Positions 1-64,000 of a stretch of 64,000 bases of DNA are shown here, piece after piece. The DNA is from Pseudomonas allokribbensis. Its GTDB lineage: Bacteria; Pseudomonadota; Gammaproteobacteria; Pseudomonadales; Pseudomonadaceae. The translations under genes were made by a program, and so were the position numbers. Each line of letters begins with the position of its first letter. The stretch's first letter is position 1. The notes below the pieces were generated by a model. It did not search any database. It worked only from the letters and a program-made list of their open reading frames with translations, and was not told where the DNA came from. Where the stretch lies: assembly GCF_014863605.1 (NCBI RefSeq), contig NZ_CP062252.1, forward strand, positions 3,047,001-3,111,000, given 5' to 3'.

Positions 1-24
1 TTTGACAATGATCATGAAACGCAT
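1..24 (-). CDS. YciI/DGPF-domain family protein, N-terminus only
   Basis: Only eight codons lie inside the window, reading MRFMIIVK on the minus strand before the left edge. A GGAGAA ribosome-binding site sits seven bases before the ATG. This N-terminus is typical of the small YciI/DGPF-domain proteins (often next to ECF sigma factors in Pseudomonas). The identification rests on eight residues plus the ribosome-binding site, so it is tentative. The gene is divergent from the SRPBCC gene that follows. Confidence 0.5.
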
Positions 25-156
25 GGTGTTTCTCCGCTGGAAAGTGAGGGATTCACTGCTTTGTCGAATGGCGGGGGCTTGAATCGACAGGTCGTTAAAT
101 AAAAGATGCAGACTCGCGTTTTAACAAGCATCGCCTCCATACGGAATGTGTCCGCC

Positions 157-600
157 ATGCCCACACTGGAACTCACGACCCTGATCCCCGATCGCACCCC
201 GAGCGAGGTACTCGACTTCTGCCTGGAAGGCGTCAATTTCCCGAAGATCTTTCCCGAACGCGTCACGCCGCTGGGGGTTATCGACCTGAACAACTTGCGT
301 ATCGAAGCCGGGCGGCAATTCCGTTTCCGGCACTGGATGTTCAATCTGATCCCGTCGAACTGGACGGTGACGATCCGCGAAGTCGGCGACACGCATTTTG
401 TCGATGAAATGCTCAAGGGACCGCTGCGTGCCTTTCGTCATGAACATCGGGTGGCGGCGGGTGAGGGCGGTACGCTATACACCGACCGCGTGACGTATTC
501 GGCGATTGGCGGGGCGTTCAGCGAGCGATTGCTGGTGAACGGCTACATGCGGCGGATATTCGAGGCCCGCCATCGCAACATGCTGCAATTGCTTGGGTAG
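157..600 (+). CDS. SRPBCC (START-like) family protein
   Basis: This is a 147-residue protein beginning MPTLELTTLI, with an alternating strand pattern and a final helix (about residues 125-147), as in SRPBCC/START-fold cyclase-dehydrase-like proteins. Such proteins bind hydrophobic ligands in a cavity, but the ligand here cannot be told from sequence. I chose the ATG at 157 because the conserved domain starts there; an ATG at 106 in the same frame would add 17 poorly conserved residues. No signal peptide or membrane segment is visible. The neighbour YciI-like gene is divergent and tpx follows 132 bases downstream, so the gene is probably its own unit. The family call is fairly safe and the function is unknown. 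Confidence 0.65.
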   Translation: MPTLELTTLIPDRTPSEVLDFCLEGVNFPKIFPERVTPLGVIDLNNLRIEAGRQFRFRHWMFNLIPSNWTVTIREVGDTHFVDEMLKGPLRAFRHEHRVAAGEGGTLYTDRVTYSAIGGAFSERLLVNGYMRRIFEARHRNMLQLLG

Positions 601-637
601 CGCTCAAGGTTGTATCCAATCTTGCGTGGTGGCACAT

Positions 638-676
638 GACAATTTCGGTTCAGGCATAGGTCGTCGGACAATTTCG
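638..676 (+). repeat. 10-bp direct repeat upstream of tpx
   Basis: The sequence GACAATTTCG occurs at 638-647 and again at 667-676, 29 bases apart (close to three helical turns), 57 bases before the tpx start. It could be a pair of half-sites for an activator or chance; no known consensus is recognised. Confidence 0.3.
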
Positions 677-732
677 TGGTTAACTTCCGCCTCTTGCATG
701 CTTTCCCAACAACGTTAAGAAGGACTCCGTTC

Positions 733-1233
733 ATGGCTCAAGTCACGCTCAAAGGCAACCCGGTTCAAGTCAACGGCCAATTGCCACAAGCCGGTTCCAA
801 GGCACCAGCCTTTTCCCTGGTAGCCGGCAATCTGTCCGACGTCACCCTGAAAGACTTCGCCGGCAAGCGCAAAGTGCTGAACATTTTCCCAAGCGTCGAC
901 ACCCCGACCTGCGCTACCTCCGTGCGCAAGTTCAACGCTCAGGCCAACGAACTGGCCAACACCGTGGTGCTGTGCATCTCGGCTGACCTGCCATTCGCCC
1001 AGGCCCGTTTCTGCGGCGCCGAAGGCCTGGAAAACGTACAGAACCTGTCGACCCTGCGTGGCGCCGAGTTCATCCAGAACTACGGCGTGGCCATCGCTGA
1101 CGGCCCGCTGAAAGGCCTGACCGCCCGTGCGGTAGTCGTGCTGGACGAAAACGACAACGTGCTGCACAGCGAGCTGGTCAAGGAAATCGCTGAAGAGCCG
1201 AACTACGAGGCAGCTCTCTCGGTTTTGAAATAA
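733..1233 (+). CDS. tpx: thiol peroxidase Tpx (atypical 2-Cys peroxiredoxin)
   Basis: The 166-residue product has the exact usual length of bacterial Tpx. It reduces hydrogen peroxide and preferentially alkyl hydroperoxides using thioredoxin. The peroxidatic cysteine lies in [10 protein letters not shown] (about residue 61) and the resolving cysteine in ARFCGAEG (about residue 95), so both catalytic cysteines are present. The start at 733 is set by AGAAGGA just upstream and by the conserved N-terminus MAQVTLKG; an upstream in-frame ATG-type start at 676 has no ribosome-binding site. Tpx is normally periplasmic or cytoplasmic depending on species; no signal peptide is seen here. A clear hairpin terminator follows, so it is a single-gene transcript. 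Confidence 0.95.
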
Positions 1234-1263
1234 GTGTTCTGAAACAAGCGCTTTACAATTGTT

Positions 1264-1293
1264 AACGGCCTGGCCCTGTCCAGGCCGTTTTCA
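1264..1293 (+). terminator. rho-independent terminator of tpx
   Basis: A perfect 10-bp stem (AACGGCCTGG at 1264-1273 and CCAGGCCGTT at 1280-1289) with a 6-base loop is followed by TTTTCATTT. It lies 31 bases after the tpx stop codon. Confidence 0.85.
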
Positions 1294-1349
1294 TTTGTGT
1301 ATCAGTGTTTTGGCTCACACCTTGAAACGTAAGTTGAAGGTAAATTGCC

Positions 1350-1371
1350 GGTAAAGCTGCTTTGCTTTACC
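1350..1371 (+). promoter_or_regulatory. inverted repeat in the muxA leader
   Basis: GGTAAAGC (1350-1357) and GCTTTACC (1364-1371) form an 8-bp perfect inverted repeat about 50 bases before muxA. Its position fits an operator or a leader hairpin controlling the efflux operon; no regulator gene is adjacent. This is inference from position only. Confidence 0.35.
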
Positions 1372-1421
1372 CCCACCAGTGCTTATCGTTCAGCCTCCCG
1401 TAAAAGAAGCCCACGCGCCCA

Positions 1422-2729
1422 ATGGTTAATCACTCCATGCAATCGTCTTCCCGAAACTCTCGTCGCTGGCTGCTCAGCCTGCTTGTCCTGCTGGTCATCG
1501 CCGGTCTGTGCTGGAAATTCTGGCCCGCCGGATCGACCCACAAAGAGGGCGGCGAGAAAGCCGCGGCCGGTCATACCGGTCGTTCGGGGATGATGCGTCC
1601 GGGCTTCGGCGGCGCGGCAGGTCCGATCCCGGTGCGCGTGGCGCCGGCCGTCACCGGTGACTTCCCGCTGTATTACAAGGCGCTGGGTACCGTGACCGCG
1701 CTCAACACCATCAACGTGCGCAGCCGGGTCGGCGGCGAACTGGTGAAGATCTATTTCGAAGAAGGGCAGATGGTCAAGGCCGGCGATCTGCTGGCGGAAA
1801 TCGATCCGCGCTCGTACCAGAACGCCTTGCTCCAGGCTGAGGGCACCTTGCTGCAGAACCAGGCTCAGCTGAAAAACGCCCAGGTCGACGTCGAGCGCTA
1901 TCGCGGCCTGTTCAAGGAAGACAGCATCGCCAAGCAGACCCTGGACACCGCCGAAGCGCTGGTCGGCCAGTACCTCGGCACCGTGAAGACCAATCAGGCG
2001 GCGGTCAACGACGCCAAGCTCAACCTCGAATTCACCAAGATCCGTGCACCGATTGCCGGTCGCGTCGGCCTGCGTCAACTCGACGTCGGCAACCTGGTGG
2101 CGGCGAATGACACCACGTTCCTCGCCGTGATCACCCAGACCCAACCGATCAGCGTGGTCTTCACGCTGCCGGAAAACACCCTCGAAACCGTACTCGCCCG
2201 CTACCACAGCGGCGCCAAGCTGCCCGCCGAAGCCTGGGACCGTGGCGACACCAAACTGCAAGCCAGCGGCGTGCTGCAAAGCCTCGACAACCAGATCGAC
2301 GTGACCACCGGCACCCTGAAGTTCAAGGCACGCTACGAAAACCGCGATCAGTCGCTGTTCCCCAACCAGTTCGTCAACGTCCACCTGCTGGCCGACACCC
2401 TCAAAGGCGTCGTGCTGGCTCCGTCGGCCGCGATCCAGTTCGGCACCAACGGCACCTTCGTCTACGCGCTGGACGGCGACAAGAAAGTCACCATCCGCCA
2501 ATTGAAGATCGGTGCCAGCGATGGTCAGAACACCGTGATCACCGAAGGCCTGGCCGCCGGCGACCGCGTGGTGCTGGAAGGTACCGACCGTTTGAAAGAA
2601 GGCAGCGAAGTCGAAGTGGTCAACGACAGCCAGGACGTGCCGGCCACGCCGACCGAACACCTGCAAGGCAAGTCAGCCGCCACCGCGCCTGACGCCGCTG
2701 CCACCAACAAGGCCAAGAAGGGCGCATGA
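1422..2729 (+). CDS. muxA: RND efflux periplasmic adaptor MuxA (MdtA-like)
   Basis: This 435-residue membrane fusion protein links the inner-membrane RND pumps to the outer-membrane channel. Residues about 15-35 ([20 protein letters not shown]) are an N-terminal membrane anchor. A lipoyl half-motif around [18 protein letters not shown], an alpha-helical hairpin rich in Gln/Ala, and beta-barrel and membrane-proximal domains follow. Two in-frame ATGs are possible (1422 and 1437); neither has a strong ribosome-binding site, and the first is kept because it gives the family's usual tail. The stop overlaps the muxB start by ATGA. One adaptor followed by two RND pumps and a channel is the MuxABC-OpmB/MdtABC arrangement, which supports the name. 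Confidence 0.9.
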
Positions 2730-5700
2730 ACATTTCGCGTCTGTTCATCCTCCGCCCGGTCGCCACCACGCTGAGCATGCTGGCCATCGTGCTGGCCGGC
2801 CTGATCGCCTATCGCCTGCTGCCGGTTTCGGCTCTGCCGCAGGTGGATTACCCGACCATCCGGGTCATGACGTTGTACCCGGGCGCCAGTCCGGACGTGA
2901 TGACCAGCGCCGTCACCGCGCCGCTCGAACGCCAGTTCGGGCAGATGCCGGGCCTGACGCAAATGGCCTCGACCAGTTCCGGCGGTGCCTCGGTGCTGAC
3001 CCTGCGTTTCAGCCTCGACATCAACATGGATGTCGCCGAACAGCAGGTACAGGCCGCGATCAACGCCGCGACCAATCTACTGCCGACCGACTTGCCAGCG
3101 CCACCGGTGTACAACAAGGTCAACCCGGCGGACACCCCGGTGCTGACCCTGGCCATCACTTCGAAAACCATGTTGCTGCCCAAACTCAACGATCTGGTCG
3201 ATACGCGCATGGCGCAGAAGATCGCTCAGATCAGCGGCGTGGGTATGGTCAGCATCGCTGGCGGTCAGCGTCAGGCGGTGCGGATCAAGGTCAACCCGGA
3301 AGCGCTCGCCGCCAACGGCCTGAACCTGTCGGACGTGCGCACGCTGATCAGCGCGTCCAACGTCAACCAGCCCAAAGGTAACTTCGACGGCCCGACCCGG
3401 GTGTCGATGCTCGATGCCAATGACCAGCTGACTTCGCCCAAGGATTACGCCAACCTGATCCTGGCCTACAAGAACGGCGCGCCGTTGCGGCTCAAGGATG
3501 TCGCGCAGATCGTCGACGGCGCCGAGAACGAGCGTCTGGCCGCGTGGGCCAACCAGAATCAGGCAGTGTTGCTGAATATTCAGCGTCAACCGGGCGCCAA
3601 CGTGATTGAAGTGGTCGACCGGATCAAGGCGCTGTTGCCGAGCATCACCGACAACCTGCCGGCCGGCCTTGAAGTGACCGTGCTGACCGACCGCACCCAG
3701 ACCATCCGCGCCTCGGTCACCGACGTGCAGCACGAACTGCTGATCGCCATCGCTCTGGTGGTGATGGTGACGTTTCTGTTCCTGCGTCGCGCCAGTGCCA
3801 CCATCATTCCGTCCGTCGCGGTGCCGCTGTCGCTGATCGGTACGTTTGGCGTGATGTACCTGGCCGGTTTCTCGGTCAACAACCTGACGTTGATGGCACT
3901 GACCATCGCCACTGGTTTCGTGGTCGACGATGCGATCGTGATGCTGGAGAACATCGCTCGTTTCATCGAGGAAGGGGACAGTCCGATGCAGGCCGCGCTC
4001 AAGGGCGCGAAGCAGATCGGTTTCACCCTGATTTCCCTGACCCTGTCGCTGATTGCGGTACTGATTCCGCTGCTGTTCATGGCCGACGTGGTGGGGCGGC
4101 TGTTCCGCGAATTCGCCATCACCCTGGCGGTGGCGATCCTGATTTCCCTGGTGGTCTCGCTGACCCTGACGCCGATGATGTGCGCCCGTTTGCTCAAGCG
4201 TGAGCCGGAAGAACATGAACAGGGCCGTTTCTACCGGGCCAGTGGTGCGTTCATCGACTGGATGATCGCCGCTTACGGGCGCAAGTTGCAGTGGGTGCTC
4301 AAGCACCAGCCGCTGACGTTGCTGGTGGCCATCGGCACGCTGGCGCTGACCGTGTTCCTTTATATGGTGGTGCCCAAGGGCTTCTTCCCGGTGCAGGACA
4401 CCGGGGTGATCCAGGGGATTTCCGAAGCGCCGCAGTCGATTTCCTTTGCCGCCATGGGCGAGCGTCAGCAAGCGCTGGCCAAGGTGATTCTGGAAGATCC
4501 GGCGGTGGAAAGCCTGTCGTCCTACATTGGCGTCGACGGTGACAACGCCACGCTCAACAGCGGTCGCCTGCTGATCAACCTCAAGCCTCACGGTCAGCGC
4601 GACCTGACGGCCGCCGAAGTGATTACCCGCCTGCAACCGCAACTGGACAAACTGGTAGGCATCCGCCTGTTCATGCAGCCGGTGCAGGACCTGACCATCG
4701 AAGACCGTGTCAGCCGCACCCAGTACCAGTTCAGCATGTCCTCGCCGGACGCCGAACTGCTCAGCCTGTGGAGCGGGCGGCTGGTGGAAGCACTGGCCCA
4801 GCGCCCTGAACTGACCGACGTCGCCAGCGATTTGCAGGACAAGGGTTTGCAGGTGTTCCTGGTGATCGACCGTGACGCGGCCTCGCGCCTCGGCGTGTCG
4901 GTGGCGAATATCACCGATGCGCTGTACGACGCCTTTGGCCAGCGGCAGATCTCGACCATTTACACTCAGGCCAGCCAGTACCGCGTGGTGTTGCAGGCTC
5001 AGGCCGGGGAGAAGATCGGCCCGCAGGCGCTGGATCAGATTCACGTCAAGACCACCGATGGCGGTCAGGTGCGGTTGTCGAGCCTGGCCCATGTCGAGGA
5101 GCGTCAGGCGCAACTGGCGATCACCCACATTGGCCAGTTCCCGGCGGTGATGATGTCGTTCAACCTTGCTCATGGCGTGGCGCTGGGGCATGCGGTGGAC
5201 ATCATCGAGCAGGTGCAGAAGGACATCGGCATGCCGATCGGTGTGCAGACTCAGTTCCAGGGCGCGGCCGAAGCGTTCCAGGCCTCGCTGTCGAGCACCT
5301 TGCTGCTGATTCTGGCGGCGGTGGTGACCATGTACATCGTGCTGGGCGTGCTCTACGAGAGTTACATCCACCCGATCACGATTCTTTCGACCTTGCCGTC
5401 GGCGGCGGTCGGCGCCTTGCTGGCGCTACTGCTCAGCGGCAACGACCTGGGCATGATCGCGATCATCGGCATCATCCTGCTGATCGGTATCGTGAAGAAG
5501 AACGCGATCATGATGATCGACTTCGCTCTCGACGCTGAACGCACCCAGGGCATGGCCCCGGAACAGGCGATCTATCAGGCGGCGCTGTTGCGCTTCCGGC
5601 CGATTCTGATGACCACGCTCGCGGCGTTGTTCGGCGCGGTACCGCTGATGCTGGCCACCGGTTCCGGCGCTGAATTGCGTCAGCCGTTGGGTCTGGTGAT

Positions 5701-5830
5701 GGTCGGCGGTTTGCTGGTGAGCCAGGTGCTGACACTGTTCACCACCCCGGTGATCTACCTGTACTTCGACCGCCTTGGTCGGCGCTGGGGCCGTGCGCCT
5801 TCGGCCGTGGAGCCGGTAGAACAGCCATGA
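2726..5830 (+). CDS. muxB: RND efflux inner-membrane transporter MuxB
   Basis: The 1034-residue product is a full-length HAE1-type RND transporter with the usual 12 membrane segments and two large periplasmic loops. The proton-relay Asp pair is visible in [13 protein letters not shown], and the matching Lys in [13 protein letters not shown] near the C-terminus. It would act as part of a MuxB-MuxC heteromultimer exporting drugs by proton exchange (in P. aeruginosa, for example, beta-lactams, novobiocin and macrolides). It is second in the operon with 4-bp overlaps on both sides, implying translational coupling. It is a paralogue of the following gene, and the order identifies it as MuxB. Confidence 0.93.
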
Positions 5831-8800
5831 ACCTGTCCGGTCCTTTCATCAAGCGCCCGGTGGCGACCATGCTCCTGAGCCTGGCGATCATGCTGCTGGG
5901 CGGCGTGAGCTTCGGCCTGCTGCCGGTGTCGCCACTGCCGCAAATGGACTTCCCGGTGATCGTGGTGCAGGCGAGCCTGCCCGGCGCGAGCCCGGAAGTC
6001 ATGGCCTCGACCGTGGCGACGCCGCTGGAACGCTCGTTCGGCGCCATCGCCGGCGTCAACACCATGAGCAGCCGCTCCAGCCAGGGCTCGACCCGGGTCA
6101 TTCTGCAATTCGACCTCGACCGCGACATCAACGGCGCGGCGCGGGAAGTGCAGGCGGCGATCAACGCTTCGCGCAACCTGTTGCCAAGCGGGATGCGCAG
6201 CATGCCGACCTACAAGAAGGTCAACCCGTCGCAGGCGCCGATCATGGTGTTGTCGCTGACGTCGGATGTGCTGGAAAAAGGCCAGCTCTACGATTTGGCC
6301 TCGACCATCCTGTCCCAGAGCCTGTCCCAGGTGCAGGGCGTGGGCGAAGTGCAGATCGGCGGCAGCTCATTGCCGGCGGTGCGCATCGAGCTCGAACCCC
6401 AGGCGCTGAACCAGTACGGCGTGGCGCTGGACGATGTGCGCAAGACCATCGCTGGCGCCAACGTGCGTCGGCCGAAGGGCTCGGTCGAGGATGACCAGCG
6501 CTTGTGGCAGATCCAGGCCAATGACCAACTGGAGAAAGCCAAGGACTACGAGTCGCTGATCATCCACTACAACGGCGGTGCGGCCCTGCGTCTGAAGGAC
6601 GTGTCCAAGGTCACCGACGGCGTGGAAGACCGCTACAACAGCGGTTTCTTCAATGACGACGCGGCGGTGTTGCTGGTGATCAACCGGCAGGCCGGCGCCA
6701 ACATCATCGAGACGGTCAACGAGATCAAGGCGCAGCTGCCGGCGTTGCAGGCCGTGTTGCCGGCCAGCGTCAAGCTGAACCTGGCGATGGATCGTTCGCC
6801 GGTGATCAAGGCCACCCTGCATGAAGCAGAGATGACCCTGCTGATCGCCGTGGCGCTGGTGATCCTGGTGGTGTTCCTGTTCCTCGGCAATTTCCGCGCT
6901 TCCCTGATTCCGACCCTGGCAGTGCCGGTGTCGCTGGTCGGCACCTTTGCGGTGATGTACCTCTACGGCTTCTCGCTGAACAACCTGTCGCTGATGGCGC
7001 TGATTCTGGCCACCGGGCTGGTGGTGGACGACGCCATCGTGGTGCTGGAGAACATTTCCCGGCACATCGACGAAGGCGTCAAACCGATGAAGGCCGCGTA
7101 CCTCGGGGCCAAGGAAGTCGGTTTCACCTTGCTGTCGATGAACGTGTCGCTGGTGGCGGTGTTCCTGTCGATCCTGTTCATGGGCGGGATCATCGAGAGC
7201 CTGTTCCGCGAATTTTCCATCACCCTGGCCGCGGCCATCGTGGTGTCGCTGGTGGTTTCCCTGACCCTGACCCCGATGCTCTGTGCCCGTTGGCTGAAGC
7301 CGCACACGCCGGGCCAGGAGAACCGTCTGCAGCGATGGAGCCGGCGCACCAACGACTGGATGGTCGGCAAGTACGCCACCAGCCTCGACTGGGTGCTGCG
7401 TCATCGGCGCCTGACGCTGTTGAGCCTGATCATCACGGTCGGCGTGAACGTCGCACTTTACGTGGTGGTGCCGAAAACGTTTCTGCCGCAACAGGACACT
7501 GGCCAGTTGATCGGTTTCGTGCGCGGTGACGACGGTCTGTCGTTCAGCGTGATGCAGCCGAAAATGGAGACTTTCCGCCGCGCCGTGCTCAAGGACGAAG
7601 CGGTCGAGAGTGTCGCCGGGTTCATCGGTGGCAACAACGGCACCAACAACGCCTTCATGCTGGTGCGTCTGAAGCCGATCAAGGAGCGCAATATCTCGGC
7701 GCAGAAAGTCATCGAGCGTCTGCGCAAGGAAATGCCCAAGGTGCCCGGCGCACAGTTGATGCTGATGGCCGACCAGGACCTGCAATTTGGCGGTGGTCGT
7801 GAGCAGACCACGTCGCAGTACACCTACATTCTGCAGAGCGGTGATCTCGGCGCTTTGCGCGAGTGGTACCCGAAAGTGGTCACCGCGCTGCGAGCCTTGC
7901 CGGAACTGACCGCCATCGACGCCCGTGAAGGACGCGGTGCGCAGCAAGTGACACTGATCGTCGACCGTGATCAGGCCAAACGCTTGGGCGTGGACATGAA
8001 CATGGTCACCGCCGTCCTGAACAACGCCTACAGCCAGCGGCAGATTTCCACGATCTACGACAGCCTCAACCAGTATCAGGTGGTGATGGAGGTCAATCCG
8101 AAATACGCCCAGGACCCGGTCACGCTTAATCAGGTGCAGGTGATCACTGCTGATGGCGCGCGGATTCCGCTGTCGACCATTGCGCACTACGAAAACAGCC
8201 TGGAAGACGACCGGGTCAGCCACGAAGGCCAGTTCGCCTCCGAAAGCATTTCGTTCGACATGGCCGAAGGCGTGACGGTGGAGCAGGGCAGTGCCGCCAT
8301 CGAACGGGCGATTGCCAAGGTCGGTCTGCCGGAAGACGTGATCGCGAAAATGGCCGGCACCGCCGACGCCTTTGCGGCCACCCAGAAGAGCCAGCCGTTC
8401 ATGATCCTCGGCGCGCTGCTGGCGGTGTATCTGGTGCTGGGCGTGCTGTATGAAAGCTACATTCACCCGTTGACGATTCTGTCGACGCTGCCGTCGGCCG
8501 GGGTTGGTGCGTTGCTGTCGATCTATGCGCTGGGCGGCGAGTTCAGCCTGATCTCGCTGCTCGGGTTGTTCCTGTTGATCGGCGTGGTGAAGAAGAACGC
8601 GATCCTGATGATTGACCTGGCACTGCAACTGGAACGTCATCAGGGCATGGCGCCGCTGGAGTCGATCCGCAGCGCCTGCCTGCAACGTCTGCGACCGATC
8701 CTGATGACCACGCTGGCGGCGATTCTCGGTGCCTTGCCGTTGCTGCTGAGCCGGGCCGAAGGCGCGGAAATGCGCCAGCCGCTGGGCCTGACGATCATCG

Positions 8801-8934
8801 GCGGGCTGATTTTCAGTCAGGTGCTGACCCTTTACACCACGCCTGTGGTTTACCTCTATCTCGACAAGGCCCGCCACCGCTTCAACAAGTGGCGTGGCGT
8901 ACGTACCGATGCCGCTCTGGAAACTCCGCTATGA
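5827..8934 (+). CDS. muxC: RND efflux inner-membrane transporter MuxC
   Basis: This 1035-residue protein is the second RND pump of the operon and a tandem paralogue of MuxB. The N-terminus [17 protein letters not shown] is typical for MuxC/MdtC. Proton-relay residues are intact ([14 protein letters not shown] and [13 protein letters not shown]). In the MdtBC/MuxBC type the two pumps assemble together and are both needed for wild-type export. The gene starts within the last codons of muxB (ATGA) and ends overlapping opmB. There is no sign of frameshift or decay. Confidence 0.93.
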
Positions 8935-10400
8935 ATGACCGTTCGCTTATCCAACTGGCCAGTGTCCGCGGCTCGCGTTTGCTGAGCCTGTCACTGTGCG
9001 TGGCGATGCTCAGTGCGTGCGCCGTCGGCCCGGACTACCAGCGCCCGCAGACCGCCGAAATTGCCCAGTACAAAGAGGCCGAAGGCTGGCGTCAGGCCAG
9101 TCCTGCCGACTCTCTGGCCCGTGGCGCCTGGTGGGAGCTGTACGGTGATCGTCAGCTCAACGAGTTGATCGAGAAGCTCAACAGCGCCAACCAGACTGTC
9201 GCCCAGTCCGAGGCGCAATACCGTCAGGCTCAGGCCCTGGTGCGTGATGCACGCGGGGCGTTTTACCCGAGCATCGACTTGAGCGCGGGCAAGACCCGTT
9301 CCAGCCAGGGCACCGGCAGCAGCAGTTCAAGCCTGAGCAGTTCTTCCAGCGGGATTCGTGACACCTACAACGCCCAGTTGGGCGTCAGTTGGGAGGCCGA
9401 TGTCTGGGGCAAGCTGCGTCGTGGTCTGGAGGCCAATGAAGCCAGCGCCCAGGCCAGCTTCGCCGATCTGGCGGCGATGCGCCTGAGCCAGCAGTCGGAA
9501 CTGGTGCAGAACTACCTGCAATTGCGCGTGATCGATCAGCAGAAGCGCCTGCTGGAGTCGACAGTGGCGGCCTATGAGCGCTCGCTGAAAATGACCCAGA
9601 ACCAGTACAACGCCGGGGTCTCCGGGCGTGACGCGGTAGCCCAGGCGCAGACACAACTCAAATCCACCCAGGGTGATCTGGTGGACCTGATCTGGCAGCG
9701 GGCGCAGTTCGAAAACGCCATCGCGGTACTCACCGGCCAGCCTCCAGCGCAATTCAAGCTAGCCGAAACCCAGGACATCCCGAAGCTGCCGCAGATTCCG
9801 CTGAGCCTGCCGTCGCAATTGCTGGAGCGTCGCCCGGACATCGCTTCGGCGGAACGCTCGGTGATCGCGGCCAACGCCAACATCGGCGTGGCCAAGGCCG
9901 CGTATTACCCGGACTTCAGCCTGAGCCTCAGTGGCGGCTACAGCAGCAGTACTTCGCGGGACCTGATCAGCCTGCCGAACCGGTTCTGGTCGGTGGGGCC
10001 GAAAATGAGCCTGCCGCTGTTCGACGGCGGCCGACGCTCGGCGGAAGTTGATCGCACCGAAGCGAAGTACGACGAAACTGTGGCCAAATACCGGCAGACC
10101 GTGCTCGACGGCTTCCGTGAAGTGGAAAACTATCTGGTGCAGTTGAAGGTGTACGAGGACGAGGCGGCGGTACGCCAGGAAGCCCTCGATGCTGCGCGCG
10201 ATTCCTTGCGTCTGACCCAGAACCAGTACAAGGCCGGGCTGATTGCCTACATCGACGTGGTGGTGGTGCAAGCCACGGCGTTGAGCAACGAGCGGACGGT
10301 GCTCAATATCCTGCAGAGTCGACTGATTGCCAGTGTGCAATTGATCGCGGCGCTGGGCGGTGGCTGGGACGGGCAGATGGAAACCAGCCAGAATCCGTAA
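8931..10400 (+). CDS. opmB: outer-membrane efflux channel lipoprotein OpmB
   Basis: A 489-residue TolC-family channel of the NodT/OprM group. After a signal peptide the lipobox LSACAVGPDYQRP (Cys about residue 35) predicts a lipid-anchored N-terminus. Two outer-membrane efflux protein domains follow, with the repeat marker QNQYNAGVSG in the first half and QNQYKAGLIAYIDV in the second. The start is the ATG that overlaps the muxC stop; an upstream in-frame ATG at 8889 lies inside muxC and is not needed. A low-complexity Ser-rich stretch (about residues 122-140) is typical of the external loop region. It completes the tripartite pump. Confidence 0.92.
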   Translation: MNDRSLIQLASVRGSRLLSLSLCVAMLSACAVGPDYQRPQTAEIAQYKEAEGWRQASPADSLARGAWWELYGDRQLNELIEKLNSANQTVAQSEAQYRQAQALVRDARGAFYPSIDLSAGKTRSSQGTGSSSSSLSSSSSGIRDTYNAQLGVSWEADVWGKLRRGLEANEASAQASFADLAAMRLSQQSELVQNYLQLRVIDQQKRLLESTVAAYERSLKMTQNQYNAGVSGRDAVAQAQTQLKSTQGDLVDLIWQRAQFENAIAVLTGQPPAQFKLAETQDIPKLPQIPLSLPSQLLERRPDIASAERSVIAANANIGVAKAAYYPDFSLSLSGGYSSSTSRDLISLPNRFWSVGPKMSLPLFDGGRRSAEVDRTEAKYDETVAKYRQTVLDGFREVENYLVQLKVYEDEAAVRQEALDAARDSLRLTQNQYKAGLIAYIDVVVVQATALSNERTVLNILQSRLIASVQLIAALGGGWDGQMETSQNP

Positions 10401-10408
10401 CCCTGAAT

Positions 10409-10427
10409 TCCCACGCAACGCGTGGGA
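10409..10427. terminator. short hairpin after opmB
   Basis: TCCCACGC (10409-10416) and GCGTGGGA (10420-10427) form an 8-bp stem with a 3-base loop, 8 bases after the opmB stop. There is no T-run, so it may be a REP-like element rather than a strong terminator. Confidence 0.45.
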
Positions 10428-10605
10428 TCGATCAGTACTGCGACTGCCGGGCTAGAGCCTTGTCGAACGATCAAACAAGCGTTTCATCGGCTTGATGGCC
10501 ATTTGATTACTTTGTCAGTGCGTTCTTCTGTGCAATCAGTACAATCGGCGCATTTGGCCCCGCTGAGAACGGAAGCAGTACGGTGGGGTGGTCACGAGAA
10601 TTCTC

Positions 10606-12687
10606 ATGCTCATCGGTAGTTATTCCTTCACGCTGGTTTTCATTTCGCTGTGTGTGGCGATCCTCGCGTCCTATACCGCGCTCGACCTTACAGGGCGCAT
10701 CGCCACCGCCAAGGGTCGCGCCGTGCATTTGTGGACGGCCGGCGGGGCGTTCGCCATGGGCATCGGCGTCTGGTCGATGCACTTCATCGGCATGCTGGCC
10801 TTCAAACTGCCGATCAGCCTGGGTTATGACATTCCGATCACGGCGCTTTCATTGCTGATCGCCGTGCTGTCCTGCGGTTTTGCGCTGTGGCTGGTCAGCC
10901 AGCCGAAACTGCCGGCCTGGCAACTGGCCTTCGGCGCCTTGATCATGGGCGCCGGCATCAGCGCCATGCACTACACCGGCATGGCCGCGATGCGCATGCA
11001 ACCGGGCATCGATTACGATCCGTCGCTGTTCGGCGCTTCGCTGCTGATCGCCGTCGGCGCGTCGGCCGCCGCATTGTGGATTGCCTTTCGTCTTCGTCAG
11101 CATTCGCCTTACGTGCGCCTGTTTCGTGCCGGCGCAGCCATCGTCATGGGCATCGCGATTGTCGGCATGCACTACACGGGCATGGCGGCGGCGCGGTTTC
11201 CCGAAGGCAGTTTCTGCGGCGCAGCGCTCAGCGGTCTGAATGGCAATGGCCTCGATAATCTGGTGCTGATCACCACGCTCGCGGTGCTGAGCATTGCACT
11301 GCTGACCTCGATTCTCGATGCCCGCCTCGAAGCGCGCACCGCTGATCTGGCCCATTCGTTGACCGTGGCCAACCGCGAACTCACCCAACTGGCCCTGCAC
11401 GACACCCTGACCGGCCTGCCGAACCGCATGCTGCTGGACGACCGGATCAATCAGGCGATGAAAAAGGTCAACGAGCAGGGCGGTTGTTTTGCGCTGATGT
11501 TCATCGATCTGGACGGCTTCAAACCGGTCAACGACGCTTTCGGTCACCACATGGGCGACCAGTTGCTGCGCGAAGTGGCGGTGCGTCTGCGCGAAGACTT
11601 GCGCAGCCTCGACACGCTGGCGCGGATCGGCGGCGATGAATTTGTCTTGCTGGTGCGCCTGACCGAGCCCAACGATGCACTGGGTCTGGCGGCGCGTCAG
11701 GTCGGCTTGATCGCGCAGTCGTTCCGCGTGGCCGAACATGACCTGCAGATTTCCGCCAGCGTCGGCATCGCCCTGTACCCGGGTAACGGCCAGAACGCCC
11801 AGGAACTGCTGATGAACGCCGACGCCGCGATGTACCACGCCAAGGGCGGCGGTAAGAACGGCTACAGCTTCTTCGACGCCTCGATGAACAGCAACGCCCG
11901 CAAGCAGCTGCAACTGTTGCAGGACCTGCGTGCGGCGCTGGAACACAGTCAGTTCAGCCTGCATTACCAACCCAAGTTCCACGCGGCCGACGGGCGTCCG
12001 GTCGGTGCCGAAGCGTTGCTGCGCTGGGAGCACCCGCTCCACGGCATGCTGATGCCGGACAAGTTCATCGATCTGGCCGAAAAGACCGGGCTGATCATTC
12101 CGATCGGCGAATGGGTACTCAACGAAGCCTGCCGGCAGATGCGCGAGTGGTACGTGCTGGGCTACACCGACTGGCGAATCGCAGTGAACCTGTCGGCGTT
12201 GCAGTTCTGCCACACCGGGCTGGTGCAAAGCGTCGCCAAGGCCTTGGCCACTCACCACTTGCCGGCCAACAGTCTGACCCTGGAAATCACCGAAACCACG
12301 GCCATGAGCGATGCCGACGCGAGCATGACGGTGTTGCAGGAACTGTCCGACATGGGCGTCGATCTTTCCATCGATGACTTCGGCACCGGTTATTCGAGCC
12401 TGATGTACCTCAAGCGCCTGCCGGCCAACGAGTTGAAGATCGATCGCGGTTTTGTCCGCGACCTGGAGCATGACAGCGACGACGCCGCCATCGTCTCGGC
12501 GATTGTCGCGCTCGGTCAGGCGCTGGGCCTGCGCATCGTGGCCGAAGGCGTGGAGACCGGCGTGCAGCAGGACTTTTTGACGCAACTGGGCTGCGATTCG
12601 CTGCAGGGTTATCTGCTCGGCCACCCGATGCCGGCGGATCGCTTCCTGCAGGACATCGTGCGTGGCAAGCCATTGGCGGTGAACTGA
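10606..12687 (+). CDS. MHYT-GGDEF-EAL cyclic-di-GMP enzyme (MucR-like)
   Basis: The roughly 693-residue product is a membrane c-di-GMP enzyme. The N-terminus has seven or so membrane helices with three MHYT motifs (MHFIGML, then MHYTGMA twice), a proposed diatomic-gas or redox sensor. A GGDEF domain follows with intact IGGDEFVLL, then an EAL domain with intact AEALLRWEHP and DDFGTGYSS, so both synthesis and breakdown of c-di-GMP are possible. The intact GGDEF is closer to P. aeruginosa MucR than to NbdA, whose GGDEF is degenerate. I prefer the ATG at 10606, where the family N-terminus MLIGSYS begins; a GTG at 10588 would add six residues. It is monocistronic by spacing. Confidence 0.88.
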   Translation: MLIGSYSFTLVFISLCVAILASYTALDLTGRIATAKGRAVHLWTAGGAFAMGIGVWSMHFIGMLAFKLPISLGYDIPITALSLLIAVLSCGFALWLVSQPKLPAWQLAFGALIMGAGISAMHYTGMAAMRMQPGIDYDPSLFGASLLIAVGASAAALWIAFRLRQHSPYVRLFRAGAAIVMGIAIVGMHYTGMAAARFPEGSFCGAALSGLNGNGLDNLVLITTLAVLSIALLTSILDARLEARTADLAHSLTVANRELTQLALHDTLTGLPNRMLLDDRINQAMKKVNEQGGCFALMFIDLDGFKPVNDAFGHHMGDQLLREVAVRLREDLRSLDTLARIGGDEFVLLVRLTEPNDALGLAARQVGLIAQSFRVAEHDLQISASVGIALYPGNGQNAQELLMNADAAMYHAKGGGKNGYSFFDASMNSNARKQLQLLQDLRAALEHSQFSLHYQPKFHAADGRPVGAEALLRWEHPLHGMLMPDKFIDLAEKTGLIIPIGEWVLNEACRQMREWYVLGYTDWRIAVNLSALQFCHTGLVQSVAKALATHHLPANSLTLEITETTAMSDADASMTVLQELSDMGVDLSIDDFGTGYSSLMYLKRLPANELKIDRGFVRDLEHDSDDAAIVSAIVALGQALGLRIVAEGVETGVQQDFLTQLGCDSLQGYLLGHPMPADRFLQDIVRGKPLAVN

Positions 12688-12771
12688 ACGACTGACACAG
12701 GCCATGCAAAACCCCGCAATGACGGTTATTCTTCCTGCGACTGTTACGTGTGCATTGGGGGGAAAGCCTGC

Positions 12772-13518
12772 ATGGATAAAGTCATTGTGATCACTGGCGG
12801 CGGTCGCGGAATCGGGGCCGCCACTGCGCTGTTGGCTGCCGAGCAAGGCTATCGGATCTGCATCAATTACCAGACGGACGAACAGGCAGCCCACCACGTA
12901 CTCGACCAGGTGCGTGAACGCGGCGCCACTGCCATTGCCGTGCGCGCCGATGTCAGTATCGAAGACGAAGTGATCGGCCTGTTTCATCGGGTCGACACGG
13001 AGCTGGGCCGGGTCACCGCACTGGTGAACAACGCCGGCACCGTCGGGCACAAATCGCGGGTCGACGAAATGTCCGAATTCCGCATCCTCAAAATCATGAA
13101 AACCAACGTTCTGGCGCCGATCCTCTGCGCCAAGCATGCGATCCTGCGCATGTCGCCCAAACACGGCGGGCAGGGCGGCAGCATCGTCAACGTCTCCTCG
13201 GTCGCTGCGCGCCTGGGCTCTCCGAATGAGTACGTCGACTACGCCGCGTCCAAGGGCGCGCTCGACACATTCACCATCGGTCTGTCCAAGGAAGTGGCGG
13301 GCGAGGGGATTCGGGTCAACGCGGTGCGCCCGGGCTACATCTACACCGATTTCCACGCCTTGAGCGGCGATCCGGATCGGGTCAGCAAGCTGGAGTCGGC
13401 GATTCCGATGGCCCGAGGCGGGCGGCCGGATGAAGTGGCGGAGGCGATTGTGTGGTTGCTGTCGGACAAGGCTTCGTATGCCACCGGGACCTTCGTCGAT
13501 CTCGGCGGCGGGCGTTAA
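12772..13518 (+). CDS. SDR family oxidoreductase
   Basis: A 248-residue classical short-chain dehydrogenase/reductase. The cofactor-binding motif TGGGRGIG is at residues 8-15, the NNAG motif near residue 90, the catalytic Ser in NVSSVAA and the Tyr/Lys pair in YAASK. The C-terminal Rossmann-associated segment ends in GTFVDLGGGR, the usual end of the fold. A strong GGGGGGAAAG ribosome-binding site sets the start at 12772. The substrate cannot be inferred; it resembles glucose-dehydrogenase/FabG-like members. It is convergent with the MocR regulator, separated by a hairpin. Confidence 0.85.
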   Translation: MDKVIVITGGGRGIGAATALLAAEQGYRICINYQTDEQAAHHVLDQVRERGATAIAVRADVSIEDEVIGLFHRVDTELGRVTALVNNAGTVGHKSRVDEMSEFRILKIMKTNVLAPILCAKHAILRMSPKHGGQGGSIVNVSSVAARLGSPNEYVDYAASKGALDTFTIGLSKEVAGEGIRVNAVRPGYIYTDFHALSGDPDRVSKLESAIPMARGGRPDEVAEAIVWLLSDKASYATGTFVDLGGGR

Positions 13519-13536
13519 GCTTAATGATCGTTGAAA

Positions 13537-13569
13537 GATCGTTCCCACGCAGACGGTGTGGGAACGATC
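13537..13569. terminator. REP-like palindrome between convergent genes
   Basis: GATCGTTCCCAC (13537-13548) and GTGGGAACGATC (13558-13569) form a 12-bp perfect stem. It resembles the CGTTCCCACGC-type repeats common in P. fluorescens genomes and sits between two gene ends, where it can act as a bidirectional terminator. Confidence 0.65.
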
Positions 13570-13585
13570 AACACGACAGTGATCC

Positions 13586-14995
13586 TCAGAACGACCGCAC
13601 AATCCGCCCCAACGTCTCCATCGCCTTTTCCGAACTCTCGGTCCACGGGCTGCCGTAGTTCAGCCGGATGCAATTCCTGAATCGTTGAGTCGGCGAGAAA
13701 ATCGGCCCCGGCGCAATGCTGATGCCTTGCGCCAACGCCATCTGAAACAACTTCAACGAATCCATCTGCGGTGGCAGTTCCAGCCACAGGAAATAGCCGC
13801 CGGCCGGTTGGCTCACGCGGGTCTGGGCCGGGAAGTAGCGGGCGATGGCCGCGAGCATGGCGCTTTGCTGTTCTTCCAGGGCATAGCGCAATTTGCGCAG
13901 GTGACGGTCGTAGCCGCCGTGTTGCAGGTAGTCGGCAATGGCCGCCTGGGCCGGCATCGAGGCGCAGAGTGAGGTCATCAGTTTCAGGCGTTCGATCTTC
14001 TGCGCGTAGCGTCCGGCGGCGACCCAGCCGATGCGGTAGCCGGGAGCCAGGCTCTTGGCAAACGAGCCGCAATGCATCACCAGTCCTTCGGTGTCGAAGG
14101 CTTTGGCCGGTTTCGGCGCCTGCTGGCCGTAATAGAGTTCGGCGTAGACGTCGTCTTCGATCAGCGGCACTTGATGGCGTTTCAGCAGTTCCACCAGTTC
14201 CTGTTTCTTGGCCTCGGGCATGGTCGCGCCCATCGGGTTCTGGAAACTGGTCATGCACCAGCAGGCCTTGATCGGATGCCGCTCCAGGGTCTGGGCGAGC
14301 ACACCTAGGTCGATGCCGTCGCGGGGGTGCACGGGGATTTCCACGGCTTTGAGCTTCAGCCGCTCGAGCACTTGCAGGCTGGCATAGAACGCGGGGGCCT
14401 CGATGGCCACCAGGTCGCCGGGTTCGGTCACCGCTTGCAGGCACAGGTTCAGCGCTTCGAGGGCGCCATTGGTGATCAGCAGTTCTTCCATCGGCAGCAT
14501 CAGCCCGCCGACCATGTAGCGCAGGGCGATCTGCCGGCGCAGTTGCGGGTTGCCCGGCGACATGTCGGTGACCACCATGCGCGGGTCCATTTCCCGGGCG
14601 GCGCTGGCCAGCGAACGTGACAGGCGTTGCAGCGGGAACAGTTCGGGGCTGGGGAAAGCCGAGCCGAACGGTACGGTGCTCGGATCCTTGATCGATTCCA
14701 GTACCGAGAACACCAGTTCGCTGACGTCGACCTTGGTGGATTCGTTGACCTGGCTGCTGATCACCGGCTCCGAGAACGGGCTCGGGGCGTGGGTGTTGAC
14801 GAAATAGCCGGAGCGCGGCCGGGCGCGGATCAGGCCGCGACGTTCCAGCAGGTAATAGGCCTGGAACACCGTGGACGGGCTGACGCCATAGGTCTGGCTC
14901 GCGTAGCGCACCGACGGCACCCGCTGACCGGGGCCGAGGACGCCGGAGCGGATCAGTTCAGCGATGTCGTCGGCGAATTTTTCGTAGCGTTTCAT
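13586..14995 (-). CDS. MocR-type (GntR-aminotransferase) transcriptional regulator
   Basis: The 469-residue product joins an N-terminal GntR winged helix (about residues 1-75, RVPSVRYASQTYGVSPSTVFQAY) to a fold-type I aminotransferase domain. The PLP lysine is visible in SFAKSLAPGYRIGW. MocR regulators sense PLP or amino-compound metabolism and usually control a neighbouring gene. Here the neighbours are ccoG (same strand, upstream) and an SDR gene (convergent), so the target is unclear. I start at the ATG at 14995 (MKRYEKFADDIAELI), where the GntR domain begins; a longer in-frame start at 15061 would run into the upstream hairpin and is rejected. Confidence 0.85.
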   Translation of the reverse strand: MKRYEKFADDIAELIRSGVLGPGQRVPSVRYASQTYGVSPSTVFQAYYLLERRGLIRARPRSGYFVNTHAPSPFSEPVISSQVNESTKVDVSELVFSVLESIKDPSTVPFGSAFPSPELFPLQRLSRSLASAAREMDPRMVVTDMSPGNPQLRRQIALRYMVGGLMLPMEELLITNGALEALNLCLQAVTEPGDLVAIEAPAFYASLQVLERLKLKAVEIPVHPRDGIDLGVLAQTLERHPIKACWCMTSFQNPMGATMPEAKKQELVELLKRHQVPLIEDDVYAELYYGQQAPKPAKAFDTEGLVMHCGSFAKSLAPGYRIGWVAAGRYAQKIERLKLMTSLCASMPAQAAIADYLQHGGYDRHLRKLRYALEEQQSAMLAAIARYFPAQTRVSQPAGGYFLWLELPPQMDSLKLFQMALAQGISIAPGPIFSPTQRFRNCIRLNYGSPWTESSEKAMETLGRIVRSF

Positions 14996-15029
14996 CGGTG
15001 TCCTGCAATGGATGGGATTTGGAAAACGG

Positions 15030-15061
15030 TTGTGCCAATGGGCGCAGCGCCATTGGCACAA
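15030..15061 (-). terminator. 12-bp hairpin after ccoG
   Basis: TTGTGCCAATGG (15030-15041) and CCATTGGCACAA (15050-15061) form a perfect 12-bp inverted repeat. Read on the minus strand it follows the ccoG stop by 19 bases and is followed by CCGTTTTCC, a reasonable terminator. Because it also sits 35 bases before the MocR gene start, an operator role for MocR is an alternative. Confidence 0.6.
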
Positions 15062-15080
15062 AGGGTTGCATCTTAAAGGT

Positions 15081-16511
15081 TCAACGATTCATCGGCGCAA
15101 CAAACCGGCTCTTCGCCACGCTATAAACCTCGGGCTCATCGCTGTCGGCAATCTTGAAGCTCAAGGTCTGCGAGCTGCTGGCCGGGCGTTCCGTGATCAT
15201 CGCCACCGACACCGGCACATCGATGATCTCGCCTGCTGCCAGGCTCAGCTCGGTCTTGCCTTGCAGCTGGAAGCCGTCGCCATCCACCAGGCTCAGGTTG
15301 TAGTCCTGGCGCTGTTGGGTCTTGTTGATGACTTTGAGGGTGTAGATGTTTTCGATCTGGCCCTGGCCGTTCTCGCGGAACAGGCCACGGTCCTTGGTCA
15401 CGTCCAGCGACACCATCGGCCGTTCGACCAGGGCCAGGGCGAGGGCACCGATCATCAGCACCAGCACCGCGACGTAACCGATCAGCCTTGGACGCAGCAA
15501 GTGCGTCTTGCCACCCTGCAACTCGCGCTCAGAGGTATAGCGGATCAGGCCTCGGGCGTAATTCATCTTGTCCATGATCGAATCGCAGGCGTCGATGCAC
15601 GCTGCGCAGCCGATGCATTCCATTTGCAGGCCGTCGCGGATGTCGATGCCGGTCGGGCAGACCTGCACGCACAACTGGCAGTCGATGCAATCACCGAGGC
15701 CGGCTTCGGCCGGCTTCACGTCACGTTTGCGCGGGCCACGGTTTTCGCCACGGGCCACGTCGTAGGAAATTGCCAGGGTGTCCTTGTCGAACATCACGCT
15801 CTGGAACCGCGCATACGGGCACATGTGCATGCACACCGCTTCGCGCAGCCAGCCGGCGTTGATGTAGGTGGCGCCGGTGAAAAACAGCACCCAGAACAGA
15901 CTGACACCGCCGATCTGCAGGGTCAGCAGTTCTTCGGCCAGTGGGCGGATCGGGGTGAAGTAGCCGACAAAGGTCAGGCCGGTCAGCACGCTGATCGCCA
16001 GCCACAGTGTGTGCTTGGCTGCACGCCGTGCCAGTTTGTTCAGGCTCCACGGTGCAGCTTGCAGCTTGATCCGCTGGTTACGTTCACCTTCGGTGATCTT
16101 CTCGCACCACATGAAGATCCACGTCCACGAGCTCTGCGGACAGGTGTAACCACACCAGACCCGGCCTGCGAACACGGTGATGGCGAACAGGCCGAACGCG
16201 GCGATGATCAGCAGCGCCGACAGCAGAATGAAGTCCTGCGGCCAGAAGGTCGCGCCAAAGATGTGGAACTTGCTTTCGGAAAGGTCCCAGAGAACCGCCT
16301 GACGTCCGCCCCAGTTCAGCCACACGGTGCCGAAAAACAACAGGAACAGAAACCCCGCGCCGCTCATGCGCAAGGTGCGGAACAGGCCGGTGAAGCTGCG
16401 GGTGAAGATCTGGTTGTCGCTGCTGGCGTTCTTCGCCTTCATTGGGCGCGCCGGTACTTTTTTTATGTGAGGCGTTGCTTCTACGGTTCGGACGGGGATT
16501 CGTTCGCTCAT
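15081..16511 (-). CDS. ccoG: cytochrome c oxidase accessory protein CcoG (FixG/RdxA)
   Basis: This 476-residue membrane ferredoxin is needed for cbb3 oxidase assembly, where CcoG reduces Cu(II) for copper delivery. Several membrane helices occupy the N-terminal half, including a CGYTCPQSSW motif in the loop. Two ferredoxin-type cysteine clusters follow (CIDCQLCVQVCP and CIGCAACIDACD, the second lacking the final CP), and an Ig-like C-terminal domain ends in RFVAPMNR. The start at 16511 (MSERIP) is chosen over one eight codons upstream. No ccoNOPQ genes are beside it, so this is an orphan copy relative to the usual cluster. No clear Anr box was found upstream. Confidence 0.93.
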   Translation of the reverse strand: MSERIPVRTVEATPHIKKVPARPMKAKNASSDNQIFTRSFTGLFRTLRMSGAGFLFLLFFGTVWLNWGGRQAVLWDLSESKFHIFGATFWPQDFILLSALLIIAAFGLFAITVFAGRVWCGYTCPQSSWTWIFMWCEKITEGERNQRIKLQAAPWSLNKLARRAAKHTLWLAISVLTGLTFVGYFTPIRPLAEELLTLQIGGVSLFWVLFFTGATYINAGWLREAVCMHMCPYARFQSVMFDKDTLAISYDVARGENRGPRKRDVKPAEAGLGDCIDCQLCVQVCPTGIDIRDGLQMECIGCAACIDACDSIMDKMNYARGLIRYTSERELQGGKTHLLRPRLIGYVAVLVLMIGALALALVERPMVSLDVTKDRGLFRENGQGQIENIYTLKVINKTQQRQDYNLSLVDGDGFQLQGKTELSLAAGEIIDVPVSVAMITERPASSSQTLSFKIADSDEPEVYSVAKSRFVAPMNR

Positions 16512-16657
16512 GGTCGTTCGCTCATCAGCCTCCATCAGGCCAGTGAACTATGAGCGCCGATCTGTTTGCATAACAGACTCAGGTATTTCAATAAAAAGCG
16601 TATCAGATGGGTTTTGCGCCCGGCCCTGCGACAACTTGAAGCAGTTGACGGGGCGGG

Positions 16658-16686
16658 GCGCAGACGCCTATCCCAGACGTCTGCGC
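16658..16686. terminator. hairpin downstream of the DUF3203 gene
   Basis: GCGCAGACG (16658-16666) and CGTCTGCGC (16678-16686) form a 9-bp stem with an 11-base loop, 21 bases past the stop of the minus-strand gene. No T-run is present on either strand, so terminator function is uncertain. Confidence 0.4.
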
Positions 16687-16706
16687 AGGATCTTGACCGG
16701 GGTCAG

Positions 16707-16940
16707 TCAAATCACCGAATCACTGTCGGTGGCCTTGAGGTGTTTGCGTCCGTCTCGGGCGCCTGCGACGGTCAGCGCATCGGCTTCAGCTTCTGTGATG
16801 TAAATGCGCCGGCCTTCGATTTCCACGGCTGACATCGATTTTTCACTGTCGGTGATTATTGTCAGGTCACCGCACAGGCGAATCTGCTCACCGTTTTCGG
16901 TGGCGAAAAAACAGGTCTGGTTTTCGATGCGCACGGTCAT
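16707..16940 (-). CDS. DUF3203 family small protein
   Basis: A 77-residue protein (MTVRIENQTCFFATENGE...) matching the Pseudomonas-restricted DUF3203 family as I recall it; function unknown. It appears to be a small beta-rich domain with a short helix (EAEADALTVAGA). An AAAGGACA ribosome-binding site eight bases before the ATG at 16940 fixes the start. No signal peptide or membrane segment is present. It is transcribed toward ccoG, separated by about 195 bases that hold only the hairpin and the ccoG 5' region. Confidence 0.7.
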   Translation of the reverse strand: MTVRIENQTCFFATENGEQIRLCGDLTIITDSEKSMSAVEIEGRRIYITEAEADALTVAGARDGRKHLKATDSDSVI

Positions 16941-17020
16941 GGGGCTGTCCTTTTTCCAAGGGTGTTGAAAGGTTAGGGCGCAGCCCCGAGTGATCGTTCT
17001 GCGCAACCGATTAATGGTCG

Positions 17021-17179
17021 CTAGACGATCACTGGCGGCATGGTCGTCGGTGGCTCTTCCTTGGGCGGCGGCGTGGTGCCCGGTGGCTCCTGTTCGGGGA
17101 TCGGCTGCGGCTCGGTTTCGGGCAGGACGGGTTTGTCGATGTTCGGATCGGGCGTTTCAGCGGGGATCGGAATACTCAT
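17021..17179 (-). CDS. small proline-rich protein
   Basis: A 52-residue protein made almost entirely of Pro, Glu, Thr and Ile, ending TTMPPVIV; it is probably disordered. The ATG at 17179 has GGTTCATC upstream, containing only a modest AGGTT ribosome-binding site. A longer in-frame reading to 17362 is possible but covers the AlgU-like promoter of glgE on the other strand. Proteins of this kind recur near glgE in Pseudomonas in my recollection; function unknown. It could also be a non-coding stretch with biased codons. Confidence 0.55.
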   Translation of the reverse strand: MSIPIPAETPDPNIDKPVLPETEPQPIPEQEPPGTTPPPKEEPPTTMPPVIV

Positions 17180-17279
17180 CAGATGAACCTCCGTGTGGCA
17201 CATGGCGTGAGAAGTGCTTAAGTGGGTTGACCACTTCACCGCGAATTCGATCCGATTTTGTGGCGGGGCAAATCCCTGT

Positions 17280-17307
17280 GAACTTTTGCCGGCGAGGGTC
17301 GCTCGGA
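17280..17307 (+). promoter_or_regulatory. AlgU (sigma-22/RpoE)-type promoter of the glgE operon
   Basis: GAACTT at 17280-17285, a 17-base spacer and TCGGA at 17303-17307 match the AlgU consensus GAACTT-N16/17-TCtgA closely. The predicted transcript start is near 17314, giving an 84-base leader before glgE. Stress control of trehalose/alpha-glucan genes is established in Pseudomonas; this site is my reading of the sequence. Confidence 0.7.
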
Positions 17308-17397
17308 ACCTGAGAGAGTTCATCGTCGGGCGCAGGCCCGGCCGTGATCGCCAAACAGGCAAGCGAGCGTCCTTGGGGCGTTAAGGAGAGATGCTCA

Positions 17398-19395
17398 ATG
17401 ACTGCTGAAAAACCCTCCGAACAGAGCTACAACCCGCACATCCCGCTGTCGCAGGCGTTGCTTCTGCCACGCATCGTCATCGAAAACACTCAGCCTTCGC
17501 TGGAGGGCGGGCAGTTTGCCGTCAAGGCTGTGGTCGGGCGCGAAATCGTGGTCACCAGCAAGATCTTCGCCGATGGTCACGACAAACTGGCGGTGCGCAT
17601 CCGCTGGCGCGAAGAAGGCGAGGAAGTCTGGCAAAGCGAAGTCATGGCCGATCAGGGCAACAATGGCTGGGAGGGCCGGTTCCGGCCCCAGCGCATGGGC
17701 CGCTATCTGTACCTGATCGAAGCCTGGATCGACCTGTTCGCCAGTTTTCAGTACGAGCTGGAGAAAAAGCACACCGCCGCCGTCCCGGTCAGCCTGGAGT
17801 TGCAAGAGGGCCGCACGATGGTGCAACAGGCGGCCGAACGCAGCGAAGGCCCGCTCAGTGAGCGGCTGGCGGCGCTGCACCACGAATTGTCCGGGCTGCT
17901 CGAAACCGAGCAGGTGGCGCTGTTTCTGCACCCGCAGAGTGCACAACTGATGACTGAGGCCGATCACCGCCCGTATCTGAGCATCAGCAATGAATTTCCG
18001 CTGGACGTCGAGCGCGAACTGGCCGGGTTCGCCAGTTGGTACGAGCTGTTTCCCCGCTCGATCACCGACGATCCCGCCCGTCACGGTACCTTCAATGATG
18101 TGCATGCGCGGTTGCCGATGATTCAGGACATGGGCTTCGACGTGCTGTATTTCACGCCGATCCACCCGATCGGTCGTAGCCACCGCAAGGGCCGCAACAA
18201 TTCCCTGATTGCAGGGCCGGACGATCCGGGCAGCCCGTATGCGATCGGCAGCGAAGAAGGTGGGCACGAAGCGATTCATTCGCAGCTCGGCACTCGCGAG
18301 GACTTTCGTCGACTGGTGGCGGCTGCTGCTGATCATGGTCTGGAAATCGCCCTCGATTTCGCCATCCAGTGTTCCCAGGATCACCCGTGGCTCAAGCAAC
18401 ATCCGGGCTGGTTCAACTGGCGGCCGGACGGCACGATCAAATACGCGGAGAATCCGCCGAAGAAATACCAGGACATCGTCAACGTCGACTTCTATGCGCC
18501 GGAAGCGATTCCGAGCCTGTGGGTCGAGCTGCGCGACATCGTCGTCGGCTGGGTCGAGGAGGGCGTAAAGATCTTTCGCGTCGACAACCCGCACACCAAA
18601 CCGCTGCCGTTCTGGCAATGGCTGATCGCCGATGTGCGCACGCTGTACCCGGAAGTGATCTTCCTCGCCGAAGCGTTCACCACCCCGGCGATGATGGCGC
18701 GGCTGGGCAAGGTCGGTTACACCCAGAGCTACACCTATTTCACCTGGCGCAACACCAAGGCCGAATTGGCGAGCTATTTCAGCGAACTCAACGAATCGCC
18801 GTGGCGCGAATGCTACCGACCGAATTTCTTCGTCAACACACCGGATATCAATCCGGCGTTCCTGCATGAGTCGGGGCGTCCGGGGTTTCTCATTCGTGCG
18901 GCGCTGGCGACCATGGGCTCGGGCCTGTGGGGCATGTACTCGGGGTTCGAACTGTGCGAATCGGCGCCGGTGCCGGGCAAGGAGGAATACCTCGATTCCG
19001 AGAAGTACGAGATCCGCGTCCGCGACTTCAATGCGCCCGACAACATCATTGCCGAGATCGCCCAGCTCAATCGCATCCGCCGGCAGAACCCGGCGCTGCA
19101 CAGCCATCTGGGCCTGAAGATCTACAACGCCTGGAACGACAACATTCTGTACTTCGGCAAGCGCAGCGCCGATGGCAGCAATTTCATTCTGGTGGCCGTC
19201 AGTCTCGATCCGCACCACGTGCAGGAGGCCAATTTCGAATTGCCACTGTGGGAGATGGGCCTGCCGGACGACGCCACCACCCACGGCGAAGACCTGATGA
19301 ACGGCCATCGCTGGGACTGGCACGGCAAGTACCAGTTCATGCGGATCGACCCGGCTTATCAGCCGTTCGGGATCTGGCGGATCACCGCCCCTTGA
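17398..19395 (+). CDS. glgE: alpha-1,4-glucan:maltose-1-phosphate maltosyltransferase GlgE
   Basis: This 665-residue GH13_3 enzyme adds maltosyl units from maltose-1-phosphate to alpha-glucan. The N-terminal domains (about 1-200) include the dimer-forming insert, followed by the catalytic barrel. The nucleophile Asp is in IFRVDNPHTKPLPFW and the acid Glu in FLAEAFTTPAMM. Residues HPIGRSHRKGRNNS mark the GlgE group. A TAAGGAGAG ribosome-binding site places the start at 17398. It is the first gene of the operon glgE-treS-glgB, preceded by an AlgU-like promoter. Its donor is made by the maltokinase domain encoded in the next gene. Confidence 0.95.
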   Translation: MTAEKPSEQSYNPHIPLSQALLLPRIVIENTQPSLEGGQFAVKAVVGREIVVTSKIFADGHDKLAVRIRWREEGEEVWQSEVMADQGNNGWEGRFRPQRMGRYLYLIEAWIDLFASFQYELEKKHTAAVPVSLELQEGRTMVQQAAERSEGPLSERLAALHHELSGLLETEQVALFLHPQSAQLMTEADHRPYLSISNEFPLDVERELAGFASWYELFPRSITDDPARHGTFNDVHARLPMIQDMGFDVLYFTPIHPIGRSHRKGRNNSLIAGPDDPGSPYAIGSEEGGHEAIHSQLGTREDFRRLVAAAADHGLEIALDFAIQCSQDHPWLKQHPGWFNWRPDGTIKYAENPPKKYQDIVNVDFYAPEAIPSLWVELRDIVVGWVEEGVKIFRVDNPHTKPLPFWQWLIADVRTLYPEVIFLAEAFTTPAMMARLGKVGYTQSYTYFTWRNTKAELASYFSELNESPWRECYRPNFFVNTPDINPAFLHESGRPGFLIRAALATMGSGLWGMYSGFELCESAPVPGKEEYLDSEKYEIRVRDFNAPDNIIAEIAQLNRIRRQNPALHSHLGLKIYNAWNDNILYFGKRSADGSNFILVAVSLDPHHVQEANFELPLWEMGLPDDATTHGEDLMNGHRWDWHGKYQFMRIDPAYQPFGIWRITAP

Positions 19396-19434
19396 TCCGG
19401 GCCGACGCATTCATGCATCGAACAGGAGTTTCAC

Positions 19435-22400
19435 ATGGCGAAGAAACCCAAGTCAGCCACCTTCATCAAGGACCCGCTCTGGTACAAGGACGCGGTTATC
19501 TATCAAGTCCACGTCAAATCCTTTTTCGACTCCAACAACGACGGGATCGGCGATTTTCCCGGCCTGATCGCCAAACTCGATTACATCGCCGATCTTGGCG
19601 TCAACACCATCTGGCTGTTGCCGTTCTACCCCTCGCCACGGCGCGATGACGGTTACGACATCGCCGAATACCGTGGCGTACACAGCGATTACGGGACGAT
19701 GGCCGACGCCAAACGCTTCATCGCAGAGGCGCACAAGTGTGGCCTGCGGGTCATCACCGAACTGGTCATCAACCACACCTCGGATCAGCACCCGTGGTTC
19801 CAAAGAGCACGCAAGGCCAAGCCCGGTTCAGCGGCCCGCGACTTCTATGTGTGGTCCGATGACGACCAGAAGTACGACGGCACCCGGATCATTTTTCTCG
19901 ACACCGAAAAGTCCAACTGGACCTGGGACCCGGTGGCCGGCCAGTACTTCTGGCACCGTTTCTATTCGCACCAGCCGGATCTCAATTTCGACAACCCGCA
20001 AGTCATGAAAGCCGTGCTGTCGGTGATGCGCTATTGGCTGGACATGGGCATCGACGGCTTGCGGCTGGATGCCATTCCGTACCTGATCGAGCGCGACGGC
20101 ACCAACAATGAAAACCTGCCGGAGACCCACGACGTCCTCAAGCAGATCCGCGCCGAGATCGACGCCAACTACCCGGACCGCATGCTGCTGGCCGAGGCCA
20201 ACCAATGGCCGGAAGACACCCAGCTGTACTTCGGTGACACCGACGCCGAGGGCGTCAACGGCGACGAATGCCACATGGCGTTTCATTTCCCGCTGATGCC
20301 GCGCATGTACATGGCGCTGGCCCAGGAAGATCGCTTCCCGATCACCGACATCCTGCGCCAGACCCCGGAGATCCCGGCCAACTGCCAATGGGCGATTTTT
20401 CTGCGCAACCACGATGAACTGACGCTGGAGATGGTCACCGACAAGGAACGCGACTACCTGTGGAACTACTACGCCGCCGACCGTCGTGCGCGGATCAATC
20501 TCGGCATTCGCCGGCGTCTGGCGCCGCTGATGGAGCGCGACCGCCGGCGTATCGAATTGCTCAACAGTCTGCTGCTGTCGATGCCCGGCACGCCGACCCT
20601 GTATTACGGCGATGAGATCGGCATGGGCGACAACATCTACCTCGGCGACCGCGATGGCGTGCGCACGCCGATGCAATGGTCGATCGACCGCAACGGCGGA
20701 TTCTCCAGGGCCGACCCGGCCAGTCTGGTGCTGCCGCCGATCATGGACCCGCAGTACGGCTATCAGTCGGTCAACGTCGAAACCCAGGCCGGTGACCCGC
20801 ATTCGCTGCTGAACTGGACCCGTCGCCTGCTGACCGTGCGCAAGCAGTCCAAGGCCTTCGGTCGCGGCACCTTGAAGATGCTGTCGCCGGCCAACCGTCG
20901 CGTTCTGGCCTACACCCGCGAATACACCGGGCCTGACGGCAAACACGAAATCATCCTGTGCGTGGCCAACGTCTCGCGCAGCGCCCAAGCCGTAGAGCTG
21001 GACCTGTCGGCCTATGTCGGCATGGTGCCGGTGGAGATGCTCGGCGGTAATGCGTTTCCGCCCATCGGTCAGTTGAATTTCCTGCTGACCCTGGCGCCTT
21101 ACGGCTTCTACTGGTTTGGCCTCGCGGCGGAAAACCAGATGCCGAGCTGGCACGTCGAACCGGCGCAGAGCCTGCCGGACTTCACCACGCTGGTGCTGAA
21201 AAAACGCATGGAGGAACTGCTCGAGGCGCCGTCCCGGGTCACCCTCGAACAGGGCATCCTGCCGAACTGGTTGCAGAATCGCCGCTGGTTCGCCGGCAAG
21301 GATGCGGCGATCGAGCAAGTACGGCTGGCCTATGGCGTGCGTTTCGGCGACGCGCAGCATCCGGTGTTGCTCAGCGAAATCGAAGTCAGCAGCGGCGGGC
21401 AGAGCAGTCGTTACCAATTGCCGTTCGGCTTCATTTCGGAAGATCAGGTCGGACCGGCCTTGCCGCAGCAACTGGCCCTGGCGCGGGTGCGTCGGGTACG
21501 TCAGGTCGGGCTGATCACCGATGCCTTCAGCCTTGAAGCGTTCATTCGCGCGGTGCTGCAAGGTATGCAGAGTGGCACGGTGCTGGAATCGAGTGACGGA
21601 GACATCCGTTTCGAAGCCACGCCGCAACTGGACAAGCTCGGCCTCGGCGCCGAGTCCGAAGTGCGTTACCTGTCCGCCGAGCAATCCAACAGTTCGGTGG
21701 TGATCGGCAACAGTCTGGTGCTCAAGCTGATCCGCAAAGTCGCGTCCGGCGTACACCCGGAACTGGAGATGAGCGCTTACCTGACCGCCGCCGGGTTTGC
21801 CAATATCTCCCCGCTGCTCGGTGCGGTGATTCGTCGCGACGGGGAGGGCGAAGACAATTTGCTGATGATTGCGCAGGGCTATTTGAGCAATCAGGGCGAC
21901 GCCTGGGAATGGGCGCAGAACAACCTCGAACGGGCGTTGCGCGACGAGCTGGCGGATGCCGTTTCCGAACAGTCGCAACACTACAACGCGCTTGGCGAAC
22001 TGAAGGATTTCGCCGGCATGCTGGGTCAGCGCCTGGGGGAAATGCATCAGGTGCTGGCGGCTCCGAGCGACAACAAGGACTTCGCACCGCAGGTCAGCTC
22101 GGCCAAGGATGCGCAGGCGACCGGCAAGGACGTGGGCGCTCAGGTCGAGCATGCGCTGAAGCTGCTCAAGCAGCATCAGGGCGAACTTGATGCGGCGGAT
22201 CAGAAGCTGGTCGGTCGTCTGCTCGACCACAAGAAAACCATCCTCGCCCATGTGCAGGAGCTGGCGAAAAAATCCGCCGGCGGCTTGCGCATCCGCGTCC
22301 ATGGCGACCTGCATCTGGGCCAGGTACTGGTGATCAAGGGCGACGCGTACCTGATCGACTTCGAAGGCGAACCGGCGCGGCCACTGGCCGAGCGCCGTGG

Positions 22401-22776
22401 CAAGCACAGCCCGTACAAGGATGTCAGCGGGGTGCTGCGCTCATTCGATTACGCCGCCGCGATGACCATCAATGTGCACAACGTCGACAACAGTCCCGAA
22501 GCAGAGGCGGCGCGTCGCCGGGTCGCCGAACGCTATTTGCGTGAGGCCCGCGAAGCATTTGTCGAGGCATATCGCCGGGCGGCAGCTAGTCTTGATCATG
22601 CCTGGCAAGATCCTGAAGGTGCCGACGCCGCACTGGCGTTGTTCGGCCTGGAGAAAGCGGCCTACGAGGTGGCCTATGAAGCCGAAAATCGCCCCACCTG
22701 GCTGCCCGTGCCGTTGCACGGTCTGTATGGGTTATTGACGGGGCTTGAACCCTTTTCCGATCTTGGTGGAGAGTAG
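19435..22776 (+). CDS. treS: trehalose synthase/amylase TreS fused to maltokinase (Pep2-like)
   Basis: The 1113-residue protein is a two-enzyme fusion. Residues about 10-560 are TreS (GH13), which interconverts trehalose and maltose: nucleophile region [11 protein letters not shown], acid in [10 protein letters not shown], and [11 protein letters not shown]. Residues about 600-1100 are a maltokinase of the aminoglycoside-phosphotransferase fold, with catalytic motif [10 protein letters not shown] and metal site [11 protein letters not shown], making maltose-1-phosphate for GlgE. An AGGAG ribosome-binding site precedes the ATG at 19435, 39 bases after glgE; two bases separate its stop from glgB. 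The fusion is common in Pseudomonas and channels trehalose to maltose-1-phosphate. Confidence 0.95.
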
Positions 22777-22778
22777 TC

Positions 22779-25010
22779 ATGAGTTTCTCGAACAAGGAAC
22801 AGGGTCACGTTAAAGAACGCTTGCTGCCCAGGGCGAAGGACATCGATGCCTTGGTACGCGCAGAACATCAGGACCCGTTTTCCATTCTCGGACCCCACGG
22901 CGATGGTGCCGGCGGGCAGTTCATCCGGGCGTATCTGCCCGGTGCATTGAGTGTCACGGTGCTGGACAAGGACACCGGCGAGGAGCGCGGTCCGCTGGAG
23001 GCGACCGAAACGCCGGGGCTGTTCGTCGGGCATTTCGAGCCTTCGCGGCCGTATCAGTTGCGCACCCGCTGGGCCGGTGGCGAACAGGTCGCGGAAGACC
23101 CCTACAGCTTCGGGCCATTGCTCGGTGAAATGGATTTGTACCTGTTCGCCGAGGGCAATCATCGCGACCTCAGCGGTTGCCTCGGCGCGCAGCTGAAAAC
23201 CGTCGATGGCGTCGACGGTGTGCGGTTTGCCGTGTGGGCGCCGAATGCCCGACGGGTGTCGGTGGTCGGTGACTTCAACGTCTGGGACGGGCGTCGGCAT
23301 CCGATGCGTCTGCGGCATCCGTCCGGGGTCTGGGAGTTGTTCATTCCGCGCCTGCAGGCGGGCGATCTGTACAAATACGAAATCCTCGGCGCTCACGGTA
23401 TCCTGCCGCTCAAGGCTGACCCGATGGCGCTGGCCACCAGCCTGCCGCCGGACACCGCTTCCAAAGTCGCCTCGCCGCTGCAAGTCGACTGGCAGGATCA
23501 GGACTGGATGAACGGACGCAGCGAGCGCCAGCAACACAATGCGCCGCTGTCGATCTATGAGCTGCATGCCGGATCCTGGCAGTGTGAACTCGACGATCTG
23601 GGTGAAGTGGCGCGCCAGTACACCTGGCCGGAGCTGGCCGAACGGCTGATTCCCTACGTCAAAGAACTGGGCTTCACCCACATCGAGCTGATGCCGATCA
23701 TGGAGCATCCGTTTGGCGGTTCCTGGGGTTACCAGTTGCTGTCACAGTTCGCGCCGAGTGCGCGTTACGGTACGCCGGACGAGTTCGCGGCGTTCATCAA
23801 TGCCTGCCATCAGGCGGAAATCGGCGTGATTCTCGACTGGGTGCCGGCGCATTTCCCGACCGATACCCATGGCCTGGCGCAGTTCGACGGCACCGCGCTG
23901 TACGAATACGGCAACCCGCTGGAAGGCTTTCATCAGGACTGGGACACGCTGATCTACAACCTGGGCCGCACTGAAGTGCATGGCTACATGCTGGCGTCGG
24001 CGTTGCATTGGCTGAAGCATTTCCACGTCGATGGATTGCGGGTCGATGCGGTGGCATCGATGCTGTACCGCGACTATTCGCGCAAGGCCGGGGAGTGGGT
24101 GCCCAATCGCCACGGCGGTCGGGAGAATCTGGAAGCCATCGACTTCCTTCGCCATTTGAATGATGTGGTGGCGCTGGAAGCACCGGGAGCTTTAGTGATT
24201 GCCGAGGAATCCACGGCGTGGCCCGGCGTCAGTCAAAGTACCCAGCAGGGCGGCCTCGGTTTTGCCTACAAGTGGAACATGGGCTGGATGCACGATTCGC
24301 TGCATTACATCCAGCAGGATCCGGTGTACCGCGCCCATCATCACAACGAGCTGAGTTTCGGTCTGGTCTACGCCTGGTCCGAGCGATTCATCCTGCCGAT
24401 TTCCCATGACGAAGTGGTGCACGGCAAGCACTCGCTGATCGACAAGATGCCCGGCGACCGCTGGCAGAAATTCGCCAACCTGCGGGCTTACCTGAGCTTC
24501 ATGTGGACCCATCCGGGCAAGAAACTGCTGTTCATGGGTTGCGAGTTCGGCCAGTGGCGTGAGTGGAATCACGATCAGCAGCTGGATTGGTATCTGCTCC
24601 AGTATTCCGAGCACAAAGGCGTGCAGAAACTGGTTGGCGATCTGAACCGTTTGTACCGCGAAGAACCGGCGCTGCACGAACAGGACGACGCGCCGCAAGG
24701 GTTTCAGTGGCTGATCGGTGACGATGCGATCAACAGCGTCTACGCCTGGCTGCGCTGGAGCAAGGACGGTTCGCCGGTGTTGGTGGTGGCCAACTTCACG
24801 CCAGTGCCGCGTCAGTCGTATCGGGTGGGTGTGCCGTTTGCCGGGCGCTGGAGCGAGTTGCTCAACAGTGATGCCGACACCTATGCCGGTTCCAATTACG
24901 GCAATGGTGGCGGGGCGTTCACCGATGATGTGCCGAGCCATGGCCAGGCGTTGTCGCTGGAGCTGAATCTGCCGCCACTGGCGGTGTTGATCCTCAAGCC
25001 CGAACGTTGA
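22779..25010 (+). CDS. glgB: 1,4-alpha-glucan branching enzyme GlgB
   Basis: The 743-residue GH13_9 enzyme introduces alpha-1,6 branches in alpha-glucan. Two N-terminal carbohydrate-binding/CBM48-like domains (about 1-220) precede the barrel. Catalytic residues are visible in [19 protein letters not shown] (nucleophile), [14 protein letters not shown] (acid) and [15 protein letters not shown]. The length agrees with E. coli GlgB (728). A GGAGAG ribosome-binding site lies just before the ATG. It is the last gene of the + strand operon and is followed by a long hairpin. It branches the linear glucan made by GlgE. Confidence 0.96.
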
Positions 25011-25017
25011 TGAAGAA

Positions 25018-25048
25018 CCTGCGGGAGCGAGCGGCTCGCTCCCGCAGG
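25018..25048. terminator. long GC-rich palindrome between glgB and the autotransporter gene
   Basis: CCTGCGGGAGCGAGC (25018-25032) and GCTCGCTCCCGCAGG (25034-25048) are perfectly complementary around a single base. It lies between two convergent gene ends and resembles the GGGAGCGAGC-type REP sequences of P. fluorescens; it probably ends transcription in both directions. Confidence 0.7.
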
Positions 25049-25064
25049 GCGACCGGAAGTGTCC

Positions 25065-26135
25065 TTACCAGCGCATCCGGATTCCCAGACTGCCGATCAA
25101 CCCGTTCAGATCATTGTCATCCACGTCACTGCTGTAGTCGGCGCTGACATACAGGCTCACCGACGGCGTGACCTTCGCCACCAGACCCAGACCCAACTCC
25201 ACCGTCGATGACTTGCGGCTGCTGCTGATCTTGTCCACCTGATCGAGGGTCACCGTGTTGCCGGTGTACACCGTGTGCCACAAGTTGGTGCGAACGTAGG
25301 GTTCGACCGGCAGACCGCTCAGGTCGTAACTGCCTTTCAGCCGAGCGCCGACCCGGCCGCTCCAGGACGAAATGTCACTCGATGAAGCGTTGCCCGAACC
25401 CGCGTAGGGCGTGTCGAGGGTGATCCGCTGATTGATCAACTGCGCCTGTGGCTCGACAACCCAGTTTTCGCTCAAGCCGATCGGGAACCCGCCCTCCACC
25501 GAGAACGTCATCGCACTGCCCTCAGTGGCCAGGCGCGCGCCCTGTTCATTACGGCTGAAGCCACTGACCCGGCCACCGCTGGCCGACAGGTCGACGTGCC
25601 AGCCTTCAGACCCGGTCAGGCTGTAGTAGGCGCCGAGGCTCTGGCCTTGCAAGTTGAGGGTGTCGGTGGTCGGATCGACGAGGGCGCGGTTGACGATCAG
25701 ACCGTTGCCGTTGCCCTGGATCTGGTACGTGCCGCTGATCAATCCGATCCGTTGGGTCTGGCCGCTGCTGCCTTGCAGGGTCAGCACTGGCGGTCCTTTG
25801 AGCGCTCCGCCGCCGGGTGTCGCGAACCCGGGGTTGAGGAGGTCGGTCTGTGCCTGGCGAGAGGCTTGTCCGTAGAGTTGATCCCAGGCCGAGGGAGCAA
25901 GGTCTTCGGTGATCAGGTAGTTGCCGCGCAGGTCGGGGCGCGGGCTCAAGCGTTGCGGGTCGGGGGTGATGACGGTCGCGGGCAGCGTCAGGATCGGTAC
26001 GTCCTGGCGATACCAGGGCGTGGTCTCATCCGCCACAGGACCCGCCTGCGCCTCCATGGATGAGCACAGCAAGATAGAACTTGAAACGGTGCAAAAGGTG
26101 ATTTTGATCTCGTGTGGGGTGAGTGAGGTTTTCAT
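25065..26135 (-). CDS. autotransporter-type outer-membrane beta-barrel protein with very short passenger
   Basis: The 356-residue product has an N-terminal signal-like stretch (about residues 9-31, ending MEAQA), a short region of about 75 residues, then a C-terminal autotransporter beta-barrel (about 105-356) ending LGIRMRW with the terminal aromatic used for outer-membrane insertion. The passenger is far shorter than in classical autotransporters, so it may display little or nothing, or act as a porin-like barrel. The start at 26135 has a GATCTTCATG context without a strong ribosome-binding site. A diverged C-terminal fragment of a second barrel lies 330 bases upstream, suggesting that this gene family was rearranged here. 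Secretion class is inferred from sequence pattern. Confidence 0.75.
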   Translation of the reverse strand: MKTSLTPHEIKITFCTVSSSILLCSSMEAQAGPVADETTPWYRQDVPILTLPATVITPDPQRLSPRPDLRGNYLITEDLAPSAWDQLYGQASRQAQTDLLNPGFATPGGGALKGPPVLTLQGSSGQTQRIGLISGTYQIQGNGNGLIVNRALVDPTTDTLNLQGQSLGAYYSLTGSEGWHVDLSASGGRVSGFSRNEQGARLATEGSAMTFSVEGGFPIGLSENWVVEPQAQLINQRITLDTPYAGSGNASSSDISSWSGRVGARLKGSYDLSGLPVEPYVRTNLWHTVYTGNTVTLDQVDKISSSRKSSTVELGLGLVAKVTPSVSLYVSADYSSDVDDNDLNGLIGSLGIRMRW

Positions 26136-26461
26136 GAAGATCTACCTTGCTAGCGCATGTGGTATCTCGCCTTGGCGTCTCTCCTACCCCGAACGAGGGG
26201 CGACCGAATGGAGCGAGGCGAACCCGCAGCCACCCGTTTTTACAAGTGTCCGAAGGCCCGCCCCGGGTAGTGTTTCCGGGGGTAGTAAGGTAGAGCTAAG
26301 AAGACCGATGTCCCTGCGTCAAGAAATTGGACGATGAGCGGTATGGCTAAATCAGAGGTTGCAAGCGTTTGTTTTTCTGCACATATCTAAGTTGTTGTTT
26401 GCAGGGAAAAACACACCTGAAACCGCGAAACAGAGCGTTTGCTTAGCCTGCTATCGGCTTG
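26136..26461. other. intergenic region upstream of the autotransporter gene
   Basis: These 326 bases hold the presumed promoter of the minus-strand autotransporter gene and the non-conserved tail of the autotransporter remnant, whose frame stays open to a TAG at 26387-26389. A/T content is visibly higher from about 26340 to 26430 than in flanking genes. I see no convincing gene or terminator. Confidence 0.5.
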
Positions 26462-26566
26462 CCAACTGATGCGAACGCCCAGATTTCCTGCCAGGCCACG
26501 CAGGTCATTGCTGTCAATATTGCGACTGTAGTCGGTGCTGGTGTAGACACTCGTGGCGCGGTCGAA
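26462..26566 (-). pseudogene. remnant of a second autotransporter beta-barrel (last two strands)
   Basis: Translated on the minus strand, 35 codons read FDRATSVYTSTDYSRN then IDSNDLRGLAGNLGVRISW. This lines up with the C-terminus of the intact neighbour (VSLYVSADYSSDVDDNDLNG then LIGSLGIRMRW), with about half of the positions identical and many of the rest similar. There is no start codon, and the terminal aromatic is followed by 24 unrelated codons rather than a stop, so both ends have decayed. It begins directly at the stop codon of the YbhP-like gene, in the same frame. It marks a deletion or recombination scar. Confidence 0.75.
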
Positions 26567-27364
26567 CTACAGATGCACCTCGACCGCCAGCGGCAAGTGA
26601 TCCGACAAATGCGTCCAGGGCTTGTTGCCGAGTATCTGCGGATCATGGCTGCTGGCATTGCGCAGGTAGACCCGGTCCAGCCGCAGCAGCGGGAAGCGCG
26701 CCGGGTAGGTCTTGGCGGGCCGGCCGTGATGACGCTCGAAGGCTTCGTGCAGGTAGTCGCGGCGGGAGAGGGTGAGGTTGCCCTGCATCTGCCAGTCATT
26801 GAAGTCGCCGGCGATGATCACCGGCGCGTCCTCCGGCAGGGACTCGAGCAACTGACAGAGCAGTTGCAGCTGCAATTGACGGTGGCTTTCGAGCAGGCTC
26901 AGGTGCACGCAGATCGCATGAACCTCATCGTGCCCCGGTACATCCAGTACGCAGTGCAGCAGACCGCGGCGTTCCGGGCCGGTGATCGAGACATCGAGGT
27001 TGCGGTATTCGCGGATCGGGTACTTCGACAGCAGGGCGTTGCCGTGGTGACCGTCGGGGTAGACGGCGTTGCGGCCGTAGGCGAAATCGCTCCACATGCT
27101 GTCGGCGAGGAATTCGTACTGCGAGGTTTGCGGCCACTCGTTGTAGCGATTCGAATGCCGTTCGTGTTCGCCCACCACTTCCTGAAGAAACACCAGGTCG
27201 GCGCGGGTACTGCGCACCGCTTCACGCAGCTCCGGAAGAATGAAACGGCGGTTGAGTGCGGTAAAACCCTTGTGCGTGTTGACCGTCAACACCCGCAGGC
27301 GATGGATGGTCGACGGGTTCAAGGGCTGTGCGTCGATGACGTGACGCTTGGGGTCGCTGGACAC
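26567..27364 (-). CDS. endonuclease/exonuclease/phosphatase family protein (YbhP-like)
   Basis: The 265-residue protein has the EEP fold: VLTVNTHKGF near the N-terminus, VFLQEV (metal-binding Glu), ICVHLSLLE, IIAGDFNDW (Asp/Asn catalytic pair) and SDHLPLAVEVHL at the end (catalytic Asp-His). All metal and catalytic positions expected for Mg-dependent phosphodiesterases are present. In Enterobacteria and many Pseudomonas YbhP-like genes lie beside cardiolipin synthase clsB, but clsB is absent here. No signal peptide. The substrate is unknown; DNA, inositol phosphate or phospholipid headgroups are all possible. Its stop directly abuts an autotransporter remnant. Confidence 0.82.
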   Translation of the reverse strand: MSSDPKRHVIDAQPLNPSTIHRLRVLTVNTHKGFTALNRRFILPELREAVRSTRADLVFLQEVVGEHERHSNRYNEWPQTSQYEFLADSMWSDFAYGRNAVYPDGHHGNALLSKYPIREYRNLDVSITGPERRGLLHCVLDVPGHDEVHAICVHLSLLESHRQLQLQLLCQLLESLPEDAPVIIAGDFNDWQMQGNLTLSRRDYLHEAFERHHGRPAKTYPARFPLLRLDRVYLRNASSHDPQILGNKPWTHLSDHLPLAVEVHL

Positions 27365-27451
27365 GGTCGCTCCTCTGAATCATGACTGCCTTTTCATGCG
27401 ACTGATCCGGGCGCGGGCAGTTCACATTGAGTGACTGCCCGCGCCTGGCCT

Positions 27452-28213
27452 TCAATCCACGAAGACAATTTCATAAGGCAGGCGCATGCGCTCCAGAATA
27501 GCCCTGGGCAACAACGGTGCAATGCCGATGGCCGGTTCGCCGTTCAACTGGCTGGCGTAGGCGTGGGTGGCGTGGCTCTTGCGCGCGACGGTCCAGGTAT
27601 CGAGGCGCAGCTTGCGCGCGCGGTGCCACGGAATCTGTGCCTGATCGCGCTCGGGCCAGTGCCAGGCCCAGACCGGCACATCGTGGTAGCTGGCACCGGC
27701 CAGTCGTGCGGCTTTGGCGCTGGCCCGACCGACCACTTCATGATCTTCGGTGCCGTCTTCGCACCAGGTGCTGAACACCACGTCACCGGGTCGCAGGTAA
27801 CGCGAGATGAACTCGGTCAATTGGGCTTCCTGTTCAAACAGGGCATTGTCTGTGAAACCGCCACGCACCCATTTCAGGCTGTGCATCGGCAGGCCCAGGC
27901 GGCGCAAGGCTTCGACGCTTTCCTGGGGGCGGAACACGCTCAGGCGTTTTTCCGACCACTGGCGCGAGCCGGGATGGCTGGCGCTGCCGTCGGTGATCGA
28001 GAGCAATTGCAGGGGATGACCAAGGGAAGACAGCAGTTGCAGCAAGCCGCCGCAGGTCACCACTTCGTCACCGGGGTGTGGCGCAATGACCACCGCACGC
28101 GCGCCGGGCGGCACGAGGCTATGGGTGTTGATGACGGGGATGTTGTCGAGTTGCGCGGCGCTGTTCCAGATTTGCGCCGGCAGGCCGCTTTCGCTGAGAG
28201 ATAACGGTTTCAT
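27452..28213 (-). CDS. PIG-L/LmbE family deacetylase-like protein with altered active site
   Basis: The 253-residue protein belongs to the PIG-L family of zinc-dependent N-acetylglucosamine-type deacetylases. The usual zinc/catalytic motif HPDDE reads HPGDE here (in VIAPHPGDEVVTCGG), replacing the Asp that serves as general base in characterised members such as MshB. The other zinc ligands appear kept (Asp of GDE and His in EDHEVVGRAS). It may therefore use another base, have different chemistry, or be inactive. It is 87 bases upstream of the YbhP-like gene on the same strand, so they may be co-transcribed. The substrate is unknown. Confidence 0.8.
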   Translation of the reverse strand: MKPLSLSESGLPAQIWNSAAQLDNIPVINTHSLVPPGARAVVIAPHPGDEVVTCGGLLQLLSSLGHPLQLLSITDGSASHPGSRQWSEKRLSVFRPQESVEALRRLGLPMHSLKWVRGGFTDNALFEQEAQLTEFISRYLRPGDVVFSTWCEDGTEDHEVVGRASAKAARLAGASYHDVPVWAWHWPERDQAQIPWHRARKLRLDTWTVARKSHATHAYASQLNGEPAIGIAPLLPRAILERMRLPYEIVFVD

Positions 28214-28464
28214 GGGGCAGGACGTCCTTGTTGAGTCTGGCCTTCAGTCACCCACGGCAACGCGTGTCTGACCCGTGAAGGCTGGTTGATAACCCTGCAG
28301 CGCTCCGAACCCTGGATTGCCGCGATGCTGAGTATTGCTCAAGACGCACGGTTCGTCGCGTTGCAGATCAATCTGCTCCGGTTTTTTTTATTCAAGCTGT
28401 GCCGTAACTCTCAAGTCGTGATCGCAGACCCAGCGGTGGAGGCCGATGTGTCGGTGTCTTGCGC

Positions 28465-30624
<2,160 letters not shown>

Positions 30625-30727
30625 GATTGCTCCTGCAAATCGGGGTGGGCATTTTTAAAGGACGAGTGAACCCTCGGTGGCGAGCGAACCCGCCACACGG
30701 CCATTCAGTTCAACGGTTCGAAAAGCC

Positions 30728-31048
30728 TCAGGCTGCCGGGGGCTTGCGGGGTGCGCGGGGCTTTTTCTCGGCGGCTTTTTCGCCCGGTGGAATCACTTTC
30801 GCGGCACTCGCCGGTTTGGCTTTCGCCGTCGTGGCCTTGGGCTTGGCCGCAGGCGTCTTGGCCTCAGAGGCTTTGGTGGCTGCCGTTTTGCCAGTCGCCG
30901 CCTTCGGCGATTTCTTCGGTGCCAAAGCTTCGGCCTCGGCCAGTTTGCGCGCCATCTCCCAGTGGCGGGCTTCATGGCCTTCGGGCTTACCTTCCGATTC
31001 CCAGATCTGATAGGCGAATTCGCGGATGCGTTTATCGTCGGTACTCAT
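30728..31048 (-). CDS. DUF2934 domain protein with Lys/Ala/Pro-rich tail
   Basis: The 106-residue protein has an N-terminal DUF2934 domain (about residues 5-42, IREFAYQIWESEGKPEGHEARHW). This is followed by a highly basic, low-complexity Ala/Lys/Pro tail (about 43-106) resembling the H1-like tails of DNA-binding proteins. The tail could bind nucleic acid or polyanions, but this is only inference. It sits between treY and glgX in the operon, 29 bases from treY, an arrangement also seen in other Pseudomonas. The GAGCATTGCG context gives a moderate ribosome-binding site (GGAGCA). Function unknown. Confidence 0.8.
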   Translation of the reverse strand: MSTDDKRIREFAYQIWESEGKPEGHEARHWEMARKLAEAEALAPKKSPKAATGKTAATKASEAKTPAAKPKATTAKAKPASAAKVIPPGEKAAEKKPRAPRKPPAA

Positions 31049-31077
31049 CGCAATGCTCCTGAACTGAACTCATGCTT

Positions 31078-33852
31078 CTAGAAGTGTTGGATAAACAGAT
31101 TGACCGGGACATCCCCCAGCGCAGCGCTGACCTCCAGCTCCCTGTTTTTTGTGACTGCGGTGCTCGAAAAAAGTCCCTTCAGATTTTCGTCCAAGGCGGC
31201 GAACGGTAATTCGACCCGCGTATCGCCCCAGCGCAGCGCATCGACCTGCGGGACGGCACCGTTTTCCAGCAGTGTTGCGCAACGGATCGGCACGATGACG
31301 ATTGCCCGTTGCCCCCCATGCTCACGGGCAAACGCGAGCACGTTGTGCGCCTGGCTGCCCAGCACCTCGAGGGCCTGGTACGAGCCTCGGCGAAACAACT
31401 CGGTGTGTTCGGCGCGCAGGTTCAGTACCTGAGCGATCAACGCTTGCTTGATGCGCCCGTTGCGCCAGTTCGACAGCAGTTCCGATACGGGAGCAGGTTT
31501 CAGTGATTGTTCACGCAAGCTGTAGTCCACCGGCCGGCGGTTGTCCGGATCCACAAGGCTGAAATCCCAGCACTCGTTGCCCTGATACAGATCCGGTACG
31601 CCCGGTACGGTCACGTGCAGCAAGGTTTGCGCCAGACTGTTGAGGGCGCCGGCCGCGGCGATGCTGTTGACGCTCTTGGCCAGTGCCCCTCGCAGCAACT
31701 CACCTTCCGGAGCGAGTAACAACTGTTCGGTGAAGGATTGCGCGGCGTTTTCGTAGGCTTCGTTCGGCGCACTCCAGCTGCTTTGCAGCTTGGCTTCGCG
31801 CAGGGCTTTCTGCTGCCATTGCCAGATGCGTTTGGCGTAGTCGGCGAATCCATCCTGATCGTCGTTGTGCAGTTCCAGCGGCCAACTGCCGAGCAGCGCC
31901 TGATAGAGGATCAACTCGTCAGCAGCCGACGGCATCTGATCGTCGCAGCGCAACGGCCGGGCGAGGGCGCGCCACAGCTCGACCTGTTCGACGTACCAGT
32001 GGCTGCGCTCGCTGAGTACGGCCAGGCGCGCGCGGGTGTCTTCGCCGCGCTTGTGGTCGTGGGTGGCGGTGGCCAGCAGGTTGTCGGGGAATGTCGCCAG
32101 ACGTTGCAGGTTTGTTGCGTGAAAATCACTGACCGGGGCGCTGAACTGTTCTGTGTTGTAGCCCACGTCATTGCGCGAAAGCAGCACCGCCGAGCGGTAC
32201 AGCGCGGTGTCTTCCACGGCTTTGGCGGCGGCGGGTGAGGTCAGTTGCTGAAAGCGTACGCAGGCGTGGCGCAGGATCTTGCGCGACCGTCCGCGGGGTT
32301 TGCGCTGCCACGGCTGGCCGCCGAGCCAGGCGGACATGGACCCAAGCACCGGCCAGTCGCTTTCGTTCAATGTCTGGCGCGCACCTTCCATGGCCTGCTG
32401 GAAAAACACCTCGTCCTGCGCCGAACGGCCCATCGCACTGATGTAGGTGCGATACACCGGGAAATGCACGATCAACGCCTGTAACACCCGGCGGATCGAG
32501 CCGAGCGTGAGGTCGCGGGTCATCAGGTCGTCCCGCGCCACTTGCAACAGCGCCTGGGCAACGCTTTCGCAATCACTGGCCAGCGAGCCGTTGAGAATCT
32601 GCTGACGCGCCAGCCGTGCTTCTTCGATAAACGCCGCGGGGCGCTCGGTGCGGCGTTGCCACAAGTCGCCAAGTACGTGTTCACCGGCCGGGTCGTGTTG
32701 CAGCAGCGATAGCTGATTCATGAACTCGTAACCGGTGCTGCCATCCACCGCCCAGTCGGCGCGAAGGGTTTCACCGTCGCCGAGAATCTTCTCGACGTAG
32801 ATCGGCAAGTGTCGCCCCGGCGCCAGAAAGTCGAGGCGTCGACGTAGCTTGCGGCAATAGCCTCGGGGATCGGCGAGGCCGTCGATGTGGTCGATGCGCA
32901 GACCGTCGATCAAGCCTTCTCCGATCAACTGGAAGATCTTGCCGTGGGTAGCTTCGAACACGGCAGGCCGTTCGACACGCAAACCGCCGAGTTCGTTGAT
33001 GTCGAAGAAGCGTCGCCAGTTGATGTCGTCCGCCGCCGTGCGCCAACTGGCCAGGCGATAGCTTTGCTGCTCCAGTAGTTGATGCAGACGCTGGAAACCG
33101 TCGTCGGTCTTTGAGTCGTAGTGCGTCAAGTTGCGCTGGATGGTTTGCAGGATGTGCGGGTCGCTGGCCAGTTGCTGGAGTTCTTCCTTGAGCGGGAGGG
33201 CCAGCGAGCGGGCGTCAGTCTGGTAGCTGAGGGTGCTGAAGCGATCGGCCAGCGACTTGAGTGCTTCGTTTGTCGGCTCGTCGGGTTTGAGCAGTTCGCC
33301 GTAATCGCCGGGACAGATCGGGAAGTGATGCTCGTAATGTTCGACATGGAAGGTGCCGCACTCGGCGTTGAACACCAGCGGCAGCGTGCCGTCCTGCAAC
33401 GCGACGCCGTAATCGCTGCCAAGAAAGGGCAGCAGCAACTGGCCTTCCATCAACGGATCGGGCGAGTGCCACTGGATATCGAAGAACTCGCCATAGGGGC
33501 TGAGCCGGCCCCATTCCAGCAAATCGAGCCACCACGGATTGTCACCGCCACCGACCGCCATGTGGTTGGAGACGATGTCGAGGATCAGCCCCATGCCGTG
33601 TTCGCGCAGGGCCGCGACCAGCCGGCGCAAGGCCGGTTCGCCGCCAAGTTCAGGGTTGACCCGGGTCGGGTCGACCACATCGTAGCCGTGCATGGAACCG
33701 GCGCGGGCGGCGAGCAGCGGCGAGGCGTAAACATGGCTGATGCCGAGCCGGGCAAAGTACGCCACCAGCGGCACCGCCTGATCGAGGGTGAAACCTTTAT
33801 GGAATTGCAGGCGCACCGTGGCCCGCAACGACTGGCCTGGCGGTGCACTCAT
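31078..33852 (-). CDS. treY: malto-oligosyltrehalose synthase TreY
   Basis: The 924-residue GH13_26 enzyme converts the reducing-end alpha-1,4 bond of malto-oligosaccharides to an alpha,alpha-1,1 bond. Motifs include ISHVYASPLLAARAGSMHGYDVVDP, ILDIVSNHMAVGG, GLRIDHIDGLADPRGY (nucleophile) and IYVEKILGDGE (acid). The length fits the longer Pseudomonas form. The start overlaps the malQ stop (ATGA), indicating translational coupling. The product is the substrate of TreZ, encoded two genes upstream in the operon. Confidence 0.95.
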   Translation of the reverse strand: MSAPPGQSLRATVRLQFHKGFTLDQAVPLVAYFARLGISHVYASPLLAARAGSMHGYDVVDPTRVNPELGGEPALRRLVAALREHGMGLILDIVSNHMAVGGGDNPWWLDLLEWGRLSPYGEFFDIQWHSPDPLMEGQLLLPFLGSDYGVALQDGTLPLVFNAECGTFHVEHYEHHFPICPGDYGELLKPDEPTNEALKSLADRFSTLSYQTDARSLALPLKEELQQLASDPHILQTIQRNLTHYDSKTDDGFQRLHQLLEQQSYRLASWRTAADDINWRRFFDINELGGLRVERPAVFEATHGKIFQLIGEGLIDGLRIDHIDGLADPRGYCRKLRRRLDFLAPGRHLPIYVEKILGDGETLRADWAVDGSTGYEFMNQLSLLQHDPAGEHVLGDLWQRRTERPAAFIEEARLARQQILNGSLASDCESVAQALLQVARDDLMTRDLTLGSIRRVLQALIVHFPVYRTYISAMGRSAQDEVFFQQAMEGARQTLNESDWPVLGSMSAWLGGQPWQRKPRGRSRKILRHACVRFQQLTSPAAAKAVEDTALYRSAVLLSRNDVGYNTEQFSAPVSDFHATNLQRLATFPDNLLATATHDHKRGEDTRARLAVLSERSHWYVEQVELWRALARPLRCDDQMPSAADELILYQALLGSWPLELHNDDQDGFADYAKRIWQWQQKALREAKLQSSWSAPNEAYENAAQSFTEQLLLAPEGELLRGALAKSVNSIAAAGALNSLAQTLLHVTVPGVPDLYQGNECWDFSLVDPDNRRPVDYSLREQSLKPAPVSELLSNWRNGRIKQALIAQVLNLRAEHTELFRRGSYQALEVLGSQAHNVLAFAREHGGQRAIVIVPIRCATLLENGAVPQVDALRWGDTRVELPFAALDENLKGLFSSTAVTKNRELEVSAALGDVPVNLFIQHF

Positions 33853-35927
33853 TGGTCACGCTCGGCCGCCTGAAGGCGGGCGCAGGCGAGCAGTTCCAGA
33901 CGTCGCGCGGCATCGACCCCATCGAGCAACGTTTCGCTGGTGCCCGGCAGGCGCCGCGACCAGTTGGGGTGGGTGTCGATGGTGCCGGGCAGATTAGCCT
34001 GTTCGTCCAGGCCCAACGCGTCTTCCAGCGGCAGAAGCACCAGCGGCGCGCGGGTGTGGCCGAGGAAACGGACACTGGCGTCGACCACTTGATCGGCCTC
34101 GTGGGATTCCTCGCGAAAGTTCTGTGGATCCTGGCTCAAGGCACCCCGGAGGCCTTCGCGCTCGCGTTCGCGATAACGGCGCCAGTCGATTTCACCGTTG
34201 GCGTCGATCAGCCCGAGTCGCGCATTCCAGTCGATGTCCCGGCCATGCCACCAGCCATTGAGCGTCGGGAGGTCGTGGGTGCTGGTGGTGGCCAGCGCGT
34301 TGTCCGGCCAGTCGAGGATCGGTTTGAAATGGGTGTTGTCCTGCTCGAACAACAGCACGCGCATGCCGAGCATCGCGCGGGCGATCAGTTTTTCCCGCAG
34401 GCCATCGGGCACGGTACCGAGGTCTTCGCCCAGCACGATGGCTTGATGGCGGTGTGATTCGAGGGTCAGCAGACGCAGCAAATCGTCCACCGGGTAATAC
34501 AGGTAAGCACCGTCCGCCGGTGCCGCGCCATTCGGGATCACCCACAGCCGTTGCAGGCCCATCACATGGTCGATGCGCAGGCCACCGGCGTGGGCGAAGT
34601 TGGCGCGCAGCATGTCGATGAAGGCACGAAAACCATTGCGTATCAGGCCTTCCGGGGAGAATGCAGAGATGCCCCAGCCCTGGCCGGAGCGATTGAGGAT
34701 GTCAGGTGGCGCACCGACGGTCAGCGACGCCAGCAATTCGTCCTGAAAACTCCAGGCCTGACTGCCGGCGCCGTCGGCCCCCACCGCCAGATCAGCGATC
34801 AGACCGATGCCCATGCCGGCGCTGCGAGCGGCGTTCTGTGCACGCTCCAGGCAGCGGTGGATCAACCATTGGCAAAACGCGAAGTAGCCGATGCGCTCGG
34901 CGTATTCCTCGGCAAACGCACCGAGGGCGGCACCTCGCGGGTCGTGCCAGTGCTCCGGCCATTCACGCCAGTCGAGATTTTCGCCCCGGGCGGCGCGCAT
35001 TTCCTGAATGGCTTCGAAGCGGCAGTGGTTTTCCAGCGCTTCGCCACCCGCATCGCGGTAACTGGAGAAGTCCGCCTGCAACGGATGCTCGCCACGGGTG
35101 AAGCCTTCGTACAACGCTTGCAACAGCTTTTGCTTGGCGTCGGCGGCGCTGGGCCAGTCGATCAGTTTCAGGTTTTCCAGTTGCTCGAATTGATCCGCCA
35201 GGCCGGCGGTGTCGATGGCATCACGCAGGGCGCGCTCGCCGAGAATCGTCCCCGGCGCGGCATACAGCGAATTGAGAAACAGACGGCTGGACGGCGAATA
35301 CGGGCTGTAGCGCCCGGTATCGGCGCTGAACATCGCGTGCAACGGGCTGATGGCCAAGGCATCGGCACCGCGTTCGCCGGCGCTGCGGGCCAGTTCTTCC
35401 AACGCCTGGGTGTCGCCGAAACCACCGTCGCCGGGGCGGCGCAGGCTGTAAAGCTGCACGCTCAGGCCCCAGGCGCGAGGGATCGGGCTGTCCACGGCAT
35501 CGCCCACGCTGTAGCAGCGCTCGGGGGCCACGGCCAGGGTGAATTGTTGACCGGCGATGTGAACTTGCTGATAACCGACCGGGATCTCACCGGGCAACAC
35601 CGCATCGGCATCCAGCTTGAGCGACAGCCGCGTGCCGTCCTCCAGATGAATTTCACAGGGACTTTCAGGTTCGAAATAGCGCGCCAGATCCAGATCCGCG
35701 CCGACATCGGCAGTCAGCAAGGGCGGCAGTTGGCGGTCCTGTTGCACTTGTTGCAGTTCCAGCAGGCTGGCGTCGATTTCCTGGGCTGAGCCGGCCGGGT
35801 GACCGAGCCCGGTAAGGACATTGCGCAGCACGGCCGGCGCGACTCTCTGCGGGCGGCCATTGGCATCGATCCAGTCGACCGCAAGGCCGGCTCGGCTGGC
35901 GAGAATTTCCAGTTGCGCATCGCTCAT
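33849..35927 (-). CDS. malQ: 4-alpha-glucanotransferase (amylomaltase) MalQ
   Basis: The 692-residue GH77 enzyme transfers glucan segments between malto-oligosaccharides, lengthening short chains so that TreY/TreZ can use them. Visible motifs are IGLIADLAVGADGAGSQAW, GLRIDHVMGLQRLWVIP (nucleophile Asp) and VLGEDLGTVPDGLREK (acid Glu). I start at the ATG at 35927 (MSDAQLEILASRAGL), which overlaps the treZ stop by ATGA and has a GGAGAG ribosome-binding site; longer in-frame starts lie inside treZ. It is coupled to treY downstream by another 4-bp overlap. Confidence 0.93.
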   Translation of the reverse strand: MSDAQLEILASRAGLAVDWIDANGRPQRVAPAVLRNVLTGLGHPAGSAQEIDASLLELQQVQQDRQLPPLLTADVGADLDLARYFEPESPCEIHLEDGTRLSLKLDADAVLPGEIPVGYQQVHIAGQQFTLAVAPERCYSVGDAVDSPIPRAWGLSVQLYSLRRPGDGGFGDTQALEELARSAGERGADALAISPLHAMFSADTGRYSPYSPSSRLFLNSLYAAPGTILGERALRDAIDTAGLADQFEQLENLKLIDWPSAADAKQKLLQALYEGFTRGEHPLQADFSSYRDAGGEALENHCRFEAIQEMRAARGENLDWREWPEHWHDPRGAALGAFAEEYAERIGYFAFCQWLIHRCLERAQNAARSAGMGIGLIADLAVGADGAGSQAWSFQDELLASLTVGAPPDILNRSGQGWGISAFSPEGLIRNGFRAFIDMLRANFAHAGGLRIDHVMGLQRLWVIPNGAAPADGAYLYYPVDDLLRLLTLESHRHQAIVLGEDLGTVPDGLREKLIARAMLGMRVLLFEQDNTHFKPILDWPDNALATTSTHDLPTLNGWWHGRDIDWNARLGLIDANGEIDWRRYREREREGLRGALSQDPQNFREESHEADQVVDASVRFLGHTRAPLVLLPLEDALGLDEQANLPGTIDTHPNWSRRLPGTSETLLDGVDAARRLELLACARLQAAERDQ

Positions 35928-37726
35928 AGGCGCTCTCCATCCAGGGGTGGCAAAGGGGTTGCGGCCGTGAGGCTGACGAGCGCGCAATACGGGGGCAGTC
36001 GGCCCGCGTCCTGCAGGTCGGCGGCGGGCGGTTGCTGCAAGAGCCACACCGCGTCGGCCTGTGGTGGGTTGACCACTGGCGTGTCACTGAGGTTCAGGTC
36101 GATTTGCAGCTCGCTGCCATCGCCCAGACGCCAGCGTGCACTCACGGCGCCAAACCCCAGCACCTGTGCACCGAGTGCCTGGGTGCCGGGCAAATGCGGG
36201 GTGATGTGTTGGTGGCGCAGCTGCAACAGGTGTCGATACAGCGCAAGCGTTGTCTGCTGTTTCGGCGTGCCGCTGCCGATCAGCCTCGGTTGCGAGGCGT
36301 GAAACGTCTGCTCGGCGTTGGGATCGGGAATCTGCTCGCGGCGTTGCGGATCGGCGAAGGCGCTGAACGCGGCGAACTCGTTACGCCGGCCTTCGCGCAC
36401 AAGCTTCGCGAGCTCGCCGTGATGGCTGGTGAAGAACAGGAACGGTTGCTCGGCAGCGTATTCGTCGCCCATGAACACCAGCGGAATCATCGGTGACAGC
36501 AGCAACAACACCGTAGCGGCCTGAAGCGCGCGCGGATCGGCCAGTTGATGCAGGCGCTCGCCGAAGGCGCGGTTACCGATCTGGTCATGGTTCTGCAGGA
36601 ACAGCACGAACGCGGTGGACGGCAGATGTTCGCTCGGCTCGCCACGGGGTGTGCCGTGGCGGGTCAGATGGCCCTGAAACACAAAACCCTGACTCAGGCA
36701 GCGGGCCAATTGCTCGGTGGGGTGTTCGGCGTAGTCGGCGTAATAGGCATCGGTTTCGCCGGTCAGCAGCACGTGCAGGGCATTGTGGCCGTCGTCGTTC
36801 CACTGGGCATCGTAGGCGTCTTCCAGCAGGCTGGCCTGATTGTGCTCGTTCTCCACGGTCAGCCAGACATGCCGCGCCGGGTCAATCTGCTGCCGTATGC
36901 GCTGCGCCAGTTCAGGCAGGAAGTCGGGGCTTTCTATGGCATGCACCGCATCCAGGCGCAGTCCGTCGAAACAGTATTCGAGCAGCCACATCAAGGCGTT
37001 TTCGACGAAGAAGTCCCGTACTTCGCGGCAGCGGAAATCAATGGCCGCGCCCCAGGGGGTGTGTTTGTCTTCGCGAAAGAAACCCTTGGCGTAGCGATGC
37101 AGGTAATTGCCGTCGGGGCCGAAGTGGTTGTAGACCACGTCGAGAATCACCGCCAGGCCATAACCGTGGGCGCTGTCGATCAGGTGTTTGAGTTGTTCCG
37201 GCGTGCCATAGGAAGCTTGCGGCGCGTAGTGCAGCACGCCGTCGTAGCCCCAGTTGCGCTCGCCGGGAAACTGCGCGATCGGCATCAGTTCGATGGCGGT
37301 GATGCCCAACCCGGCGAGGCGCGCCAGATGCTGCTCGACTTCGGCAAAACCGCCGAGGGCGCCGACATGCAGCTCGTAAATCACTGCTTCGTTCCAGGGC
37401 CGACCCTGCCACGTTGTATTCCGCCAGGCATAGGCGTGCGGATCGACGACCACGCTTTGGCGGTCGAGGTCGCCGTCCTGCGCCCTGGAGGCCGGGTCGG
37501 GCACCTCCAGTTCGCCGTCGATGTTGTAGCGGTAGCGACTGCCGGCGGGGCAGCGGCTCTTGATCACGAACCAGCCGTCAGCCTGCGGCAGCATGGGCAG
37601 AGACCGACCGTTGCCCAGCTCGACGCTGACGTAAAACGCATCCGGCGCCCACAACGCGAATTGCGTGTGGTCGGCATCCAGCATGATCGCGCCGTGGGGC
37701 CAGGTTTCAAGGGACCGTAACGGCAT
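35924..37726 (-). CDS. treZ: malto-oligosyltrehalose trehalohydrolase TreZ
   Basis: The 600-residue GH13_10 enzyme releases trehalose from malto-oligosyltrehalose. A CBM48-like N-terminal domain (about 10-100) precedes the barrel. Motifs include VIYELHVGALGGF, LDVVYNHFGPDGNYL, CFDGLRLDAVHAI (nucleophile) and WLTVENEHNQASLL (acid). The start at 37726 has a GGGAGG ribosome-binding site and is 18 bases after glgA. It works in series with TreY; both are coupled with malQ in the same operon. Confidence 0.94.
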   Translation of the reverse strand: MPLRSLETWPHGAIMLDADHTQFALWAPDAFYVSVELGNGRSLPMLPQADGWFVIKSRCPAGSRYRYNIDGELEVPDPASRAQDGDLDRQSVVVDPHAYAWRNTTWQGRPWNEAVIYELHVGALGGFAEVEQHLARLAGLGITAIELMPIAQFPGERNWGYDGVLHYAPQASYGTPEQLKHLIDSAHGYGLAVILDVVYNHFGPDGNYLHRYAKGFFREDKHTPWGAAIDFRCREVRDFFVENALMWLLEYCFDGLRLDAVHAIESPDFLPELAQRIRQQIDPARHVWLTVENEHNQASLLEDAYDAQWNDDGHNALHVLLTGETDAYYADYAEHPTEQLARCLSQGFVFQGHLTRHGTPRGEPSEHLPSTAFVLFLQNHDQIGNRAFGERLHQLADPRALQAATVLLLLSPMIPLVFMGDEYAAEQPFLFFTSHHGELAKLVREGRRNEFAAFSAFADPQRREQIPDPNAEQTFHASQPRLIGSGTPKQQTTLALYRHLLQLRHQHITPHLPGTQALGAQVLGFGAVSARWRLGDGSELQIDLNLSDTPVVNPPQADAVWLLQQPPAADLQDAGRLPPYCALVSLTAATPLPPLDGERL

Positions 37727-37744
37727 CGTTGAAAACCTCCCTGG

Positions 37745-39331
37745 TTATTTGTGGTGCGTTTTACCCAGCGCCTTGGCCACCAGTTGTTCGTAGAGTTCGG
37801 CGTAGGGTTCGACGGCCTTGCACCAGTTGAACGGGGCAGCCATCGCCCGGCAGCGCATGGCGTGCAGCAGATCCGGGAAGGCAAACACCTTGAACGCGCG
37901 ACTCAGGGCTTCGCGGTAGCTGTCAGCCGTGGACTCGTTGAACAGGAACCCGGTGACGCCGTTTTCAATGGTGTCGGCCAGCCCGCCGGTGTTGCGCGCC
38001 ACCGGCAGCGAGCCGAAACGCTGGGCGTACATCTGGCTCAAACCGCAAGGTTCGTAACGCGACGGCATCAGCAGGAAATCGCTGCCGGCGAACATCCGCC
38101 GGGCGTCGGTTTCATTGAAGCCGATGCGCACGCCAATCTGGCCGGGAAAACGCAGGGCCAGTTCGCGCATGGCCTGTTCCTCTTCCGGCTCGCCGCGTCC
38201 GATGATGGCGATCTGGCCACCGTTCTGAACGATGTACTCGGAGACGGCTTCGGTCAGGTCGAGGCCTTTTTGATAAACCAGCCGCGACACCACGGCAAAC
38301 AGCGGGCCTTCCGAGTCTTTCAGACCAAACAACTCACGTACGTGGGCGGCGTTGACGGCCTTGCCTTCCCAGTCGCCGATGGCAAACGGCGCGAACAGGT
38401 GCGGATCGGTGGCGGCGTCCCAGCTCTCGTCGATACCGTTGGGGATGCCGCTGAGCAAACCTTGCTGGGTCTTGGCGGCGAGAAAGCCGTCGAGGCCGCA
38501 GCCGAAATCAGGGGTGGTGATTTCCTGCGCGTAGGTGGCGCTGACCGTGGTGATGTGGCTCGAATAGGCCATGCCGGCCTTGAGGAACGACATCTTGCCG
38601 TAGAACTCCATGCCTTCCTGCTGCAGGGCATGGGCGGGAATCCCGAGTTCCGGGCACGAGCCGAGGCTGGTCACGCCTTGATAGGCGAGGTTGTGAATGG
38701 TGAACAGGGTCGGCGTGCGTTGCCCGCGCCAGTGCATGTAGGCAGGCGCCAGACCGGCCGGCCAGTCATGGGCGTGCACCAGATCCGGGCACCAGTGGAT
38801 TTGTGCGAGGTTGGCGGCGATATCGGCGGCGGCCAGGCCCAGACGGGCGAAGCGGATGTGGTTGTCCGGCCAGTCACGGCCGTTGTTGGCGCCATAAGGG
38901 CCGCCGTCGCGTGCGTAGAGTTCAGGGCAGATCAACACATAAATGACCAGGCCGTCAGGCATGTCCATGCGCCCGATCTTGCACGGTGGCAGCGCGGCGT
39001 GGCCGCCCAGTTCGCCGATGATGTGGATCGGATTTTCACTGTTCATCACTTGCGGGTAACCGGGGATCAGCACCCGGACATCATGCAGATGCGCCATCGC
39101 GCGGGGCAGGGCGGCAGAAACGTCACCAAGACCGCCGGTCTTCACCAGATCGGCGATTTCCGAGGTCACGAACAACACTTTCTTCTTGTTGGGATTCTGA
39201 CTGGCTACCGGTGTCAGCGTCTTGGTGCCCGGGACGTTGATCGACCGGCTGCCGGGAACGCTCACGGTGCTCGATTCGCCGACCGGCTGATGAGCACGCT
39301 CTCCCTGAATATCCAATGCCGCACTGATCAT
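37745..39331 (-). CDS. glgA: glycogen synthase GlgA (GT5)
   Basis: The 528-residue protein is a GT5 glycosyltransferase that extends alpha-1,4-glucan from a sugar nucleotide. The donor/acceptor-loop motif KTGGLGDVSAALP appears near residue 65, and the C-terminal EPCGLSQMYAQRFG with GGLADTI is typical. About 50 extra residues precede the first strand (KKKVLFVTSEIADL), rich in Ser/Pro/Thr and probably disordered. The ATG at 39331 has GGGAGA upstream; a longer frame exists but has no support. It leads the minus-strand operon. No glgC is present in the window, so the ADP-glucose source, if used, is elsewhere. Confidence 0.93.
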   Translation of the reverse strand: MISAALDIQGERAHQPVGESSTVSVPGSRSINVPGTKTLTPVASQNPNKKKVLFVTSEIADLVKTGGLGDVSAALPRAMAHLHDVRVLIPGYPQVMNSENPIHIIGELGGHAALPPCKIGRMDMPDGLVIYVLICPELYARDGGPYGANNGRDWPDNHIRFARLGLAAADIAANLAQIHWCPDLVHAHDWPAGLAPAYMHWRGQRTPTLFTIHNLAYQGVTSLGSCPELGIPAHALQQEGMEFYGKMSFLKAGMAYSSHITTVSATYAQEITTPDFGCGLDGFLAAKTQQGLLSGIPNGIDESWDAATDPHLFAPFAIGDWEGKAVNAAHVRELFGLKDSEGPLFAVVSRLVYQKGLDLTEAVSEYIVQNGGQIAIIGRGEPEEEQAMRELALRFPGQIGVRIGFNETDARRMFAGSDFLLMPSRYEPCGLSQMYAQRFGSLPVARNTGGLADTIENGVTGFLFNESTADSYREALSRAFKVFAFPDLLHAMRCRAMAAPFNWCKAVEPYAELYEQLVAKALGKTHHK

Positions 39332-39859
39332 ATGAATCTCCCGTTTTGTTGATCTGATTCTTGTCTTGAACAAGCGATGTCCATGGCCAAATCCTGTGGC
39401 CGGGCGCAAACGCGCCACGCATCGGTGAGCAAACGCTACCCAACACGCGCAAGCAGAATGGGTGAAGAGGCCATTGCAAGGAATGAACCAGTCGCCTTGG
39501 CCTTGTCTTTCAGATGACCCGTCGCGATCAGCAAAAGTTTCGACAAAATTTCCACATTGTGACCGACCGGTTTCGCCCCGCGAAAACCAGTCTAGGCCAG
39601 ATCCTAGAGCGGGCCAGGGCAATCGGACGAATTGTTCGACAATCTGTTGCAGGCTCACGGAAACCGTGGCTTTGAGCGGGGGATCGCACCGACGAAGTGC
39701 ATGTTTGAAGGGGTGGACGGTGCAAAACGGTGACCAGTCGGTCACGTTTTTGGGCGCGAGGAAAGTGCGTGTGCACTGTTGCGGTGCGGACAGTTGTGTT
39801 GGCGTGCGGTCAGTGGGTGCTGATTCGCGGGCAGGGGCTGCCCGCGAATTGGAGGAAAG
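39332..39859. other. 528-base intergenic region upstream of glgA
   Basis: This region should hold the promoter of the six-gene glgA operon; no AlgU-type GAACTT box is seen on the minus strand. It contains TGACCGACCGG (39560-39570) and the related palindrome TGACCAGTCGGTCA (39731-39744). The second is part of a hairpin flanked by A and T runs that probably terminates the hydroxyacid dehydrogenase gene. I see no convincing reading frame in it. Confidence 0.5.
39724..39751 (-). terminator. hairpin downstream of the hydroxyacid dehydrogenase gene
   Basis: GTGACC (39730-39735) and GGTCAC (39740-39745) pair around AGTC, flanked by AAAAC and GTTTTT. On the minus strand it lies 109 bases after the stop at 39860 and ends in a T-run. 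The same palindrome could be a TetR-type operator. Confidence 0.55.
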
Positions 39860-40813
39860 TCAGTTCAGCAGACGAATCGGTTCTCCCGCGGACCAGGCCT
39901 GAATGTCCTCGATCATCTGCGAAAAGAACTGCTGATAGTTCTGTCGGCTGACGTATCCGACATGAGGCGTGGCCAGCACATTGTCCAGCGTGCGAAACGG
40001 ATGCAGCGCCGGCAACGGTTCTTCATCGAACACATCCAGGGCTGCGCCACCGATGCGCTGTTTCTGCAAGGCCTTGATCAGCGCGGCTTCGTCGACAATC
40101 GGCCCGCGCGCCGTGTTGACCAGCAGGGCGGTTGGCTTCATCCAGTCCAGCGCCTGAGCATCGACCAGGCCACGACTGCGGTCGCTGAGCACCAGGTGCA
40201 CCGACAAAACGTCAGCCTGTTCGAACAATTGCTGCTTGCTGACATAGGTGACACCGGCCTGTTCGGCGCGCTCGGCGGTCAGGTTCTCGCTCCAGGCGAT
40301 CACCCGCATGCCGAACACCTGACCGAACTGCGCCACCCGTTGGCCGATACTGCCGAGCCCGAGAATGCCCAGGGTCTTGCCGTGCAGGTCACCGCCCAGA
40401 CCCTGTTGCCACTGGCCGGCACGCAGGGCGTTGGCCTCGTTCACCAGGTTGCGGGTGGCGGCCATGATCAGCGCCCAGGTCAGTTCCGGCGCTGCATGCT
40501 TATAGCTGTCGGTGCCGCAGACCTTGATCCCGAGCCGGGCAGCGGCCGGCATGTCCAGCGCTGCGTTGCGCATGCCGCCGGTGACCAGCAGCTTGAGGTT
40601 CGGCAAACGCTTGAGCAGGTCTTCATCGAAGCGCGTGCGTTCGCGCATCACGCAAATCACCTGGAACCGCCCGAGGCGTTCGGCCAGCGTGGCGTTGTCC
40701 GCCGGGTAATCATGGACGAAGGTCACTTCGCCGAGACTGTCGAGCACCGACCAGTCGACTACGCCCCGCGCGACGTCCTGCCAGTCATCGATCACTGCAA
40801 TCTGCACCGCCAT
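39860..40813 (-). CDS. D-2-hydroxyacid dehydrogenase family protein
   Basis: The 317-residue protein has the NAD-binding motif GILGLGSIGQRVAQFG (about residues 148-163). The catalytic triad is visible in NTARGPIVDE (Arg), FDEEPLP (Glu) and ATPHVGY (His). The family reduces 2-oxoacids to D-2-hydroxyacids or performs the reverse reaction; this branch (starting MAVQIAVIDDWQDVA) is unassigned and should not be called SerA or LdhA. It is 13 bases downstream of the exported hydrolase gene on the same strand, so the two are likely co-transcribed. A hairpin follows. Confidence 0.85.
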   Translation of the reverse strand: MAVQIAVIDDWQDVARGVVDWSVLDSLGEVTFVHDYPADNATLAERLGRFQVICVMRERTRFDEDLLKRLPNLKLLVTGGMRNAALDMPAAARLGIKVCGTDSYKHAAPELTWALIMAATRNLVNEANALRAGQWQQGLGGDLHGKTLGILGLGSIGQRVAQFGQVFGMRVIAWSENLTAERAEQAGVTYVSKQQLFEQADVLSVHLVLSDRSRGLVDAQALDWMKPTALLVNTARGPIVDEAALIKALQKQRIGGAALDVFDEEPLPALHPFRTLDNVLATPHVGYVSRQNYQQFFSQMIEDIQAWSAGEPIRLLN

Positions 40814-40826
40814 CAGCCTTGACTCC

Positions 40827-41852
40827 TCAACGAACGGGATTGGTTTTGTTCAGCCAGCCGAGCAGTGCCTGGTGGAACTGCGCCGGTTCTTCCATCTGCG
40901 GGGCATGGCCCATGCCGGGGAATTCCACCAGCGTGGACTGCGGAATCAGCTTGGCGACCTGCTTGCCCAGCACCTCGTAATGGCCGATTTTCGCTTTCAC
41001 CTCGGGCGGCGCAATGTCCTTGCCGATGGCCGTGGTGTCGGAGGTGCCGATCAGCAACAGGGTCGGCATTTTCAGATCCTTGAACTCGTAGTACACCGGC
41101 TGGGTGAAGATCATGTCGTAGATCAGCGCCGAGTTCCATGCGACCAGAGTCTTGCCCGGCCCATTGCTCAGGCCCGCGAGCATGTCTACCCAACGGTCGA
41201 ATTCGGGTTTCCAGCGACCGCCGTAATAGGTGCTGCGCTCGTAGTCGCGAATGCCTTGGGCGGTGACTTTCAGTTCGCGCTGATACCACTGGTCAACGCT
41301 GCGATACGGTACGCCAAGGGCTTTCCAGTCTTCGAGACCGATCGGGTTGACCAGCGCCAGTTGCTCGACCTGATCCGGGTATTGCAGGGCGTAACGGGTG
41401 GCGAGCATGCCGCCGGTGGAGTGGCCGAGCAGGGTGGCCTTCTGGATGCCCAGCGCCTTGAGCAATTGCTGGGTGTTGGCCGCCAGTTGCTGGAAGGTGT
41501 ACTGGTAGTGATCGGGTTTGCTGGAGGTGCAGAAGCCGATCTGATCTGGCGCAACCACCCGGTAACCGGCCTCGCTCAGGGCCTGGATCGAACTGTCCCA
41601 GGTGGCGCCGCAAAAATTCTTGCCGTGCATCAGCACCACGGTGCGCCCGTTGGCCTTGCCGTGGGCGGCGACGTCCATGTAACCCATCTGCAATGATTTG
41701 CCCTGGGACTGAAAGGCAAAATGCTTGAGGGTGTAGGGATAGTCGAAACCTTGCAGTTCCGGGCCGTATTGCGGGCCTTCGGCGTGAGCAAACAGGGGCA
41801 GGGCAACGGTCAGCAACAGGCCGGGCAGCCAGCGGGTCAGCGACACAGACAT
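40827..41852 (-). CDS. exported alpha/beta hydrolase
   Basis: The 341-residue protein has a clear signal peptide (residues 1-24, RWLPGLLLTVALPLFAHA) and an alpha/beta-hydrolase fold. The nucleophile elbow is GHSTGG and an oxyanion-region motif is MHGKNFCGATWD. The catalytic His is probably in FPGMGHAPQMEEP, with an acid in GTSDTTA. It is therefore a periplasmic esterase or lipase-like enzyme of unknown substrate. Downstream is a hydroxyacid dehydrogenase on the same strand. The start at 41852 has a GGAGTTGTCCC context with a good GGAG. Confidence 0.85.
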   Translation of the reverse strand: MSVSLTRWLPGLLLTVALPLFAHAEGPQYGPELQGFDYPYTLKHFAFQSQGKSLQMGYMDVAAHGKANGRTVVLMHGKNFCGATWDSSIQALSEAGYRVVAPDQIGFCTSSKPDHYQYTFQQLAANTQQLLKALGIQKATLLGHSTGGMLATRYALQYPDQVEQLALVNPIGLEDWKALGVPYRSVDQWYQRELKVTAQGIRDYERSTYYGGRWKPEFDRWVDMLAGLSNGPGKTLVAWNSALIYDMIFTQPVYYEFKDLKMPTLLLIGTSDTTAIGKDIAPPEVKAKIGHYEVLGKQVAKLIPQSTLVEFPGMGHAPQMEEPAQFHQALLGWLNKTNPVR

Positions 41853-41937
41853 GGGACAACTCCACAGGAAATCGGCCGATGCTGGAACGGCCGGATTAGG
41901 GCGACGTTAAACACAGGCAATGCCCGCGCCTGATCGT

Positions 41938-42372
41938 TCAATCGAGCCAACCCAGCGTGAGCATCGCCAGCACCGCATAACGGGCGCCTTTGGCCAGGGT
42001 GACGATCAACAGGAATCGCCCGAGCGGTTCACGCATGACCCCGGCGATCAGCGTCAGGGGATCACCGATGATCGGCAACCAGCTGAGCAGCAGTGACCAG
42101 TGCCCATAACGTTGATAGTGAACGCGGGCGCGGTCCATGTGCTTCGGGCTGACCGGAAACCAGCGCCGACCCTGAAACCGCTCCAGTCCTCGCCCCAGCC
42201 ACCAGTTGACCAGCGAACCGAGGACATTGCCCAGCGTCGCCACCGCCAGCAGCCCCCACAGCCAATAGCGATCGCTGACCAGCAGCCCGACCAGCACCGC
42301 TTCCGATTGCAGCGGCAGCAGTGTGGCCGCGCCAAACGCGGCGAAGAACAGCCCGATGTAACCCGCCGTCAT
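41938..42372 (-). CDS. YqaA family membrane protein (DedA/VTT-related)
   Basis: The 144-residue protein has about four hydrophobic segments and the conserved LLSWLPIIGDPLTLIAGVMR motif of YqaA proteins, a branch of the DedA/SNARE-associated superfamily thought to move lipids or ions across the inner membrane. The ATG at 42370-42372 shares one base with the stop of the DUF411 gene (TGATG), indicating translational coupling; a TTG one codon earlier is less likely. Role unknown; coupling to a putative metal-binding exported protein is suggestive only. Confidence 0.8.
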   Translation of the reverse strand: MTAGYIGLFFAAFGAATLLPLQSEAVLVGLLVSDRYWLWGLLAVATLGNVLGSLVNWWLGRGLERFQGRRWFPVSPKHMDRARVHYQRYGHWSLLLSWLPIIGDPLTLIAGVMREPLGRFLLIVTLAKGARYAVLAMLTLGWLD

Positions 42373-42818
42373 CAATGGGCCGGGTAATCCGCCACCACCA
42401 CATCAGCCCCATCCTTTTTCAGGCCGATGACTTGATAGGCATCGCTCATGCCGTCCATTTCCATGCCCGGCGAGCCCATCGGCATCCCCGGTGCCGCCAC
42501 GCCAAGCAGATCGTCACGCTTGCTCAGCGCCAGCACTTGTTCGGCGGGGACGTGACCTTCGACGAATTTGCCGTTGATGATTGCGGTGTGGCAGGACGCC
42601 AGACGCGGTGGTACGCCGTGTTGTTGCTTGAAGCTGCTCATGTCGGCTTCAACGTGATCCTCGACCTTGAAACCGTTGGCTTCCAGGTGGCTGATCCACT
42701 TTTTGCAGCAGCCGCAGTTGGCGTCGCGGTGGACTTCGATCGGGATGAGGTCGGCGGCTTGCGCCAGGGAGGAGATGAATAGCGCGCTCAGGGCGGCCAG
42801 ACGCAGGTGGTTTCGCAT
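42372..42818 (-). CDS. DUF411 exported metal-binding protein
   Basis: The 148-residue protein has a signal peptide (residues 1-22, ending SSLAQA) and then a DUF411 domain beginning VHRDANCGCCKKWISHLEANG, whose CGCC cysteines suggest copper or other soft-metal binding. A Met-rich segment (MPMGSPGMEMDGM, about residues 112-124) supports copper binding. DUF411 proteins commonly occur with copper-resistance genes, which are absent here. The start at 42818 follows GAGAGCCCTCC with a GGAG-like site. It is coupled to yqaA. Confidence 0.85.
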   Translation of the reverse strand: MRNHLRLAALSALFISSLAQAADLIPIEVHRDANCGCCKKWISHLEANGFKVEDHVEADMSSFKQQHGVPPRLASCHTAIINGKFVEGHVPAEQVLALSKRDDLLGVAAPGMPMGSPGMEMDGMSDAYQVIGLKKDGADVVVADYPAH

Positions 42819-42958
42819 GGAGGGCTCTCGGCTCGGGGTAAAAAAAACGCATTTTGACCGGAATTTTCCGCCCGGCATCAACGGAGTGTTTCCAAGTAAT
42901 ACAAGGCGGGTTGCCAGCATGATCGTAGATCAAGGCTGACAGCCCGCTGAGCGAGAGA

Positions 42959-42972
42959 TGACAGATCTGTCA
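42959..42972. repeat. 14-bp perfect palindrome after the chemoreceptor gene
   Basis: TGACAGATCTGTCA reads the same on both strands and lies 4 bases beyond the stop of the minus-strand chemoreceptor gene. It has no loop and no T-run, so it is a poor terminator; it could be a protein-binding site. Confidence 0.4.
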
Positions 42973-42975
42973 GGA

Positions 42976-44967
42976 TCAGCGCACCTTGAACCGGCCCATG
43001 ATCGCGCCGACCCGGCTGTTGGCTTCCAGCAACTGTCGGGTGTTGAGCTCGCTGGCCTGACCACTTTGCACCAGTTCATCGACCATGTGACGGATCTGCA
43101 CCATGCTGCGGTTGATCTCTTCGGTGACGGCGCTTTGCTGTTCGGCGGCGGTGGCGATCTGCGTGCTGAGGCTGTTGATGTGGCTGACCGAGCCGGCCAT
43201 CTCGTCGAGGCCGCTGTTGACTCGCGCCGTGGCGTCGGCGGCCGACTGGCAACTGGCCTGGGTGTTTTCCATGGCGCTGACCGACGAACTCACGCCCTGG
43301 GTCAGGCGGGTCAACATTTCGTTGATTTCCGAAGTGCTGGCTTGGGTGCGAGCGGCGAGGGCGCGCACTTCGTCGGCCACCACCGCGAAGCCGCGTCCCT
43401 GCTCACCGGCGCGGGCGGCTTCGATGGCGGCGTTCAGCGCCAGCAGGTTGGTCTGGCCGGCAATGGCGCCAATCACCCCGAGAATCTCGGTGATGCGCTG
43501 CGCGTCCTGTTGCATGCTTTCGACCTTGTGCGTGGCGCTGGCCACTTCGTCGATCAGCGCGACCACGCTGCTCGACGCTTCGCCGACCACCACCCGCGAA
43601 CGGTCGGCGTTTTCGTTGGCGCGCTGGGTGAAGGCGGCGGTTTCGGCGGCATTCTGCGCGACGCTTTCAGCGGTCGAACTCATCTCGTTGATCGCGGTGA
43701 CGGTCTGGTCGGTTTCCGAGGCGTGGCGCAGCAGAATCTGACTGGTGTGCGCCGACGTACGTTGCAGGTTGTCGAGGCTCGAAGCCATGGCGCCGGTAGC
43801 CTGGGTGACTTCGCCGATCATGTTTTGCAGGTAGGCAATGAAGGTGTTGACCGAGTGACCGATCGCGCCGAGTTCGTCTTCGGCGCGGATGGTGATGCGG
43901 CGTGTCAGGTCGGCATCGCCGCTGGACAGCAGATCGATGTTGGCTTTCAGGGCCTTCATGCGCTGGATCAATTGGCGGATCGCATAGACCTGCCACAGCA
44001 CCAGCAGGATCACCAGCGGGATCTGCAACAGGCTCAGGGTGCTGAGCACGTCATCGCGCTGGGCGGTGATCAACTTGGTCGGCAGGGCGGTGGCGAGGAA
44101 CCAAGGCGTGCCTTCGATCGGGCGCATGAAGAAGGTGCTGGCCTCGCCGTTGTTGTCGAACTCGACGCGCTGGGCCTGATCACGTTGCTGCAAGCCAGCC
44201 TTTACCTGACTCGCGAAAGGTGAACTGCCAGCCAGCTCGCTGATGTTTTTCAGCACGATCGGGCCATTGATGCGCGAACTGTTGCTGATGATTTTGCCGT
44301 CGGCCTCGACGATCAGCATTTCGGCGCTGAGGTCTTTTTCCTTGCGCGCCACCAGGTCGTTGAAGAAGCCCAGCGTCACGTCGATGGTCGATACACCCCA
44401 GGTCGTGCCGTTCTTCTGGATGGCCATGGCGCAGTTGGTGCGTGGCTCGGCGCTGGCATCGTCTTTATAGGCGGCGGCCCAGGCGCATTGGCCGCGCGGG
44501 GTCTGCAGGCCGCCCTTGTACCAGCTCTGGTCGTAATAGTTGGGCGCTGCGTCGCTGTTCCAGAAGGTGTTCACGGCGAGTTTGCCGGAGCTGTCGCGAT
44601 GCCAGAAGGTGCTGAACTTGTTGCGTCCCGCCTCACGCTGACCGGGCAGTGGCCAGATACCACCGCCAAATACTTTCAATTCACCGTACTGGTCCACCAG
44701 CCCCGGCAGCACCGTATCGATGGCGGCACTGTCGAGCAGCGGGATGGTCTGGGTGATGCTGCGTTGCTGCGATTGAACCTTGTTCAGTTCGCCCTGGATC
44801 TGCTCGGCGACCTCGGCAATGCGGTTGAGCACCACCTGCTCTTCGGTATGACGCAGTTTCGGCGCGACCAACTGGCTGATGCCTACCACGGTCAGGACCG
44901 ACAGCAACAGGATAAATAGAACCAGAAACAGCGTGTAGCGAGCCTGAATGGTACGGAATGCGGGCAT
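42976..44967 (-). CDS. methyl-accepting chemotaxis protein with dCache sensor
   Basis: The 663-residue receptor has one membrane segment at about residues 11-33, a periplasmic double-Cache sensor (about 35-300, with [19 protein letters not shown]), a second membrane segment (about 306-326) and a HAMP domain. A cytoplasmic signalling domain follows, with the hairpin tip around [35 protein letters not shown]. dCache domains of this kind in Pseudomonas often bind amino acids or organic acids, but the ligand cannot be read here. A sigma-28-type promoter is visible upstream, as expected for chemotaxis genes. No methylation genes are nearby. Confidence 0.92.
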
Positions 44968-45348
44968 GGAGACCGGTCCTTGAGCAGCGTTTCTTATTAG
45001 GGGCGAGGAGTAAAACAGTAGGGGTATCCCTTACGTATCGTCGCGGCGCGAGGAAGCTTTAGGTACTCACGTGCTAAAAAGTTTTGAAACGCTGACCGGC
45101 AAGTAACAGATCCGACACATGCAAACTAACCAGCCCGTTCGTTAGAGTAAAAAGCCGATTTTCGCCGGACTGGCCAAGCGGCTCTGGCTCAATATCTGCG
45201 GGGCTTGCAGTGCTTTGTATCGAGAATGTACAAAATTTGTAAAAAAGTGAAAAACAGATTGGTGACATCAGTTTGCCGGCCGATACTCCGGGCAACTCAA
45301 GACGTTCCACAAGGATATTTTCATGTTCTTTTCGCAAGGAGCACGCTC
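44968..45348. other. 381-base divergent intergenic region
   Basis: This region carries a FliA-type promoter for the chemoreceptor on the minus strand, an AT-rich stretch around 45228-45262 and the leader of the small protein gene at 45349. ACAAGGATAT at 45309-45318 resembles an RsmA/RsmE binding site. No other gene is seen. Confidence 0.5.
45035..45061 (-). promoter_or_regulatory. FliA (sigma-28)-type promoter of the chemoreceptor gene
   Basis: On the minus strand TAAA (45061-45058), 15 spacer bases and GACGATAC (45042-45035) match the flagellar consensus TAAA-N15-GCCGATAA at 10 of 12 positions. It lies 68 bases before the chemoreceptor start, the expected place for a class IV flagellar promoter. 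Confidence 0.6.
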
Positions 45349-45882
45349 ATGACCGTTGGTTATACCGGCGCGTGGCAGCCCAAGGCAGGTTTGCTGGTTC
45401 GAGATGCAGGGAGCTCGGGCAAACCGGTTTCTCAAAGCGTGAAGGTCAAGCAGATGCTGGCCCTGGTCGGCAACGACCCCACCGTTCTCAACACGGCGGA
45501 AATGGACAAGCAGCGTTTGCACAAGAACATCAAGGGGTTCGATCCGGAAAACGTCACTCCCAAGCAATTGGGCAAACTGACTGACTTCCTGCGCAGCCGG
45601 GGCCTCATTTCCGAAGTGACCTCGATGACGCTGCTCAATGCCGGTGACAAGTTCGATCGCTTCGGCATTCAGAAAGACCCGGATGCCAAGTTCAATGCGC
45701 TGGAATATTTCGCCACGCAACTGGACACCATCAACAACAACAGCCTCAAGGGCAACAAGTACGCCAATACGTTGATCCCGGAGTACAAGAAAGCCATTTA
45801 TGTGCTGCAGAGCCTGAAAACCTACGGACAGGGCGGTGAACGTCCGCCTCCGACCGACAAAGGCGTCAGCGCCAAGGCTTGA
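45349..45882 (+). CDS. hypothetical protein, unrecognised
   Basis: The 177-residue protein starts MTVGYTGAWQPKAG and has no signal peptide or membrane helix. The central part (about residues 60-150) looks helical, with FDPENVTPKQLGKLTDFLRS and DPDAKFNALEYFATQLDTIN, a pattern that hints at small calcium- or partner-binding helical repeats without a clear EF-hand loop. The C-terminus is Pro/Gly-rich. AAGGAG precedes the ATG at 45349, and an RsmA-like ACAAGGAT lies 31-40 bases upstream, so post-transcriptional control is possible. Its position beside a chemoreceptor suggests, weakly, a motility or surface role. I do not recognise the family. Confidence 0.7.
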   Translation: MTVGYTGAWQPKAGLLVRDAGSSGKPVSQSVKVKQMLALVGNDPTVLNTAEMDKQRLHKNIKGFDPENVTPKQLGKLTDFLRSRGLISEVTSMTLLNAGDKFDRFGIQKDPDAKFNALEYFATQLDTINNNSLKGNKYANTLIPEYKKAIYVLQSLKTYGQGGERPPPTDKGVSAKA

Positions 45883-45892
45883 TCGCGTAAAA

Positions 45893-45919
45893 CCAGGCCC
45901 TCCGATGCGCAGGGCCTGG
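45893..45919. terminator. hairpin between convergent genes
   Basis: CCAGGCCCT (45893-45901) and AGGGCCTGG (45911-45919) form a 9-bp stem with a 9-base loop. On the minus strand TTTTA follows, so it ends the five-gene lux-like operon; it may also stop the + strand gene. Confidence 0.75.
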
Positions 45920-45930
45920 GCATTCTTGCG

Positions 45931-46857
45931 TTACACGGACGATGATGGCTTGGCAATGAGCGATTGCAGGTCGTCATGCAGCCGCTGCATCTGCGGGCAA
46001 ATCAGCGTCAACGCCGGTGGCCTGGCGCCACGATGAAACAACGCCAGCCAGCCAGCTCCTCTCTCATCCGGCACCAGCCCGGTGAACACGAATCCTGCCG
46101 TCGTCAGCAAGTGAAAAGCGCTTGCGAATTCCTTTGCCAGCCTGAGCCTGACTGAAATGAGCCAATGCGCCGGCAGTTCCTGCAACTGCTTGAGCAAGCC
46201 GCCATCGATCTCTTTGAAAATGCCTTCATACCGGTTCAATTGTTGTTCCAGCTGTACCGGTTCGCCCACCCAGGGCGCGGCCTTGTCCTGTGTTCCGAAC
46301 ACGCTGCACATCTGCCTCATGAAATCCCGGCAGCTTTCGGGCCACGGCTGGGTCGGGAGCGGACGTCGGTTATCGTCGACAGGCGTGTAACCGATGACCA
46401 GCGATTCCCGCGCCGAGGCATTAAATGGAGACGGGACATGGTCGGGCAGCCATCCGACACTCTGAAAGCCGAGACTGGCTGCCATGCGCTGTGTGTAGGG
46501 ATGGCCGGTGACCTGTTTGATCGTCACGCCCCGGTATCCCAACGCTTGCGCATGAATCAACAGCTGCCGTCCCAGGCGAGTAGCAATGTTCTGACCTCGG
46601 GTTTCGGGGGCAACCACGCTCAATGCCAGCTCGGCGATGTGCGATCCCTTGGCACGAATCAAGGTCGCGTGTCCCAGCATTTGATCTTCGGCGACGGCGA
46701 CCAGAGAGTGCCAGCGACCCAGCGCATGGTTGCGATCGATCATGCAGGGCAGATAGACGTGAGGCTGGGCGTAAAGATCGCCGTAGGTTTTTCGGAACAG
46801 ATTGCTCACGGCAGGAGCGTCGCTGTTGCGGTAACTGCGCAGGGTGACTGTTTCCAT
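45931..46857 (-). CDS. GNAT family N-acyltransferase with C-terminal extension
   Basis: The 308-residue protein has an N-terminal GNAT domain (about residues 1-150) with the acyl-CoA binding region LALSVVAPETRGQNIATRLGRQLL. A second, less conserved half (about 160-308) may be a degenerate GNAT-like or substrate domain. It is the last gene of the operon; its ATG shares one base with the stop of the preceding ligase gene (TGATG). Beside reductase and ligase genes it could acylate an amine or accept a carrier-bound acyl group, but this is inferred from context only. Confidence 0.8.
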   Translation of the reverse strand: METVTLRSYRNSDAPAVSNLFRKTYGDLYAQPHVYLPCMIDRNHALGRWHSLVAVAEDQMLGHATLIRAKGSHIAELALSVVAPETRGQNIATRLGRQLLIHAQALGYRGVTIKQVTGHPYTQRMAASLGFQSVGWLPDHVPSPFNASARESLVIGYTPVDDNRRPLPTQPWPESCRDFMRQMCSVFGTQDKAAPWVGEPVQLEQQLNRYEGIFKEIDGGLLKQLQELPAHWLISVRLRLAKEFASAFHLLTTAGFVFTGLVPDERGAGWLALFHRGARPPALTLICPQMQRLHDDLQSLIAKPSSSV

Positions 46858-48146
46858 CAGCGCTGTTCCATGGGCAGTCTGTCGTAGACGCGCAGATCCA
46901 GCACGCGCTGGCGTTTGCCGGAGCGCGGATGGCGTGACAGTTCCTGAACCGTGCAGCAGTGAATCACCACGTCCAGCAAGTGATCGGCATTGAGTTGTTC
47001 GATCAACGGGTAGTGTTCAATCAACGCGTGGTGCAGCCTCCGGTCGGTGTCTGCCGAAGCAGGTTGCACAGCGTCCGGAGCCCATTTCAGGCGCAGGATA
47101 TCTTTCGTTCCGGCCTGTTCGATCACCAGTTGCCAATCGTCACTGCCGGTGAGGCGTTGCACCGTATCGCCGATTTCATCGGGCAGCAGTGTCAGGACTC
47201 CCACTCTGACTCGCTGGCTGTCGGCGCTGCGGCCCATCAGCGCGAATTTGCGCGCGGGCGTTCGCTCGAGTTCTCGCCAACAGGCGCGGTCGCCGACCGG
47301 ATAACGAATCAGCGGCATCAACCGCCGGGTGAGATTGGTCATCACCAGGCGGCCTGTGCGATCGCATTCTTCGATTACCTCACCGGTCTGTTCGTCGAGG
47401 ATTTCCAGCACGCTGTGGCCCTGCGCCATCCGGTGTTCACCCAAGGCGCAGTCGCGATGACTGGCGCCGATAAAGCCGGCATCGACGCTGGCGTACCCCA
47501 TGGAGGCGACGCGTACATTGGGGAACACCCGGCCGAGCAGTTGCAACTGCACCGGGAACAGGCTTTCACCGCCGTAGAGCAGGCATTCGATGCACTCCAG
47601 CCGGCGTCCCTGATGTTCCAGCCACGCGGCGAAGGTCAACAAATGGGCCGGTAAACCGGCCAGTACATTGATCCGATGCCGGGAAATCGAATCGGCCAGC
47701 ACGGTCGACTCGACATGGCCGGTGAAAGGGAACTCCACGACGCCCGGCTGAACGTGGGCCAGGGCATCGTGAGTGAAGATGAAACTGGCATACAGGTCGC
47801 CGACAAAAAACAGGTTGGCGACCCGGTCGCCCTTGTTCAGTTGCCCGGTGAGGCTGCGACCGAAATCCTCCACCAGCGTTTGCCATTCCCGCCGCTCGAA
47901 GACCGACAGTTTGCCATCGCTGGTGGTCCCTCCGGTTTTGAACACCAGTGCGTTGCCCAGGCTTGCGGTCAATACCGGCCAGCGGTCAAGGTCCTGGCTG
48001 CCTTTCCAGTAGTGCGCGGGGTCAATCACGGGTAAATCGGTCAGTGCCGTTACCTGCTCGGGGACGCCGGCAAAGTGGCTGGCGTAAAAGCTTGAATGCT
48101 TGCGCGCAAAAGCGACCAGCTCCTGCAATTCAATCCTTGGGATCAT
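46857..48146 (-). CDS. PaaK/LuxE-like adenylate-forming ligase
   Basis: The 429-residue protein resembles phenylacetate-CoA ligase-like and F390-synthetase-like acyl-adenylate enzymes. A phosphate-binding-loop-like motif LVFKTGGTTSDGK lies at about residues 66-78, with LYGGESLFP and YASVDAGFIGASH in the middle and the hinge region GRLVMTNL. It is clearly related to the C-terminal half of the neighbouring LuxC fusion (compare NLFFVGDLYASFIF with NLFFSGGLYGGFFS). The gene starts inside the fusion gene (17-bp overlap). It would activate a carboxylic acid as an adenylate, possibly for transfer to a thiol or amine. The substrate is unknown. Confidence 0.82.
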   Translation of the reverse strand: MIPRIELQELVAFARKHSSFYASHFAGVPEQVTALTDLPVIDPAHYWKGSQDLDRWPVLTASLGNALVFKTGGTTSDGKLSVFERREWQTLVEDFGRSLTGQLNKGDRVANLFFVGDLYASFIFTHDALAHVQPGVVEFPFTGHVESTVLADSISRHRINVLAGLPAHLLTFAAWLEHQGRRLECIECLLYGGESLFPVQLQLLGRVFPNVRVASMGYASVDAGFIGASHRDCALGEHRMAQGHSVLEILDEQTGEVIEECDRTGRLVMTNLTRRLMPLIRYPVGDRACWRELERTPARKFALMGRSADSQRVRVGVLTLLPDEIGDTVQRLTGSDDWQLVIEQAGTKDILRLKWAPDAVQPASADTDRRLHHALIEHYPLIEQLNADHLLDVVIHCCTVQELSRHPRSGKRQRVLDLRVYDRLPMEQR

Positions 48147-50580
48147 GGTGTGCTCCTTGCAGAACGGAGGAGGCGCGGGCTCCTCGGTTATCGATCAGCA
48201 GTGGCGTCTTGCCGCTGTGCTTGTTTCGGGTGAACCGGTCGATGGCGCAGACCTGCGCGTCCACTGTCAGCAGCCCGGTCTGCACAAGGGTTGCCAGCGT
48301 CGGGTAACCCAGCAGTCGACGATGCACGTCCTGGGGTTCGAGCGCACTTAGAAATTTCATGCATTCCAGTCCGTCGGGGGCATGTTCAAGGATCACCTGA
48401 AACTCGGTCTGCAGGTGCTGCGCCAGTTCCGAGAGGCAGATGAAATCGGTGCCGATGCGCACCAGCCTGCCGTGGCGCTGAAGCAGTTCGAAGCGCGGCG
48501 TCTGCAGACCACAGCCACACCGTCCGGGCACCCAGCGGCCGCTGTCGCCGACGTCATAACGCTGAACGTCCTGACCTTCTCGAGCGAGGGAGGTGAACAC
48601 CAGGCGACCGGTCTCGTTGTCACGCACTGGCTGGTCGGTTTCGAACGCGACAATTTCCAGGTGCTGGATATCGCTCAAAAGATGAAACACACCGTCGCCG
48701 GTGGCTGAACAGGCGTGACCGAGCGGTCCGGCGTCGACGCTGCCGTAGATCGCCGAGCGGATCAGGCTGACGCCGCAGTCTTGCAGCAACTGGCGACTCT
48801 GTTCGCCGAGGTGTTCGCCGCCGAGAAATACTTTTTCGACCCCGCCATAGGTGCGCAGACGCGTTTGTTCGTTGAGGAACAAACGGTGCAGGGTGCTTGG
48901 CATGCCGATCAGCGTGTTCACCTGCTGATCGACGATCAATTGCGCAATCTCCCGGTAGTCATCATCGGCCGGGGCACCCATCGGCAGGTGAGTGACGTCC
49001 AGTTGCTCCAGTACTTTGGAGAAACTGAAAAAACCGCCATACAGACCGCCACTGAAAAACAGGTTCATCACCCGGTCCCGACGTGGATCGAGACCCGCTG
49101 CAAACAGACCATCGGCTGTAGCGCGCATCTGTTGGCGAAAGTCCCGATAACTGAAACCAGACAAGGCCGGCACGCCGCTGCTGCCGCCGGAACGGAAATA
49201 CAGTTGGGCCGAAGCGTTGATCGGGCGGGCGATGAACGCTTCCTTGCTCATGATCGGCAGGTTCATCACACAGGGCGCAATGCCTGAGCCATTGAGCGTG
49301 GCGTGGGAGGGCAGTTTTGTCGGCGACAGACTGACCGAGACTCGCCGGCTCAGGCGTTGCAGGGCATAGACGCCGTCGTGAGGTTCGCCGTTGTAGCCAT
49401 CGTGAATCGCTTCCGTCGGAGCAACCCGGGTGACGCCGGCGGTGATCAGCAGCTGTGAAAGCTCTGCAATCTGCTGCTCCGGGCAGATCTGGGCGCAGCT
49501 TTGCAGCACGTTTCGCCATGGCATCAGGGTCTCGATCACCCGTGTGCGCGGCAGTGGCTTGAGCAGCAGGCTGCGAAACAGTGGCGAAGGCTTCAATGGT
49601 CGGTCATGGGTCCAGATCACCCGCCAGCCCGGTGCTGTCCAGACCTCGCCAGCCACTTCGGCGAAACTGTGTGCGAGCCTGGCCATGGCGGTGTCGGTGG
49701 TGATTTGCGAGGCTTCCTGAATCGTTGGCAGCAATGTCGGCCATTGTCCGGCGCGGCGTTCGAATGCTTTGGCCAGACCCTCACCGATACCGCGTAGTAC
49801 GGTCTCATCGTCGCTGTCCACCAACAACCATTGCGGGCTCGAGCACGCTTGCTGATCGAGTCGGCAGACTTCGTCCACCACGGCGTCCAGCGCCTGAGGT
49901 GAGGCGGCGTCTGGTGTCAGATAAACGAAGCTGATGCGATGTCCCCAATCGATCCAGCGGCATCCGGCGGGGATTTGCTGGCGAATCGCTTGGAGTGCCG
50001 ATTCGCCGCCCCAGGCCGAGACGCCATTGGCCCATTGGCACAGCTGGCCGATTTGCGCGGTGGTCGCCGGAACGACAGCGACATGTCCTGCGAGTTGGCC
50101 GCTTGGGTCGCATTGCGTCAGCGCGAGGAGCAATTGCGCGGTCAGCCCCTGATCGCTGCTGCTGGGGCGCAGCCAGTTGACGTTGCCGGCCAGCAGACTT
50201 TCGATCACTGCGCAGAACGCCAGAAGTGCCGCGTTGCCGGGGGTGATGTGGACCACCAGGCCCAGCGGGCTCCAGCGCTCGAAACGTGGTTGGCGATAGT
50301 CGAAGCGTCGCAGTGTAGCGGGTTGATCGCCAAGCTCCCGTTCGAGTTTGCGCCGCAAACCTTGAGGCTGGCAGAACTCGAACAGTGACTCGCGTTGTTC
50401 GGCGTCGAGCGGCAGGGTCAGGCTGATGTCGCCCAACCGAAGGGCGAGCGTGGCCGCCGCATGGATGACCGTCTCGCTGTGCAGAGGCGAGCTCAGGCGT
50501 TGGGGCAGGGCCTGACGCAACTGATCCATGGCGGTATCGAATCCGATGTCCGCGTGAAGTTGTCCATTGATCAGGTACAT
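48130..50580 (-). CDS. LuxC-like acyl reductase fused to a PaaK/LuxE-like ligase
   Basis: The 816-residue protein is a fusion. Residues about 1-415 match LuxC, the NADPH-dependent acyl reductase: PLGLVVHITPGNAALLAF and LLAGNVNW mark the fold, and the acyl-accepting cysteine lies in RLDQQACSSPQW (Cys about 246). Residues about 420-816 form an adenylating domain with FRSGGSSGVPALSG (about 462-475), LGGEHLGEQSR and SIYGSVDAGPLGH. One polypeptide could thus activate an acid and reduce it to an aldehyde. The ATG at 50580 is one base from the LuxE-like stop; a start 24 codons upstream lies inside that gene. No luxAB is present. Confidence 0.88.
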   Translation of the reverse strand: MYLINGQLHADIGFDTAMDQLRQALPQRLSSPLHSETVIHAAATLALRLGDISLTLPLDAEQRESLFEFCQPQGLRRKLERELGDQPATLRRFDYRQPRFERWSPLGLVVHITPGNAALLAFCAVIESLLAGNVNWLRPSSSDQGLTAQLLLALTQCDPSGQLAGHVAVVPATTAQIGQLCQWANGVSAWGGESALQAIRQQIPAGCRWIDWGHRISFVYLTPDAASPQALDAVVDEVCRLDQQACSSPQWLLVDSDDETVLRGIGEGLAKAFERRAGQWPTLLPTIQEASQITTDTAMARLAHSFAEVAGEVWTAPGWRVIWTHDRPLKPSPLFRSLLLKPLPRTRVIETLMPWRNVLQSCAQICPEQQIAELSQLLITAGVTRVAPTEAIHDGYNGEPHDGVYALQRLSRRVSVSLSPTKLPSHATLNGSGIAPCVMNLPIMSKEAFIARPINASAQLYFRSGGSSGVPALSGFSYRDFRQQMRATADGLFAAGLDPRRDRVMNLFFSGGLYGGFFSFSKVLEQLDVTHLPMGAPADDDYREIAQLIVDQQVNTLIGMPSTLHRLFLNEQTRLRTYGGVEKVFLGGEHLGEQSRQLLQDCGVSLIRSAIYGSVDAGPLGHACSATGDGVFHLLSDIQHLEIVAFETDQPVRDNETGRLVFTSLAREGQDVQRYDVGDSGRWVPGRCGCGLQTPRFELLQRHGRLVRIGTDFICLSELAQHLQTEFQVILEHAPDGLECMKFLSALEPQDVHRRLLGYPTLATLVQTGLLTVDAQVCAIDRFTRNKHSGKTPLLIDNRGARASSVLQGAHHDPKD

Positions 50581-50581
50581 A

Positions 50582-51712
50582 TCAGTGCCTCCCCAAGAGT
50601 TCGGACGCCGCCATCGCGCAGCTTCTGCCAGCGGTGGTGGCGGCGCGGCCATGCAGTTCGAACCAGTCGCTGTCCAGACCGCAGCCGCAGCTTGCGCCGG
50701 GGTGCAGGGTGGCGAGGTCGCTCATGACCACCGCATGGGCGGGGCTCGAAGAAATGTAGGGCGAGACCGCACTCAGTAACCCCGGCCGACCATAGGGCAG
50801 GACCGTGAAATCGGTTGGGCTACGCACAAATACCTTCGAATAGACCGGCACATGGAAGTGATGGTGAGCGCATTCGAGGTAGGGCACCGGATGCTCGACC
50901 GCACCGTAGCCGTCGCGGCAGCGGGACACGTCGATCCCGAGTTGCCGGTTGATGCGCTCGTACAACTGCTGGCGGGGGACCTCCTGCGCGGCGTTGGTTT
51001 TCCAGCCGCCGCCAAACAGCGTCAATGAATCCGCTGCCAGTTGCAGGTCGGCCACGCCAGTGGTCTGCATGCGTTGCAGGGTTTGCCAGAGAAATGCAGG
51101 AAACCCGAAGATTCGCACCGGCAAGCCTTCTTCGGCAAAGGACTGCAACGCCGAGATGACGCCAAAGCCATCGAACTCGTGACCGCCACCGGTCCGGCGC
51201 AAGGCATACGCCACGCGGTTGACCGGAGCGAACCGGCACAGGAACTGGTCGGTGAACGACGTTCCCAGGGTAATGCTGGCTTCGGGCTCGTAGCTCAGGA
51301 GCAAGTAGTTGCACGGCGTTTGCGGACTGTCCCAGCCATAGTGGTGGAAGATCCGTTCGACCATGTATTGGGCGGCGGCCAGACTGCGTTCGTCATAGCG
51401 CATGCGGCTTTTCTCGCCGCTGGTGCCTGACGATGTCAGTTCCAGTGCGTCTGCACCGGTCGGGCTGAGCAATTGTTGCTGTTTGAAGAAACTGGCGAAG
51501 ATCGGTGGCAGTCGCGACCAGTCGTCGAGGCTGTCCAGGTCCGTCACGGTCAGTCCGTTGGCGTTCAACCAGTGTTCATACCCGGGCGTATGCTCACTGT
51601 GAAACCGGCTGATTTCGGCCATGGCCTGATCGAAAAGCCCCGCCGGCAAGGAATCCGGGCAATAGGGTTGCGTCAACGCACAGAGCGCGTTGCTATGGGG
51701 GAAATGGAACAT
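50582..51712 (-). CDS. LuxE-like acyl-protein synthetase
   Basis: The 376-residue protein resembles LuxE, which activates fatty acids as adenylates and holds them on a cysteine before passing them to LuxC. It shows LELTSSGTSGEKSRMRYD (adenylate loop, about residues 90-107), LFGGGWKTN and RCRDGYGAVEHPVPYLEC. The candidate acyl-carrying cysteine near the C-terminus is in HPGASCGCGLDSDW. It is second in the operon, 9 bases after the exporter and one base before the LuxC fusion gene. With the fusion it forms the two partners of a fatty-acid reductase. The acid used is unknown. Confidence 0.87.
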   Translation of the reverse strand: MFHFPHSNALCALTQPYCPDSLPAGLFDQAMAEISRFHSEHTPGYEHWLNANGLTVTDLDSLDDWSRLPPIFASFFKQQQLLSPTGADALELTSSGTSGEKSRMRYDERSLAAAQYMVERIFHHYGWDSPQTPCNYLLLSYEPEASITLGTSFTDQFLCRFAPVNRVAYALRRTGGGHEFDGFGVISALQSFAEEGLPVRIFGFPAFLWQTLQRMQTTGVADLQLAADSLTLFGGGWKTNAAQEVPRQQLYERINRQLGIDVSRCRDGYGAVEHPVPYLECAHHHFHVPVYSKVFVRSPTDFTVLPYGRPGLLSAVSPYISSSPAHAVVMSDLATLHPGASCGCGLDSDWFELHGRAATTAGRSCAMAASELLGRH

Positions 51713-51721
51713 CAGGCGTCC

Positions 51722-52975
51722 TTATTGATGTGTCGAGGAAGCGGTTTCTGCCGGAGGTTCACGCAGAAACCGGTACAAGAGAGGCAGGCTCAGCAGCCCG
51801 CCCAGTGCAGCCCAAAGGGCGAAGGACTCGAGGCGGGCACCGCCGACGATTACCGCGATGAGCGAACCGCCGGTGCCCATCACTGCAATCGAGATCATGC
51901 CCACCGCGGCAGAGACCAGGCCTTTGCTGTCATCGCTGGAAAACAGCGCCAGTCGATACAGTGCGGCATTGCTCATGCCCAGCCCCACGGCGTACAGCGC
52001 GAGGCCTGAAATCAACAAACCAAGGGGCAGGTCTGTCAGAGCACCCGCCAGCAGGGTCAAGAGCCCGAGGCAAAACGGCCAGAGCGCCAGGCGAATCAAT
52101 TGCACCAGTTCGCGCGAGGTCAGCAAACGGTCGAGAATCAGATTGCCGACGATGACCGCCGAAAAGATCGGTATCTGCCACAAGGCGTATTCACGCGTGG
52201 ACAAGCCAAGCCGCTGGATCAACAGCAGGGGCGAGAGCCCGATCCACGCTATCAACGGCAGGCTCATCAGCCCGAGCGCGAGGCTCGCACCGAGGAATCT
52301 CGGGTTGCGCAGCAGGGCCAGGTATTGACGAAATGTCTGTCGCCAGGACAACGGAAGCGGCGCCTGCTGGCCGCCGTCTCGGCGAACGACCCCGATGGTT
52401 TCCGGCATGCAGACGTAGACCCCGGCCCACGCGATGGCAGCGACCAGGCCCAGGGCCAGGAACAGTTCGCGCCAGCTCAGCCATTCCAGCAACAGGCTGC
52501 CCAACAACGGGCCAAGAAGCGGCGACAGCAGCGCAACGTTGCCCAGCAGCGCCATGAGCCGCACGGCATCTGCCTCACAGAACACTTCCTGGAGCGCGGG
52601 ATAGCTGACAGCCACCACGAATCCCAGTCCCATGCCTTGCAGAAGCCGTAATGCATTGAAGGCTTCAATGCCGGGCGTGGCGATTGCAGCCAGACAGGTC
52701 ATCGCAAAGAGCGCACAACCGATGAGCAACAAGGGGCGTCGGCCAAACCGGTCGGACAATGGCCCGATCAGCCATTGCAGGCAGACGCCTCCGATCAGGT
52801 ACAGATTGAACGCAGTGGGGATATGCCGTGGGTCGGCGCCGAAGTCTTCGGTGACGGTGATCATGGCCGGCATGATCATGTCGCTGGCCATGTAGGTCAG
52901 CCACTCGAACAGCGTGATGGCCAGACAGAAGCCAAGCGTTTTTAGTGGCGGGATATCGATGAGTGTTCTTTGCAT
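51722..52975 (-). CDS. MdfA-like MFS transporter
   Basis: The 417-residue, 12-helix major facilitator protein closely follows the E. coli MdfA pattern: FEWLTYMASDMIMP carries the Glu (residue 24) and Asp (residue 32) equivalent to MdfA E26 and D34. It also has WLIGPLSDRFGRRP (motif A) and LRLLQGMGLGF with the essential Arg. It is a drug/proton antiporter by family. As first gene of the lux-like operon it most likely exports the pathway product or protects against it. The start at 52975 lies 71 bases from a 17-bp inverted repeat that may be its operator. No strong ribosome-binding site is seen. Confidence 0.88.
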   Translation of the reverse strand: MQRTLIDIPPLKTLGFCLAITLFEWLTYMASDMIMPAMITVTEDFGADPRHIPTAFNLYLIGGVCLQWLIGPLSDRFGRRPLLLIGCALFAMTCLAAIATPGIEAFNALRLLQGMGLGFVVAVSYPALQEVFCEADAVRLMALLGNVALLSPLLGPLLGSLLLEWLSWRELFLALGLVAAIAWAGVYVCMPETIGVVRRDGGQQAPLPLSWRQTFRQYLALLRNPRFLGASLALGLMSLPLIAWIGLSPLLLIQRLGLSTREYALWQIPIFSAVIVGNLILDRLLTSRELVQLIRLALWPFCLGLLTLLAGALTDLPLGLLISGLALYAVGLGMSNAALYRLALFSSDDSKGLVSAAVGMISIAVMGTGGSLIAVIVGGARLESFALWAALGGLLSLPLLYRFLREPPAETASSTHQ

Positions 52976-53045
52976 GCGCTTCCATGGCCTTCAAGTGGGA
53001 ACGCAAAGGCTAGAGGCGAGGGGGCGGGTGTTCTATGTCATTGGT

Positions 53046-53062
53046 GTGACCACGCATGTCAC
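53046..53062 (-). promoter_or_regulatory. candidate operator of the lux-like operon
   Basis: GTGAC (53046-53050) and GTCAC (53058-53062) form an inverted repeat with a 7-base centre, 71 bases upstream of the MFS gene. Position and symmetry suit a repressor or activator; no regulator gene is adjacent. Confidence 0.35.
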
Positions 53063-53143
53063 GGTTTAGCGAAACATTGCAAAAAGAAGATTTGTTACCG
53101 CCCAGAGGCGAAACGTCCGACATTTTAATGGGTAGCCCTACGG

Positions 53144-53173
53144 AAAATGCCCACATACTCGTGGGCATTTTTT
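53144..53173 (-). terminator. bidirectional terminator after the small lipoprotein gene
   Basis: AAAATGCCCAC (53144-53154) and GTGGGCATTTT (53161-53171) form an 11-bp stem with a 6-base loop and T-runs on both strands. It lies 63 bases beyond the stop of the minus-strand lipoprotein gene and insulates the lux-like operon promoter. Confidence 0.85.
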
Positions 53174-53236
53174 ACGGCTATTTAATCAATTGTTGCATTT
53201 GAAGAAGTGGATATCAGTGTCGTTCAAATCTCGGGT

Positions 53237-53377
53237 TTACCGATGTTGGTAGTAGCCTGGTCCGGGCGCGCCATAATAGCGATGGTCGCCATGCCAGCCG
53301 CCGTGGGGGAAAATGATACAGCCGCTCAGCGTGAGCAGCGCCAATACAGGAATCAGCCAGGTGATTCGACGCAGCAT
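53237..53377 (-). CDS. small lipoprotein
   Basis: The 46-residue product has a charged start (MLRRITW), a hydrophobic stretch and the lipobox LTLSGC with Cys at residue 20. A Gly/His/Tyr-rich mature part of 27 residues follows (HGGWHGDHRYYG). GAGGA seven bases before the ATG at 53377 supports this start; an ATG five codons earlier is the alternative. The His-rich tail could bind metal, but no function is known. It is divergent from the small membrane protein gene. Confidence 0.75.
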   Translation of the reverse strand: MLRRITWLIPVLALLTLSGCIIFPHGGWHGDHRYYGAPGPGYYQHR

Positions 53378-53534
53378 TTCAAAAGTCCTCATGGTTAACG
53401 CCGCATGGAGCCAAAGCTCTTCATCGGCTGTAACATGAGACCCCGTTTGCAGCGCCGCATCCCCGTGACACGGTATGCCCATGGCATGAAAGCCGATACA
53501 AACCCGATACATTTCAAAGTTTCAGGAATTCGCA

Positions 53535-53723
53535 ATGACTCAGTCGCAACGTTTGAAATACTCGATTCTGATCGCCCTCACCGTACTGGCGATCATGTTC
53601 GGTCTGTCCTGGTTGCAGAACGCCGGGATGATCAGCGAAAAAGTGTTCCAGTACATCGCCATTGGCGTGGCGGTGGTCGTGGTGGTGATCAACGGGGTGA
53701 TGCGCCGCAAGGTCAAACCCTGA
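53535..53723 (+). CDS. small two-helix membrane protein
   Basis: The 62-residue protein has two membrane helices (about residues 9-26 and 39-56) and a basic C-terminus (MRRKVKP). CAGGAATTC places a ribosome-binding site about seven bases before the ATG. It ends 18 bases from the convergent Fur-like gene. Function unknown; length and hydrophobicity support a real gene. Confidence 0.7.
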   Translation: MTQSQRLKYSILIALTVLAIMFGLSWLQNAGMISEKVFQYIAIGVAVVVVVINGVMRRKVKP

Positions 53724-53741
53724 CGGCGCTCCAGAAGGGGC

Positions 53742-54119
53742 TCAATCGCTATTGAGGACGGCGGCAGCCTGTGGATGCAGGCTGTAGCTCTTGTCGGCGT
53801 TGAAGGTGATCACGCCTTCGGCGCACAGGCGCTTCAACACTTCGCGCACGCTGAGAAAAGACAGCGGAATGCCCAGTTCCAGCAATTGGCTGTGGACACC
53901 GCGCACACCCAGACTGCGCTCGCTCTGGGCGGCGACCAGCAGGGCATCGATGACTTTCAGGCGAATCAGGCTGGTGCGCAGGCCGAAACTCTTGAGCAGC
54001 AGTCGAATACGTTCATTGCCGTGGCGCTCGACTCGTTGTCCGAATACGCCGGCGTGCGAACCCATGGAAGCTCCTTGTGGTGCCTGGCTACCGTCCGATG
54101 GTAGTTGCGGGTTGTACAT
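53742..54119 (-). CDS. Fur-like winged-helix protein lacking the metal/dimer domain
   Basis: The 125-residue protein contains a winged-helix region (about residues 40-115) like the DNA-binding half of Fur/Zur: LLLKSFGLRTSLIRLKVIDALL, GVRGVHSQLLELGIPLSFLSVREVLKRLCAEGVI. It ends before the dimerisation and metal-binding half, with no His/Cys clusters, so metal sensing is unlikely in the Fur manner. AAAGGAGT precedes the ATG at 54119, which is preferred over a longer frame start at 54200. Similar 'Fe2+/Zn2+ uptake regulation' proteins occur in other Pseudomonas as I recall. Proximity to pvdQ is suggestive of iron-related control, not proof. Confidence 0.72.
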   Translation of the reverse strand: MYNPQLPSDGSQAPQGASMGSHAGVFGQRVERHGNERIRLLLKSFGLRTSLIRLKVIDALLVAAQSERSLGVRGVHSQLLELGIPLSFLSVREVLKRLCAEGVITFNADKSYSLHPQAAAVLNSD

Positions 54120-54278
54120 GCGATTACTCCTTTTCAGAGCCTGATCAGGAAAGGTGTCTGGTGCTCTCTCTAAACAAGACGTTTCAGCCCGACAAATCAT
54201 GAAGCGAAAAATGTAGAAAATTTGTCGTTGATTCGTCCTTTCTCCGTGATCCGGGCTCGAAACGGGCTTGTGACTGAC

Positions 54279-54301
54279 TAAATTTTTCCCCCCGGCTTCG
54301 T
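54279..54301 (+). promoter_or_regulatory. PvdS iron-starvation box of pvdQ
   Basis: TAAAT at 54279-54283, 15 bases and CGT at 54299-54301 match the PvdS promoter pattern TAAAT-N16-CGT with one base less spacing. A preceding C (CTAAAT) and a C-run after the box agree with known sites. It lies 116 bases upstream of pvdQ. Confidence 0.7.
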
Positions 54302-54417
54302 TTTCTGGAAAGGCTCATTGCGCGTGGGCGTGTGGGTGATTTCAGGGCGTAGCCGCTGCGCACGTATTCGAACAGGGTGCGCGGCTGCGCTCTTGGGTAT
54401 TTCGATCAGGAGCGAGC

Positions 54418-56760
54418 GTGATTATTTCCAGGCAGTTAACCGGACTGACCCTAGCCGGCATGTTTCTCGGGCTGAGTCTGTCGGCGCATGCGTTCAGTCC
54501 TTCCACCCAGGCCGGGGCCGACATCCGTCGCACGAGTTTTGGTGTGCCGCATATCCGCGCGGAAAACGAGCGTGGCCTCGGATTCGGCATCGGTTATGCC
54601 TATGCGCAGGACAATCTGTGCCTGCTGGCCAACGAAATAGTGACCGTCAACGGTGAACGCTCGCGGTACTTCGGGCCGGATCAGTTCACCGTCGAAGAGC
54701 GCGAAAACCGCGTCAGTGACGTGTTCTTCCAGTGGCTCAATACTCCGCAAGCGGTGAATGCCTTCTGGCAGGCGCAGCCGGTCGAAGTCCGTGATCTGGT
54801 GCAAGGTTATGCCGCCGGCTACAACCGTTATCTGGTCGAGCGCCGCCAGCAGGGTTTGCCGCAACAGTGCCAGGGTGAATGGGTGCGCGATATCACGGCC
54901 GAAGACCTGGTGAAGCTGACGCGTCGCTTGCTGGTCGAGGGCGGCGTCGGTCAGTTCGCCGAAGCACTGGCCGGCGCCACGCCGCCACAAGCCACTGCGC
55001 AAAACGACAGCCACGCCCGCGCTTATGACCTCGCCGCCGCACGCCTGCAACGCTTCGCCCTGGACCGTGGCAGCAACGCGGTGGCGGTGGGCAGCGAGCG
55101 TTCCTTCAACGGCCGTGGAATGCTGCTGGCGAACCCGCATTTTCCGTGGGTCGGCGGCATGCGTTTCTATCAGATGCACCTGACCATTCCCGGCAAACTG
55201 GATGTGATGGGTGCCGCGCTGCCTGGCCTGCCGATGATCAACATCGGTTTCAACCAGCACCTGGCCTGGACCCACACGGTCGACTCGTCCAAGCACTTCA
55301 CTTTGTATCGCCTGCAACTCGATCCGAAAGATCCGACCCGCTATGTGCTCGATGGCCAATCGTTGCCGCTGACCAAGCAAACGGTGACGGTGCAGGTCAA
55401 GCAGGCGGACGGGCAGGTGACGCCGGTATCGCGCGATATCTACAGTTCGCAATTCGGCCCGATCGTGCAGTGGCCGGGCAAGCTCGACTGGGACAATCAG
55501 TACGCCTACAGCCTGCGCGATGCCAACCTCGACAACGACCGGGTGTTGACGCAGTGGTACGCGATGAACCGCGCCGACAACCTCAAGGATCTGCAGGATT
55601 CGGTGCACAAGATCCAGGGCATTCCGTGGGTCAACACCCTGGCGGTGGATGACAAAGGTCAGACGCTGTACATGAACCTGTCGGTGGTGCCGAACGTCAG
55701 TGCCGACAAACTGGCCAAGTGCAGCGATCCGCGTATCGGCCTGAAAATGATCGTGCTCGACGGCGCCAACAGCGCCTGCGCCTGGGACATCGATCCGCAA
55801 GCCGCGCAAAAAGGCATCTACGCGTCCAGCCAGCTACCGCAATTGCTGCGCAAGGATTTCGTCCAGCACTCCAACGATTCGGCGTGGCTGGCCAACCCGG
55901 CGCAACCGCTGACCGGATTCTCGCCGCTGATCAGCCAGGAGGGCCAGCCACTGGGGCTGCGCTCGCGTTTTGCACTGGATCGTCTGGCGACCCTGAGCAA
56001 AAAAGGTTCGGTGTCGGTGCAGGACCTGCAACACATGGTGATGGATGATCAGGTGTTTCTGGCCGCTCAGGTGCTGCCGGATCTGCTGAAGTTCTGCGCA
56101 TCGCCAACCGGTGTCGAGGCTGCGTTGAAATCGGTGTGCAGCGGTCTCAAGGCCTGGGACGGTCGGGCGAATCTGGATTCGGGAATGGGCCTGGTGCATT
56201 TCCAGACCATCATGCAAGCCTTGCAGGAATCGCCGGATGTCTGGCGCGTGGCGTTCGATCCGAAGGATGCGCAGCACACCCCGCGCGGACTGGCGACTGA
56301 AAAGCCCGAAGTGGCCAAGGCATTGCGCGAAGCGATGCTGGCGTCAGTCGAATCGGCCAGCAAAATGGGCCTGACCGCACAAACCCGCTGGGGCGATGTC
56401 CAGGTGGTCAGCAGTGGTGGTCAGCAAACGCCGATCCATGGCGGGCCAGGGACATTGGGCATCTACAACGCAATCCAGAGCGTGCCGCGTGAAGACGGCA
56501 AGCTGGAAGTGGTCAGCGGCACCAGTTACCTGCAAGTGGTGACGTTCGATGACAAGGGGCCGCACGCTCAGGGCCTGCTCGCGTTCTCGCTGTCCAGCGA
56601 TCCTGCGTCGAAATACTCGCGGGATCAGACAGAAGCGTTCTCGAAGAAACAGTGGAGTGCACTGCCTTTCACCGAACAGCAGATCAAGGCTGACCCGCAG
56701 TATCAGGTGCAAAGTGTGCGTGAAGAACTGGATAAAACGGGGAAAGTGGCGGCGCAGTAA
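54418..56760 (+). CDS. pvdQ: PvdQ-type Ntn-hydrolase acylase (pyoverdine maturation, AHL acylase)
   Basis: The 780-residue precursor aligns by eye with P. aeruginosa PvdQ along its whole length. Residues 1-25 are a signal peptide ending AHA. The alpha chain runs to Gly218; autocatalytic cleavage before Ser219 in LDRGSNAVAVGSE gives the beta chain with the N-terminal nucleophile Ser. PvdQ removes the myristoyl/myristoleoyl chain from the pyoverdine precursor in the periplasm and also hydrolyses long-chain acyl-homoserine lactones. A PvdS-type promoter lies upstream. The usual pyoverdine synthetase genes are not in the window. Confidence 0.92.
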   Translation: MIISRQLTGLTLAGMFLGLSLSAHAFSPSTQAGADIRRTSFGVPHIRAENERGLGFGIGYAYAQDNLCLLANEIVTVNGERSRYFGPDQFTVEERENRVSDVFFQWLNTPQAVNAFWQAQPVEVRDLVQGYAAGYNRYLVERRQQGLPQQCQGEWVRDITAEDLVKLTRRLLVEGGVGQFAEALAGATPPQATAQNDSHARAYDLAAARLQRFALDRGSNAVAVGSERSFNGRGMLLANPHFPWVGGMRFYQMHLTIPGKLDVMGAALPGLPMINIGFNQHLAWTHTVDSSKHFTLYRLQLDPKDPTRYVLDGQSLPLTKQTVTVQVKQADGQVTPVSRDIYSSQFGPIVQWPGKLDWDNQYAYSLRDANLDNDRVLTQWYAMNRADNLKDLQDSVHKIQGIPWVNTLAVDDKGQTLYMNLSVVPNVSADKLAKCSDPRIGLKMIVLDGANSACAWDIDPQAAQKGIYASSQLPQLLRKDFVQHSNDSAWLANPAQPLTGFSPLISQEGQPLGLRSRFALDRLATLSKKGSVSVQDLQHMVMDDQVFLAAQVLPDLLKFCASPTGVEAALKSVCSGLKAWDGRANLDSGMGLVHFQTIMQALQESPDVWRVAFDPKDAQHTPRGLATEKPEVAKALREAMLASVESASKMGLTAQTRWGDVQVVSSGGQQTPIHGGPGTLGIYNAIQSVPREDGKLEVVSGTSYLQVVTFDDKGPHAQGLLAFSLSSDPASKYSRDQTEAFSKKQWSALPFTEQQIKADPQYQVQSVREELDKTGKVAAQ

Positions 56761-56790
56761 TCAGTCGTCAGGATGTTGCAATAACCATTG

Positions 56791-56819
56791 AAGGCCGCCC
56801 CCTAAAAGGGGGCGGCCTT
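56791..56819. terminator. bidirectional terminator between pvdQ and the FecR gene
   Basis: AAGGCCGCCCCCT (56791-56803) and AGGGGGCGGCCTT (56807-56819) form a 13-bp perfect stem with an AAA loop, followed on the + strand by CAGCTTTTT. It touches the stop codon of the convergent FecR gene. Confidence 0.9.
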
Positions 56820-57820
56820 CAGCTTTTTGGGGGTTGCTGTGGCATCGGGTTGATCACTGGATTGCCGTCCTTGTTACGGGTGATGAACACCGGCAGGACT
56901 TTGGGCATCGAGCCGGTGAAGCTGTTGAGCTCCTTGATGTTGTAGATACCACCGACCCGGATCGACCCCGTGGCGCTGTCGGCCAGCATCAGCGGTTTGT
57001 CCAGGTAACGGTTGATCAGCGGCAGGGCTTCGTTCAGCGCCAGATTGTCGAGAATCAACTTGCCGCTGCGCCAGGCCAGCGAGGTGTCGTTGGCGTAGGT
57101 CTGGCTGATTTGCGGCATGTAATCGCCGTGTTTGTAGCGAGCCTGCATCGAAGGACCGAGGCGCAGGCCATCGCCGGATAACTGAGTGTTGCTGGTGACC
57201 AGCACCGAACCTTCAACCAGGTTCACTTTCACCTGGTCTTCATACATCCAGACATTGAAGCGGGTGCCGGTGACGCGAATCTTGCCTTCGCCGGCCCTGA
57301 CGATAAACGGATGGCTCAGGTCATGGCTGACTTCGAAAAAGGCTTCGCCCTTTTTCAGGGTGACACGGCGCTCGTCCTTGTAATTGCTGAAGGTCAGATC
57401 GGTATTGAGGTTCAGCTCGACCTGACTGCCATCGCCCAAGGTGACGTGGCGGACATTGTCGGTGGCCGCGAAATGCTGATAACTGTTGGGCAGCAGGCCA
57501 AGGTTCCATCCCGTCCAGGCTGCCAGTGGCAACGCCAGCGCGCAGACGGATGCCGCTACCGCATACTGCCGCCAGGTCCGGGCCGGTGGGCTGATCGGTA
57601 CGATCACCGCTGGCTCCGGGCGCGGAAGGTGTTCGGCGACATCCCAGATTTCCAGCATGGCCTCGTATTCGAACGCGTGCAGCGGATGCGCATCGCGCCA
57701 TTGCTCGAACGCCAGCCGTTCCTCGGCGGTACAGTCGACGGCGTGCAGGCGCATGCACCAATGCGCGGCGGCATCGGTGATCGCATCGTATTCGGCTTCG
57801 GAGAGGGTGTTCTGGGTCAT
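56819..57820 (-). CDS. FecR-family anti-sigma factor (FpvR-like)
   Basis: The 333-residue protein has an N-terminal DUF4880 sigma-binding domain (about residues 10-60, AAHWCMRLHAVDCTAEERLAFEQW). A single membrane segment follows (about 86-108), then the periplasmic FecR domain (about 120-215, DGSQVELNLNTDLTF) and a short DUF4974-like end. It would hold an iron-starvation ECF sigma factor and release it on a TonB-receptor signal. Position beside pvdQ suggests it is FpvR, the regulator of PvdS/FpvI. No sigma factor or receptor gene is adjacent, which is unusual for FecR genes but known for FpvR. Naming is inference. Confidence 0.82.
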   Translation of the reverse strand: MTQNTLSEAEYDAITDAAAHWCMRLHAVDCTAEERLAFEQWRDAHPLHAFEYEAMLEIWDVAEHLPRPEPAVIVPISPPARTWRQYAVAASVCALALPLAAWTGWNLGLLPNSYQHFAATDNVRHVTLGDGSQVELNLNTDLTFSNYKDERRVTLKKGEAFFEVSHDLSHPFIVRAGEGKIRVTGTRFNVWMYEDQVKVNLVEGSVLVTSNTQLSGDGLRLGPSMQARYKHGDYMPQISQTYANDTSLAWRSGKLILDNLALNEALPLINRYLDKPLMLADSATGSIRVGGIYNIKELNSFTGSMPKVLPVFITRNKDGNPVINPMPQQPPKS

Positions 57821-57938
57821 TGACTCGTCCTGATTTGCTGCATTCTAACCTTGACGGGAAGGTGGCGAGAACCGTGGTCATGGCGATTTCCCATCAATGG
57901 GGCCATTTTCCCTGTCATCCCCCCTGAAACAGGGTGTA

Positions 57939-58021
57939 TTGAGAACAGTATTCATAAACCGAGTGAAAAAATGATCAAAAGCGCACTGTTCGCATTTGCA
58001 GTCGCCAGAGACTGTTCTCAA
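57939..58021. repeat. long-range inverted repeat upstream of the FecR gene
   Basis: TTGAGAACAGT (57939-57949) and ACTGTTCTCAA (58011-58021) are perfect 11-bp inverted copies 61 bases apart. The left copy is itself part of a near-dyad (TGAGAACAGTATTCA). It may fold as a structured RNA or bind a looping regulator. Confidence 0.55.
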
Positions 58022-58023
58022 GG

Positions 58024-58050
58024 AATGCGCGGGCATCGGGCCCGCGCATT
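58024..58050. terminator. GC-rich hairpin after the toxin gene
   Basis: AATGCGCGGGC (58024-58034) and GCCCGCGCATT (58040-58050) form an 11-bp stem with a 5-base loop. It lies 7 bases past the stop of the minus-strand toxin gene. The T-rich tail (TTCCATTTC) is on the + strand side, so it could also end a + strand transcript. Confidence 0.65.
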
Positions 58051-58056
58051 TCCATT

Positions 58057-60393
58057 TCAAGGGGACTGAACCGGATCCAGCTGTCGGCCAATTTCGCAGA
58101 TCAGGCGGGCGATGGAGTCGGCGTTGCGCAGGATGACGTCGATTCGCACGTCCGGTGTCTGCTGATCGAGAAAGGCGTTGCGAGCCTCCAGAATGGTTTT
58201 GCTTCCCGTCAGCTTGAGAACCTCATCACTGATGAGCTGCATGTCCGGGATGTTGTCGATACTGACCCAGGACTTGAGAGTCGTATTCCATTCCGCGAAC
58301 AGTTGTGACCGGGGAGTGCTCAGTGACAATGCAGATGTCTGATCGAATTCCAGCTCCTGAAACAGCAGCGCACCGGCGGGGGTGATGGTCGAGATCAGGT
58401 CGCTGAACGGCTCCCGGGCTCTTAACGAGGCAATATCCAGCGCCTTGCTGTACTGGTGGGAAAACTCGTGAATCAGCGTAGAAGCCTGCGCATGGCCATC
58501 GACATCGAACGCCTCCAGCAAATGGTTTTTGAACGGACCCAGTTGCTGGTCGAAAAAATGTTCGGTGAAATGCACCAGTTTCTTCTCGTCGCCGTCCAGT
58601 ACGAACGCAATCACATCGTGCATGAACCGGTTAGAGCCGACGACGAAGCGATCGGTATCCAGCAATTCATCGGCAGGATCCACCAGTGCCCGACAGATCG
58701 GCAGGATCGTGGCGCTGATCTTGGCAAGTAATTCCGTGGTGATGTGAGGTACATCAAAAAAACTCTCGAGGAAACGGCTCACCCGTGGATTGTCAGTGCT
58801 GTGACTGAGCGGTGTCAGGTTGTGCAGGCAGTAGAAGGCGTAGCGTCGGGCAAGGTCGATGGCGTTTACCAGCATTCTGGCCTTGTCCGGGTACTTCAGA
58901 CGGATTTCGTCCATCCCGCGGGCTTCGATGTTCAGCATCGTGCGGCGTAGCCGGGAAATGGTGTTGCGCTCGGCCAGCTTTCTGAAGGCCTGTCCATAAT
59001 GGACGGTCTGATGAGCCGGTACCTGCACCATGGCCAGACCGTTTTTCTGAAACAGGGGACTGTGTTTTCCTGCGCCTGCCAATTGCCAAGACGAGTCACG
59101 TTTTGTGACCTGATAGACCTTGCCGTTGATGGCAGCGTAATCGCGGTTTGTCGTGGGTTGGTGGTAGGTACCCGTCGTTGAACCGTACACAAGATCCTTG
59201 AGCGCGAGGTCATTGACCTCGAATGACTGCATCATGGTGCGTATGGGCGAAGTCGGTTCGACTTCGTTGATGTCGGGCGTCGCGACTTCTCCCGTTTCCT
59301 GTTCGACAGCCTCTGCATCGGCCGGTACTTCCGGCAACAGCGCCATCTGCACCATTTGCACGCCACCGGCAATAAAGGATTGCAAGGCCCGTTTCCAGTG
59401 ATGGTCCTGCAAGGCTTCGGCCGAGTCTTTGAAGTCGTCGTAGGCGCGCCAGAGAAAGGGCACAAAAGCCAGTTTGCCCTGCAGTGTTGTCGAGACCTGT
59501 TTGATACCTTGGCTGAACAGGGTCTTGGCAGTGTCCCAATCGGACTGTGCTTCGCGCTCGGGCTGTGATTCAAGCTGCTGCTGCAAAAGCTTGAGGTTAT
59601 CGTTGTACAACTGCTCCAGCAGGTTGCCTTCGATCGGACGGCTGGCAAGCGTCATTTCGCTGGTCTGGCCAGTCGTGGCCGCCAGCAGACTGCGAAAGAT
59701 GGCTTGTCGTCCGGCAGGCAAGCGCCGAAGCAACAGATTCTGGAGAGGTCCGGGCGTGTTCAGAGCCGCGATCAGTGCCTCTTCGTCCTTGAACTCACGA
59801 AACACCTGTTCGGCATACGGTGCGTAAAGCACCAACGGCCCCACGTGCCCCTGACCCGGCGCGAAAACGTAAAGCCCCGATGCGGTTTCTGCATTCGCGC
59901 CCGCCGTCTTGACCAGCGCCAGCGGGCTGACGACCGTGTGGGCGCCGGGCACGGTGGCGCGGGCGTATCCATCGGGCATGTCCAGCCCCTGGCAGACTTG
60001 CGTATAGGCGCCGGCAGACAGGTGCTGCTGCAGTTTCAAGGCATGGGCGTGTTGCATCAGTTGCCAAGGGATCTGGCGGAAAAAACGCTGCTTGCGCTCG
60101 CGCCCCTCCACCGTGTCCGTCGAGAGTGCCGCCGCGATCTTGCGTCCATAGGTGGTCGGAATCTCCAGCGACAGCAGCAATTGATCGACGGCTCTGCGAT
60201 CCAGACCGGGAGGCAAGGTTTCGGCGGTTTTCGATACCACCCTGTACCCCGTGCCCTGGAGTACGTTGACGTGATTCAGGGCAAACTCGACCAGGTCGCG
60301 GGGCGGGCCGGCGAGTGCCAGATTGGGGATGACCTCGATCTGCCGGGGATCGAGATGCTCGTTCGGAAAACGAAGGCCGAGCGAGGCCTTCAA
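58057..60393 (-). CDS. C-terminal part of a split DUF6543/dermonecrotic-toxin-like protein with HExxH motif
   Basis: The 778-codon reading frame continues in exactly the same frame as the gene part upstream; only the TAG at 60466-60468 separates them. Read through, the junction is ...HVELLER-stop-NQNVIDDRDYLTGVSPL..., and this part has no own ATG, only a TTG at 60393 without a ribosome-binding site. It is mostly helical, with an Ala/Val-rich central segment (about residues 320-355). Near the C-terminus LIHEFSHQYSKALDI (His about 642) is a zinc-metallopeptidase-like HExxH. If translated alone, expression is doubtful. Family assignment is from overall resemblance to Pseudomonas giant toxins. 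Confidence 0.7.
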   Translation of the reverse strand: MKASLGLRFPNEHLDPRQIEVIPNLALAGPPRDLVEFALNHVNVLQGTGYRVVSKTAETLPPGLDRRAVDQLLLSLEIPTTYGRKIAAALSTDTVEGRERKQRFFRQIPWQLMQHAHALKLQQHLSAGAYTQVCQGLDMPDGYARATVPGAHTVVSPLALVKTAGANAETASGLYVFAPGQGHVGPLVLYAPYAEQVFREFKDEEALIAALNTPGPLQNLLLRRLPAGRQAIFRSLLAATTGQTSEMTLASRPIEGNLLEQLYNDNLKLLQQQLESQPEREAQSDWDTAKTLFSQGIKQVSTTLQGKLAFVPFLWRAYDDFKDSAEALQDHHWKRALQSFIAGGVQMVQMALLPEVPADAEAVEQETGEVATPDINEVEPTSPIRTMMQSFEVNDLALKDLVYGSTTGTYHQPTTNRDYAAINGKVYQVTKRDSSWQLAGAGKHSPLFQKNGLAMVQVPAHQTVHYGQAFRKLAERNTISRLRRTMLNIEARGMDEIRLKYPDKARMLVNAIDLARRYAFYCLHNLTPLSHSTDNPRVSRFLESFFDVPHITTELLAKISATILPICRALVDPADELLDTDRFVVGSNRFMHDVIAFVLDGDEKKLVHFTEHFFDQQLGPFKNHLLEAFDVDGHAQASTLIHEFSHQYSKALDIASLRAREPFSDLISTITPAGALLFQELEFDQTSALSLSTPRSQLFAEWNTTLKSWVSIDNIPDMQLISDEVLKLTGSKTILEARNAFLDQQTPDVRIDVILRNADSIARLICEIGRQLDPVQSP

Positions 60394-60465
60394 TGCTTGT
60401 TCGACATGGTCGGCCAGCGGCGAAACACCTGTCAGGTAATCCCTGTCGTCGATGACATTCTGATT

Positions 60466-62838
60466 CTACCGCTCAAGCAGTTCGACGTGCCGTTTCTGGT
60501 CTTTGACCGGGGCCATGCTCAGCCACGCAGGAAACGTCTGTTGGTTCTCGATGGCCTTGGCATGCTCGCTCGCCAGGCGCAGGTTGGTCGGGGGCAGTAT
60601 CTTGCGTAGCGCTGACAAAGCCTTCTCCCGCTTCACCCCTTTATCCATGCGCTGACGCACTTGTTCGCAACGTGCCAGATAGTGCTCGATGCCCGATTGC
60701 ATACGCTCCTGCATTACGTTGCGATGGATGATGCGCAACCGTCCGAGGGTGTAGCGCTGATGAGGCTGGTACTGATCGGGAACGATATTCTCCAGCAGTG
60801 ACAGACGTTGAACGTCGTCGACCAGCCGCCGACTCAGTATCTGCCGGGCAATGGCGACGTTCTCGAACACCTCCAGCCCCAGGGCCGGGGTCCATAGCAC
60901 GGTACGTCCGGAGTGTTGTGGGTCGAGACCTCCGCGTTCGGTCATGAGTATGCAATGGGCCAGAAGCCAGACCGTCCTGCCGTCGGGAGACTCGAGCGTC
61001 AGGTCATAGGCATCGGGCCGGAAGCCTTCGAGCCCAAGACGTTCCATGCGGCTCGGCCGATCGGCATTGATGACGGTTTCGACGACCGCTCGCGCCCAGG
61101 CAGGCAGACTGCCGCTCAATGCCCTGAGCCGGGCTTCGCCGTTCACGCCGACGAACCAGGCGTGGGCCAGATCCGCTTTCATGGTCTCAAGCCAGGCGCG
61201 CTGGGCCTTGCGGGTTGTCATGGGCTGATTGTCGAGACTCTCCAGAAGTGGAGAATCGACGGCATGGAACGTCTTGATGGCGGTGCGGGCCTTGTCGGCC
61301 AGAAGCAGCGAAGGCTGCTGACTGCCGGACCAGACCGGTTGTGTGCTCCAGCGTCCCTGCGCGTCGAGTTGTTGCAAACGCTCGTGAATCATCGAACGAA
61401 TATCCAGACTCTTGTCGAACAGCGCGTGGAGGTTCACTGCTCCGTCGCTGAGACGAAACACTTGCAGGGCATACTCGATGTTCTGTCGTTGCTTGGTGAT
61501 GATCGATTCACACAGGAACCGGAACACTTCGCCGGCCACCCGTTCTCCCGAAACCTGAGGCTGATCGAAGCCCAGGAAGCGGCTGCGCTCGTCCTGGCTG
61601 AGCAGAGCATAGAGTTCGTCTTCGTGACCTTCTGCGATGAATTTGGCTTGCAGGGTCGCTTTCAGGTCCTGATAGTCCTTGAGCTGCTGCAAACTTTGAG
61701 AAGGCGTGTAGAGAAATGCATCGGGGCCACTGATCATCAGCGAGCCCGCCAGCTCTACATAATTGGCCGGGTTTTCCCAGAGGCGTACGGTCTCGGCGAT
61801 GGGGGCAGGACGACCATCGGCAACGGGTCGAATCAGCTTGTGCAGCATGTCGAACTGATTTGCATCGAGGATTCCGGCTTCGCGCTTGAGCATCCAGTCG
61901 ACGCGGGCCTGGTCTTCCAGCACCCGGGCGAGAAATGTGCGGCGCGTCGATCCCAGGGCCGCCGCGCCGTTCCAGTAATGTTCCAGCTGCCGGAACAGCA
62001 GAGCCGGCAACATGCCGGACGCCTGGGTGACGGCATTTTTCCACTGCTCCTGATCGTGCGTACCCTGAGTCCTGCCGGGATGGGAAAACTCCGGCAGGCG
62101 AGCACTCGGCCAGCGCTGGTGACGGTAGTGCACCAGCACCGCTTCACTCAGACTCAGGGTGTCGACCATGGGGACAGCTTCGCTGGACGCCTGATCGCTT
62201 TCTCCGTCGCGGGTCTTGTAAACGTTGACCCGGGTGCTGCTTTGTTGCAACGCCCCGAAGTGAGGCTTGAGCAGTTCATCCAGTGCGCTGTCCAGCAATT
62301 GCGTGAGGGTCGGCAGTTTCTTCAGTTCGTCCAGCATGGCCTGGGCATTGAGCAACGGGCCTTGCCTGAGGGACGTATCGCGTTCCTCGAACACATCCTC
62401 CTCAATGATCGAAAACGTCACCGAAATGCGCTCGGCATCCTGTAGTTGTCGCTGCTGGGCCAACGGTAGTAATGCAAGCAAACTGTCCTGATCGTCGATA
62501 GTTTTGAGGCGCGATTCGAGCTGGGCCTTCAGGTTGGCGCGACTGTGGTATTTGCGGATGCCTTCGTACGGGGTATAGAGAATCTGGCCCTTGTCGTATG
62601 GCGTGTCACTCAGGACAAATGCGCCTGGCAGCGGTAAGGAGGGCTGGCTGTCGGCATTGAGCAGAATACGTTCGGCCAGCATCGGCGGCTTTTGCTGGCG
62701 CCGCAAGGTATCGGACGCGAGCCTGACATCAGCCAGCCATCTGAAATCCTTTTCTGCAAGGCCATGGATTCTGCCCAGTTCGGGCCACAGCCCCGGGGAG
62801 TCGAGGGCTTCGGGAAATAGCAATTTTGGTGTGGACAT
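60466..62838 (-). CDS. N-terminal part of a split DUF6543/dermonecrotic-toxin-like protein
   Basis: The 790-residue product begins MSTPKLLFPEALDSPG at 62838; a longer frame to 62970 lacks support. It resembles the N-terminal region of very large Pseudomonas proteins annotated with DUF6543 or dermonecrotic-toxin domains, which are suspected secreted or contact-delivered effectors. No signal peptide is seen. The middle is helical, with VWLLAHCILMTERGGLDP near residue 640. It ends at an amber codon in the middle of an otherwise continuous frame, so the intact gene would encode about 1593 residues. It is probably a recent pseudogene or a sequencing error; a short functional product cannot be excluded. 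Confidence 0.72.
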   Translation of the reverse strand: MSTPKLLFPEALDSPGLWPELGRIHGLAEKDFRWLADVRLASDTLRRQQKPPMLAERILLNADSQPSLPLPGAFVLSDTPYDKGQILYTPYEGIRKYHSRANLKAQLESRLKTIDDQDSLLALLPLAQQRQLQDAERISVTFSIIEEDVFEERDTSLRQGPLLNAQAMLDELKKLPTLTQLLDSALDELLKPHFGALQQSSTRVNVYKTRDGESDQASSEAVPMVDTLSLSEAVLVHYRHQRWPSARLPEFSHPGRTQGTHDQEQWKNAVTQASGMLPALLFRQLEHYWNGAAALGSTRRTFLARVLEDQARVDWMLKREAGILDANQFDMLHKLIRPVADGRPAPIAETVRLWENPANYVELAGSLMISGPDAFLYTPSQSLQQLKDYQDLKATLQAKFIAEGHEDELYALLSQDERSRFLGFDQPQVSGERVAGEVFRFLCESIITKQRQNIEYALQVFRLSDGAVNLHALFDKSLDIRSMIHERLQQLDAQGRWSTQPVWSGSQQPSLLLADKARTAIKTFHAVDSPLLESLDNQPMTTRKAQRAWLETMKADLAHAWFVGVNGEARLRALSGSLPAWARAVVETVINADRPSRMERLGLEGFRPDAYDLTLESPDGRTVWLLAHCILMTERGGLDPQHSGRTVLWTPALGLEVFENVAIARQILSRRLVDDVQRLSLLENIVPDQYQPHQRYTLGRLRIIHRNVMQERMQSGIEHYLARCEQVRQRMDKGVKREKALSALRKILPPTNLRLASEHAKAIENQQTFPAWLSMAPVKDQKRHVELLER

Positions 62839-62854
62839 CTTGAGTCTCGAAAAG

Positions 62855-62868
62855 TGTGCGTTTGCACA
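62855..62868 (-). promoter_or_regulatory. palindrome just upstream of the toxin gene
   Basis: TGTGC (62855-62859) and GCACA (62864-62868) surround GTTT, 17-30 bases before the toxin start, where a bound protein would block expression. Evidence is positional only. Confidence 0.3.
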
Positions 62869-63045
62869 TGAATGGCGAGACGTGAGGTTAGGGACCGGGG
62901 AGCAGGCTCGGGTGGTATATGAATATTGCGCGCAAACATCGCCGCAGACATTGCAGGGTTGACAGGCCACCGGCTGCCCGTGGTTAATCCGGATGCGTTA
63001 GTTCGTACGCTGTTGTTCCCTCCAATAATTATTCTGGAGCTTCAG

Positions 63046-64000
63046 ATGTCTGCGCCACACGATCATGCGGTCTCGTCCACGGTGTCCCTGGACGAGCTGA
63101 CTCACTTGCTGGAAACGATCTTCATCCGTCACGGCACCTCGACCGAAGTCGCCAGAACACTGGCCGCCAATTGCGCCAATGCCGAGCGGGACGGTGCTCA
63201 CAGCCATGGTGTATTCCGGATTCCCGGTTATGTCTCGACCCTCAACAGCGGCTGGGTCAACGGCAAGGCCGTGCCGAAAGTCGAGGACGTGGCCTCAGGG
63301 TTTGTCAGTGTCGATGCCGGCAACGGTTTTGCCCAACCTGCGCTGGCGGCGGCGCGTCCACTGTTGGTGGAGAAGGCCCGCAGCGCCGGGATCGCGATAT
63401 TGGCAATCCGCAATTCCCATCACTTCGCCGCGCTGTGGCCGGACGTCGAGCCTTTCGCCGACGAAGGCCTGGTGGCGTTGAGCGTGGTCAACAGCATGAC
63501 CTGCGTGGTACCCCACGGCGCCGACCGGCCGTTGTTCGGCACCAACCCGATCGCATTTGCCGCTCCGAGGGCCGACGGTGCGCCGATCGTATTTGACCTG
63601 GCCACCAGCGCTATTGCCCATGGCGACGTGCAGATCGCGGCGCGCAAGGGCGAGAAACTGCCGGCGGGCATGGGCGTGGACAGCCTCGGTCAGCCGACCT
63701 GTGATCCGAAGGCGATTCTTGAAGGCGGCGCGTTGCTGCCGTTTGGCGGACACAAGGGTTCGGCGCTGTCGATGATGGTCGAGCTGCTCGCCGCCGCGCT
63801 GACCGGTGGCAATTTCTCGTTTGAATTCGACTGGAAGAACCATCCCGGGGCCAAGACCCCATGGACCGGCCAGTTACTGATCGTGATCGACCCGAGCAAG
63901 ACCGCCGGGCAGAGCTTCGCCGAACGCAGCCAGGAACTGGTCAGGCAGATGCATGGGGTAGGGCTCAAGCGTTTGCCGGGTGATCGGCGGCATTTGCAGC
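63046..64000 (+). CDS. dpkA: delta1-piperideine-2-carboxylate reductase DpkA (Ldh2 family), cut by window end
   Basis: The first 318 codons are present and open to the right edge; the family is about 343 residues long, so only the C-terminal 25 or so are missing. The protein belongs to the NAD(P)H-dependent malate/L-lactate (Ldh2) dehydrogenase family and matches Pseudomonas DpkA, which reduces delta1-piperideine-2-carboxylate to L-pipecolate (D-lysine breakdown) and delta1-pyrroline-2-carboxylate to L-proline. Visible motifs are AERDGAHSHGVFR, IRNSHHFAALWPDVEPFA, NSMTCVVPHG and LLPFGGHKGSALSMMVELLA. A CTGGAGC ribosome-binding site sets the start at 63046. It is divergent from the toxin gene. 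Confidence 0.88.
   Translation, partial: MSAPHDHAVSSTVSLDELTHLLETIFIRHGTSTEVARTLAANCANAERDGAHSHGVFRIPGYVSTLNSGWVNGKAVPKVEDVASGFVSVDAGNGFAQPALAAARPLLVEKARSAGIAILAIRNSHHFAALWPDVEPFADEGLVALSVVNSMTCVVPHGADRPLFGTNPIAFAAPRADGAPIVFDLATSAIAHGDVQIAARKGEKLPAGMGVDSLGQPTCDPKAILEGGALLPFGGHKGSALSMMVELLAAALTGGNFSFEFDWKNHPGAKTPWTGQLLIVIDPSKTAGQSFAERSQELVRQMHGVGLKRLPGDRRHLQ

Follow-up and report, generated by a model that had tools for sequence, protein, structure and literature searches.

Leupeptin is a small peptide aldehyde that acts as a protease inhibitor. A leup operon of Xenorhabdus and Photorhabdus was reportedly described by Li et al. in 2020. The compound itself (C20H38N6O4, m/z 427.30; PMC13273461) was first described from actinomycetes, going by the title of a 1969 reference. 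In two reports on Klebsiella michiganensis/oxytoca, leupABCD together with a transporter constitute a non-NRPS leupeptin operon (PMC8283571, PMC11480411), and the cluster measures 5,831 bp by the coordinates printed in the first of these. In X. bovienii SS-2004, leupeptin is made by separate AMP-dependent ligases and a reductase, and the antipain/MAPI-type peptide aldehydes of Streptomyces, which are protease inhibitors as well, are said to be NRPS products (both PMC11212599).

The stretch of DNA analysed here (the window) comprises 64,000 nucleotides of the Pseudomonas allokribbensis genome. Five ORFs, all of them open, are packed on its minus strand within 45931-52975. The gene that comes first encodes an MdfA/Bcr-CflA-type MFS exporter of 417 aa (51722..52975; Pfam MFS_1, 1.8e-36), the nearest NCBIfam model of which is the MdfA family NF011931 (1.4e-105, below the curated cut-off). 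It is followed, after a gap of 9 bases, by a LuxE-like acyl-protein synthetase of 376 aa, the leupA homologue (50582..51712; LuxE PF04443, 1.9e-21). The next protein, the leupB homologue (48130..50580; 816 aa if counted from an ATG at 50580), carries a LuxC reductase domain (PF05893, 4.3e-104) fused to a PaaK-like adenylating domain, which Pfam recognizes as a weak AMP-binding match below the curated cut-off. The leupC homologue, a PaaK-like adenylate-forming ligase of 429 aa (46857..48146), gives a similarly weak AMP-binding match, again below the cut-off. In NCBIfam, both AMP-binding parts are near the DVU_1553-family and PaaK ligases, below the curated cut-offs. The last gene encodes a GNAT N-acyltransferase of 308 aa, the leupD homologue (45931..46857; Acetyltransf_1 PF00583, 5.2e-8). 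The LuxC fusion and the leupC homologue overlap by 17 bases, and the latter overlaps the GNAT gene by 1 base. With this ATG as the LuxC start, 1 base separates the LuxE-like gene from the LuxC fusion; the longest frame begins at 50652, but the frames of relatives (e.g., L027, L028, L114 and L123) align only from its residue 25. The tight minus-strand packing, the spacings and the families named in the preliminary description were thus borne out. The families also support its proposal of one operon-like set predicted to activate acids, reduce one to an aldehyde, join or acylate the product and export it. On the 3' side of the last gene lies a terminator-like hairpin followed by four T (45889..45919, minus strand; MFE -23.6 kcal/mol, z -3.67), which does not fit the rule of the consensus scan and is not among its 13 matches.

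The gene content of this operon was compared with that of L164, which was identified as a leup locus by published PCR primers alone. The leup primers matched it with 0 mismatches and spanned 1,235 bp, the same as published, and both published flank primers also showed 0 mismatches (PMC8283571); for the flank primer core_r, which a later corrigendum corrected (PMC10028735), the original letters were used. The primer leupA_f corresponds to codons 21-27 of the longest L164 LeupA frame, and the L164 cluster is 5,828 bp long if LeupA begins at the fourth codon; leupA-leupD of the window take up 5,782 bp. At L164, the genes run MFS, LuxE, LuxC-AMP, PaaK, GNAT on a single strand, which is also the order in the window, where leupA, leupB, leupC and leupD are contiguous and adjoined by the MFS gene. 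The identities between the two loci are 206/417 (49%) for the transporter, 227/375 (61%) for LeupA, 419/800 (52%) for LeupB, 209/424 (49%) for LeupC and 100/302 (33%) for LeupD. The Klebsiella operon and that of the window share the same five genes, order, single strand, similar length and MdfA-type transporter, whereas their proteins are only 33-61% identical and the product of the latter is a prediction. As in the X. bovienii route, discrete AMP-dependent ligases and a reductase that yields the aldehyde are predicted here from protein families and conserved motifs.

The preliminary description knew of no described pathway made up of exactly these genes, and held that a characterised cluster of the same order would undo its view. 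Such a cluster is leupABCD with its transporter. As these are the same five genes as the known set that makes and exports leupeptin, the operon is real, but its pathway has already been described. It is very probably a Pseudomonas branch of the leup operon (transporter-leupA-leupB-leupC-leupD), making leupeptin or a near analogue. The homology, gene order and conserved catalytic residues are read directly from the sequences, and the exact product of the branch may differ from leupeptin.

Conservation of residues was followed in 90 aligned rows, 70 from Pseudomonas and 20 from other organisms. The LuxC-domain cysteine of QACSSPQ (Cys246) and Lys791 of the LeupB homologue are kept in all 90. Cys365, near the C-terminus of the LeupA homologue, and Lys411 of the LeupC homologue are each present in 89, the remaining row being a gap in both cases. 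The C-terminal cysteine of L164 LeupA aligns with a cysteine near the LuxE C-terminus in 7xc6; the alignment of window LeupA to 7xc6 ends ahead of its C-terminal cysteine. Conservation extends to both the cysteines of acyl transfer and the adenylation motifs; the preliminary description had noted the LuxC cysteine and the adenylate loops as intact.

On this basis, a route can be proposed. LeupA would activate the C-terminal basic residue (Arg in leupeptin) by adenylating its carboxyl group, and hold the acyl group on Cys365. From there it would pass, as a thioester, to Cys246 in the LuxC domain of LeupB, where reduction with NAD(P)H would yield the aldehyde. Leu-type residues would be adenylated by LeupC and by the second LeupB domain, so that two amide bonds form without carrier proteins; how the bonds are divided between the two PaaK-type ligases is a guess. 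LeupD would acetylate the N-terminus using acetyl-CoA, and the MFS protein would export the product, Ac-Leu-Leu-argininal or a closely similar peptide aldehyde. This product would inhibit serine and cysteine proteases and could give pyrazinones. Condensation and carrier domains were absent from the five operon proteins in the Pfam scan, which distinguishes them from the NRPS route given for antipain/MAPI, likewise peptide aldehyde inhibitors.

The fused LuxC protein has matches in 61 of the 298 sampled Pseudomonas species, nearly full length in 59 of them, and with such a spread the gene set is not a matter of chance. The nearest LuxC fusions to that of the window are those of P. sp. HS6 and P. 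kribbensis. The four core genes keep one order and strand in 93 of the 95 loci longer than 9 kb; the other two are operon-free sites, fetched for lacking the operon. The LeupA homologues of X. bovienii and Photorhabdus share a tree with that of the window, and the same four core genes recur in the same order in all 13 Xenorhabdus and Photorhabdus loci. These differ from the window in that the region ahead of leupA yielded no MdfA-type gene in any of the 13, one of which (L121) has <1 kb upstream; none was detected in 12, and L128 has a weak MFS match downstream. A plasmid from Streptomyces also carries all five functions, arranged differently and next to three genes with peptidase-inhibitor annotations. 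Among open-licence papers, none on a Pseudomonas leup operon stood out, although one may exist nonetheless.

The borders of the operon are marked by a 152-aa protein upstream (53742..54200, minus strand) and a convergent 225-aa protein downstream (45205..45882, plus strand), both with no Pfam match. In one relative (L167), the same two flanks are present and the operon is absent, and both proteins are probably outside the pathway. The neighbouring PvdQ acylase was rejected as a pathway member, its gene also occurring there without the operon.

The preliminary description saw here a lux-like fatty-acid reductase operon; on such a reading, the product would be an unknown aldehyde-derived lipid or conjugate. 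The LuxE and LuxC Pfam memberships and the corresponding cysteines are indeed shared with the lux operon, luxCDABE. However, neither luciferase (luxA, luxB) nor LuxD families were found in Pfam or NCBIfam among the five operon proteins, an absence already noted in that description, and the operon adds a LuxC-PaaK fusion, an extra ligase, a GNAT protein and an exporter. Against the NCBIfam equivalog models of the fatty-acid enzymes, the LuxC part reaches 47.4 of 750 bits and the LuxE part 53.2 of 550 bits, far under the cut-offs, and the five-gene order equals that of the published leupeptin operon. A fatty-acid pathway is thus very improbable, and a fatty aldehyde or wax-type product was dropped once the order matched leupABCD. 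Judging from this match, the acids activated are most likely amino acids. LuxC/LuxE papers on the flagella of Aeromonas and Enterobacteriaceae raised the idea of a surface-glycan role, which was set aside, as no glycan family was found among those operon and neighbouring proteins that were scanned (Pfam, NCBIfam). It might also be argued that the operon is decaying or unused, as a minority of species have it, one relative lacks it at the site, and no sigma-70-type promoter was found in 45700-53420 by the consensus scan. Against such decay, which we consider highly unlikely, stand the open frames, intact catalytic residues and tight spacing in the window.

A shift of product within the leup branch deserves more weight. 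The machinery would be the same, with a peptide aldehyde or derived pyrazinone whose residues or N-acyl group differ from those of leupeptin; being a sub-case of the leup reading, its likelihood overlaps with that reading's own. The 21 Pseudomonas-complex rows form one clade (100/100), the stem of which is long (0.26 plus 0.12), and window LeupD shares 33-40% identity with the five LeupD proteins compared from outside Pseudomonas. Furthermore, 13 columns across the four proteins differ consistently between the 70 Pseudomonas and 20 other rows; beside the YASVDAG motif of LeupC, for instance, Tyr218 occupies 70/70 of the former, and Cys 20/20 of the latter. Together, the stem, the LeupD divergence and these columns mean that the residues may differ from those of leupeptin. 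The Arg and Lys forms of Klebsiella, and the homoarginine pyrazinone of the Xenorhabdus/Photorhabdus operons (PMC11480411, where the Leu-Arg pyrazinone has m/z 252.18), indicate that the pathway tolerates change. However, such columns number just 13 in the four proteins, which otherwise resemble each other in the motifs and in much of the sequence around them, and even L164 and Photorhabdus have LeupD proteins of only 43% identity. A shifted product is hence possible, if on the unlikely side.

It is suggested that the non-NRPS leupeptin route extends past Xenorhabdus, Photorhabdus and Klebsiella to Pseudomonas and at least two Betaproteobacteria (Parachitinimonas and Rugamonas), and perhaps to Streptomyces too. 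More doubtfully, an old acquisition may have given the P. fluorescens complex its own leup branch, held by about one-fifth of the sampled Pseudomonas species, with a distinct peptide aldehyde or pyrazinone directed at proteases of plants, protists, insects or neighbouring microbes. The 'unknown product' thus gives way to a testable prediction, namely, that many Pseudomonas species would have the capacity to produce a protease inhibitor of the leupeptin type.

All five genes of the operon are open frames on the minus strand. In transcription order they begin with an MFS exporter (51722-52975; Pfam MFS_1), nearest MdfA in NCBIfam though under the cut-off, and a LuxE-like gene (50582-51712; LuxE, PF04443). 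The third gene is LuxC (PF05893) fused to an AMP-binding domain (48130-50580) and the fourth a PaaK-like ligase (46857-48146); in both, the AMP-binding part is below the Pfam cut-off, and by NCBIfam these parts are nearest the DVU_1553-family and PaaK ligases, also under the cut-offs. The last gene encodes a GNAT protein (45931-46857; Acetyltransf_1). A hairpin with four T lies 3' of it (z -3.67), and is absent from the 13 other sites listed by a consensus terminator scan (7.7 expected); a consensus scan of 45700-53420 gave no sigma-70-type promoter. The GC content of the operon resembles that of its surroundings.

Matches in Xenorhabdus and Photorhabdus pointed to the leupeptin pathway, reportedly described by Li et al. 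in 2020 (Angew. Chem.). The identity of the operon was examined by searching relatives for the published leup primers. In genome G1433, leupA_f and leupB_r match with 0 mismatches and span 1,235 bp, which is the published product size, while the flank primers core_f and core_r match exactly about 7.8 kb apart. The letters of core_r were the original ones; a corrigendum (PMC10028735) calls the printed core_r wrong. The locus thus recognised, L164, has the gene order of the window (MFS, LuxE, LuxC-AMP, PaaK, GNAT). Since leupA_f and leupB_r fall in them, the LuxE-like gene is leupA and the LuxC fusion is leupB, and the gene order in L164 makes the PaaK-like ligase leupC and the GNAT gene leupD. 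The same operon is present at L163, in a genome of the same genus (G1442), with four mismatches to leupA_f and two to leupB_r. Identity between window and L164 is 206/417 for MFS and 227/375, 419/800, 209/424 and 100/302 for LeupA to LeupD; between L164 and Photorhabdus, LeupA to LeupD give 249/375, 415/801, 221/422 and 128/301. On this scale, LeupA, LeupC and LeupD of the window are somewhat further from L164, and LeupB is level.

In the literature, leupABCD and an adjacent transporter are given with coordinates and primers for strain CAV1374 (PMC8283571), the leupeptin of X. bovienii SS-2004 is the product of stand-alone AMP-dependent ligases together with a reductase (PMC11212599), and the leup operons of Klebsiella, Photorhabdus and Xenorhabdus have Arg, Lys and homoarginine products (PMC11480411). 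A gene-cluster table for P. khanii includes a region typed Leupeptin (PMC12542766). Among open-licence papers, the literature search recognised none on a Pseudomonas leup operon, which is weak evidence. The five-gene set of the preliminary description was confirmed; the view that it forms an undescribed pathway was not upheld. By sequence, the operon belongs to the leup family already described and represents it in Pseudomonas.

The four core genes keep one order on one strand in 93 of the 95 loci over 9 kb, a few of which are the same genome twice; the other two (L167 and L169) had been selected because they lack the operon. An MdfA-type MFS gene comes first in 80 of the 93. In 12 others none was detected, and L128 has a weak MFS match downstream only; all 13 are from Xenorhabdus or Photorhabdus. 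These 13 loci, within L121-L135, thus show no MdfA-type MFS gene ahead of leupA, with less than 1 kb of upstream sequence visible at L121; in X. szentirmaii (L135) a different MFS gene lies upstream at a distance of about 570 bases, with a LysR gene farther out. The GNAT gene of L025 is present as split frames, and the MFS gene beside the leup operon of L165 (11412-12036, minus strand) as two short ones.

Residues were compared over 90 rows, namely the window and 89 loci (4 duplicates dropped). LuxC Cys246 and LeupB Lys791 are found in 90/90 rows, and LuxE Cys365 and LeupC Lys411 in 89/90, each with one gap. We take the cysteines to be acyl-carrying and the lysines to be A10 lysines. LeupA of L164 aligns with LuxE in 7xc6, which backs the former assignment for LeupA; the alignment of the window's LeupA with 7xc6 stops at residue 338.

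The LuxC fusion is nearly full length in nine of 36 same-genus genomes, and matches at E <= 1e-100 in 61 of 298 Pseudomonas genomes (two partial over the query), the window's own genome being counted in both. At E <= 1e-30, the own genome alone matched among 369 drawn from the class, and the own and one other among 398 from the phylum. In the family of genome G955, the Photorhabdus LuxC fusion matched 9/246 genomes (two partial) and a Klebsiella aerogenes LuxE homologue 15/392. Across named genomes, scanning confirmed 127 stretches; the best 80 of these were kept and comprise 64 from Pseudomonas, 12 from Xenorhabdus, and one each from Photorhabdus, Parachitinimonas, Rugamonas and an Enterobacterales MAG, by deposited record titles, some of which may be wrong.

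A candidate actinomycete leupeptin operon lies on a Streptomyces sp. NBC_00158 plasmid (NZ_CP108162.1, 809-8250). It has the same five functions as the window operon but in a different order (PaaK, MFS, GNAT, LuxE, LuxC). By tblastn (1e-5), the window's LuxE matches it at 49%, the LuxC fusion at 43% and PaaK at 39%; GNAT and MFS gave no match and are there by annotation only. Beside the set are three genes that carry the annotation I36 peptidase inhibitor. On pSCATT of S. cattleyicolor, the window's LuxE, LuxC fusion, PaaK and GNAT have matches, and MFS has none (tblastn).

Nine sampled loci, including the window's, have flanks in common: one flank holds a 152-aa gene (9/9) and PvdQ (8/9), and the other a CopG-like gene (9/9), an MCP gene and a hydrolase gene (8/9 each). 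The window's PvdQ acylase, within this common flank, is at 54418-56760 on the plus strand (NF051460, 1467 bits). The minus strand at 58057-60393 encodes a 778-aa protein in which a ToxA_N domain is recognised (PF20178, 1.5e-19), and several relatives have related frames close to this site. Among 14 operon-free Pseudomonas genomes, the 152-aa protein and the hydrolase are each present in 13, and by position the two are no more than 15 kb apart in G011, G002 and G017 and in none of the remaining 11; thus, the site is not kept throughout the genus. In G011 (L167) the operon is missing, and the genes for PvdQ, the 152-aa protein, the 225-aa protein, MCP, the CopG-like protein and the hydrolase follow one another in this order. 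G002 (L168) lacks the 225-aa and MCP genes as well, and its 152-aa gene stands close to the CopG-like one; in G017 (L169) other genes occupy the site. Thus, the operon has been acquired or lost as one unit.

In a LeupA tree of 52 rows, 21 Pseudomonas rows, including the window, form one clade (100/100), adjoined by a Pseudomonas MAG, with a long stem. P. entomophila (P0200) and strain UFMG81 form a second Pseudomonas group elsewhere (100/99); rows P0200 and P0244 of this lineage stand away from the window's clade. The second lineage suggests an independent transfer. The root is a midpoint with weak support nearby (92/58). Two groups that others have shown to make leupeptins, one of the Klebsiella type and one of the X. 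bovienii/Photorhabdus type, lie on opposite sides of it. This favours, without proving, that the clade of the window makes a product of the leupeptin type.

Over the four proteins, 13 columns differ consistently between Pseudomonas and the others (a given residue fills at least 95% of the 70 Pseudomonas rows and a different one at least 90% of the 20 remaining rows), LeupC Tyr218 versus Cys among them, and divergence is greatest in LeupD; both points count against an exact copy of leupeptin. The sequence shows gene content, order and conserved residues; in the route proposed here, the substrates would be amino acids. An activated basic residue would pass from LeupA Cys365 to LeupB Cys246 and be reduced to an aldehyde, two amide bonds would be made by the ligases, and N-acetylation and then export may follow. 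The Pseudomonas operon would, in this way, make a peptide aldehyde.
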